A stretch of DNA of 36,311 nucleotides from Malonomonas rubra (GTDB lineage Bacteria; Desulfobacterota; Desulfuromonadia; Desulfuromonadales; Geopsychrobacteraceae), in NCBI RefSeq assembly GCF_003247215.1, contig NZ_QKAP01000132.1, forward strand, positions 1-36,311, in the 5' to 3' direction. Positions within the stretch are counted from its first letter, which is position 1. Each line of letters opens with the position of its first letter. Of this stretch, positions 1-36,311 are shown one piece after another. The notes under the pieces are model-generated. The model had not been told where the DNA came from and did no database searches. It saw nothing but the letters and a program-made list of their open reading frames with translations. A program made the position numbers and the translations under genes.

Positions 1-1
1 A

Positions 2-331
2 TTATTGAAACGGATGACGTTTGAAGAACTCAACAGACTTCGTGAAGAATATCGACAGACTGCGGATAGCCTGCAGACAATCAAGCAGCTCTCGATCCTG
101 CTACGCAGATTCTGCATCAGCTATCAGCCTCGCACCGACGCCGCAGCACTGACAGGAGAGGGCTGGCTACGACACCTGGACCGACTGGGAAGCTGCCAGG
201 ACTTCACCAGCGGTGTCGGACGCCCTCTGGCTTTCGGCCCCTATCAGCAACAACCGGCAGCCAATATGATCCCGTTGATCGACCTCTGCGAAAACTGGCT
301 CAAGAAACTTCCCAACCGGGCGCGGCGATAG
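2..331 (+). CDS. DUF4381 family protein, C-terminal part (5' truncated by window edge)
   Basis: The reading frame is open to the first base of the window, so the true start lies upstream; only about the last 109 residues are present. The visible part has the features of the cytoplasmic C-terminal half of DUF4381 proteins: an amphipathic stretch with LLRRF, then GEGWLRHLDR and a closing LIDLCENWLKKL helix. DUF4381 proteins are inner-membrane proteins usually encoded between a DUF58 gene and batA in Bat operons, and batA follows here after 11 bases. The product's biochemical role is unknown. Family assignment is by remembered pattern, supported strongly by the operon context. Confidence 0.75.
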   Translation, partial: LLKRMTFEELNRLREEYRQTADSLQTIKQLSILLRRFCISYQPRTDAAALTGEGWLRHLDRLGSCQDFTSGVGRPLAFGPYQQQPAANMIPLIDLCENWLKKLPNRARR

Positions 332-342
332 GAGCGATTACT

Positions 343-1386
343 ATGCTGCACTTCATCTGGCCATGGATGTTTCTGCTCCTGCCAATACCGCTATTGATTC
401 GTAAATTTTTATCCCCTTTAGAAAAGCATCAGGGCGCGGCGCTACAGGTTCCATTTATTGAAGACTTCTATCAAACAGAAAAATCACGGGGAAGAGTTCA
501 TTCAAAGCGCTGGCTTGCTCTGGCGACATGGCTTTGCTGGCTGCTGCTGGTTGCTGCCAGTGCCCGACCGGAATGGCTCGGAGATCCGATACAGCTGCCG
601 GTCAGCGGCCGTGACTTATTGCTCTCCGTCGACCTGTCCGGCAGTATGGAGGCAGCCGATTTTGAAATTAACGGCGACCAAGTCGACCGCTTGACGGCAG
701 CCAAATGGGTGGCCGGTGATTTCATCGAGCGACGCACAGGAGATAGGATCGGACTGATCCTTTTCGGCCGCCACGCCTATCTGCAAACTCCACTGACCTT
801 TGATCGAAAAACCGTTCGTACTCTGCTCGAAGAATCAGCAATAGGCCTGGCCGGCAAGGAAACGGCGATCGGCGATGCCATCGGGCTGGCACTTAAACGC
901 CTGAAAGGCCAGCCAGAAAGTTCGCAGGTCCTGATCCTATTGACCGATGGCGCCAACACTGCCGGCGAGATCGACCCGCTAAAAGCAGCGGAACTGGCGA
1001 AAAAAGCGGGACTGAAAATCTACACCATCGGCATCGGCGCCGATGAGATAGAAGTCCGCTCCTTTTTCGGCACCCAAAAGATCAACCCATCGACCGATCT
1101 CGACGAAAAAACTTTGCGGCAGATCGCCCAGTTGACAGGAGGGCAGTACTTCCGCGCCCGAGACACAGAGGAGTTGGCTAAAATCTACCAGTTGCTAGAC
1201 AAGCTGGAACCGGTTGAGAAAGAAACCCAAAGCTACCGTCCGACAACAGCGCTTTTTCATTGGCCGCTCGGTGTCGTGTGCGCGTTGGCGATGCTGTTGG
1301 CAGTAGCCCGGCTAAAGCCAGGACTAAAACGATCAGCCGCTACTAAGGAAAGGTTTTCCGTAACCGGCAAAAGGGGGAACGTATGA
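343..1386 (+). CDS. batA: BatA-type VWA domain membrane protein
   Basis: A 347-residue inner-membrane protein. Two hydrophobic segments near the N-terminus (about residues 5-22 and 57-73) and one near the C-terminus (about 306-323) flank a von Willebrand A domain (about 90-290). The metal-binding MIDAS is intact: DLSGS at 97-101, a GKET threonine near 174 and LLTDG with Asp202. Bat proteins are associated with aerotolerance or envelope stress in Bacteroides and spirochaetes, but their biochemical activity is unsettled. The start is an ATG preceded by GGAG. The stop overlaps the next start by 4 bases (ATGA), indicating translational coupling to the BatB-like gene. Confidence 0.88.
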   Translation: MLHFIWPWMFLLLPIPLLIRKFLSPLEKHQGAALQVPFIEDFYQTEKSRGRVHSKRWLALATWLCWLLLVAASARPEWLGDPIQLPVSGRDLLLSVDLSGSMEAADFEINGDQVDRLTAAKWVAGDFIERRTGDRIGLILFGRHAYLQTPLTFDRKTVRTLLEESAIGLAGKETAIGDAIGLALKRLKGQPESSQVLILLTDGANTAGEIDPLKAAELAKKAGLKIYTIGIGADEIEVRSFFGTQKINPSTDLDEKTLRQIAQLTGGQYFRARDTEELAKIYQLLDKLEPVEKETQSYRPTTALFHWPLGVVCALAMLLAVARLKPGLKRSAATKERFSVTGKRGNV

Positions 1387-3194
1387 ATCTGGCCGTTTTT
1401 CATTTTCTGCGTCCCTGGTGGTTCGCCCTACTTCTGCCGATGGCTCTATTGTGGTTCAAAGTGCGGCAGAATAAGGCGCGCAGCAACTGGTCTGCGGTCT
1501 GCGACCCGCACTTGCTCCCGCATATCCTCACCGGCCAAGACGTCGGTAACAACAGATGGCTCGGCGCTTCAATCATTTGCGCCATCCTACTTACCCTAAC
1601 CGCGCTGGCCGGTCCGACCTGGGAGAAGCTGCCGCAACCGGTTTTCCGCCCGCAATCGGCACTGGTGATTCTGCTCGATCTGTCCCGCTCAATGGATTGT
1701 CCCGACCTCAGTCCAAGCCGCCTGGCCAGAGCGCGCTTCAAAGTAGCCGACATCCTGAAGCAGCGCAAGGAGGGGCAGACCGCGCTGGTCGCCTTTGCCG
1801 GCGATGCCTTTACAGTGACGCCTCTCACCACCGACACCAAGACTATCGACAGTCTTTTAAGCAGCTTGAAGACCGAAATCATGCCGACTCAGGGCAGCCG
1901 CGTCGATCTGGCCATCGAAAAAGGGGTGGAATTGATCTATCAAGCGGGACTCCAGCAGGGAGACCTGTTGCTGATCGGTGACGGCTACAGCGACCGGCGC
2001 AGTATCGTAGCCGCTGAAAAAGCCTACTCTTCAGGGATCCGCCTGTCGGTTCTTGCGGTCGGCACCAAGGAAGGAGCGCCGGTACCGACCAAAGACGGTT
2101 TTTTACAGGACGCGCAGGGAACGATCGTCATCCCGAAACTGAACGAAATGCAACTGCGTGACCTGGCCAGTCGTGATGGCGGCGAATACCGCCTCATCCG
2201 CGTTGACGATCAGGACATCAAAACCTTACTCAACGCTTCAGAAACTAGGCTGCGCAGCGACAGCAACAATCTGAAGACAGATATGCTCGCGGATCGCTGG
2301 CTCGATCAAGGCCCTTGGCTAGTGTTAGCGCTACTGCCGCTAGCCGCCCTCGCCTTCCGCCGGGGTCTCCTGTTTTGCCTGCTGCTTCTGTTCTTCACTC
2401 ATTCAACGGCACAGGCATTTGAGTTACAGAACCTTTTCCAAACCGACAATCAGCAGGCTGCATCCTCCCTGCAGCAGGGAAACGCAATTGCTGCTGCAGA
2501 AAAATTCAGCGATCCACACTGGAAAGCGGTTGCCCAGTACCGCGCCGGCCAATACCAGGCTGCGGCCGACGGGTTAAAAGATCTGACTGATAGCACGTCA
2601 CGCTACAACCGCGGCAACGCCTTGGCCCAACTCGGCGATTACCAGCAAGCGCTCAAGATGTATGAGCAGGTCCCGGTGTCAGATCCGGTCTACCCGGACG
2701 CGCAGTACAACAAGCAGTTGCTGGAAAAGCTGCTCAAGGAGCAACAGGATCATCAACAGCAGCAGAAAAATCAGAAACAGAACCAGCAAGACCAGTCGCA
2801 AAAGAAGGACAAACCGCAGAACCAGCCGCAGAAAGACTCCCAACAACAGCAGCAGAAGGACTCAGACAAACAGCAACAGGCTTCGGATCAAACACAACAA
2901 TCGGCCTCAGAAAAACAACAGGAACAGCAATCGAAAGCAAACAGCCCAAAACAGTTCGAGCAGAAAAACAATGACAAGCAACAGCAAGAGCAGAATGCCA
3001 AAAAAGAAACGGCTGGGGATGAACAGCAGAAAAAACCGGCTGAAGTTTCCGACGAGCAAACCGAGCAAAAGCAGCTAGATTCTAGCGAGCAATGGCTCAA
3101 ACAAATCCCGGACGATCCCGGCAGTCTGCTGCAGCGCAAGTTTCTTTACCAGTACCGCCAACGTCAAGGCGTCGACGAGGATAACCCATGGTAA
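1383..3194 (+). CDS. batB: BatB-BatC fusion: VWA domain, membrane segment, TPR and Gln/Lys-rich tail
   Basis: A 603-residue protein. N-terminal hydrophobic segments (about 10-27 and 58-76) precede a VWA domain (about 90-290) whose MIDAS motif is DLSRS (99-103) with LLLIGDG further on. A second hydrophobic block (about 313-347) ends in a signal-like THSTAQA. TPR-type helices follow (about 365-455), including SRYNRGNALAQLGDYQQAL. The region from about 455 to 570 is very rich in Gln, Lys, Asp and Ser. The arrangement corresponds to BatB and BatC of other bacteria fused in one chain, a common form in Proteobacteria. The polar tail is probably disordered and periplasmic. The stop overlaps the batD start by 7 bases. 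Confidence 0.85.
   Translation: MNLAVFHFLRPWWFALLLPMALLWFKVRQNKARSNWSAVCDPHLLPHILTGQDVGNNRWLGASIICAILLTLTALAGPTWEKLPQPVFRPQSALVILLDLSRSMDCPDLSPSRLARARFKVADILKQRKEGQTALVAFAGDAFTVTPLTTDTKTIDSLLSSLKTEIMPTQGSRVDLAIEKGVELIYQAGLQQGDLLLIGDGYSDRRSIVAAEKAYSSGIRLSVLAVGTKEGAPVPTKDGFLQDAQGTIVIPKLNEMQLRDLASRDGGEYRLIRVDDQDIKTLLNASETRLRSDSNNLKTDMLADRWLDQGPWLVLALLPLAALAFRRGLLFCLLLLFFTHSTAQAFELQNLFQTDNQQAASSLQQGNAIAAAEKFSDPHWKAVAQYRAGQYQAAADGLKDLTDSTSRYNRGNALAQLGDYQQALKMYEQVPVSDPVYPDAQYNKQLLEKLLKEQQDHQQQQKNQKQNQQDQSQKKDKPQNQPQKDSQQQQQKDSDKQQQASDQTQQSASEKQQEQQSKANSPKQFEQKNNDKQQQEQNAKKETAGDEQQKKPAEVSDEQTEQKQLDSSEQWLKQIPDDPGSLLQRKFLYQYRQRQGVDEDNPW
2740..3080 (+). repeat. Low-complexity CAG/CAA/AAA codon tract within the batB-batC fusion
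   Basis: About 340 bases composed mainly of CAR and AAR codons encode the Gln/Lys-rich tail. Codons are mixed (CAG with CAA, AAA with AAG) and interrupted by Asp, Ser and Glu codons, so it is not a pure microsatellite. The composition creates long spurious open frames on both strands. Confidence 0.8.
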
Positions 3195-4885
3195 CGACCA
3201 GACAAATTCTCCTTACTTTCAGCCTGCTGCTCCTGCTCCTGAGCCCGGCATTTGCTGCCGATATCAAGGTATTTGTCGATCAGGATCAACTGCGGCTCGA
3301 TCAATCGTTCAGGCTCTACTTCGAAGCCAACGGATCGGTCGACGATGATCCCGATTTCAACCCGCTGAAGTCCGACTTCGAGATCCTCAGTCGTAACGTC
3401 AGCAGCAGCACAAGCTTCGTCAACGGCTCGTTCAGCAGTAAAAAGACCTGGATTCTCACCCTCATAGCCAAGAGCAGTGGCACCCTGACAATACCGGCGG
3501 TCTCTTTCGGCAGCGACCAAAGCCCACCACTGTCCCTCACGATCGGCACAGCCGATACTCGTACCAAAACCAGTCAGAACAAAGATCTTTATCTGGAGGT
3601 CGATGCGCAACCGAAATCGGCCTACGTTCAGCAGCAGGTCATCTACAGCGTGCGCCTGTATCGCCGGTTGGAAATCACCAATGCCAGTCTCTCCGACCCG
3701 GAATTCAGTACCGGCGAGGCGATTTCCGAAAAGATCGGCGAGGATCACAGCTATGAGACCATCGTTGATGGTCGACGCTACCTGGTGATTGAACGCCAGT
3801 ACGCCGTTTTTCCGCAGCAACAGGGGAAACTGGAGATTGCACCGATCCGCTTCAGTGGACAACTGCTACAAAACCAGCGGTCTTTCTTCGGTCCCCTGAC
3901 GCAAGCAGGGCCGATCAGACGCTTTTCTTCAGACTCGGTGACCATTGATATCAAACCGGTACCGAGTTCTTTTACCGGCAAGACCTGGCTGCCGGTGAAA
4001 AACCTGCAAATCAGTGAAGACTGGTCGACCGACCCGAGCCAACTGGTGGTCGGCGAACCTGCAACCCACACGCTAAAACTTACAGCTCACGGCGCCCTGG
4101 CAAGCCTGCTGCCAAAATTGACTGCAGACCAACTGGCACAGTTCAAGCTCTATCCAGATCAGCCACAATTGGAAAACCAGTACCAGAAACAGTTGGCAGT
4201 AGGCAGTCGGGAGGAAAAGGTCGCTATCATCCCCACCAGCTCCGGAAAATTCACACTTCCCGAGCAAAAAATCTCCTGGTGGAACACGACCACCGATCAG
4301 CAGGAAACATTGGTTATCAAAGGAAGAACCTTACAGGTGGCCCCGCCATTCATCACGCACCCACCGGCAAGTACGGAAAGCCCCAAACAGTTGCCAGCTG
4401 CTGAGCCTCAGCAACCAGCGAAAGTGCCTATCACTTCAAAAGAGGACGCGCTTATCTGGAAGGTTCTTACCTTCATCTGCGCCGCTGGTTGGTTCCTGAC
4501 TGCGCTTGTTTGGTTTAGAAGCAGAAAAAAGTGGGCGAAAAAAGCTCCGCACGTTTCGAAAGTCGCTCCGTCCCTTTCGCAAGCCAGGAAAAAACTGCGA
4601 CAAGCCTGCAACAACAACGATGTTTCCGCTGCGGCTAAAGTCCTGCTTGAATGGGGGAAACAGAACTGGTCGGCAGATCCGCCATGCAATCTGGCCGAGA
4701 TCGGCAGGCGCACCAATCACGATCTTCAGCAGCAGATAGAACAGCTGGATAAAATCCTTTACAGCCAGAATGCGACAGAATGGATTGGACAAGAGTTGTG
4801 GCGGGTTTTTAATCAGGCAAAAGGGAATGGTCTTTCAAAAAATAGCAGAAAAACAGATCAACTAGAGACACTTTATCTGAAATAA
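3188..4885 (+). CDS. batD: BatD family (oxygen-tolerance) membrane protein
   Basis: A 565-residue protein with a cleavable signal peptide (residues 1-23, hydrophobic core then SPAFA-AD), a long periplasmic region of beta-sandwich character (about 24-420), one transmembrane segment (about 422-445, LIWKVLTFICAAGWFLTALVWF) and a cytoplasmic helical tail. Typical BatD pieces are visible: QDQLRLDQSFRLYFEANG near the N-terminus and VYSVRLYRRLEI in the middle. The start ATG lies 7 bases inside the preceding gene with GAGG just upstream, so it is the last gene of a coupled bat operon. Its 3' end faces the mltB 3' end only 19 bases away, with no clear terminator between them. Confidence 0.87.
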   Translation: MVTTRQILLTFSLLLLLLSPAFAADIKVFVDQDQLRLDQSFRLYFEANGSVDDDPDFNPLKSDFEILSRNVSSSTSFVNGSFSSKKTWILTLIAKSSGTLTIPAVSFGSDQSPPLSLTIGTADTRTKTSQNKDLYLEVDAQPKSAYVQQQVIYSVRLYRRLEITNASLSDPEFSTGEAISEKIGEDHSYETIVDGRRYLVIERQYAVFPQQQGKLEIAPIRFSGQLLQNQRSFFGPLTQAGPIRRFSSDSVTIDIKPVPSSFTGKTWLPVKNLQISEDWSTDPSQLVVGEPATHTLKLTAHGALASLLPKLTADQLAQFKLYPDQPQLENQYQKQLAVGSREEKVAIIPTSSGKFTLPEQKISWWNTTTDQQETLVIKGRTLQVAPPFITHPPASTESPKQLPAAEPQQPAKVPITSKEDALIWKVLTFICAAGWFLTALVWFRSRKKWAKKAPHVSKVAPSLSQARKKLRQACNNNDVSAAAKVLLEWGKQNWSADPPCNLAEIGRRTNHDLQQQIEQLDKILYSQNATEWIGQELWRVFNQAKGNGLSKNSRKTDQLETLYLK

Positions 4886-4904
4886 GAAATTTGACATTTG
4901 GGAA

Positions 4905-5894
4905 CTAATGATTTTTCCCCATGACCCGATCCGCCAGCATACCGACCGCTAAAGCAAAGCTGTGGGCGCGGTTCCATTTCATCAAGGCGCGGTAGTTGTC
5001 ATAAATCAGAAAAGCGTCCCCACCCGCCCCTTCCGGCAAAATCAACGAAGCCCGAAGCTTTACCTTCGGAAGGGACTGTCCATCAGCACTACGCACTCCA
5101 TACTTCCGCCAGGTTGAGAGCAGCGCCGTCTTTTCCATTCCGGCCAGGTTAATATCCAGCCCCTTAGGCACTAGTACTTTTCGGCCCCAGGTTCGTTGCT
5201 TATCCCAGCCCATTATGGCCAGATAATTAGCTGCTGAAGAGAGATAATCCTCCGGGGTATGCCAAAGATCGATTCGGCCATCACTGTTGCCATCGACGGC
5301 GTAGTTCAGAAAAGAGGACGGCATGAATTGCACCTGCCCCATCGCACCGGCCCAGGAGCCTTTCATTTTTTCATAGCTGACATGCCCGGAATCGATGATC
5401 TTCAATGCGTTGAACAACTCTTTGCGGAAATAGTCACTTCGACGGCCATCGAATGCCAAGGTAACAAGGGCGTCAATGATCGATACCTTGCCGGTATGTT
5501 TGCCGTAGTAGGTTTCGATCCCCCACAAAGCGACTATAAAACGCGGCTGAACACCATACTTTCTGGAAATCTGATTGAGTAGCTGGCGATTCTCAATCAG
5601 TCTCCGCCGTCCCTGTTCAATCCGTTTATTACTGAGCACGCCGGAAAGATACTCTTCAAGTGTCTTCTTGAATTCCGGTTGATTTCTGTCAGCCTTGATA
5701 ACCCACGGAAGAGGCTCTGCCTGGCGCAAAGCAACTTCTATCGTTGCCTCTGATATCCCCAGTATAAGCGCTTCACTACGTACCCCATCCAACCAGTCTG
5801 AAAAGTCCACCTGCATTGCAGACAGATTGCACGCACAAACATGCAAGACAAATATAATAAACGAAATTCTTAGTTTAAGAACTCGGCCGAACAT
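4905..5894 (-). CDS. mltB: Lytic murein transglycosylase, MltB type (SLT_2 family)
   Basis: A 329-residue envelope enzyme expected to cleave the MurNAc-GlcNAc bond of peptidoglycan, forming 1,6-anhydromuramoyl products. Family motifs: ALWGIETYYGKHTG, containing the catalytic Glu (the E of IET, matching IES/IET in MltB); GSWAGAMGQVQFMPSSF; and NSDGRIDLWHTPEDYLSSAANYL. The N-terminus is a signal sequence (hydrophobic FIIFVLHVC). A cysteine pair (CAC) near its end might allow lipidation, but it is not a good lipobox. The start is supported by GGGAGG 4-5 bases upstream. Length is typical of soluble MltB homologues. It appears monocistronic. Confidence 0.92.
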   Translation of the reverse strand: MFGRVLKLRISFIIFVLHVCACNLSAMQVDFSDWLDGVRSEALILGISEATIEVALRQAEPLPWVIKADRNQPEFKKTLEEYLSGVLSNKRIEQGRRRLIENRQLLNQISRKYGVQPRFIVALWGIETYYGKHTGKVSIIDALVTLAFDGRRSDYFRKELFNALKIIDSGHVSYEKMKGSWAGAMGQVQFMPSSFLNYAVDGNSDGRIDLWHTPEDYLSSAANYLAIMGWDKQRTWGRKVLVPKGLDINLAGMEKTALLSTWRKYGVRSADGQSLPKVKLRASLILPEGAGGDAFLIYDNYRALMKWNRAHSFALAVGMLADRVMGKNH

Positions 5895-5960
5895 CTTGCC
5901 TCCCTGACAGCTTAAAGAATTAGTTTATAGGTTAACAAAGTTTTTTTCAGGTTCCGTTGG

Positions 5961-6000
5961 AAAAAAAATCCCCACTGCGGTGAGAAGCCGTAGTGGGGAT
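5961..6000 (-). terminator. Rho-independent terminator of the dicarboxylate carrier gene
   Basis: A 13-bp stem with one G-T pair (arms 5968-5980 and 5988-6000) and a 7-base loop. On the minus strand it is followed by eight T residues (complement of 5961-5968). It lies 78 bases past the stop of the minus-strand DASS carrier gene. Confidence 0.92.
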
Positions 6001-6077
6001 AAATGTCCAGATTGAGACGATAGAGAAATGGTTGGAACCGATCCTCAAATAACAACTAGGAGCGGCTGTTTTATGTG

Positions 6078-7823
6078 TTATTTCGGAATGACCTGAATCC
6101 AGGTCGGAAGCTCATTGATGACGACATCGAAAACTGGGATCACCAGAACATAAGTTACCACAACGGCCAGTACGATACCGATAAGGTTGAGCCCCAAACC
6201 ACTTCTGGCCATTTGCGGAATAGAAACATAGCCAGAGCCAAAGACGATCGCATTCGGCGGAGTCGCCACCGGCAGCATGAAGGCGCAGGAAGCGGCAATC
6301 GCAGCCGGGACCACTAACAGTAACGGGTTCTGCCCCAAGCCAATAGCAACGGCAGAGAGAATCGGCATTACCATTGCTGAAGTTGCGGTATTGGAGGTCA
6401 ACTCGGTGAGGAAGATAATCAGGGTTGCAACGGCAACCACCAGCACCAGAATAGGTGCATTTTCCAACAGCCCAACCTGCTTGCCAATCCACTCGGCCAG
6501 CCCGGTGGCCTTAAAGCCGGCGGCCATTGCCAGTCCACCGCCGAACAGCACTAATACGCCCCAAGGCATCTTACTGGCCCAGTGCCAATCCATGACGAAC
6601 TCATTCTTCTTCATGTTGATCGGGATCAGAAACAGAGCCAGTGCGCCGACCATGGCGATCGCGGCATCAGTCACCAGCTTCGGGTCGGGAAACAGAAAAC
6701 TGAGTTGGGTGCGGAAGATCCAGGCTAGTGCAGTCAGACCGAACACCAGCGCGGTCCACCGTTCGCCAGCATTCATCGGCCCCATTTCTTTCAGTTCTTT
6801 ATTGATCAGGTCTCGACCACCAGGAACCTTCTTCAACTTCATCGGGTTGGCGATCATCGTCAACCAAATCCAGCAGGCAGGAAGCATCACTGCAACCAGT
6901 GGAACGCCAACTTTCATCCAGTCAACAAAGGTAATTTCATAGCCGTAGGTTTTCTGGAGGTAACCAGCCAGAACTGTATTCGGCGGAGTCCCGATCAGGG
7001 TAGCAACACCACCGATTGAGGCGGCATAAGCAATACCGAGCATCAGGTTGAGACCGAAGTTGAATTTTCCTTGCGAAAAATCGATTTCCTTATCAAGACC
7101 TTCTTTTTTTCCTTCCTCGATCACGTGGCTGATAATCGCCAGTCCGATCGGCATCATCATGACGGTCGTCGCGGTGTTCGAGACAAATGCCGAAAGTGCG
7201 GCAGTTGCGACCATAAAACCAAAGATCAGGCGACTTGGCGAAAATCCAACTGCTTTAACGATATTCATGGCGATCCGCCGGTGCAGATCCCAGCGCTGCA
7301 TCGAAAGGGCGATGATAAAACCGCCCATAAATAGATAGATCAGGTGACTGGCGTATGGCGCAGTCGCCTCCTGGGTTTTCATGATGCCCAACATCGGAAA
7401 AAGGGCAATCGGCAGCAAACTGGTAGCTGGAATCGGAATCGACTCACACATCCACCAAGTTGCCATCAGAAACGCGACAGCAGCCATTCTTTGGGCCGAA
7501 TCGCTCATCCCTGCTGGGGTTGGAACTAACAGCATCAGAACAAAAAGGATCGGTCCGAGAGCCAAACCAATCTTCTGTCGCTTGGTATATTCATTTGGCT
7601 CCCCTTCATCGACGCCACCGGGTGAACTGTGCAAGCGGTTGGTATGCTCCGCCGGCGCTTCATCAACCTCGTCGGCCAGATCAACGTCGTGTTCAGTCCT
7701 GCGCTCGTCAATTAGGAGTCCCTTCTTCCCTATCAGTTTGCGCATCGCTTTCGGGGTGAACGCGAAAGTTTCCTTCGTTTCAAAATGCATCGCCCAAAGA
7801 CGATCCCACAACGCTGTTAGCAT
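6078..7823 (-). CDS. DASS (SLC13) family sodium/dicarboxylate or sulfate symporter
   Basis: A 581-residue inner-membrane carrier. Both substrate/sodium-binding SNT motifs of the DASS family are intact: FVSNTATTVMMMP in the first half and ELTSNTATSAMVMP in the second. The conserved PIPATSLLPIALFPMLG and ATPPNAIVFGSGYV segments are also present. An unusually long hydrophilic N-terminal extension of about 85 residues, acidic in its second half, precedes the first membrane segment. The likely substrate is a C4-dicarboxylate such as succinate, fumarate or malate; sulfate cannot be excluded from sequence. The ATG has AGGAG upstream. The sigma-54 promoter and the adjacent DctB/DctD-like pair support dicarboxylate uptake. 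Confidence 0.9.
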   Translation of the reverse strand: MLTALWDRLWAMHFETKETFAFTPKAMRKLIGKKGLLIDERRTEHDVDLADEVDEAPAEHTNRLHSSPGGVDEGEPNEYTKRQKIGLALGPILFVLMLLVPTPAGMSDSAQRMAAVAFLMATWWMCESIPIPATSLLPIALFPMLGIMKTQEATAPYASHLIYLFMGGFIIALSMQRWDLHRRIAMNIVKAVGFSPSRLIFGFMVATAALSAFVSNTATTVMMMPIGLAIISHVIEEGKKEGLDKEIDFSQGKFNFGLNLMLGIAYAASIGGVATLIGTPPNTVLAGYLQKTYGYEITFVDWMKVGVPLVAVMLPACWIWLTMIANPMKLKKVPGGRDLINKELKEMGPMNAGERWTALVFGLTALAWIFRTQLSFLFPDPKLVTDAAIAMVGALALFLIPINMKKNEFVMDWHWASKMPWGVLVLFGGGLAMAAGFKATGLAEWIGKQVGLLENAPILVLVVAVATLIIFLTELTSNTATSAMVMPILSAVAIGLGQNPLLLVVPAAIAASCAFMLPVATPPNAIVFGSGYVSIPQMARSGLGLNLIGIVLAVVVTYVLVIPVFDVVINELPTWIQVIPK

Positions 7824-7853
7824 CCTACACTCCTATGTCGCAATCTTCATTTA

Positions 7854-7881
7854 TGTGAACCACTGTTTAAAATAGTTCACA
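7854..7881. promoter_or_regulatory. Dyad in the carrier 5' leader (operator or RNA hairpin candidate)
   Basis: A perfect 7-bp inverted repeat, TGTGAAC (7854-7860) and GTTCACA (7875-7881), separated by 14 bases. It sits 31 bases upstream of the carrier start codon and downstream of the predicted sigma-54 transcription start. It could be a repressor roadblock site or a leader hairpin; the binding protein is unknown. Confidence 0.5.
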
Positions 7882-7918
7882 CAGCAATTTTCAAACGATT
7901 TTCGATAATAGTGAAAAA

Positions 7919-7933
7919 GCAACGCAGGTGCCA
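7919..7933 (-). promoter_or_regulatory. Sigma-54 (RpoN) -24/-12 promoter of the dicarboxylate carrier
   Basis: Read on the minus strand, the site is TGGCAC-CTGCG-TTGC followed by T residues, an essentially perfect match to the TGGCAC-N5-TTGC sigma-54 consensus with correct GG/GC spacing. Transcription would start about 12 bases further on (near 7908), giving a leader of about 85 bases before the ATG at 7823. Confidence 0.88.
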
Positions 7934-7970
7934 AAACAAGCAAAGTGTATACAATTAAATAAAAAGCCAT

Positions 7971-7993
7971 ATGTTTTCAGACAGTTAAAACAT
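7971..7993. promoter_or_regulatory. Candidate upstream activator site for the sigma-54 activator
   Basis: A 7-bp inverted repeat, ATGTTTT (7971-7977) and AAAACAT (7987-7993), with a 9-base spacer. It is centred about 75 bases upstream of the predicted sigma-54 start, a normal position for enhancer-binding proteins. AT-rich background lowers confidence; assignment to the neighbouring regulator is inference. Confidence 0.45.
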
Positions 7994-8046
7994 TTCCAAG
8001 ACAACACATCACCCCCTCGCATCACACGGTATTGAGTAGAAACAAA

Positions 8047-8093
8047 CAAAAAGCCGACTCAAAGGGCTAATTTTAGCCACCCGAGTCGGCTTA
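8047..8093 (-). terminator. Rho-independent terminator of the kinase/regulator operon
   Basis: A 10-bp outer stem (8052-8061 with 8084-8093) and an inner GGCTA/TAGCC stem (8066-8070 with 8075-8079). On the minus strand it is followed by TTTTTGTTTG. It lies 24 bases past the stop of the response-regulator gene and separates that operon from the carrier gene. Confidence 0.88.
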
Positions 8094-8117
8094 TCCATAT
8101 TTAAATGGAATCCTGTT

Positions 8118-9485
8118 TTAATCGCTACTCAGCTGATACTTCTCGAGCTTGTAACGCAAGGTCCCTCGCGGCACATTAAGGATACGCGCAGTTTTCGCCA
8201 CATTGCCACCGGTGATCTGGTAAGCCTTTGACACCAAGTCCCTTTCCACCTGCCCAACGATATCGTCCAGCACGATTCCTTCCGGTGGGATCTCGAAGCT
8301 GAACGGCACCTCGCTTTGCGGCGCTTCACCGAAGATCTCGCGCGGTAGATGCTCAACACGAATTTGCTCGACATTGTGCATGATGCAGATCCGCTCAACA
8401 ACATTACGCAACTCACGAACATTTCCCGGCCAGTGATAGCGCATCATCAGTTCGAGGGCTTCGCGGGCAACCCCCTTTATCGCCTTATTAAACTCTTTAC
8501 AGAAGCGCTGCAGGAAGTGCTCGAGCAAGACCGGGATATCTTCCCGCCGATCACGCAACGGCGGAATATGAATGGGAAAAACATTCAAACGGTAGTAGAG
8601 ATCCTCACGAAACTCTTTCCGCTCGAGTGCTGCCTTAAAATCGGCGTTGGTCGCGGCAATAATCCGCACGTTAATATCGATATAGCGGTTGCCGCCGAGT
8701 CTACGGATTTTCCGGTCTTCCAGCACCCGCAGCAGTTTCACCTGCAGGTTCATGTCCATTTCGCCGATTTCATCGAGAAAGATCGAACCACTGTCGGACT
8801 CTTCGAAGAGACCTATTTTGCGGTTCTTGGCGTCGGTAAAGGCACCCCGTTCATGACCAAACAGTTCGGATTCAAGCAGATTGTAAGGCAGCGATCCACA
8901 GTTGATTTCGACAAACGGCCGCTCTTTACGCGGCGAAAGATTATGAATTGCATGGGCCACCAACTCTTTGCCGGTTCCACTTTCCCCAGTAATCAGCACC
9001 GTAGCGGTTTCATGCTTGGCCACTTCCCGAATCTGGCGAAAAATCTGCAACAGGGCCGGACTGTTGCCTACCATGTTGATATCGTTTTCATCCTTCGACA
9101 GGTGTTTCACCCGGCGCCGCAAATTTTGGGTCTCGAGTGCCAGTTTGACGATCAGGTGGATGGCATCCGCTTTAAAAGGCTTTTTAATGTAATCGTAAGC
9201 ACCGATCTTAAGGGCTTCAACCGCACTTTCAACCGTTCCGTAGCCGGTAATGATGATCACCAGAATATCGGGATCGACCTCTTTCATCGCCCGCAACACG
9301 TCGAGACCGCTGTGACTGCCAAGATTCAGATCAAGCAGCACCAGACTGATTTCCTCTTCGGCAACAATCTTCACTGCATCGTCCGGCGAGTCGGTCGACA
9401 AGGGCCGGTAACCGTCTTCGGCCAGAATTCGCTCTAGATTCTCACGAATAAAGGCTTCATCATCGACGATCAGAATTTTTCGCAT
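8118..9485 (-). CDS. Sigma-54-dependent response regulator, NtrC/DctD type
   Basis: A 455-residue three-domain activator. The receiver domain (about 1-118) has IVDDE, phospho-acceptor Asp52 (LLDLNLG), ITGYGT and YIKKPF. The AAA+ domain (about 140-370) has Walker A GESGTGKE, the sigma-54-contacting GAFTDA loop, Walker B FLDEIGEM and an intact arginine-finger region (FREDLYYRLNVFPI). The Fis-type HTH (last 45 residues) contains GGNVAKTARILNVPRGTLRYKLEKY. The start at 9485 (MRKIL) begins right at the receiver fold with GGAAGG nine bases upstream; in-frame upstream codons would add up to nine residues. The gene follows its kinase and lies upstream of a sigma-54-promoted dicarboxylate carrier, the expected target. 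Confidence 0.93.
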   Translation of the reverse strand: MRKILIVDDEAFIRENLERILAEDGYRPLSTDSPDDAVKIVAEEEISLVLLDLNLGSHSGLDVLRAMKEVDPDILVIIITGYGTVESAVEALKIGAYDYIKKPFKADAIHLIVKLALETQNLRRRVKHLSKDENDINMVGNSPALLQIFRQIREVAKHETATVLITGESGTGKELVAHAIHNLSPRKERPFVEINCGSLPYNLLESELFGHERGAFTDAKNRKIGLFEESDSGSIFLDEIGEMDMNLQVKLLRVLEDRKIRRLGGNRYIDINVRIIAATNADFKAALERKEFREDLYYRLNVFPIHIPPLRDRREDIPVLLEHFLQRFCKEFNKAIKGVAREALELMMRYHWPGNVRELRNVVERICIMHNVEQIRVEHLPREIFGEAPQSEVPFSFEIPPEGIVLDDIVGQVERDLVSKAYQITGGNVAKTARILNVPRGTLRYKLEKYQLSSD

Positions 9486-9620
9486 ACGCTCCATCCTTCC
9501 TCTGCAAAACACTGTTCGTTCTCAAATATAGCCAGACGGATTACACAACTCAAGACAAAAAGGCGATTTTTAGCCATAGAGGGCAGAGGAGATTGGTCTC
9601 GAGACAAATACTGGCTGTTT

Positions 9621-12128
9621 TCAGCCAGCGCTCTGATTAAGAGGCAAGGTAAAGCGGAAGACGGTTTTTTCGCCAGGGCGGCTTTCAACCGTCAATTGGC
9701 CACCGTGATCGGAAATAATGTTGTAACTGATCGACAAACCAAGCCCGGTCCCGTGCCCTTTGCTGGTGTAAAAGGGCTCAAACACCAACGGAATCTGTTC
9801 GGCCGAAATTCCGGAACCACTATCAGAGACGGACACCTCGATCGCCTCATCTTTCAACTCGGCGGCAACAACCATGCTTCCCCCTTCCGGCATTGCGTCG
9901 AGAGCATTGTTATAGAGGTTCAGCAGCACCTGTTTTAACCGATCCGGATCAAGCTGCACGGTCGGCAAGTCAGTAGATATCTGCTCTAGCAGCTGCACTT
10001 TCTGCCGCTGGCACTGTTTGCGGATCAAAAACAGTGACTCCTTCAGCACATCCTCAACCTGGCCGCTGGCAAGCTGCGGTGCTGGCATGGTAGCAAATCG
10101 CAACATCTCGTTGACTAGCAGCTCCAATCGCTCAATCTCCTCCAGCGCTCGCTGTATCAGCTTCTGGTCATCCTCGTTACCAAGCAGTCGGTCATGCAAC
10201 TCATCAAGCAACAGGCTGACCCCGGTCAACGGGTTACGAACCTCATGGGCGATACCAGCCGACATTCGCCCCAGTGAGGCAAGACGATCAATCCGTGCCA
10301 TTTGCTGACGCATGTTGACCCGTTCGGTCAAATCCTCCAGCGTCAACAACCAGCCAGGCTGCTGGTGGAAACGCAAAGAAAAAATAGCCATCCGGTAGGT
10401 GAGCGTTTGGCCACCGCGCTCCATGGTCACATAACGGCGCGGCTCTTTTTCAACTCCATCAGCAGCAAACCATTGCTCGAGGATCTCACCCAGTTCCGGC
10501 CACGAACTTAGCACTTCGCGCCAGTCGGCATCCTGTTCAGGTCGCTGGATGGAAAGGATCTGACATGCTGGTCCGTTGACAGAAGTGACACGCTGCAGGT
10601 GATCGAAGGTCATGATTCCGGATTCTACATTCTCGAAAACCGTATCTTTGAAATTTCTTTCCTGGAGGATTTCCTGTCGCGAATGACGCAGGGCCTGCAG
10701 GGTTTTCAGAAGCCTCCTGCGTCGGTTATTCAGTTCCTCCACCATGGTATTGAACGATTCAGTCAACATTCCGACCTCGTCGTAGGAGATAACGTTGACG
10801 CGGGCAGACAAGTTCCCACGGATCATCTCCCGCGTCCCTTCGGTCAAGGAAAGCAACGGTCGCACGATACTTTCGGACAGGGCATAGGCAGCGACAATGA
10901 CTAACAACACTGTCATTGAAATCACCAACCATGACTCGCTCAAATAATTGGTGATCTCGCGGCGGATGATCTTTGAAGTCGCAATAGCAGGTTGATGGAA
11001 GTGCTCGACCTCGGAGCCGATAGTAATGCCGCCAAAAATCTTACTCTCGGCATACACCCCTTTATTGTAATGGATCGGCGCGTAGGCCATGATCTTTTTT
11101 GAACCACCGATATTGGTGGTGTCGACAACCCCTGTTTCTCCGCGACGCACCGCTTCCGCAGCCAGCGGGTAATTCGGATGGATAAATGCCGCCTGAAGAA
11201 GATTGAATGGTAAACGTCCTCGCCGCTCGTCTTCTGGCGTTGTGTTTCCCGTATAGGCCGGTACTAAGGTGCCGTCCGGATCGTAACCACGGATATCCCA
11301 ATATTTGGGATGAGCGATAGTCCAACCCTGATCATCAAACATAAAGGCATAATTGCCGCTGGCATATGATGGGAAAACGACATATTTCTCTTTGGTTGGA
11401 GAGATATGCTGGGTAAACTCCATCAGGTGCCGGTGATCAAGGGATAACACGACCACCCCTTTCAATTTTCCGTCTTCCCGTACTGGAGTGGCAAACCGGA
11501 TTACCCCCCGGTAAGGAGTTCCCTGCACCGCCTGTAGCGGAGTCTCGGCCCCCCGCAGCTGTTTGTCGCGACTGACGTACCAGCCATGCAGACGTGACAC
11601 CCAGCTATCTCCAATTGACAACTGGGCAGCTCGAAGAAAATATTGTTCATTTTTGTAAGTTGTATTCTGCGGAACTGAAACGTTTCTCAAATCTTCCGAA
11701 AGCCGTCCATCAACCACACGGATCAACTCCTGACCGGAGGCATCGATATAGGCGAGTTCACTATAAAGTGGGGCGAGCGTCCGCACTTCACTAGGATTCT
11801 CATTGGTTCCTTTCCGATACCAGAGCATCCGCTGATGTCTGCGGCTGAACTCAAGATAGGTTTCCTGATCCGCTGGCAGAAGCGCCAGGTTATGGAGATC
11901 CCCCTCTGTACGCTGGAGAAAGTCGCTGACCTGACTGGCGACCATTTCAGCTCTCAATTCCAGCGCCTTTGCCGCCTGATTATCCAAAGCTTCCGTAGTC
12001 CTCTGACGTAGCAGGTCCTCGACAATGCGCAGGCTGTGATGAGAATTGATCAACAGCAGTACCAGCGGCAGCAAAGAGAGGAGTAGAAAAGCTCCAAGGA
12101 CCTTTTTATGCAGATTAACTTTAAACAT
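9621..12128 (-). CDS. DctB-like sensor histidine kinase with periplasmic Cache-type domain, HAMP and PAS
   Basis: An 835-residue membrane kinase. A first membrane helix (about 10-30) and a large periplasmic double-Cache-like region (about 31-400, with [16 protein letters not shown] and [19 protein letters not shown]) lead to a second membrane helix (about 403-425). Then come HAMP ([20 protein letters not shown]), PAS (about 495-600), HisKA with [13 protein letters not shown] (phospho-His near 628) and HATPase boxes [20 protein letters not shown] and GTGLGLSI. It should sense a periplasmic ligand and phosphorylate the regulator encoded 135 bases downstream. The domain order resembles DctB, but the ligand is inferred only from the adjacent carrier. 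No strong Shine-Dalgarno precedes the ATG. Confidence 0.9.
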
Positions 12129-12180
12129 AGGACGGATTATAACGAAATCGATATTATCGGCATAGTACCCGCCAACAGCA

Positions 12181-12206
12181 AGGGGGGTTCCGACCGGAAC
12201 CCCCCT
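12181..12206. terminator. GC-rich hairpin between ispB and the kinase gene
   Basis: A perfect 11-bp stem (12181-12191 with 12196-12206) and a 4-base loop. It is 25 bases past the minus-strand ispB stop. The minus-strand continuation has no T run and the plus side only TTT, so it is a weak terminator or attenuator that could also stabilise an mRNA 3' end. Confidence 0.55.
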
Positions 12207-12230
12207 TTAACAAGACATCAAGGATACGAT

Positions 12231-13199
12231 TTATTTATTGCGTGCAACCACATAATCAGCCAAGGCGAAAATTGCCTGCCGGGCTTCACAATCGGGAAAA
12301 ATCTCAAGTTGTTTTTTGGCCAGTTCGATCCTATCGGCAGCACGCTTGCGCGTATATTTGATTCCACCGTAACGATCGATCAGCTCGCAGACATAATCCA
12401 GATCTTCAGCACCCAGCTCTTCCGCCTCGACAATTCTTTCGATCTCTAATTTCTCTTCGCTGGTCGCCTCGGAATAGGCACAGATCAACGGCAGGGTCAT
12501 CTTCCCTTCGTACAGGTCATGTCCTCGTTCTTTACCAAAATCAGCTTCATCGGCAACATAGTCTAGAGCATCATCCATCAACTGGAAGGCGATGCCTATT
12601 TCCAGGCCAAACTCACGCAAGGCCTGTTCCTTTAGCTCATCAACCCCGGCCAAAACACCACCAACCTGGCAGGCTGCGGCTATCAGAATCGCCGTCTTAT
12701 CCCGCACCACCTGAAGATAGCGTTGCTCGTCAACATCGAGATCACAGGTGTTGATCAGCTGCTGAATTTCCCCTTCCGCCAATTCGGTAGTGGTATCGGA
12801 GAGAATCTTCAAGATTTTCAAACTTTCGCTGTTGACCATCACAGAAAAGGATTTGGCAAACAGAAAGTCACCGACCAGCACTGAGGCCTGATTCCCCCAA
12901 ACCGAATTGGCTGAGCGATTGCCGCGGCGCAGATCAGCACTGTCGACGACATCATCATGCAAAAGAGTTGCTGTGTGAATGAACTCGACCACGCTCGCCA
13001 GCTCAACGTGTTTGTCACCCTGATAATTACAAAGACGGGATGAAAGAAGCAACAGCATCGGCCGAATCCGCTTGCCTCCACTTGAAAGGATATATTCCCC
13101 GACCTGACTGACCAGTTGCACATTCGAAGACAAATTGTTCTTAATCTGCTCCTCGACAGCACTCATGTCATCCTTCAAATATGCAATAACTGATTCCAT
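12231..13199 (-). CDS. ispB: Long-chain polyprenyl diphosphate synthase (octaprenyl type)
   Basis: A 322-residue trans-prenyltransferase that condenses isopentenyl diphosphate onto an allylic diphosphate to make the side chain of menaquinone or ubiquinone. The first Asp-rich motif is LLHDDVVDSADLRRG and the second LMDDALDYVAD; GGKRIRPMLLLLSS is the substrate-binding basic loop. Small residues before the first Asp motif (HTATLLHDD) fit a long-chain product; exact chain length is not decidable. Length is normal for IspB. It is followed by a hairpin and then the sensor-kinase gene on the same strand, so partial read-through is possible. Confidence 0.92.
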   Translation of the reverse strand: MESVIAYLKDDMSAVEEQIKNNLSSNVQLVSQVGEYILSSGGKRIRPMLLLLSSRLCNYQGDKHVELASVVEFIHTATLLHDDVVDSADLRRGNRSANSVWGNQASVLVGDFLFAKSFSVMVNSESLKILKILSDTTTELAEGEIQQLINTCDLDVDEQRYLQVVRDKTAILIAAACQVGGVLAGVDELKEQALREFGLEIGIAFQLMDDALDYVADEADFGKERGHDLYEGKMTLPLICAYSEATSEEKLEIERIVEAEELGAEDLDYVCELIDRYGGIKYTRKRAADRIELAKKQLEIFPDCEARQAIFALADYVVARNK

Positions 13200-13353
13200 A
13201 ACAGATCAAAATCCCTGATAAATTATTGATTGGAAAACGGCACCAGATAGCAGATCAGCCTAGTGCGACAGAATAAATCCCATATAGGTTTCGGGCATTT
13301 TAGAAATCCAACAGATTGATGTCAAAACCTTTTTCCGGCATTCACCAGAAACT

Positions 13354-14856
13354 TCAAGCCGAATTGTCCCTTTTTCGGATCGGTAACGAAAAAGCCAACA
13401 GCGCTCCACCATGGGAAGAAGACCCCGCGGAAATTTCACCACCATGCTCCTCAACCAGCTTGCGACAGATCGACAAACCGAGTCCGGTTCCCTCTCCGCC
13501 ACTTTTGGTGGTAAAAAAAGGCTCAAACGCACGATCTTGGTCAGCGACGGCAATTCCTGGACCGTTATCATGAACCTTAACCATCAGTTGAGACTCCACA
13601 CGACAGATCTCCAGCCAGACCTCTCCCTCTCCTTTCAGCGCCTGGGCTGCGTTCAAAAGAAGGTTCATAAGGATCTGACGGATTTTATCCGCATCAGCCC
13701 AGACCTCAGGCAACTGCTCGATTTCCAGCAAATTCAGTCGAATCTGTCGAAACAGTTTTTGGGGTCGCAATGAATCAACTATCTCACTGACCAATTTATG
13801 CATGTCAACTGGTTCTCGAAATGGCTCTCCGCTGCGGGCCAAGCCCAGAAGCCCGCCGGTAATCTTTTTGCAGCGGTAACATTCGTCGATAATCGCTTGC
13901 AAATCATCGCGACGCGGGTCATCGGCCACGAATTCTTCCAGTAACAGCTCCGCATAACCGAGGATAATCCCGACCGGGTTGTCGATCTCATGTGAAACGC
14001 CGGCAGCAACCTGCCCGACGGCAGCCAACCGTTCTGCACGGAGCATCCGATCTTGATATTTTTGCAGATCCGCGTTTGCTTGTTGCAGCTGATGATTTTT
14101 TTCCTGCAACTCTTTTTGGTTTGCGGACAGGCTTGCTGCCATCCCATTGAACGCTTTTCCCAACATCGCCAACTCATCAGAACCTCTGGTGGGGATACAA
14201 GTATCAAGCTGTCCACTCGATACTGCATTCACCCCATGGATCAAACGATGAATCGGCAACGTGAACCGCTTTGCACCCAAAGCAACCAGAACCAACGAAC
14301 AGCCTGATGCAAGAAAGGCAATCAGCAAAAATGTCTGGCGCATTTCCTGTAACTTTTGTTCAACCGATTGAAAGGAAAACGAATAACGCACGAACAGAAC
14401 TTTTTGCCCTGAGGGGCCGAATGCCGGAGCGACTACCTCAAGAACATTCCGACCGTCATCGGAAACAAGGATGTTCGAAACTGGCCCTATAATATCATCT
14501 AGTTTCTCCAAGTTTAATGGGCGCTTTGGCAGGCTATCTGATTCTGAAGGATTCAGCTCAAACAACACCCTGCCAGTCGGGGAATAGATCGTAAAGTTCA
14601 TCAGATCTGGGTTGAAACTGAGCAACCCTTGTAACTGTTGATAGTGAGCTGGGCCTGCGGCCTGGCTGAAATCCCCTCGGAAGTGTTTCAGTAATTCGGG
14701 AGTGGCAAAACGGGCAAAGGCAACCTGCTGTACATTCAGGTACTCGCGCCATTGCCTAGCCTGATTTCGTTCCAGAACACCGAATGCAATCAGAAGCACA
14801 GCCAGTAATAGAATGCTAGTGTAAAAGAAAAGTTTACGCCCGAGTGTAATTTGCAT
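13354..14856 (-). CDS. Orphan membrane sensor histidine kinase (HAMP, HisKA, HATPase)
   Basis: A 500-residue kinase. A first membrane helix (about 8-27), a periplasmic region (about 28-180), a second helix (about 180-200, LLIAFLASGCSLVLVALGA), then HAMP (FTLPIHRLIHGVNAVSSGQL) and a coiled coil (KELQEKNHQLQQANADLQKY). HisKA follows with GVSHEIDNPVGI, phospho-His near 289; Asp replaces the more usual Asn in the HE(I/L)xNP box. HATPase boxes LMNLLLNAAQ, DNGPGI and GTGLGLSI are intact. No response regulator is adjacent. The gene is divergent from ccoN with facing promoters. Its ligand is unknown; a link to oxidase control is only positional. Confidence 0.87.
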   Translation of the reverse strand: MQITLGRKLFFYTSILLLAVLLIAFGVLERNQARQWREYLNVQQVAFARFATPELLKHFRGDFSQAAGPAHYQQLQGLLSFNPDLMNFTIYSPTGRVLFELNPSESDSLPKRPLNLEKLDDIIGPVSNILVSDDGRNVLEVVAPAFGPSGQKVLFVRYSFSFQSVEQKLQEMRQTFLLIAFLASGCSLVLVALGAKRFTLPIHRLIHGVNAVSSGQLDTCIPTRGSDELAMLGKAFNGMAASLSANQKELQEKNHQLQQANADLQKYQDRMLRAERLAAVGQVAAGVSHEIDNPVGIILGYAELLLEEFVADDPRRDDLQAIIDECYRCKKITGGLLGLARSGEPFREPVDMHKLVSEIVDSLRPQKLFRQIRLNLLEIEQLPEVWADADKIRQILMNLLLNAAQALKGEGEVWLEICRVESQLMVKVHDNGPGIAVADQDRAFEPFFTTKSGGEGTGLGLSICRKLVEEHGGEISAGSSSHGGALLAFSLPIRKRDNSA

Positions 14857-14884
14857 ATTCCCCTATGATTATATAAATTGATTT

Positions 14885-14914
14885 ATCATAGAGAGGCAAA
14901 AGCCAAGCTGTCAA
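14885..14914 (-). promoter_or_regulatory. Sigma-70 promoter candidate for the orphan kinase
   Basis: On the minus strand, TTGACA (14914-14909), an 18-base spacer and TATGAT (14890-14885). The expected start is about 20 bases before the ATG, with AGGGG as ribosome-binding site. It is divergent from the ccoN promoters. Confidence 0.5.
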
Positions 14915-14936
14915 GAATTCTGAAAATTCTTTTAAA

Positions 14937-14965
14937 TTGACAGATATTGTCAATCGCCCTAAAAT
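14937..14965 (+). promoter_or_regulatory. Sigma-70 promoter of ccoN with a dyad over the -35 box
   Basis: TTGACA (14937-14942), a 17-base spacer and TAAAAT (14960-14965) match sigma-70 well. The -35 hexamer is also the left arm of a perfect inverted repeat, TTGACA-N5-TGTCAA (14937-14953), a likely operator. Start of transcription would be near 14972, leaving a leader of about 108 bases before the ccoN ATG at 15080. Confidence 0.6.
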
Positions 14966-14998
14966 CATTACCGTTTCAGTCTCACTTTGGGCGATAAT

Positions 14999-15026
14999 TT
15001 GACAACCATCCTATCTCCCATAAACT
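14999..15026 (+). promoter_or_regulatory. Second (proximal) promoter candidate for ccoN
   Basis: TTGACA (14999-15004), a 16-base spacer and TAAACT (15021-15026). It is 62 bases downstream of the first promoter and carries the same TTGACA half-site, so tandem promoters or paired operator halves are possible. The ccoN ribosome-binding site GGAGG is at 15071-15075. Confidence 0.4.
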
Positions 15027-15079
15027 TATGCTTTCATCTATGATGTCCGGAAATCACCATTTTAAATGCTGGAGGTGGC

Positions 15080-16495
15080 ATGGAAAAACCATCTTACAAC
15101 ACTGACATTGTCAGGGGCTTCGTCAACTGGAGTATCATCTGGGGCTTGGTTGCGGTTCTAGTGGGGGTGATTGTCTCATTGCAGATGGTCAACCCCGATC
15201 TGAACTTCCCTCCCTACCTGACCTTCGGTCGCCTGCGGCCGATACACACCAATGCCGGTATATACGGCTGGGGGGTTGGTTTCATCTTCGCTACATTCTT
15301 TTATATGGCCCAGCGGCTCTGCAAAACTCCGATCTGGAGTCCGAAGCTGGCAAAATTCCAACTCTGGTTTTTTAATGCCACCATTATCGCTTCGGCAGTG
15401 ACTTTGCTGATGGGTTTTACAACTTCGAAAGAATACCACGAAATGGAATGGCCGATCGACCTGATGATCATCGTACTTTGGGTCATGTTCGCCATCAACA
15501 TCATCATGACGATCATCAAACGCCGAGAAGAACAGATGTACATCTCGCTCTGGTACATGATGGCGGCGATCATCGGCATCGCAGTCCTGTTCGTGGTTAA
15601 CTCAGCAGCCGTCCCAGCCGCACTGTTCAAATCCTATTCAGCCTACGCCGGCACCAATGACGCCAACGTGCACTGGTGGTTCGGTCACAACGCTGTGGCG
15701 ATGGCCCTAACCGCGCCGCCATTGGCGATGTTCTACTATTTTCTGCCGAAATCGACCGGAGTACCTATTTACAGCCATCGTCTTTCGATCATCTCGTTCT
15801 GGTCGCTGATCTTCATGTATCTCTGGACCGGTGCCCACCACCTGCTCTGGACCCCTGTGCCAGACTGGGTACAAACTCTGGCCATGGCCTTTTCGGTGAT
15901 GTTGATCGCGCCGTCCTGGGGCTCCGTTATCAACGGCTATCTGTCAATGAACGGCCAATGGCATCAGATGCGCGATAATTACCTGGTCAAGTTTCTGATT
16001 CTTGGACTCACTTTTTACGGTCTGCAGACCCTTCAGGGGCCAATGCAGTCAATCCGCACCTTCTCAGCATTTATTCATTATACCGACTGGGTTCCCGGCC
16101 ACATTCATATGGGCACCATGGGCTGGGTTTCGATGATCGGCTTTGCCTGCATCTACTATCTGGTGCCGCGCATTTACGGCAACGAAATCTTCAGCATCCC
16201 GTTGGCCAACTTGCACTTCTGGCTGATCCTGATCGGGCAGCTGATCTGGTCGATCAGTATGTGGGTCGCTGGAGTTCTTCAAGCCGGCATGTGGAACGCT
16301 ATGAACCCTGACGGCAGCCTGACTTACACGTTTATGGAAACCATGGTCGAGATGTATCCCTACTGGTGGGCGCGGGCGATTGGCGGCCTCATCTATCTGA
16401 TCGGGGTTCTGATATTCATCTACAACCTCTACATGACGGTGCAAAAAGGGAAAAAATCATCCTCGACCCTTACCGAAGCCGAAGGGAGGGCCTGA
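15080..16495 (+). CDS. ccoN: cbb3-type cytochrome c oxidase catalytic subunit I
   Basis: A 471-residue, about 12-helix inner-membrane subunit that reduces O2 to water. Every metal ligand of cbb3 subunit I can be placed: low-spin haem b ligands His56 (RPIHTNAG) and His343; CuB ligands His203 (WWFGHNAV), His253 and His254 (GAHHLLW); haem b3 ligand His341 (VPGHIHMG). The cross-linking Tyr247 of helix VII is present (FMYLWTG). Length and spacing match other CcoN proteins. GGAGGTGG precedes the ATG. It is first in ccoNOQP, with the ccoO start 2 bases after its stop. Expression is expected under low oxygen, but no canonical FNR box is visible. Confidence 0.96.
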   Translation: MEKPSYNTDIVRGFVNWSIIWGLVAVLVGVIVSLQMVNPDLNFPPYLTFGRLRPIHTNAGIYGWGVGFIFATFFYMAQRLCKTPIWSPKLAKFQLWFFNATIIASAVTLLMGFTTSKEYHEMEWPIDLMIIVLWVMFAINIIMTIIKRREEQMYISLWYMMAAIIGIAVLFVVNSAAVPAALFKSYSAYAGTNDANVHWWFGHNAVAMALTAPPLAMFYYFLPKSTGVPIYSHRLSIISFWSLIFMYLWTGAHHLLWTPVPDWVQTLAMAFSVMLIAPSWGSVINGYLSMNGQWHQMRDNYLVKFLILGLTFYGLQTLQGPMQSIRTFSAFIHYTDWVPGHIHMGTMGWVSMIGFACIYYLVPRIYGNEIFSIPLANLHFWLILIGQLIWSISMWVAGVLQAGMWNAMNPDGSLTYTFMETMVEMYPYWWARAIGGLIYLIGVLIFIYNLYMTVQKGKKSSSTLTEAEGRA

Positions 16496-16497
16496 TC

Positions 16498-17379
16498 ATG
16501 TGGGAAAAGAAACCTGTCTTATTGATGGTTTTGGCCACCTGCACGATTCTGGCCGGCACCATTATCACCATGATCCTCCCCTTCACTTGGGTTAACACCA
16601 AAGCAGACCGTATTGAAGGTGTGGTCCCCTATACCCCGATTGAGCAGGAAGGGCGCGACATCTATATCCGTGAAGGCTGCAATAACTGCCATTCACAAAC
16701 AGTTCGGCCACTGGTCGCAGAAGTTCTGCGCTATGGCGAATATTCCAAGTCGGGAGAGTTTGTCTACGACCGCCCTTTCCTCTGGGGTTCCAAACGGACT
16801 GGCCCGGATTTGGCCAGGGTGGGCGGGAAATACCCCGACTCCTGGCATTACAAGCATATGGATTCACCCCGCTCCATGGTGCCAAGAACCAACATGCCGG
16901 ATTATAAGTGGCTGCGCGACAACCCGCTTGACGCAGAAGCGATCCAACACAAGATGGATGTTCTTGATTTCCCATACAATAATCCCCAGATTGCTGCGTT
17001 ACAGACCAAAAACGAGATGGACGCTATCGTTGCCTACATGCAGAAGCTTGGTAATGACATCAACTGGCGCAAGGCGACCCAGGTCGAAATCATCGGCGAA
17101 CTCGTGAACCCCTATGCTGGAGTCGACCATATCACCATGGAGCCGTGGGAAAGCGTTTACCGCAACAACTGTGCAGCCTGCCACGGCGAACATTTAGAAG
17201 GAGAAATAGGTCCGGAGTTGGTGGGCGACAACTATGAAGAAGAAGAACTGTTTAAAATCATCTACAATGGCATTCCGGATGGCGGCATGCCCAGCTTCTC
17301 GGCGCTAGGTAGCGATAAAGTTTGGCAATTAACCAACTTCATCAAGTACTACAACCAAGGTGAAGGGGAATCTCATTAA
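16498..17379 (+). CDS. ccoO: cbb3 oxidase subunit II (CcoO) with an extra C-terminal cytochrome c domain
   Basis: A 293-residue membrane-anchored cytochrome. One N-terminal helix (about 8-28) is followed by the CcoO domain with haem motif CNNCHSQTVRPL and axial-Met region RTNMPDYKWL. A second c-type domain follows, with CAACHG and the sixth-ligand region GGMPSF, ending in WQLTNFIKYY. Ordinary CcoO has one haem and about 200-240 residues, so this form is extended by a haem domain resembling the first haem domain of CcoP. The ATG at 16498 lies 2 bases after ccoN; an open frame further upstream overlaps ccoN and is not used. It overlaps ccoQ by one base. Confidence 0.93.
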   Translation: MWEKKPVLLMVLATCTILAGTIITMILPFTWVNTKADRIEGVVPYTPIEQEGRDIYIREGCNNCHSQTVRPLVAEVLRYGEYSKSGEFVYDRPFLWGSKRTGPDLARVGGKYPDSWHYKHMDSPRSMVPRTNMPDYKWLRDNPLDAEAIQHKMDVLDFPYNNPQIAALQTKNEMDAIVAYMQKLGNDINWRKATQVEIIGELVNPYAGVDHITMEPWESVYRNNCAACHGEHLEGEIGPELVGDNYEEEELFKIIYNGIPDGGMPSFSALGSDKVWQLTNFIKYYNQGEGESH

Positions 17380-17519
17380 TGGACCTCGCATCGGTGTTCT
17401 ATCTCGGAGTGACCTTCGGATTGTTTGCTATCTTGGTCGGCATCGTGCTGCGTACTTACAGCAAAAAACGGAAGGAAACGGGAGAGGCCCCCAAATACAA
17501 GATGTTGGATGACGATTAA
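17379..17519 (+). CDS. ccoQ: cbb3 oxidase small subunit CcoQ/FixQ-like
   Basis: A 46-residue single-helix protein. A hydrophobic stretch (about 5-24, VFYLGVTFGLFAILVGIVL) is followed by RTYSKKRKE, which matches the YSKKRK segment after the membrane helix in CcoQ. The tail KYKMLDDD is unlike usual CcoQ and resembles the CcoS tail encoded later in the cluster. The start overlaps the ccoO stop (TAATG). CcoQ helps assemble or stabilise the cbb3 complex. Position between ccoO and ccoP makes the call firm despite the short length. Confidence 0.85.
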   Translation: MDLASVFYLGVTFGLFAILVGIVLRTYSKKRKETGEAPKYKMLDDD

Positions 17520-17562
17520 TATCAGTGACCGAATTACGGTTCGCTGCAGATAAAGGATTGGT

Positions 17563-18042
17563 ATGATGAGTAATTCTGATCAGTCGCACGAAGCACACGC
17601 GGACGGAATCATTGAAGCAGGCAAGAAAGTCCCATTTTATTTCTATCTGCTGTTCTTTGGCTTGATTGCCTGGGGCGTTGTTTTTATAGGATACTTCTTG
17701 TTTAGTGGTTGGAATTCCCACTCTGAATTCGATGAGAAGATGGCAACACACACGACAACTTACAACCAATCGGACACCGCTGCGGCTACTCCCTTAACAG
17801 CCAGCACTAGTATAGATGCCAAGAAACTTTTTGCCTCTTATTGTTCCGGATGTCATGGGGAAGATGGCAAAGGTGGATACGGCAGTGACCTGAGCAGCCC
17901 TTCTTACAAGTACGGCCGTGACACCGATACCGTCAAGACGAGTATCGCAGATGGTCGCGAGGGCCGGATGCCGAGCTTCGGCAATCAGCTAAAAGATGAT
18001 GAAATCGCTGCGCTTGCAGAATATGTCCTGAACATCAAATGA
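17563..18042 (+). CDS. ccoP: cbb3 oxidase subunit III (CcoP), shortened mono-haem form
   Basis: A 159-residue subunit. The N-terminal membrane segment (about 24-47, VPFYFYLLFFGLIAWGVVFIGY) followed by SEFDEKMA is the usual CcoP anchor. Only one haem motif is present, CSGCHGEDGKGGYG, with the axial-Met region GREGRMPSFG. This domain resembles the second (C-terminal) haem domain of normal CcoP, including SYKYGRDTDTVKTSIADG. Ordinary CcoP is about 300 residues with two haems, so the first haem domain is missing here. The start ATG is preceded by AAAGGA; a second ATG follows directly. The gene lies 43 bases after ccoQ. Confidence 0.92.
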   Translation: MMSNSDQSHEAHADGIIEAGKKVPFYFYLLFFGLIAWGVVFIGYFLFSGWNSHSEFDEKMATHTTTYNQSDTAAATPLTASTSIDAKKLFASYCSGCHGEDGKGGYGSDLSSPSYKYGRDTDTVKTSIADGREGRMPSFGNQLKDDEIAALAEYVLNIK

Positions 18043-18047
18043 GGTAA

Positions 18048-18076
18048 TGGCCGGCGTTTGTAGGCAGCGCCGGCCA
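18048..18076 (+). terminator. Hairpin between ccoP and ccoG (attenuator or weak terminator)
   Basis: A perfect 9-bp GC-rich stem, TGGCCGGCG (18048-18056) and CGCCGGCCA (18068-18076), with an 11-base loop, 6 bases after the ccoP stop. The following CTTTCG is a poor U tract, so partial termination or 3'-end stabilisation of the ccoNOQP message is more likely than a full stop. Confidence 0.6.
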
Positions 18077-18088
18077 CTTTCGCTCCCC

Positions 18089-19348
18089 ATGTCAAGAACT
18101 CACAATATCGACAAGCTGTCTGGGTTCCTCGGCCCATGGCGTAAAACCTTCCAATGGTTGTCAACGCTATTGATACTACTGCTTCCTTGGTTCCAACCAG
18201 GTGGAAAAAGTCTGCTACGGATCGATGTTCCAACCCTCAGCTTACATTTGTTCGGTCAGGTGCTGCGCATTGAAGAACTGTTTTTGTTTCTGCTGTTCTG
18301 CCTTGCTTTCAGTATCGCTTTTCTTCTCATCACTTTGCTTTCGGGCCGGGTCTGGTGCGGCTGGGCCTGCCCGCAAACCACCTGGAATGATCTAGCCGAA
18401 TGGTTCGCCCGCGTGATGAAGCTTGAGGTACGCCACAACAGGCTGAAAGGTGCGGTTTGGAGAAAAACGGTTGTCCAACTTTTTTACCTGTTTCTTGCCG
18501 CGCTGGTCGCAGCGAATCTGATCTGGTACTTTATTGAGCCACGGCGCTTTTTCACCAACCTTTTCAGTGGCGAATTGCCGTTCGGCATCTGGTTGACTCT
18601 TCTTTGCCTGATGCTGACCATCTTCCTCGACCTATCCTTTATCCGCCGCCTAATGTGTAAAGAATTCTGCCCTTACGGCAGAATCCAAACAGCACTGGTC
18701 GACGAGGCTACTCTCACCTTGCAGATGCCAGAGAGTGAAAAGGAGCGTTGCATTGAATGCTGTTCTTGTATCGCCTCCTGCCCGATGGAAATCGATATCC
18801 GTCAAGGGCTGCAAGTCGAATGCATTAACTGCGGGCGCTGTCTAGATGCCTGCCGAAAAGTGATGCGCAGCTACCAGCAACCTGGTTTGATTCGCTACAC
18901 GCTGGGCATTGACGACCTCCCCATCAAATCTTTATTCAACCCACGGTCGATTACCCTGCTACTGGCATTTCTGGTTATCAACTTTGTCCTGTTTTTCTCC
19001 ATTTTCACCCGTACTGACGCATCTCTCAAAATCGCCGTTTCTCATACCGCCGAGAGTCGCATCTTAAAAAGTGGGAAACAGGCCACCTTCTTTAATGCCT
19101 GGATCAACAACCGCGGCACCCATGCCGCTATCTACCAGTTATCTGCCCGAACTCTAACCAGTGACAAAGTGGAACTTAAAGGTCAAACCGATCAACTAGA
19201 TATGTCTGCTGGCCAAAACCGGAAAGTCGACTTTGTTCTTGTCTCCCCCCCTGCAAGAGAGCCTTTCGTGGTAGAATTCGTTCTGCTCGATCAAAAAGAA
19301 CAGCAGCTGGCAGTAGCAGAAGCCCTGATCTCACCCGTCAGAGATTAA
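18089..19348 (+). CDS. ccoG: cbb3 oxidase accessory protein CcoG (FixG/RdxA), polyferredoxin
   Basis: A 419-residue membrane protein with several N-terminal helices, the conserved GRVWCGWACPQTTWNDL and MCKEFCPYGRIQ motifs, and two [4Fe-4S] ferredoxin motifs (CIECCSCIASCP, CINCGRCLDAC). A last helix (about 290-312) and a C-terminal Ig-like periplasmic domain follow. CcoG is a cupric reductase that supplies Cu(I) for cbb3 assembly. The start at 18089 (MSRTHNIDKL) fits the family N-terminus; the earlier in-frame ATG at 18047 lies at the foot of the hairpin and would add 14 atypical residues. The stop overlaps the ccoH start (TAATG). Confidence 0.93.
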   Translation: MSRTHNIDKLSGFLGPWRKTFQWLSTLLILLLPWFQPGGKSLLRIDVPTLSLHLFGQVLRIEELFLFLLFCLAFSIAFLLITLLSGRVWCGWACPQTTWNDLAEWFARVMKLEVRHNRLKGAVWRKTVVQLFYLFLAALVAANLIWYFIEPRRFFTNLFSGELPFGIWLTLLCLMLTIFLDLSFIRRLMCKEFCPYGRIQTALVDEATLTLQMPESEKERCIECCSCIASCPMEIDIRQGLQVECINCGRCLDACRKVMRSYQQPGLIRYTLGIDDLPIKSLFNPRSITLLLAFLVINFVLFFSIFTRTDASLKIAVSHTAESRILKSGKQATFFNAWINNRGTHAAIYQLSARTLTSDKVELKGQTDQLDMSAGQNRKVDFVLVSPPAREPFVVEFVLLDQKEQQLAVAEALISPVRD

Positions 19349-19812
19349 TGACTAAGGCCTTTTCGATGCCCAAACATTTCTACCCGGCACTGATCATATT
19401 TTTTTTCGGGACCTTTGTCCTGTTCCTGGTCTGGTCAGCTTTTCAGGCTTCAACCGAGGGGACACAGGTGACCGATCGTGACTACTACAGCAAAGGCCTT
19501 AAATACAGCTCGACTGTGGTTGAAAAACGTGTAGCCAGTGTCTTGGGCTGGGAAATCGCAGCGGGGTATATTGATGGACAGTTGCAGATCAGGCTGCAAG
19601 ATGGGAAAGGCCATCTTGTATCAGGGGCCAAAGGCGTCTTATACTTGAATACCCGTCCCGGTATTGAGCTGCAGAAATTACCCCTAAAAGAAGTTGATTC
19701 GGGCTATTATCAAACCCGGGTTCCGTCCGTACTGACCGGCGAAGTGAGCATTCGGGTCGAATTTGAACGTGACGGAGCTCGTATCAACCGTCAATTGCTG
19801 ATCACGATCTGA
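19348..19812 (+). CDS. ccoH: cbb3 oxidase assembly protein CcoH/FixH
   Basis: A 154-residue single-pass protein. A membrane helix (about 11-31, YPALIIFFFGTFVLFLVWSAF) is followed by the FixH signature DRDYYSKGLKY and a periplasmic beta-rich domain, closing with VSIRVEFERDGARINRQ. CcoH is a stable assembly partner of the cbb3 complex. It overlaps its neighbours on both sides by one base, indicating tight coupling with ccoG and ccoI. Confidence 0.9.
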   Translation: MTKAFSMPKHFYPALIIFFFGTFVLFLVWSAFQASTEGTQVTDRDYYSKGLKYSSTVVEKRVASVLGWEIAAGYIDGQLQIRLQDGKGHLVSGAKGVLYLNTRPGIELQKLPLKEVDSGYYQTRVPSVLTGEVSIRVEFERDGARINRQLLITI

Positions 19813-22217
19813 TGAACGCAACAGGGCACACTCCCCTCACCTGCCTGCACTGCGGCGAGGTGTTTACAGAGCAGGACCCGGTTTATGAAACAATTAATGG
19901 TCAGGATTGCCATTTCTGCTGCCACGGCTGCCGAACTGCATACCAAATTATCAACGACGCCGGCTTACAGAATTACTACCAACGCCGGGACCGGAAGACG
20001 TCGGCCAACAAAGAAGCAATTGAGGCCGAATTCGACCCTGAGTACCTGAATCAATTTATCACTCGGCATAACGGCAAAGCGACAATTAGCCTGATAGTCG
20101 ATGGCATCAGCTGTGCCAGCTGTATCTGGGTGATTGAACGCGTCCTGCAGAAACAGCCAGGTGTGCTCAACGCACGAGTCAACTTTGCCACCCACCGGAT
20201 ACTGATCGAATTCAACACACAGGAAACCGATCTAGCCGCCATCTGCCAGCAACTGGCGCAGCTCGGCTACCACCCTCGCCCTTATTCTCTCAACGCATCA
20301 CAAAAAGCGAGTGACAAAGAACGGCGTAGCATGATGTTCCGCTTTGGCACGGCTGTTTTCCTGTCAATGCAGCTGATGGGCTTCTCCATCGCCCTTTATG
20401 CTGGCTATTTTCAAGGGATCAACCCGGAAACTCGCCAGTTGCTGCAGATCCTAGCTGCACTGGTCACCTCGCCGGTCATTTTCTACTGCGGCTATCCCTT
20501 CTTGCGCGGTGCCTGGTTCAGCCTGCGGACCCGGCAACCGAACATGGACCTGCTTATAGCTCTCGGCTCACTCTCTGCCTATTGTTACAGTCTTTATGCA
20601 ATGATGTTCGGTAAAGAAGTTTACTTTGACACAGCTGCAATGATCATCACGCTGATTCTGGCCGGTCGGCTGTTTGAAACCAGTGCCAGGCACAAGGCCT
20701 CTGCCGGTGTTGACCGGTTGCTGAAGCTGGCTCCCAGTAATGCTCAGGTAAGGCGCAATAAAGAATGGGTTCGGGTCGCCAGCCTGCAGCTGCAGGCCGG
20801 CAATTTAATTCGGGTCACAGCAGGAGAACGATTTCCGGCCGATGGCACTATCCGCAAAGGCACGACCGAGGTTGATGAAGCTGCGGTCAGCGGTGAACCT
20901 CTGCCTATCGCCAAGGTAGCTGGAGATACAGTGACTTCCGGTACCCTGAACCTGACCGGTACTATCGAGGTTGAAATTACCTCAGCAGCAGCAGATTCCT
21001 TCATTGCTCGGGTCGCTTCGATGGTGGAGCAGGCCCAAGCGCGCAAAGCTCCGATTCAGCGTCTAGCTGATCGACTGGCAACTCTTTTCATCCCGTTGGT
21101 GCTATTGCTTGCCATAGCAACCTACTTTTTCTGGGGTGGCGGGCAAACAGCTTTCCTCCATGCCATCACGGTGCTGGTGGTCGCCTGCCCTTGTGCCTTA
21201 GGACTGGCCACGCCGACAGCTGTCATGGTGGCAACGGGGCGCGGTGCCGATGAAGGGATCTTATTTCGCGGTGGGGACATCCTAGAGGCTGCGTCGCAAA
21301 TTACAACTATCGCTTTCGACAAGACCGGTACTTTGACCACTGGCCAACCACAGGTAGTCAATGTGAGTCCTGTCGCCATTACTGAAGAGCAGCTACTCCA
21401 GCGCCTTGCCAATTTGGAAGTAAGCAGCAATCACCCACTCGCAAAAGGGATTCTCGCCTATGCCAAGCAGAAAAATGTAACACCAGAAGAGATCGACGAC
21501 AGTCAATGTATCCCCGGTCGCGGCATCAAAGGTGAAAATGACGGGATATTCTCTTTTGCTGGCAGCCGATTGTTTTTGGTGGAACAAGGAATTAAGCTGC
21601 CTGAGCAATCATCAGAAACAACAAACAGTCAAGTTCACTTGGCTGAAGCCGGTCTCTATTGTGGTTTTATCGAACTGGGTGACACCCTGCGGGAAGATGC
21701 CCTGCAGGTGATACAGCAGTTAAAACGCGGTGGCTATCAAAACCTCCTACTGACCGGGGACCGTCAGGATGTCGCAGCCAGCATGTGCAGGCAGTTGCAC
21801 ATCGATCAATTCCATGCTGAACTGACACCGGCCAGCAAAGCGTCCCTGATCGAAAAGATACCTGCGACTCAGGTCATGATGGTTGGGGACGGCATCAATG
21901 ACGCACCGGCACTAAGCACAGCGAGGGTCGGCTGTTCTCTCGCGGGAAGCACCGATATCGCAGTTGACAGCGCCGACATCGTCTTAACTCGACCGCAATT
22001 GGGTAAGCTGCCGCTAGTCCTTAAACTAGCACGCTGTAGCATGCGCATTATTCGCCAGAATCTTTTCTGGGCTTTTAGCTATAATTTAATTGCTCTGCCG
22101 CTGGCAGCCAGTGGACAGCTGCAACCTGTTTATGGAGCAGCCGCCATGGCGATTAGCTCTATCTGTGTGGTCGGCAACTCGTTACGCCTAAAGAAGATAA
22201 GGCTGGATGATGATTAA
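19812..22217 (+). CDS. ccoI: Copper-transporting P1B-type ATPase for cbb3 assembly (CcoI/FixI)
   Basis: An 801-residue ATPase. An N-terminal Cys-rich metal-binding domain (CLHCGE, CHFCCHGC, about 1-60) and one HMA domain (GISCASC, Cys101 and Cys104) precede eight membrane helices. The CPC motif is at 459-461 (VVACPCALGLATPT), the phosphorylated Asp at 503 (FDKTGTLTTGQP), the HP motif in SNHPLAKGI and the hinge GDGINDAPAL. FixI/CcoI exports Cu(I) to the periplasm for CuB insertion rather than copper detoxification; the N-terminal Cys-rich domain and cluster position place it there. It ends in LDDD. The stop overlaps the ccoS start region. Confidence 0.95.
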   Translation: MNATGHTPLTCLHCGEVFTEQDPVYETINGQDCHFCCHGCRTAYQIINDAGLQNYYQRRDRKTSANKEAIEAEFDPEYLNQFITRHNGKATISLIVDGISCASCIWVIERVLQKQPGVLNARVNFATHRILIEFNTQETDLAAICQQLAQLGYHPRPYSLNASQKASDKERRSMMFRFGTAVFLSMQLMGFSIALYAGYFQGINPETRQLLQILAALVTSPVIFYCGYPFLRGAWFSLRTRQPNMDLLIALGSLSAYCYSLYAMMFGKEVYFDTAAMIITLILAGRLFETSARHKASAGVDRLLKLAPSNAQVRRNKEWVRVASLQLQAGNLIRVTAGERFPADGTIRKGTTEVDEAAVSGEPLPIAKVAGDTVTSGTLNLTGTIEVEITSAAADSFIARVASMVEQAQARKAPIQRLADRLATLFIPLVLLLAIATYFFWGGGQTAFLHAITVLVVACPCALGLATPTAVMVATGRGADEGILFRGGDILEAASQITTIAFDKTGTLTTGQPQVVNVSPVAITEEQLLQRLANLEVSSNHPLAKGILAYAKQKNVTPEEIDDSQCIPGRGIKGENDGIFSFAGSRLFLVEQGIKLPEQSSETTNSQVHLAEAGLYCGFIELGDTLREDALQVIQQLKRGGYQNLLLTGDRQDVAASMCRQLHIDQFHAELTPASKASLIEKIPATQVMMVGDGINDAPALSTARVGCSLAGSTDIAVDSADIVLTRPQLGKLPLVLKLARCSMRIIRQNLFWAFSYNLIALPLAASGQLQPVYGAAAMAISSICVVGNSLRLKKIRLDDD

Positions 22218-22377
22218 ATCGATATTACTTCTAATCTTTCTCTCTTTCTGCATTGGCACTGGTGCCTGGCTGTTTTTCATGTCAGCGGTGAAAAGAGGAG
22301 ATTTTGACGACATCGAAGGAGCAAAATATCGCATGCTAGACGATGATGACGACAACCCAGCAGATTCTGAAAAGTAG
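22207..22377 (+). CDS. ccoS: cbb3 oxidase maturation protein CcoS
   Basis: A 56-residue single-helix protein. The membrane helix (about 4-25, KSILLLIFLSFCIGTGAWLFFM) is followed by AVKRGDFDDIEGAKYRMLDDDDD, matching the CcoS signature (W..F..AVRSGQFDD...YRIL.DDD). CcoS is needed for haem and copper insertion into CcoN. Start is ATG at 22207 or the adjacent ATG at 22210; either overlaps the end of ccoI. Confidence 0.9.
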   Translation: MMIKSILLLIFLSFCIGTGAWLFFMSAVKRGDFDDIEGAKYRMLDDDDDNPADSEK

Positions 22378-22395
22378 GAATAACTCCTAAATTAA

Positions 22396-23070
22396 ATGCA
22401 GAACATGAATCCTCTCATCAGCATGGCTTTTATGACCGGCTTTCTAGGCTCGGCGCACTGCATCGGCATGTGCGGTGGACTGGTCAGCGCCCTGTCGCTC
22501 ACCGCAGACGGACGCAGCAGTGGGTTGCTGTTTCACATTCTGTATAATCTGGGAAGAACAATTACTTATAGTTTTATAGGTTTATTGGTCGGTTGGCTCG
22601 GATCGGCGATGGTGGTTAGGAGTTCGTTGCAGGAGGTTACCAGAGTATTACTGATCGGTAGCGATCTGTTTATTATCCTTATCGGTTTGGGAAGTGCCGG
22701 ACTGTTTGCCAAACTGAACATCATGACGCTGGAAATAGGTGGACCGATCCGCCTCATGTCGAAGGCGGTGAAGGGCTTGCGGAAGTTATCCCCTGCCCTG
22801 TCGGCTTTGCCCCTTGGCATGCTGCTCGGTTTTTTGCCGTGCGGAATGCTGTATGCAATGGCACTGACAGCAGTACAAAGTGCCGACAGTTTAACTGGTG
22901 CGCTGACCATGGGGGCTTTCGGTCTGGGAACCATTCCAGCTCTTTTCCTGGTCGGCAGCGCGGCTCAATGGATTAGCTCAAAAAAGAATTGGATGCTTAA
23001 AGCGGCAGGAATCATGGTGGCGCTAATGGGCTGCTACAATCTATTCAATCATATCCGTATGCTCAGTTGA
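22396..23070 (+). CDS. TauE/SafE-like (DsbD transmembrane type) protein of the cbb3 assembly cluster
   Basis: A 224-residue membrane protein with about six helices. Conserved cysteine motifs are GSAHCIGMCGGL near the N-terminus and GFLPCGMLYAMA in the middle, as in the 'sulfite exporter TauE/SafE family' proteins that follow ccoS in many bacteria. Its proposed role is copper or thiol-redox handling during cytochrome oxidase maturation; the sulfite-exporter name is historical. It starts 18 bases after ccoS. Its last 8 bases overlap the 3' end of the convergent XRE-domain gene, so no terminator can lie between the two. Confidence 0.85.
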   Translation: MQNMNPLISMAFMTGFLGSAHCIGMCGGLVSALSLTADGRSSGLLFHILYNLGRTITYSFIGLLVGWLGSAMVVRSSLQEVTRVLLIGSDLFIILIGLGSAGLFAKLNIMTLEIGGPIRLMSKAVKGLRKLSPALSALPLGMLLGFLPCGMLYAMALTAVQSADSLTGALTMGAFGLGTIPALFLVGSAAQWISSKKNWMLKAAGIMVALMGCYNLFNHIRMLS

Positions 23071-24004
23071 CTGGCTGATTATTAACTTGAGTTTTACTTT
23101 GGTAAACAGGAACAAAAACATCTTTAACTGCATCCCAGCGATAGCCCCCTGCATCCCAAAGTTTTTCTATCAAATCCCAATCAAGGGGAAGTTGGCCTGT
23201 CTCGTCAATCTGATTGGACACCTCCAGAATCTCAAGGTCCTCAATGACATGATTGCCATTTGTATCAGCCCAGTGCAGCGGTTGAATTTCCATCTGCCCG
23301 ACCGATTGCGGAACAATCGCCGTCCTCTGGCCCTCTGGGTTAGCTATTAATTCACCCTTAATCTTAATGGTGTCGGCAATGGCGGCATCTTTCGGCACTT
23401 CGAGAAGGTACGCGACGCTCGTTTTCACCTGCGGTTTGCGGAAAATCCAGCGTGCTTTACCTAATTCATTATCGAGACTCGATGCAAGTGGTTCTGAAGC
23501 GACAAGTTGCCAACCCGCAGGGAACTCTTCTGTTAAAATCATTCCCTTCAGTGACATTTCAGAAGAAAGGCGTACCCGAATCGGCACACGACTACCTGGC
23601 GCCGCATAGGGGGGTAAATATCTGATTGCTGTTAAATTTACCGGTTTGGGGGAGGTTTGGCTTAGAAGTATTGCTACAACGACACCAAATAAGCAGGTAA
23701 GCACAGCAAGCAAAAGCCAGTTTTTTTTTCCTGGTCTAACCTCTTCCTCAGCAATATCCTCTACGATAGGTTCTTCCTGCTTTAAAATTTCCTCGAAGTC
23801 AACCTCAAGCGCTTCGGCCAGTTTAAGCGCGTTGTCACGACGAATCGTCGGATAGCGATTATTCTCCCATCTAGAAACTGTATCGGTTGTAACCCCGACC
23901 ACCTTGGCAACATAAAGTTGAGTCAGACGTTTTTCTTCCCTTATATTACGAATCGCTTCACCGTCGATAGAAACCGATGAATTATGTCGTGACTCAAAAT
24001 CCAT
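23063..24004 (-). CDS. Membrane-tethered XRE-family regulator with large extracytoplasmic domain
   Basis: A 313-residue protein. An N-terminal XRE helix-turn-helix (about 12-75: IRNIREEKRLTQLYVAKVVGVTTDTVSRWENNRYP, given here only as landmarks IREEKRLTQ and VSRWENNRYP) is followed by an acidic linker, one membrane helix (about 100-120, WLLLAVLTCLFGVVVAILLS) and a periplasmic region. That region has beta-rich character (RVPIRVRLSSEM, VAYLLEVPKDA) and near the end DTNGNHVIEDLEILEVSN, a dockerin/EF-hand-like calcium-loop pattern. The start at 24004 (MDFESR) is chosen because it precedes the HTH closely and has GGAG upstream. It may act as a one-component transmembrane sensor; target and signal are unknown. 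Confidence 0.75.
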   Translation of the reverse strand: MDFESRHNSSVSIDGEAIRNIREEKRLTQLYVAKVVGVTTDTVSRWENNRYPTIRRDNALKLAEALEVDFEEILKQEEPIVEDIAEEEVRPGKKNWLLLAVLTCLFGVVVAILLSQTSPKPVNLTAIRYLPPYAAPGSRVPIRVRLSSEMSLKGMILTEEFPAGWQLVASEPLASSLDNELGKARWIFRKPQVKTSVAYLLEVPKDAAIADTIKIKGELIANPEGQRTAIVPQSVGQMEIQPLHWADTNGNHVIEDLEILEVSNQIDETGQLPLDWDLIEKLWDAGGYRWDAVKDVFVPVYQSKTQVNNQPVN

Positions 24005-24150
24005 GTTCTCACACTCCATTAAAATATGTTCCGGAAGTCTAGCAGAGTGACAAAGAAGAAGCAATTTCTCCTAGACACACCTATGCAAACCTAATTCCGC
24101 ACTCATGGCAACCCGATATTCACAAGCTAACAGTCTAAATTTACAAGAAT

Positions 24151-24194
24151 TAAACACGACATCTTACGACATTTGGACCGATGTCTAATGTTTA
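24151..24194. promoter_or_regulatory. Extended dyad upstream of the tetrahaem cytochrome gene
   Basis: Outer arms TAAACA (24151-24156) and TGTTTA (24189-24194) and inner arms GACATC (24158-24163) and GATGTC (24180-24185) form an imperfect 44-bp inverted repeat. A short direct repeat ACGACAT occurs twice inside it (24156-24162 and 24167-24173). It lies about 70 bases before the cytochrome ATG and may be an operator or leader hairpin. The remaining 24005-24264 sequence shows nothing else convincing. Confidence 0.4.
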
Positions 24195-24264
24195 CCAAAA
24201 TCAGATATGAAAAGATGCTTGGCAACAGGAGGAGTAACTCTAACTTTCCACGAGGAGGAAAAAG

Positions 24265-24588
24265 ATGAAGAAGATATTGACCCTGATTGCTGCCGTATCG
24301 CTTGTTTCGTTAAGTGCACTGACTGCCATCGCAGAAAACAAAGGACCTGAAGAAATTAAAATACCAGCCAGCATGGGAGACATTACTTTCAACCATGCAA
24401 AACACCAGGCATCTATTACTGACTGTACAACATGCCACCATGCAGGAGTTGAAGCAGGGGCCTGTAAAAGCTGCCACGGTGAAAAACCTGAGGCCCCGAA
24501 AGCCAAAAAAGTTTTCCACCAATTATGTAAAGACTGCCATGAGAAAGAATCTGGACCCACCAAATGCAAAGCATGTCACGTGAAATAA
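24265..24588 (+). CDS. Small periplasmic tetrahaem cytochrome (class III, c7/c3 type)
   Basis: A 107-residue secreted cytochrome. The signal peptide (1-23, MKKILTLIAAVSLVSLSA core, cleavage after AIA) leaves about 84 mature residues with four CXXCH motifs: CTTCH, CKSCH, CKDCH and CKACH. The mature part has exactly eight histidines, enough for four bis-His haems. FNHAKH and CHHAG match cytochrome c3, and the ending GPTKCKACHVK matches the c7 (PpcA) family of Desulfuromonas and Geobacter. It probably shuttles electrons between inner-membrane quinol oxidases and outer-membrane or terminal reductases. A very strong GAGGAGG ribosome-binding site (24251-24257) suggests abundant expression. Confidence 0.92.
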   Translation: MKKILTLIAAVSLVSLSALTAIAENKGPEEIKIPASMGDITFNHAKHQASITDCTTCHHAGVEAGACKSCHGEKPEAPKAKKVFHQLCKDCHEKESGPTKCKACHVK

Positions 24589-24684
24589 TCTACTGAAATA
24601 TAGGATTTTATTGAGAGGGTCTCTAGATAAGTTTCACACATTAAACAGGGAAATGAGCATTTATAAATTTTTTCTTATTTTTAG

Positions 24685-24712
24685 TTGACATTAATGTTTT
24701 TTTACTTATAAT
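24685..24712 (+). promoter_or_regulatory. Perfect-consensus sigma-70 promoter in the intergenic region
   Basis: TTGACA (24685-24690), a 16-base spacer and TATAAT (24707-24712): both hexamers are exact. No plus-strand coding sequence follows; an intrinsic terminator begins 45 bases later. The promoter is therefore best explained as driving a short RNA. Confidence 0.7.
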
Positions 24713-24718
24713 AAGAAT

Positions 24719-24792
24719 CAAAAGAGACAAAAAAGCTCTCTCTAAACCAAATTTTTGCCCCGTGTTCTCCCTCCTGACGCGGGGCTATTTTT
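24719..24792 (+). ncRNA. Candidate small RNA (about 73 nt) with CU-rich terminator loop
   Basis: Bounded by a perfect sigma-70 promoter (24685-24712) and an intrinsic terminator (24757-24792). The 5' part can form a short AGAGA/TCTCT hairpin around an A-rich loop (24723-24743), followed by an AT-rich single strand. The terminator loop contains CTCCCTCCT (24767-24775), complementary to Shine-Dalgarno sequences and identical over CCUCCU to the 16S rRNA anti-SD. This is the architecture of regulatory RNAs that block ribosome-binding sites. No ORF of note lies within it. It is predicted from sequence only, with no family match known to me. Confidence 0.5.
24757..24792 (+). terminator. Rho-independent terminator (plus strand)
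   Basis: Stem GCCCCGTG (24757-24764) with CGCGGGGC (24778-24785), one T-G pair, a 13-base loop and TATTTTT following. It can end both the candidate small RNA and any read-through from the cytochrome gene. The minus strand has no T run after the stem. Confidence 0.85.
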
Positions 24793-24799
24793 ATACAAA

Positions 24800-26455
24800 T
24801 CAAACGCCCTTAAACACCTTCAGCAAATGAGGCACCAATTGTTTTTTACGAGAAAGGACTCCTTCAAGGCGGTAGAGATTCTTATCCACTTGAGGATAGC
24901 CAATGATATAAGGCAGTTTCCCCGGACCGGCAGTCAATAGCAGGCTAGTCTCCATCACAATATCGGTAACCAACAGTGCAGCCAATTCGTATCCCTTTTC
25001 AGTGCGTAATTTGCTCAATTCATCGGATAACTCTGCTGCCCGCTGATGAAAAGAATGAAAATTAACCACTTCCACCTGACCTAGGCCTAGCAGATGCTCA
25101 CCTGCCATGTATTCCTTGAAATCGGTCAACAAAAGGTCACGTGCCGGTGCGCCATTCGCCATTGGACTTCCTGAAGCAAACAATTCACTACCAAATGTTT
25201 TGTGCTCAAGTCCTGATAATTTTTCCAGCCATGAGACCAGATTACGATCAGTTTCCGTCGTTGTCGGTGATTTCAGGATGAGTGTATCGGACAATAACCC
25301 AGACAATAAAAGTCCGGCAATTTGTGATGACGGCTCGATACCGGCATGCTGATAAAGCGTCGCTACCAAAGAACAGGTACTGCCAAGCGGTTGATTAATG
25401 AAACGAATAGGCATATCAGTGTGGAAATTACCAAGCCGGTGATGGTCTATTACTTCTAGGATTTCGACTTTATCGGCTCCCGGCAGGGCCTGTGACAATT
25501 CGTTATGGTCGACCAAGATTAGCTTGACCGGAGAACTTTTGATCAAGTGGCTTTTGGTAGCGACCCCCCATACCCGCTCATCCGGAGAGACTACAATCGC
25601 ACCAGGATTTTTACTGTGCAGCAACTTTAATCTCAGGTCATCAAGCAGATCGTTCGGCGCTACCTGCAGAAAATCATCTTCCACCAACTCACCAACTGGG
25701 GTGGCCATCCGGGTCAACCAGACACTGTTAGCAGTATCGTAAGCACTGCTCAGAATCGAAACTCCCTTTTCTTTGGCTGTTTCAATCAGCTCATCATTTA
25801 CAACCGACTTACCAGAAACGATCAGCAGTCGCACACCTGCATCTATCGCCATTTTCTGTATACCATCACGGTCACCGGTAATCAAAATAGTCTTTTCCGG
25901 AATTATTTCATCAACCCAATTACTGAAACTCGATTCACAACGCGCCCCGACATAAAGGTTGAAATCCTCAACCCGATCAGCATCAACCAGATGGTGACCG
26001 ATGGCAGACAAGCAGTTCTGGATCGATGCCAAAGAAGCCCTAACCCGGCGCATTTTCTCCGGATCACTCGGGACCAAAAAGACCTCTGACGCAGTCTTCA
26101 GTAGCAAAAGCCCTTTAGGATGATATTCATCATCGACAACGGGAAGCATGCGGATACGATGCTTATGATAAAGTTCAATCGCTTTCGACATCGGCGTCAG
26201 TTGATGGATAGTAATAACCTCTTCGGTAACCACATCCTTAATTCGCGGATGGACATCGGCCAGCAACTCCGGAAGCGGCATCCCGAGACGTTCGAGCACA
26301 AACTCGGTCTGCTGATTGATGTTTCCCGCTCGAGCCGGCTGAACATTTGACATGCCCTGCAACCGTCTTAACTCTGCATAGGCAATCGCGCTGCATATAG
26401 AATCAGTATCGGGATTTCGGTGCCCGACGACATAAACCTTCTCTTCGTTTGTCAT
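24800..26455 (-). CDS. ppaC: Family II Mn-dependent inorganic pyrophosphatase with CBS-DRTGG regulatory insert
   Basis: A 551-residue cytosolic enzyme that hydrolyses pyrophosphate to phosphate. The DHH-type catalytic N-terminus has GHRNPDTDS (metal-binding His and Asp residues). CBS1 (about 65-125), a DRTGG domain (about 185-245) and CBS2 (about 250-310) are inserted before the DHH motif VIDHHRLGN. The DHHA2 domain ends with the substrate-binding SRKKQ motif. CBS-PPases are regulated by adenine nucleotides, typically inhibited by AMP/ADP and activated by ATP or diadenosine polyphosphates. The start at 26455 (MTNEEKVYVVGHRN) has AAGGAG upstream; a longer frame adds 12 unlikely residues. Confidence 0.93.
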   Translation of the reverse strand: MTNEEKVYVVGHRNPDTDSICSAIAYAELRRLQGMSNVQPARAGNINQQTEFVLERLGMPLPELLADVHPRIKDVVTEEVITIHQLTPMSKAIELYHKHRIRMLPVVDDEYHPKGLLLLKTASEVFLVPSDPEKMRRVRASLASIQNCLSAIGHHLVDADRVEDFNLYVGARCESSFSNWVDEIIPEKTILITGDRDGIQKMAIDAGVRLLIVSGKSVVNDELIETAKEKGVSILSSAYDTANSVWLTRMATPVGELVEDDFLQVAPNDLLDDLRLKLLHSKNPGAIVVSPDERVWGVATKSHLIKSSPVKLILVDHNELSQALPGADKVEILEVIDHHRLGNFHTDMPIRFINQPLGSTCSLVATLYQHAGIEPSSQIAGLLLSGLLSDTLILKSPTTTETDRNLVSWLEKLSGLEHKTFGSELFASGSPMANGAPARDLLLTDFKEYMAGEHLLGLGQVEVVNFHSFHQRAAELSDELSKLRTEKGYELAALLVTDIVMETSLLLTAGPGKLPYIIGYPQVDKNLYRLEGVLSRKKQLVPHLLKVFKGV

Positions 26456-26533
26456 ACAACCGCTCCTTGATGAACAAACCATTTCCGGCACCTTTTAGCA
26501 TTGCCCAACATGGCCAGGTCATTACCAGAAATG

Positions 26534-26562
26534 AAAAAGCCTGCACCGGCGGCACAGGCTTT
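26534..26562 (-). terminator. Rho-independent terminator of the DUF3108 gene
   Basis: Stem built on AAAGCCTG (26536-26543) and CAGGCTTT (26555-26562) with a partly paired GC-rich interior. Minus-strand continuation is a short T run (complement of 26534-26538). It lies just past the DUF3108 stop at 26588. Confidence 0.75.
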
Positions 26563-26587
26563 CAACATTTTATTCAGGCTCAATAAA

Positions 26588-27418
26588 TTATTCGGTCACT
26601 TGCGCCACTTGCGTGACTTGTCGCAATACCCCTTTCACATCACCAAGGCCTATGACATTTTTAATAATGCCGCGCTCAAGCCTATTCTGCCGATCGAAGC
26701 TAACAAACAATTCGCTACCGTCGGTTTTAAATACTGACGGATCGACCAAAACTTTACACAAGGTGCCTTGATTAGCGAAAAACCGATTGTCTGCATGTTT
26801 TTCATTTTTCAGCGGAGCAACAACGATTTCTTCTATTCCTTTACGGTGGAAAGTCGGCAAATGAATCTCGTCGCCGTCCAATGCTCCAAAAGCTTCTAGG
26901 CGAAGATTATAAAATGCGCTCAGGATATCGTAAACAGGGCCCTCCGTTTCAAGAGGGAGATTCTCATCGACAGCAATTTGCTGGTATTTCATCTTTTGAT
27001 AGTGAACTTGACGATTATCATAATTGAAACTGTAACTGGTCCTTTTTTCCTTCTGCTGGTCCCCCTGCCCTTTAAAGGTATGAGAGCTGTGAACCAAAGG
27101 ACGAAGCAAACCGTTCGGACCAATTTCCATCAAAGTTTGATATTTTTCGATCCGATGCTTGGTGACAAACGCCGCAAAACCGCGTGTTCGAGCCTCCATT
27201 ACCGCCAGATAGGTCCCAGGTTTATCTCCTCGTTCCAGACTGATGGTCCCTTCGGCCAAATTTTTAAACCAAAGGAAAGAGACATCATAAGCTAATCGTT
27301 CACCAACCAGACGCTCTACTGGATGTGTCTTCTGCAGTACTTCATTGTCAGCAAACGAAGCCTGTGTTGAAACAAACAAGAATATAGTTAATAAAGTAAA
27401 GAGGATTTTTCTAAACAT
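26588..27418 (-). CDS. DUF3108 domain-containing exported protein
   Basis: A 276-residue secreted protein of unknown function. A signal peptide (1-24, MFRKILFTLLTIFLFVSTQASFA) is followed by GERLAYDVSFLWFKNLAEGTISLE, the typical opening of DUF3108, and later VYDILSAFYNLR and GIEEIVVAPL, also family-like. The mature part should be mostly beta-strand and periplasmic or outer-membrane-associated. The start is ATG at 27418; a TTG four codons earlier is possible. A terminator follows at 26534-26562, so it is probably monocistronic. Confidence 0.82.
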   Translation of the reverse strand: MFRKILFTLLTIFLFVSTQASFADNEVLQKTHPVERLVGERLAYDVSFLWFKNLAEGTISLERGDKPGTYLAVMEARTRGFAAFVTKHRIEKYQTLMEIGPNGLLRPLVHSSHTFKGQGDQQKEKRTSYSFNYDNRQVHYQKMKYQQIAVDENLPLETEGPVYDILSAFYNLRLEAFGALDGDEIHLPTFHRKGIEEIVVAPLKNEKHADNRFFANQGTLCKVLVDPSVFKTDGSELFVSFDRQNRLERGIIKNVIGLGDVKGVLRQVTQVAQVTE

Positions 27419-27755
27419 TCTGAAATCCAATTTTCACCCTTTTCAACCCGTTGCGTTTTCGCCACAGGACTGTGGCGGGCTAGCATCACTTCGGGGCAAA
27501 GGCACCACCCTCAGCTTGAAAACTTCAAACAGTAAAACCGAACCCTTATGCATTGCTTGTTAATGACAACAATATTCCCAACCTAGTTGATGAGTTATAA
27601 ATTTTCAAAATCAATGCCAGAAAGCGAAGACACTCTTCACACATCTGAATCAACATTCCACAAAATCAAAAACATTAGTGTAATAAGTCTCTTGACGTAT
27701 GATCAGACAACAATTAATATCCATATATTCAAAATTCACTTGAAGGTAAATGATT
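27419..27755. other. Divergent intergenic region with a perfect hairpin and GC-rich patch
   Basis: Between the divergent DUF3108 and ArsR-type genes. A CGCCACAG/CTGTGGCG inverted repeat (27460-27477) sits in a GC-rich patch of about 60 bases (27450-27510), while 27560-27740 is strongly AT-rich and carries the arsR-side promoter. The hairpin would lie in the DUF3108 leader. It has no T run on either strand, so it is not a terminator. I recognise no riboswitch class in it. Confidence 0.5.
27692..27720 (+). promoter_or_regulatory. Sigma-70 promoter of the ArsR-type gene
   Basis: TTGACG (27692-27697), a 17-base spacer and TAATAT (27715-27720). Expected start near 27727, about 30 bases before the ATG. 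Confidence 0.55.
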
Positions 27756-28070
27756 ATGATTGAAACCGCTAAACTGCCTTTCGACAAAGAGCAGGACTAC
27801 GATCGAGAATCGGAAATCCTGAAAGTTCTTGGGCATCCAATCCGCCTGAAAATTGTTGCTGGTCTTATGTCCCAGTCCTGTAATGTCAAAAAGATTTGGG
27901 AATGTCTCGGTCTCCCCCAAGCGACAGTTTCTCAGCACCTCGCCTTGTTGAAAAACAAGGATATCATCTCAGGCCGCCGTGAGGGGGTCGAGGTTTTTTA
28001 CCAAGTCACTTCTCCGGAAGCCAAAAAAATCGTCGCTGCCATTTTTGATGGGGGCATCAGTTGCGACTAG
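27756..28070 (+). CDS. ArsR-family winged-helix transcriptional regulator
   Basis: A 104-residue dimeric repressor type. The wHTH has the family landmarks ILKVLGHPIRLKIVAGL, LGLPQATVSQHLALLK and a wing with GRREGVEVFYQV. The classical metal-binding ELCVCDL motif is absent. Cysteines are at about 42, 50 and 103 (QSCNVKK, WECLG, GGISCD), a layout resembling SqrR/BigR-type sulfide or redox sensors with one Cys near 41 and one near 107; function is inference. Start at 27756 is favoured because AAGG is 9 bases upstream; ATG at 27750 in the same frame is also possible. Confidence 0.85.
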   Translation: MIETAKLPFDKEQDYDRESEILKVLGHPIRLKIVAGLMSQSCNVKKIWECLGLPQATVSQHLALLKNKDIISGRREGVEVFYQVTSPEAKKIVAAIFDGGISCD

Positions 28071-28095
28071 GTGCTGATCAATTATAGCTTCAACT

Positions 28096-28124
28096 AAAAA
28101 AGGCCACTTGGTTAAAGTGGCCTT
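28096..28124 (-). terminator. Rho-independent terminator of the tautomerase gene
   Basis: A perfect 10-bp stem (28100-28109 with 28115-28124) with a 5-base loop. The T run on the minus strand is the complement of 28096-28101. It may also stop the convergent arsR transcript, though the plus side lacks a U tract. Confidence 0.85.
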
Positions 28125-28152
28125 ACATTAGTTTCTCAGATGAACTCAAAAT

Positions 28153-28350
28153 CTATTTACCCGCACGGATCGCCGCTACGGTTTTACCACGGATACCCCA
28201 GTTTTCAGCTGGTACTTCTTCGATTATCACATGAGTTGCTTCTGGATTTTTGCCGAGCACTTCTTTCAATGCCACGGTAATCCGATCCATCAATTCCTCT
28301 TTTTTCTCCTCGCTGATTCCACCGACAGTTCTAACAGTTACAACAGGCAT
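28153..28350 (-). CDS. 4-oxalocrotonate tautomerase family protein
   Basis: A 65-residue tautomerase superfamily member. After Met removal the protein starts with the catalytic Pro (PVVTVR), followed by GGISEEKKEELMDRITVALKEVLG helix landmarks and the VIIEEVPAENWGIRGK segment typical of 4-OT. Such enzymes interconvert enol and keto acids as hexamers; the physiological substrate is unknown. Start at 28350 is set by the required N-terminal proline and an ideal GGAGG 7 bases upstream; a longer frame adds a spurious hydrophobic leader. Confidence 0.9.
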   Translation of the reverse strand: MPVVTVRTVGGISEEKKEELMDRITVALKEVLGKNPEATHVIIEEVPAENWGIRGKTVAAIRAGK

Positions 28351-28434
28351 CTGGCGGCCTCCTTTCCAAATAAACAAGTGTAGGTTAATGCAGTATAGCC
28401 CGAGGAGAAAAAGAATCAATAGCCAAATATACAA

Positions 28435-29232
28435 CTAGCGACGGCGAGCCAAAAGGTAAATTGCTTCATAGGTAGCAGGGATCCCTTGTTTTTTACCATA
28501 CAGATTAAGGTAATGCGAGATCATCGCATGCATAACTTGTCGGGAAGCCAGCCCTTGGGGCCGCTGTTGACTAGCGTTCTGTGCCCCGATCTTCTTAAGG
28601 CCACGAAGCAAGGCAGGCACATCGGCATGCCACTCAACTTCAAACTCCGAGTGCAAGCTCAATACTTCGAAACCGCCACCGATTGCTGATGCAACCGTCT
28701 CCAACGCTGGGAAGCACTGGACATGAGAAGTCTTCCCGAGCGGCAGAACCGCCTGATAAGAGTTGCGTAATTCGTAGAGGGTTTTTTCGCCGAACAGCGC
28801 CAAAGCCAGCAATCCATCTTTTTTCAGCACATGCGAAAGCTGTTTAAAAGCGAGCGGCAGATCATTCAACCACTGATAGACAGAACTGGAAGCAACCAGA
28901 TCGAAGCTTCCGGCGGCAAAAGGCAAAGCAGAGGCATCAGCATCACAAACCGACGCCTGCGGCTGAGCCTGCTGCACATATTGGCTCATTCCATGAGCAA
29001 TATCAGACAAAACTAGGCTAAGTGGCGTTTGCAGTCGAAGCAGCTCCTGAGAGAGAAAACCGGTCCCACAACCGACCTCCAATGCCCGCTGCCAAGATTG
29101 TTGCTGCCCGCCCAGCAGCCCTGCCAACCGTTTTGCCACCACCTGTTGCACAATCGCATAGCGATCATACTCCTGGGCATGGCAAGAAAAATGTTTGCGA
29201 ACCTGCTGTATATCGACATCTTTCTCCATCAT
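28435..29232 (-). CDS. bioC: Malonyl-ACP O-methyltransferase
   Basis: A 265-residue SAM-dependent methyltransferase. BioC methylates the free carboxylate of malonyl-ACP so that fatty-acid synthesis can build pimeloyl-ACP methyl ester. Features: an N-terminal VRKHFSCHAQEYDRYA segment, SAM motif I ALEVGCGTGFLSQELL, then DADASALPFAAGSFDLVASS and YQWLNDLPLAFKQL, all BioC-like. The start is one of two adjacent ATGs (29232 or 29229), overlapping the bioH stop as ATGATG/TGA. It is the last gene of the bioWFHC operon. Confidence 0.88.
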   Translation of the reverse strand: MMEKDVDIQQVRKHFSCHAQEYDRYAIVQQVVAKRLAGLLGGQQQSWQRALEVGCGTGFLSQELLRLQTPLSLVLSDIAHGMSQYVQQAQPQASVCDADASALPFAAGSFDLVASSSVYQWLNDLPLAFKQLSHVLKKDGLLALALFGEKTLYELRNSYQAVLPLGKTSHVQCFPALETVASAIGGGFEVLSLHSEFEVEWHADVPALLRGLKKIGAQNASQQRPQGLASRQVMHAMISHYLNLYGKKQGIPATYEAIYLLARRR

Positions 29233-30041
29233 TGCAGAAAATTCCGCCATTGTTCGACGCACAGTTTCAGACTGCTGAAAAAGGGGGCATGCCCGACCCC
29301 GGGAATCCGCGAGAACTGAGCATTCGGTAGCTGCTGGCATAAATACTCCCCCGCAGCCAATGGAATGATCTGGTCAAGCTCGCCATGCATGACCAAAACG
29401 GGTTGGTGGATCTTTTTAAGCAGTTCACGCTGGTCCCCATTCCCAAGGGCCTGCAGTGCGGCTCGGGCTACATCTGGTTCCGGCAACCGGCCACTGCGAA
29501 CAGCAAATTGCAGAATCTTGCGGTATCGTTCTTTCGACATCTGCTCACCGACAAACTGCAAAACAAAAAAATCCCCCAAAGTCTTTTCATAAGCTCGCCC
29601 CATGTTGCGATCCAGTGCCCGAACCTGAGTTTCCAGCAGACCATTCGACCAGTTATCGGCCTGGCAAAATCTGGGAGTTGTCGCAATCAGCAGCAACTTC
29701 CGTAGGAGCAAAAGATGATCGGCAGCAATCTGCATGGCGACCTGTCCTCCAAGCGACCAGCCGAGCAGATCGACACTGCCAACATCAATCTTACTTGCCC
29801 ATTCAGATATGGCATTCGCAAACGACCTAAAATCACTAGAAGATGACGGGTCAGATTGTCCATGTCCCGGCAGATCGGGACATAGAAGACGGAAATCGCC
29901 TGCCAGTGCCTCAGCCACTTCTGCAAAAACAATCGAGCTCATCGACCAGCCATGCAGCATGATCAGCGGAGAGCCAGTCCCCCATTCTCGCCATGCCAGC
30001 TTCTGCCCATTCGAGAGTTCGACAAATTGCACTTCAGGCAT
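29229..30041 (-). CDS. bioH: Pimeloyl-ACP methyl ester carboxylesterase (BioH-type alpha/beta hydrolase)
   Basis: A 270-residue alpha/beta hydrolase. BioH removes the methyl group from pimeloyl-ACP methyl ester after BioC-primed elongation. Catalytic triad candidates: Ser in LLGWSLGGQVA (the GWSLGG form typical of BioH), Asp in MHGELDQIIP and His in PGVGHAPFF; oxyanion HGWSMSS near the N-terminus. The ATG at 30041 lies one base after the bioF stop. Position between bioF and bioC supports BioH over a generic esterase. Confidence 0.85.
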   Translation of the reverse strand: MPEVQFVELSNGQKLAWREWGTGSPLIMLHGWSMSSIVFAEVAEALAGDFRLLCPDLPGHGQSDPSSSSDFRSFANAISEWASKIDVGSVDLLGWSLGGQVAMQIAADHLLLLRKLLLIATTPRFCQADNWSNGLLETQVRALDRNMGRAYEKTLGDFFVLQFVGEQMSKERYRKILQFAVRSGRLPEPDVARAALQALGNGDQRELLKKIHQPVLVMHGELDQIIPLAAGEYLCQQLPNAQFSRIPGVGHAPFFSSLKLCVEQWRNFLQ

Positions 30042-30042
30042 T

Positions 30043-31224
30043 TCAAGCACAAGCAAATTCCTCGTTGACCACGGCGATCAAAGTCTGCGCTGCATGTCGG
30101 ACTTGGGTCAGTGTATGCGTTGCCATCAGTGTAGCGCGCAGCCTGCAGGTCCCGGGAGCAACCGTCGGGGGCCGGATTCCGCTGAGGAAAATCCCCTGTT
30201 CGAAAAGCTTCGCTGCTGCGCCCATGGTTGGTTCCGGATCACCGATCATTACCGGCACAATCTGACTCGTGCTCCCGCAAAGATCAAACCCTTCGACTTT
30301 TAATAGTTTTACAAATAGCTGCCGATTCGCTTCCAGCTGCGAGCGGCGTCTCGCGCCCTCCTCTCCGGACACCAGATCGATCGCTGCGATGCTGGCTGCC
30401 AAAACCCCCGGGGGCAAGCTGGTAGAAAAAATGAAGCTGCGGGAGCGATTGATCAGGACCTCGATCAAGGTCCTGCGGGCTGCGACATAGGCACCAAAAC
30501 TGCCGAACGCCTTGCCGAAGGTTCCCATTTGCAGGTCGACGTGATCGAGGCAACCGAAATGTTCCGCAGTACCCCGCCCGGTAGCACCGAGCACTCCCCC
30601 ACCATGGGCATCATCAACCATCAACCAAGCATCATACTTCTGCTTCAGAGCGACCAAACCTGGCAACGGCGCGACATCGCCATCCATACTGAAGACTCCG
30701 TCGGTGATGATCAACCAACGACCTCTACGGGTCTGGGACTCTTCTGCCAATAACTGTTCAAGAGCCACCAGATCGTTGTGCGGATAAATCCTGACCCGGG
30801 CACCGGAGAGCCGACAGCCATCGATAATTGATGCATGATTGAGACTGTCGGAGAAAACCGTATCCTCACTGCAAAGTAACCCCTGAATGATACCGTTGTT
30901 GGCAGCATAACCCGAATTGTAAACCAGCGCTGCCTCTGTCCCCTTAAAGTCGGCAATCCGCTCTTCAAGCCGATGGTGCACCGACATACTGCCTGAAATT
31001 AAGCGACTTGCGCCGGAACCGACACCGAAGTCCCGGGTTGCTTTGCAGGCCGCTTCGATCAGATCGGGATGATCAGCGATGCCGAGATAGTTGTTGGAAC
31101 AGAGCAACAGGTAATCCTGCCCCGCGATTCTGACACGCGGCCCCTGCGCTGATTCGATTTCGCGCAAGGTCCTCAGCATCCCCTGTCCTTTTAGCTCGGC
31201 TAGGGATTCTTCTAACTGTTTCAT
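30043..31224 (-). CDS. bioF: 8-amino-7-oxononanoate synthase
   Basis: A 393-residue PLP enzyme of the alpha-oxoamine synthase family that joins pimeloyl-CoA or pimeloyl-ACP with L-alanine, releasing CO2. Landmarks: LLLCSNNYLGIADHP, GVGSGASRLISGSMSVHHRLE, NHASIIDGCRLSGA, VDDAHGGGVLGATGRG and PLP lysine in GTFGKAFGSFGAYVA. Start at 31224 overlaps the bioW stop by 4 bases (ATGA) with GGGAAG upstream. Acting between BioW/BioH (acyl donor) and BioA/D/B, which are not in this window. Confidence 0.94.
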   Translation of the reverse strand: MKQLEESLAELKGQGMLRTLREIESAQGPRVRIAGQDYLLLCSNNYLGIADHPDLIEAACKATRDFGVGSGASRLISGSMSVHHRLEERIADFKGTEAALVYNSGYAANNGIIQGLLCSEDTVFSDSLNHASIIDGCRLSGARVRIYPHNDLVALEQLLAEESQTRRGRWLIITDGVFSMDGDVAPLPGLVALKQKYDAWLMVDDAHGGGVLGATGRGTAEHFGCLDHVDLQMGTFGKAFGSFGAYVAARRTLIEVLINRSRSFIFSTSLPPGVLAASIAAIDLVSGEEGARRRSQLEANRQLFVKLLKVEGFDLCGSTSQIVPVMIGDPEPTMGAAAKLFEQGIFLSGIRPPTVAPGTCRLRATLMATHTLTQVRHAAQTLIAVVNEEFACA

Positions 31225-32024
31225 ATTTCTTCCCAAAACCGCGGAGGGTTAATTTGACCAACTCGATTAATCAAATAAGGCTGTCGCTCCAACCAGGCAA
31301 CCAAATAGCCTAGTCGTTCTTTGCTGCTGCGGACAAAAAAAACCCGTCCGCCCCGCTCTTCTCCCATCGGCTTCAACCAACTGATTCGTTGATACCCGGT
31401 CTTCACGGACGCGACATAACCAGCAAGATAATCTGGATCGTCCGACCAGCAAAATTCGGCAACAACCGTCGGGGCATGAACCACCTTCGTTGCGAGAGTC
31501 AACGCCTCGATGACATGAGCATTGTCAAGTCCGTGCACGGCCAACAGGGAGCGCAACTGCAGCAACGCATCAGCAGAGAGGTCCATCCGACTGGCTCGCA
31601 CTCCGCGAGTCAAATCAGCTTCCAATCTTTGGCCGCTGTCTGCATCGATCAACATAGCACCACGCATACTCTGTCCATTAGGAGCAGCCCCATCCGCCAA
31701 TAGCTTAATTGCCAGTTCGGCAACCTTCCGGTTAACCGTGCAATTTACCAGCATCTCTTTCGCCAGCTCCCGCCCTTGTTGCCAGGATTGCACTTGGTTA
31801 TTGTGCAGGTCGAGCAAACAACCGAACTGTAAGGCAGCCGGAGCGATTTCCTCAACGCTAATATTAATCTGCTCGGCCCTACCGCGACTATGCCGTAACG
31901 CGCGCTGTACCATTTCCGCGGCCACCACCTCAAGTTGGTCTATGGGAACCAAACGTTCTGCTCCGGATATATGTTTGCCGTTACTTTCCGCGCGCATTCG
32001 TATACTATTTAAAGGTTTGGACAT
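31221..32024 (-). CDS. bioW: 6-carboxyhexanoate--CoA ligase (pimeloyl-CoA synthetase)
   Basis: A 267-residue ligase converting free pimelate, ATP and CoA to pimeloyl-CoA. Family landmarks: IRMRAESNGKHISGAERLVP at the N-terminus (B. subtilis BioW has RMRAS and GGKHISGGERL), LRHSRGRAEQINISVEE, GVRASRMDLS (ATP-binding region) and GYVASVKTGYQRISWLKPMG. The start at 32024 gives the normal short lead before RMRA. No clear Shine-Dalgarno is visible. A possible promoter formed by TTGACA inside the operator (32060-32055) would start transcription near the ATG, so a leaderless message is possible. First gene of bioWFHC. Confidence 0.9.
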   Translation of the reverse strand: MSKPLNSIRMRAESNGKHISGAERLVPIDQLEVVAAEMVQRALRHSRGRAEQINISVEEIAPAALQFGCLLDLHNNQVQSWQQGRELAKEMLVNCTVNRKVAELAIKLLADGAAPNGQSMRGAMLIDADSGQRLEADLTRGVRASRMDLSADALLQLRSLLAVHGLDNAHVIEALTLATKVVHAPTVVAEFCWSDDPDYLAGYVASVKTGYQRISWLKPMGEERGGRVFFVRSSKERLGYLVAWLERQPYLINRVGQINPPRFWEEI

Positions 32025-32046
32025 GGTGGAGAAGCTATCATCTAGT

Positions 32047-32092
32047 CCCCGCCTTGTCAACCAGAACACAGCAGCTGGTTGACAAGGCGGGG
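32047..32092. promoter_or_regulatory. BirA-type biotin operator within a long perfect palindrome
   Basis: Perfect 18-bp arms (32047-32064 and 32075-32092) with a 10-base centre. Within them TTGTCAACC (32054-32062) and GGTTGACAA (32077-32085) are spaced by 14 bases, close to the BirA box TTGTAAACC-(14-16)-GGTTTACAA known from the biotin regulon. It lies 23-68 bases upstream of the bioW start and overlaps a minus-strand TTGACA. Biotin-dependent repression by a BirA with an HTH domain is the expected control; birA itself is not in the window. Confidence 0.8.
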
Positions 32093-32162
32093 ATTTCTTT
32101 TTCCTCTGTGACATGTTACACTTCGGAGCCTTAACAAACTCAAAGGATCAAGAAAGACTCAC

Positions 32163-32957
32163 GTGACCAACATTCATCTACTCCAAACAGCAACTCTACT
32201 ATACTCTCTGGCCGTTTTCGGTTATCTGTTGCTGATCATATTCAAACGTCGCTGGCTGCAATTAACTGCGCAGACATTTATTATTTCCGGTTTTCTGCTG
32301 CAAACAGTCTGTCTGCTCTGGCGTTGGAAACTGGCTGGTTTCTTACCTGTTACAAATCTGTTCTCCACCCTGTTCTTCTTCAGCTGGGCGCTCGCCGCTT
32401 GTTATCTATATTTTGAGATTCGGTATCGCATTGGAGCCAGCGGCCTGTTCGTCATGTTCCTTAACCTCTGCCTGCTGGGGATTGCGTTGCAGCGGGACGC
32501 CGAATTACCAACACTGGTCCCGGCACTCGACACGCCCTTTTTTAGCCTTCACATCGTCTTTTCATTTCTTGGATATGCTTTTTTCGCCATGGCCTTTTCG
32601 CTCGGAGTTCTTTTTCTGATACAGCGCTATGTACCGAACCAGCAACTACCGCGGTTAACTACGCTTCGCAAACTGAATGAAGAATCGATTTTCCTCGGCT
32701 TCGCCTTATTTACCCTCTGTATGGTCATCGGTGCCATCTGGGCATACTGGGCTTGGGGCTATTATTTCTCCTGGAACATCAAAGGGGTCTGGTCGTTTCT
32801 GGTCTGGTTGTACTACTCCGGCATGTGTCACGCGAAATTCGTTCGCCGCTGGCAAGGAACCGGCTACGCCTTACTTTCAATCGCCGGTTTTGGTGTGGTC
32901 CTGTTCACTTATCTCGGTATTGGTCTGTTGCTGGAAAGCAACCACCCCCTGGAGTAG
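32163..32957 (+). CDS. ccsA: CcsA-like cytochrome c assembly membrane protein
   Basis: A 264-residue protein with about eight membrane helices, of the CcsA/CcmC haem-handling superfamily. The Trp-rich (WWD) region reads WAYWAWGYYFSWNIKGVWSF, where the usual WD.KE is changed to WN.KG. Conserved His candidates flank it (LHIVFSFLGYAFFAMAFSLGVLF before, CHAKF after). With ResB it would deliver haem to apocytochromes c in system II. The start is GTG with only a weak GAAAG upstream, so the exact start is uncertain. The next gene begins 3 bases after its stop, as in other CcsA/ResB pairs. Confidence 0.82.
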   Translation: MTNIHLLQTATLLYSLAVFGYLLLIIFKRRWLQLTAQTFIISGFLLQTVCLLWRWKLAGFLPVTNLFSTLFFFSWALAACYLYFEIRYRIGASGLFVMFLNLCLLGIALQRDAELPTLVPALDTPFFSLHIVFSFLGYAFFAMAFSLGVLFLIQRYVPNQQLPRLTTLRKLNEESIFLGFALFTLCMVIGAIWAYWAWGYYFSWNIKGVWSFLVWLYYSGMCHAKFVRRWQGTGYALLSIAGFGVVLFTYLGIGLLLESNHPLE

Positions 32958-32960
32958 CCG

Positions 32961-34007
32961 ATGCTGAGTCGAATCTGGCACCATTGCTGCTCACTGAAAC
33001 TGGCTATCTACCTCGCATCGGCTGTCACCTTGCTATTGATGGGTGGATCCTTGCTGATTCCATACAACAGTGACATTTTCAGTTCGATGGACCAGATGGC
33101 GATGGCAGAGTGGCTAGAACGGGTTGCAGCAGCCAGACTGGGTAAAACTTGGTGGTTTTACCTAGCTGGCGTCCTAACCGTCCTTTTCGGCCTCAACACC
33201 ATTTGCTGCTTTATCGATTGGCTCAGGCAGATAGGGGCACGCTGGCGGAAATCTGGCGAATATCTGCTACACCTCGGAGTCGCGCTGGTACTGATTGCCT
33301 ATCTATGGGGTGCAGTGGCCGGTTGGCGCCATAACGGCATGCAATTCAACCTTGGCGAAACAACGGCGCTACCGAATTGGCCCGGGCACTATCTGCGTCT
33401 GGAAAACTTCCAACCAATCATGAGCCCGAACGGTCCACCGAAGGATATGATCAGCAGTATTTCGCTGTTACGTGGTGACCAGGTTCTGAGCAGGGGCAAA
33501 GTCCAAATCAACCAGCCATTGATGTACCAAGGAGTTGTCGTTACCCCGGTTTCATTCGGTCAGCAACCGATCGGTTTCCGCGCAATACTGAGCAATCTTC
33601 AACAGGTTGAACTGCTAACGGGGAAAATCATTCAGCTACAAGACGGTGGTCGATTGCAAATCCTCCGCTTCCTCCCCGACGTTCAGCGTAAAACCAGCGG
33701 CGAGATTTTCTATCGCAGCAATAGCCTTAGCAACCCCGCATTCGAGCTGCGATATCTGTCTCCTCGCGGGGCAGCTTGGCAAGGATGGTACTTCGCACGA
33801 GAGAGGTTGCCGGCAGAGTTGCAAGCTGCGGGGCTGCAAATCAGATTGTTATCTCCGCTTTACTCTAGTTACAGCGCACTGACGGTCAACTACGACCCTG
33901 GTGCAAAGCTAGCCACAATTGGCGGCCTGCTAATGACGATAGGAGTCCTGCTGGCGCTATTCTCCTTCTATCGCAAGCGCCGGAATCAGGACCGCCCGGA
34001 AATTTGA
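32961..34007 (+). CDS. resB: ResB/Ccs1-like cytochrome c biogenesis protein
   Basis: A 348-residue protein. N-terminal helices (about 13-33 LKLAIYLASAVTLLLMGGS and 66-86), a third helix at about 101-121 (YLLHLGVALVLIAYLWGA), a large periplasmic beta-rich region (about 125-310) and a last helix (about 316-337). The order, including SLKLAIYLASA at the start and VNYDPGAKLATIGGLLMTIGVLLALF at the end, is that of ResB/Ccs1. It partners CcsA in system II cytochrome c maturation, needed for the CcoO, CcoP and tetrahaem cytochromes of this window. GGAG 7 bases upstream supports the ATG. Its 3' end overlaps the opposing methyltransferase gene by 22 bases. Confidence 0.85.
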   Translation: MLSRIWHHCCSLKLAIYLASAVTLLLMGGSLLIPYNSDIFSSMDQMAMAEWLERVAAARLGKTWWFYLAGVLTVLFGLNTICCFIDWLRQIGARWRKSGEYLLHLGVALVLIAYLWGAVAGWRHNGMQFNLGETTALPNWPGHYLRLENFQPIMSPNGPPKDMISSISLLRGDQVLSRGKVQINQPLMYQGVVVTPVSFGQQPIGFRAILSNLQQVELLTGKIIQLQDGGRLQILRFLPDVQRKTSGEIFYRSNSLSNPAFELRYLSPRGAAWQGWYFARERLPAELQAAGLQIRLLSPLYSSYSALTVNYDPGAKLATIGGLLMTIGVLLALFSFYRKRRNQDRPEI

Positions 34008-34915
34008 TCTACAGCCCGATGGCTACGATAGTGAAAAATCCACACTCCGCGACTATCTTCAGCCTCCGGGAAATCGCCCCCCGGCTGCAATTGCTGCTCC
34101 ATGGTCAGCTCCGGTCGAAGTTCCGCAATTAAATCGGTTAAGAAACCAGGCGGTAGGTGGGGGCCATTTAAACAGGCGAGCAGATCTCCTTTACCTGTGA
34201 GCAGATCAGGCAATTTTCGTAACAGCTTCGGCCAATCACGCTCCGCCTTAAAGTTTTTTCCCTGATAGGCAGGAGGGTCGCAGATAACCAAGTCGAATGG
34301 CCCCAGTTTCTTCAGTTTGCCAATGCTACGAAAAAGTTCCAGTGGCAAAAAGCTTACCTGTCGAAGATCTAGCTGATTGATGCGGTGATTTAAGCGGCCT
34401 AATTCGAGTGCCCCGGAATTCATGTCAAGATTGACAACCTGCTGCGCCCCACCTGCCAACGCAGCAACCGAAAAGCTACAACTGTAGGCAAAAAGGTTCA
34501 AAACTCTCTTTCCCTTTGCCAATTGACGCACCAGTGAGCGGCCTACGGCCATATCAGGAAAAAAACCAATGTTCAGCGCCTTCCCGATACGCAATCGATA
34601 TCGAAGGGCTGCCTCAACAACCTCCATTTCTTCCGGCGGGTTTCCGTACAACGTGCGTACCGGGCCATCCAAAAGAAATCTTTCTTGCAGCAAAATTGTC
34701 TTCGCTTTACTGACCTCTGACAACAGCATCCTAACTAACTGCTGTAACCAGTCCTCTTCACGCGGAGCATAAAGACTGAGCAACAAAACCGGAGCATACC
34801 AATCGATCAACAGATCTTCATAGCCTGGAAAACAATGCCCTCGGCCATGAAACAAGCGCCTCGATTCCCGCCCGACAGGAAGTCGAGAACGAATTTCACA
34901 TTGAATTGTCTGCAT
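33986..34915 (-). CDS. Class I SAM-dependent methyltransferase, RlmI-like (23S rRNA m5C family)
   Basis: A 309-residue Rossmann methyltransferase. SAM motif I is VLNLFAYSCSFSVAALAGGA, followed by VNLDMNSGALELGRLNHR and the catalytic/nucleobase motif DLVICDPPAYQGKNF, as in the RlmI/COG1092 group. The N-terminal part has a TLYGNPPEEMEVVEAALRYRL segment typical of the domain before the Rossmann fold. The PUA domain of E. coli RlmI is lacking, so the exact substrate is uncertain. Start at 34915 (ATG) is preferred over an upstream TTG. Convergent with resB, overlapping by 22 bases. Confidence 0.82.
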   Translation of the reverse strand: MQTIQCEIRSRLPVGRESRRLFHGRGHCFPGYEDLLIDWYAPVLLLSLYAPREEDWLQQLVRMLLSEVSKAKTILLQERFLLDGPVRTLYGNPPEEMEVVEAALRYRLRIGKALNIGFFPDMAVGRSLVRQLAKGKRVLNLFAYSCSFSVAALAGGAQQVVNLDMNSGALELGRLNHRINQLDLRQVSFLPLELFRSIGKLKKLGPFDLVICDPPAYQGKNFKAERDWPKLLRKLPDLLTGKGDLLACLNGPHLPPGFLTDLIAELRPELTMEQQLQPGGDFPEAEDSRGVWIFHYRSHRAVDQISGRS

Positions 34916-35055
34916 CAGTTCACCCAATTACAAATAATGGTCGGTAAAATTCAAAAACCTGCCTACCACAAACTGAAAATGTTCACAATATCAAGTAGAA
35001 AAGTAGAGAGATTCAGGCCATAATATTTAATGGTGAATGAACTGGAGGAGATTGG

Positions 35056-35904
35056 ATGAAAAAAGTTAACCTGCTGATTTTCGTTTTAGCTGTAGTCATC
35101 TCGGTTCTGGCCCTGTCAATTTACCTAAAACAGACGCCTCCACCAGAAAAACCTCCCCTCCAAACCCCCAAGGACACTCAACCGGCACCAGAAAAACAGG
35201 CGATAGTCCATTATCCAGTCCCAATAACGGAACCTGTCGAAAAAGAAGCTGTCGCTGAGCAGCCACCAAAGGAGGTAGAACCCGAAAAACCAGCGTTGGA
35301 ACTACCGAAGATACTACCTCCGGTAGAGAACAGTGATAAAAGCATTGAAACAGTACTGGCCGACCTTAACCTTAAACATCATTTGCTGGCCCTACTCGTC
35401 AATGACAATTTCATCCAACGTTTCGTCACTATGGTTGACAACCTGACAGGCCAAAGACTTCCTAGGACTCACTTACCAGTGCTGCCCCCCAAAGGAAGAT
35501 TTCTGGTTTCAGGAACCGCACAGGCCCCTCAAATCAGCAGCCTTAATCACGCACGCTACGATGAACATGTAGAACTGCTGGAATCCGTAGACCCAGATTT
35601 AGCGCTGGAAATCTACGTCTATTTCTACCCACTTTTTCAAAAGGCCTACGCCCAACTAGGCTATAAAAACGCCTATTTCAATGATCGTCTGGTCTTTGTT
35701 ATCGATCATCTGCTGGAAACACCGGACCCTGTTGACCCGATTTTACTATCTCAACCCGTAGTACTATATACTTACCAAGACCCATTGCTGGAACAGCTCT
35801 CTTCAGGGCAGAAAGTCCTTCTGAGGATAGGCTCAACCAACAGACAAAAAGTCAAAGAGGTACTAAAGATCTACCGAGATAAACTTGTGAATCTAAAACC
35901 CTAA
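35056..35904 (+). CDS. DUF3014 domain-containing membrane-anchored protein
   Basis: A 282-residue protein of unknown function. One N-terminal membrane helix (about 4-24) is followed by a Pro/Glu/Lys-rich linker (about 26-95, many PPxxP-like runs) and a DUF3014 domain (about 96-280) with LLVNDNFIQRFVTMVDNLTGQRLPR and LVFVIDHLLETPDPVDPILL landmarks. The linker could span the periplasm or peptidoglycan. GGAGGAG 6 bases upstream supports the start. It ends directly at a strong terminator and is probably monocistronic; the 128 bases before it hold no further gene. Confidence 0.85.
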   Translation: MKKVNLLIFVLAVVISVLALSIYLKQTPPPEKPPLQTPKDTQPAPEKQAIVHYPVPITEPVEKEAVAEQPPKEVEPEKPALELPKILPPVENSDKSIETVLADLNLKHHLLALLVNDNFIQRFVTMVDNLTGQRLPRTHLPVLPPKGRFLVSGTAQAPQISSLNHARYDEHVELLESVDPDLALEIYVYFYPLFQKAYAQLGYKNAYFNDRLVFVIDHLLETPDPVDPILLSQPVVLYTYQDPLLEQLSSGQKVLLRIGSTNRQKVKEVLKIYRDKLVNLKP

Positions 35905-35940
35905 AAAAAGCCCGCATCTTGTCGATGCGGGCTTTTTTTT
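35903..35940. terminator. Bidirectional rho-independent terminator
   Basis: A 9-bp GC-rich stem (35910-35918 with 35924-35932), 5-base loop, flanked by seven A and eight T residues. It serves both the DUF3014 gene and the opposing small membrane protein gene. Confidence 0.95.
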
Positions 35941-35958
35941 GGAAGTACTTACTACTAG

Positions 35959-36180
35959 CTAAAAACTAGTCATGGCTGCTATTCCACGACAGAAAAAGTA
36001 AATTGCAAACAGCATTGGCAGCACAACATTTGAAAGAAAGTGGATCATCAATCCACGGCTGCGCCCCCAAATCTTCTTCATCAGCGTCAAACGAAAGTAT
36101 TCATTATCAGCCATCAGACGAAGCAGGGAAACCACTACGATATAAAAACCAAATAATGCCTTAACAATATCCAGCTCCAT
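35959..36180 (-). CDS. Small two-helix membrane protein of unknown function
   Basis: A 73-residue protein. Two hydrophobic segments (about 6-21 and 46-65) are joined by a basic loop (LMKKIWGRSRG). I do not recognise a family. It is taken as a real gene because of an ideal GGAGG 6 bases before the ATG, a promoter-like sequence upstream (36202-36229) and its own strong terminator downstream. Confidence 0.7.
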   Translation of the reverse strand: MELDIVKALFGFYIVVVSLLRLMADNEYFRLTLMKKIWGRSRGLMIHFLSNVVLPMLFAIYFFCRGIAAMTSF

Positions 36181-36201
36181 AGCAACCTCCGACCAAACGC
36201 C

Positions 36202-36229
36202 GTTATATAAAAAATAACAGATTGATCAA
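36202..36229 (-). promoter_or_regulatory. Promoter candidate of the small membrane protein gene
   Basis: On the minus strand TTGATC (36229-36224), a 16-base spacer and TATAAC (36207-36202). An adjacent 10-bp palindrome CAAAGCTTTG overlaps the -35 side. The remaining sequence to 36311 is AT-rich and shows no gene. Confidence 0.4.
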
Positions 36230-36311
36230 AGCTTTGCAACATATTGTTTTTCCTACTATTTGTGAATAATTACCTAATAAGTAAAAAGAGGCACCACCAT
36301 AGTGATGTCCC

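Follow-up and report, generated by a model that had tools for sequence, protein, structure and literature searches.

The stretch of DNA analysed here, from the sediment bacterium Malonomonas rubra (36,311 nt, hereafter the window) carries, between a cytochrome gene and a convergent gene, a promoter followed closely by an intrinsic terminator, and the question raised by this locus is whether such an arrangement is a gene in its own right or simply the end of the cytochrome transcript. We consider it probable that positions 24685-24792 form a stand-alone gene for a small RNA (sRNA) of about 73 nt, whose terminator loop would act as a seed that blocks the Shine-Dalgarno (SD) sequences of several mRNAs in trans. 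The initial annotation of this DNA had proposed an independent sRNA gene with an anti-SD sequence in its terminator loop, and the comparison of related sequences presented below supports that proposal.

The promoter is located on the forward strand at 24685-24712 and consists of a -35 box TTGACA (24685-24690) and a -10 box TATAAT (24707-24712) separated by 16 nt, the exact 12 of 12 consensus bases that had been claimed for it. It is the only exact promoter with a spacer of 16-18 nt in the window, for which a mean of 0.005 per window was expected by chance over 200 dinucleotide shuffles. A conserved TAGTTGACnTTAAT overlaps the -35 box on the same strand, and an A/T-rich putative UP element with TTTTTAG at its 3' end may occupy 24663-24684 (forward strand); identity across 19 loci was 0.84-1.00 at 24678-24684, compared to means of 0.22-0.31 at 24627-24656. 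A search for the TAGTTGACnTTAAT element with TAGTTGACNTTAAT returned 10 sites in 8 of the 10 genus genomes, one of them truncated by a contig end, and since all 10 fall at copies of the RNA unit, the promoter element in this form is dedicated to it.

Based on the promoter and terminator positions and on a covariance model (R1), the predicted sRNA spans 24719-24792 on the forward strand (about 72-75 nt), with its 5' end placed 6-8 nt downstream of the -10 box. The gap between promoter and hairpin is 44 nt, close to the 45 bases first estimated, and no ATG was read within it, in keeping with the claim that no ORF lies there; the sole listed ORF of at least 50 AA in that region begins at TTG 24755, at the base of the hairpin. 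A small peptide encoded by the RNA was considered and rejected, ATG being absent on reading the RNA's frames. Within the 5' part, the conserved pyrimidine stretch CUCUCUCU (24736-24743, forward strand) may be a second seed, with an identity of 0.79-0.89 at 24736-24742 and of only 0.32 at its final U. This stretch is partly paired in the predicted fold, and a group of relatives designated g5 has a GCUCGACGGAGC hairpin in its place.

The terminator hairpin (24757-24785, forward strand), defined by the fold and by pairing over 21 loci, has an 8-bp stem (24757-24764 with 24778-24785) and a loop at 24765-24777, and the U-tract evident from the sequence and the conservation profile follows on the same strand at 24788-24792. 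Folding of 24715-24800 gave -21.9 kcal/mol (z -3.94), a value that none of 200 shuffles equalled. The anti-SD sequence CUCCCUCCU reported from this loop is indeed present at 24767-24775 (forward strand), with its CCUCCUG kept among relatives, and its last eight bases (UCCCUCCU, 24768-24775) had an unpaired probability of 1.00 in the predicted fold, while the first, C24767, mostly pairs with G24776 (unpaired probability 0.26). As a separate matter, a bidirectional terminator that also serves the convergent gene was rejected because the reverse strand has no U-tract past the stem.

A 121-base query was searched against 60 genomes, including that of the window. Matches at E up to 1 were found in 47 of them, own genome included, the weak ones including chance matches; 16 places in 15 genomes besides the window aligned at 77-90% identity from query position 1 through the last base of the terminator, and two further full-span matches were 66-68% identical. 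In a profile of 19 loci (own included), whose rows were gathered with a loop-containing pattern and so carry a selection effect, the promoter blocks had mean identities of 0.91, 0.87, and 0.76 (0.95-1.00 for TATAAT itself) and the terminator blocks 0.96-0.97. The values for comparison, lowered by the many rows that have no copy of one or other neighbour, were 0.22-0.50 at 24567-24666 and 0.53-0.69 for most of the end of the convergent gene (24807-24856), and within the RNA its 5' part (24717-24756) was conserved to about the latter degree, moderately only, at 0.56-0.68. Loop conservation in related genomes had been set as a test of the original proposal, and loop and promoter are kept jointly. 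The covariance search in Desulfuromonadales named alongside it likewise finds relatives, with strong R1 matches (E < 1e-5) in 20 of 26 family genomes, many of the 20 having been in the model's training set, and in one genome outside the family. The exact hairpin occurs in 17 named records, including Malonomonas rubra DSM 5091 and three Desulfuromusa assemblies. This RNA is also borne by a contig (JADFVC010000439.1, our locus L141) of a metagenome-assembled genome labelled Chloroflexi, and probably either the label is wrong or the contig has been mis-binned.

The gene upstream (24265-24588, forward strand) encodes a class III cytochrome with four CXXCH motifs in its translation and a match to Cytochrom_CIII (PF02085, E 4.2e-10), as expected of the tetrahaem cytochrome first described, and the GAGGAGG given as its ribosome-binding site is found at 24252-24258. 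Convergent with the sRNA on the reverse strand (24800-26491) is a gene for a DHH/DHHA2 protein with CBS and DRTGG domains, identified by domain matches, which we take to be of the inorganic pyrophosphatase type, and a gene for an HTH_3 protein (23063-24004, reverse strand; domain match and synteny) is divergent from the cytochrome. The RNA usually has the cytochrome on one side and the convergent pyrophosphatase on the other. L025 (= L172), L026, and L175 have the HTH gene and yielded no cytochrome at E up to 1e-4; at L021-L023 and L028 the pyrophosphatase was the only neighbour protein found; at L015, in genome G009, a DUF3108 gene faces the RNA; and at L008, L009, and L011 none of the five neighbour proteins was found. 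Neither neighbour is thus required, because the RNA persists at loci without one or other of them.

These loci also bear on the relationship between the RNA and the cytochrome mRNA. The stop codon of the cytochrome gene lies 96 nt 5' of the -35 box, and because a terminator scan listed no other forward-strand terminator in between, cytochrome transcripts may also end here. Given that the two are on the same strand, the hairpin could have both roles, as the terminator of the cytochrome mRNA and as part of an sRNA that is also processed from the 3' end of that mRNA, but we regard this as unlikely, since the promoter is kept at loci without the cytochrome and few stretches are as poorly conserved as the one separating cytochrome and promoter (0.22-0.31). 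A little less credible still is the simpler proposition that the hairpin does no more than terminate the cytochrome mRNA, with the promoter-like sequence having no role. The same run of 96 nt would suit it, but the promoter hexamers are near-invariant and a conserved loop would be needless in a plain terminator. Transcripts that start in the cytochrome gene and merely end at this terminator had been named as grounds for abandoning the sRNA, and a role confined to ending that mRNA is made unlikely by the persistence of the unit at L025, L026, and L175.

Because the rows of the profile had been picked with a loop-containing pattern, we repeated the test from the pyrophosphatase gene. Matches to the protein came from 33 of the 41 family genomes, and among the 30 loci examined (from 34 matches listed) the RNA, as located by R1, adjoins the gene in 21. 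In all 21 of these the sequence CCUCCUG is present and is followed by A or G, a result to be read with R1 in mind, a model that covers the loop and was trained in part on these 21 loci. At four of the nine remaining loci (G016, G017, G018, and G031) the RNA shares a contig with the gene at a distance of about 2.1 kb, and no copy was found near the pyrophosphatase gene in G010, G011, G015, G022, and G024; flank sequence was inspected for seven of the nine loci without an adjacent RNA. Over the 8 stem pairs and 21 loci, 98.8% of cells were paired, which exceeds all 500 shuffles. Changes on both sides were seen at two of the eight pairs, a number reached by 73 of 500 shuffles, and the covariation score was equalled by 7 of 500, so that the stem covariation is modest. 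The copy in G013 retains an intact loop in spite of stem mismatches and a poor U-tract.

Such strong conservation of the loop would likewise be produced by protein binding, and the loop might be a binding site for a protein or the ribosome, for example as a decoy, and not an mRNA seed. We consider this improbable, to about the same degree as the terminator-only explanation. The RNA has no GGA, for which reason a CsrA sponge of the usual kind was rejected, and the loop contains the anti-SD core, a type of motif that, according to excerpts of the papers cited below, CyaR, LhrC, and alpha-r14 use or are predicted to use on mRNAs. Finally, a cis-acting role, antisense to or convergent with the 3' end of the pyrophosphatase mRNA, which the adjoining, convergent gene in 21 of 30 loci might suggest, is very improbable given the distance of about 2.1 kb in the four genomes named above, the DUF3108 gene that the RNA faces instead in G009, and a conservation that peaks in the hairpin with the loop.

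In the mechanism that we favour, in which a stand-alone sRNA acts through its loop, the RNA's own sigma-70 promoter would transcribe about 73 nt and the intrinsic terminator would end the transcript, with the terminator loop presenting CUCCCUCCUG(A/G) as a seed. The seed would pair with AGGAGG(GAG)-type SD sequences of several mRNAs, probably assisted by Hfq, and the pairing would block binding of the 30S subunit and thereby repress translation of some mRNAs, while the CUCUCUC stretch may give a second contact. Transcription, Hfq binding, SD pairing, and repression are all steps that we infer, and repression by SD pairing is the natural reading because of the U-rich linker, the intrinsic terminator, and the exposed anti-SD loop. 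Of 21 genomes searched, 20 encode Hfq, that of the window among them.

The cytochrome mRNA had been put forward as an obvious target, but any special status of it is not supported, its SD ranking only 10th for pairing with the loop (-11.3 kcal/mol) among 28 window ORFs that were picked, with their starts, by a crude rule. A further AGGAGGAG upstream of the cytochrome SD does exist as described, at 24227-24234 and not at 24229-24236, and it pairs better with the loop (-15.9 kcal/mol). The window holds this one match compared to 1.37 expected by chance, no start codon is found at a usable distance downstream of it, and it may be a chance occurrence or an additional site for pairing within the leader. 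Across the genus, the pattern CAGGAGGGAN{1,9}ATG gave 26 sites in 9 of 10 genomes and its backward control 6. The recurrent families downstream of these sites (ORFs of at least 30 AA) were a 354-AA protein in 3 of 10 genomes, by our own reading presumably a branched-chain aminotransferase, and a protein of 312-325 AA in 2 of 10. We treat these families as a lead only, since ordinary SD enrichment would yield an excess too.

No Rfam family reached its cut-off within the window, and the three best sub-threshold scores were those of CyaR (RF00112; 26.5 bits, E 0.0022, cut-off 47), the atoC motif (RF01733; 21.7 bits, gathering cut-off 50), and LhrC (RF00616; 21.4 bits, cut-off 110). To that extent the earlier remark that no named family matches this RNA is correct, but it overlooks that atoC, a motif listed in Table 1 of Weinberg et al. 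2010 (PMC2864571), shares both the promoter layout and the loop. Each has a promoter-like sequence in front, a short 5' part, and a hairpin with a CCCUCCU loop, in our RNA a 3' hairpin succeeded by the U-tract, whereas the stem and the locus differ and our RNA is without the 5' hairpin of atoC. The consensus loop of atoC is CUUUCCCUCCUAG, and a GGACG hairpin loop present in 10 of 20 atoC loci has a counterpart, CGACG, in the 5' hairpin of the g5 relatives of our RNA. RF01733 had matches at E up to 1 in 96 of the 118 genomes of the order, nine above the cut-off; among the named control genomes, 1 of 14 matched and none above it. A promoter with at least 10 of 12 consensus bases stands directly in front of 15 of the 20 best atoC loci, which were chosen by a model that begins with the -10 box and some of which have poor -35 boxes; the same was true of 1.6% of 1000 random windows. 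The next ORF of at least 100 AA after the 20 loci, by a crude ORF caller, shared their strand in 8 cases and lay on the opposite one in 12. Rfam labels atoC as cis-regulatory, a description from which our RNA departs in that its next gene is convergent. From the promoters in front and the strand counts, we conclude that atoC is probably a free-standing sRNA and not a leader, and a sibling of our RNA. A literature search on the atoC RNA by name found no publication, and one on its accession RF01733 listed two. The genome of the window has an atoC-like RNA of its own (L051 2610-2705; G000:C77:17609-17704, minus strand; 41.9 bits), with GGAGGCAGUGGCAGCCUCC in its 5' hairpin. Its flanking genes, read from their translations, we take to encode an ammonium transporter and a convergent Rrf2-type regulator.

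Terminators with a CCUCCU loop extend well beyond these two RNAs. The pattern matched in 103 of the 118 genomes of the order, and the totals over these genomes, counted on the forward strand only (reverse-strand rows list overlapping T registers twice), were 166 for CCTCCT, 49 for the shifted-loop control TCCTCC, and 4 for the backward CCTCCT control. The shifted control, which matched in 66 of 118 genomes, is imperfect in that it also matches many CCTCCT loops (CCTCCTCC, TCCTCCT) and a further type of conserved terminator, and the pattern itself ignores arm pairing, so some of the matches listed are not hairpins. Among the matches listed, one genome of family f12 (G064) had 17 distinct places, of which some are almost identical and lie close to contig ends. 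A stricter CCCUCCU pattern, which differs from the CCUCCU pattern so that the rates are not directly comparable, matched 12 of 237 genomes from other classes of the phylum (about 5 of the 12 with a good hairpin by eye) and in 3 of 6 genomes of the class outside the order. In 48 distinct units inspected, counted with expressions drawn up after viewing the sequences, a second CCUCC within 60 nt upstream was seen in 27, a TTGACA-TGAC...GT...TAT promoter dyad in 13, and a UG(U/C)GGCAG element in 7.

Several of these units deserve mention individually. The f12 units with the dyad (L078, L086, L090, L093, L095, L106, L110, L111, L112, L119, L120, L123, and L125) mostly add a second CCUCC before the CCUCCU-loop terminator and occur in several copies per genome, and we take their promoter dyad to resemble IscR sites. 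L177, L179, L181, L182, L078, and L108 are sibling units with a conserved UGUGGCAGG in the 5' part. L029 and L055 (G049:C1, about 1411800-1412300) contain three consecutive C-rich-loop terminator hairpins, like a tandem sRNA array. In family f18, L102-L105 share a conserved-looking unit with a GUGUUGCUAAGCCAUG stretch (AUGUUGC in some copies) and then a GUUCC...CCUCCUCCGGAAC terminator. We entertain, with somewhat less than even confidence, the idea that the order harbours a large, unrecognised, multi-copy class of anti-SD RNAs that includes our RNA, the misfiled atoC motif, and some members with IscR/Rrf2-like dyads, in which stems and 5' parts would diverge while the CCUCCU loop stays near-fixed, with many copies per genome in one family. 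If so, varied signals, including iron-sulfur status, would converge on one common SD-blocking seed, and this broader class merits a proper survey.

With regard to systems already described, sRNAs as such are known in the wider group. Excerpts of an RNA-seq study of Geobacter soli give 30 differentially expressed sRNA candidates as coordinates without family names and cite Qiu et al. 2010 for the sRNAs of G. sulfurreducens (PMC6013743), and for the latter organism an Hfq homologue (GSU1999) and three predicted CsrB/C-type sRNAs appear in the parts available of another report (PMC11934962). We found no publication on the present RNA in a literature search conducted mostly at the level of search results. 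What would be new is a conserved anti-SD RNA family, named by its mechanism and testable in cultured Malonomonas rubra, together with evidence for Rfam's atoC motif as a probable free-standing sRNA of the same design.

Among anti-SD RNAs of other bacteria, CyaR is under CRP control and depends on Hfq. The likeness of our RNA to it rests mostly on a terminator with UCUCCC in the loop; the ACCACCUCCUU ahead of the CyaR terminator has no counterpart in our RNA, from which CCUCCUU before the terminator is absent. CyaR pairs with the SD of ompX, as stated in an excerpt of PMC11795201. LhrC1-5 of Listeria, a Gram-positive host, have several binding sites compared to the one loop of our RNA, and their terminator loop and other CUCCC loops are described, in the available portion of PMC4132741, as binding the SD region of lapB in vitro. 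The alpha-r14 or cuckoo RNAs, for which an ultraconserved anti-SD motif in unpaired regions with varying stems is outlined in a partial text of PMC10746234, carry CCUCCUCCC in three hairpins, whereas ours carries CUCCCUCCU in one loop, and their hosts are alphaproteobacteria, another class than ours. Our RNA family is a case of such fixed loops with drifting stems. It has the traits of an anti-SD sRNA, namely its own promoter and terminator, no ORF, and a conserved seed predicted to be unpaired, and it is best read as a new family of trans-acting sRNAs akin to CyaR, LhrC, and alpha-r14.
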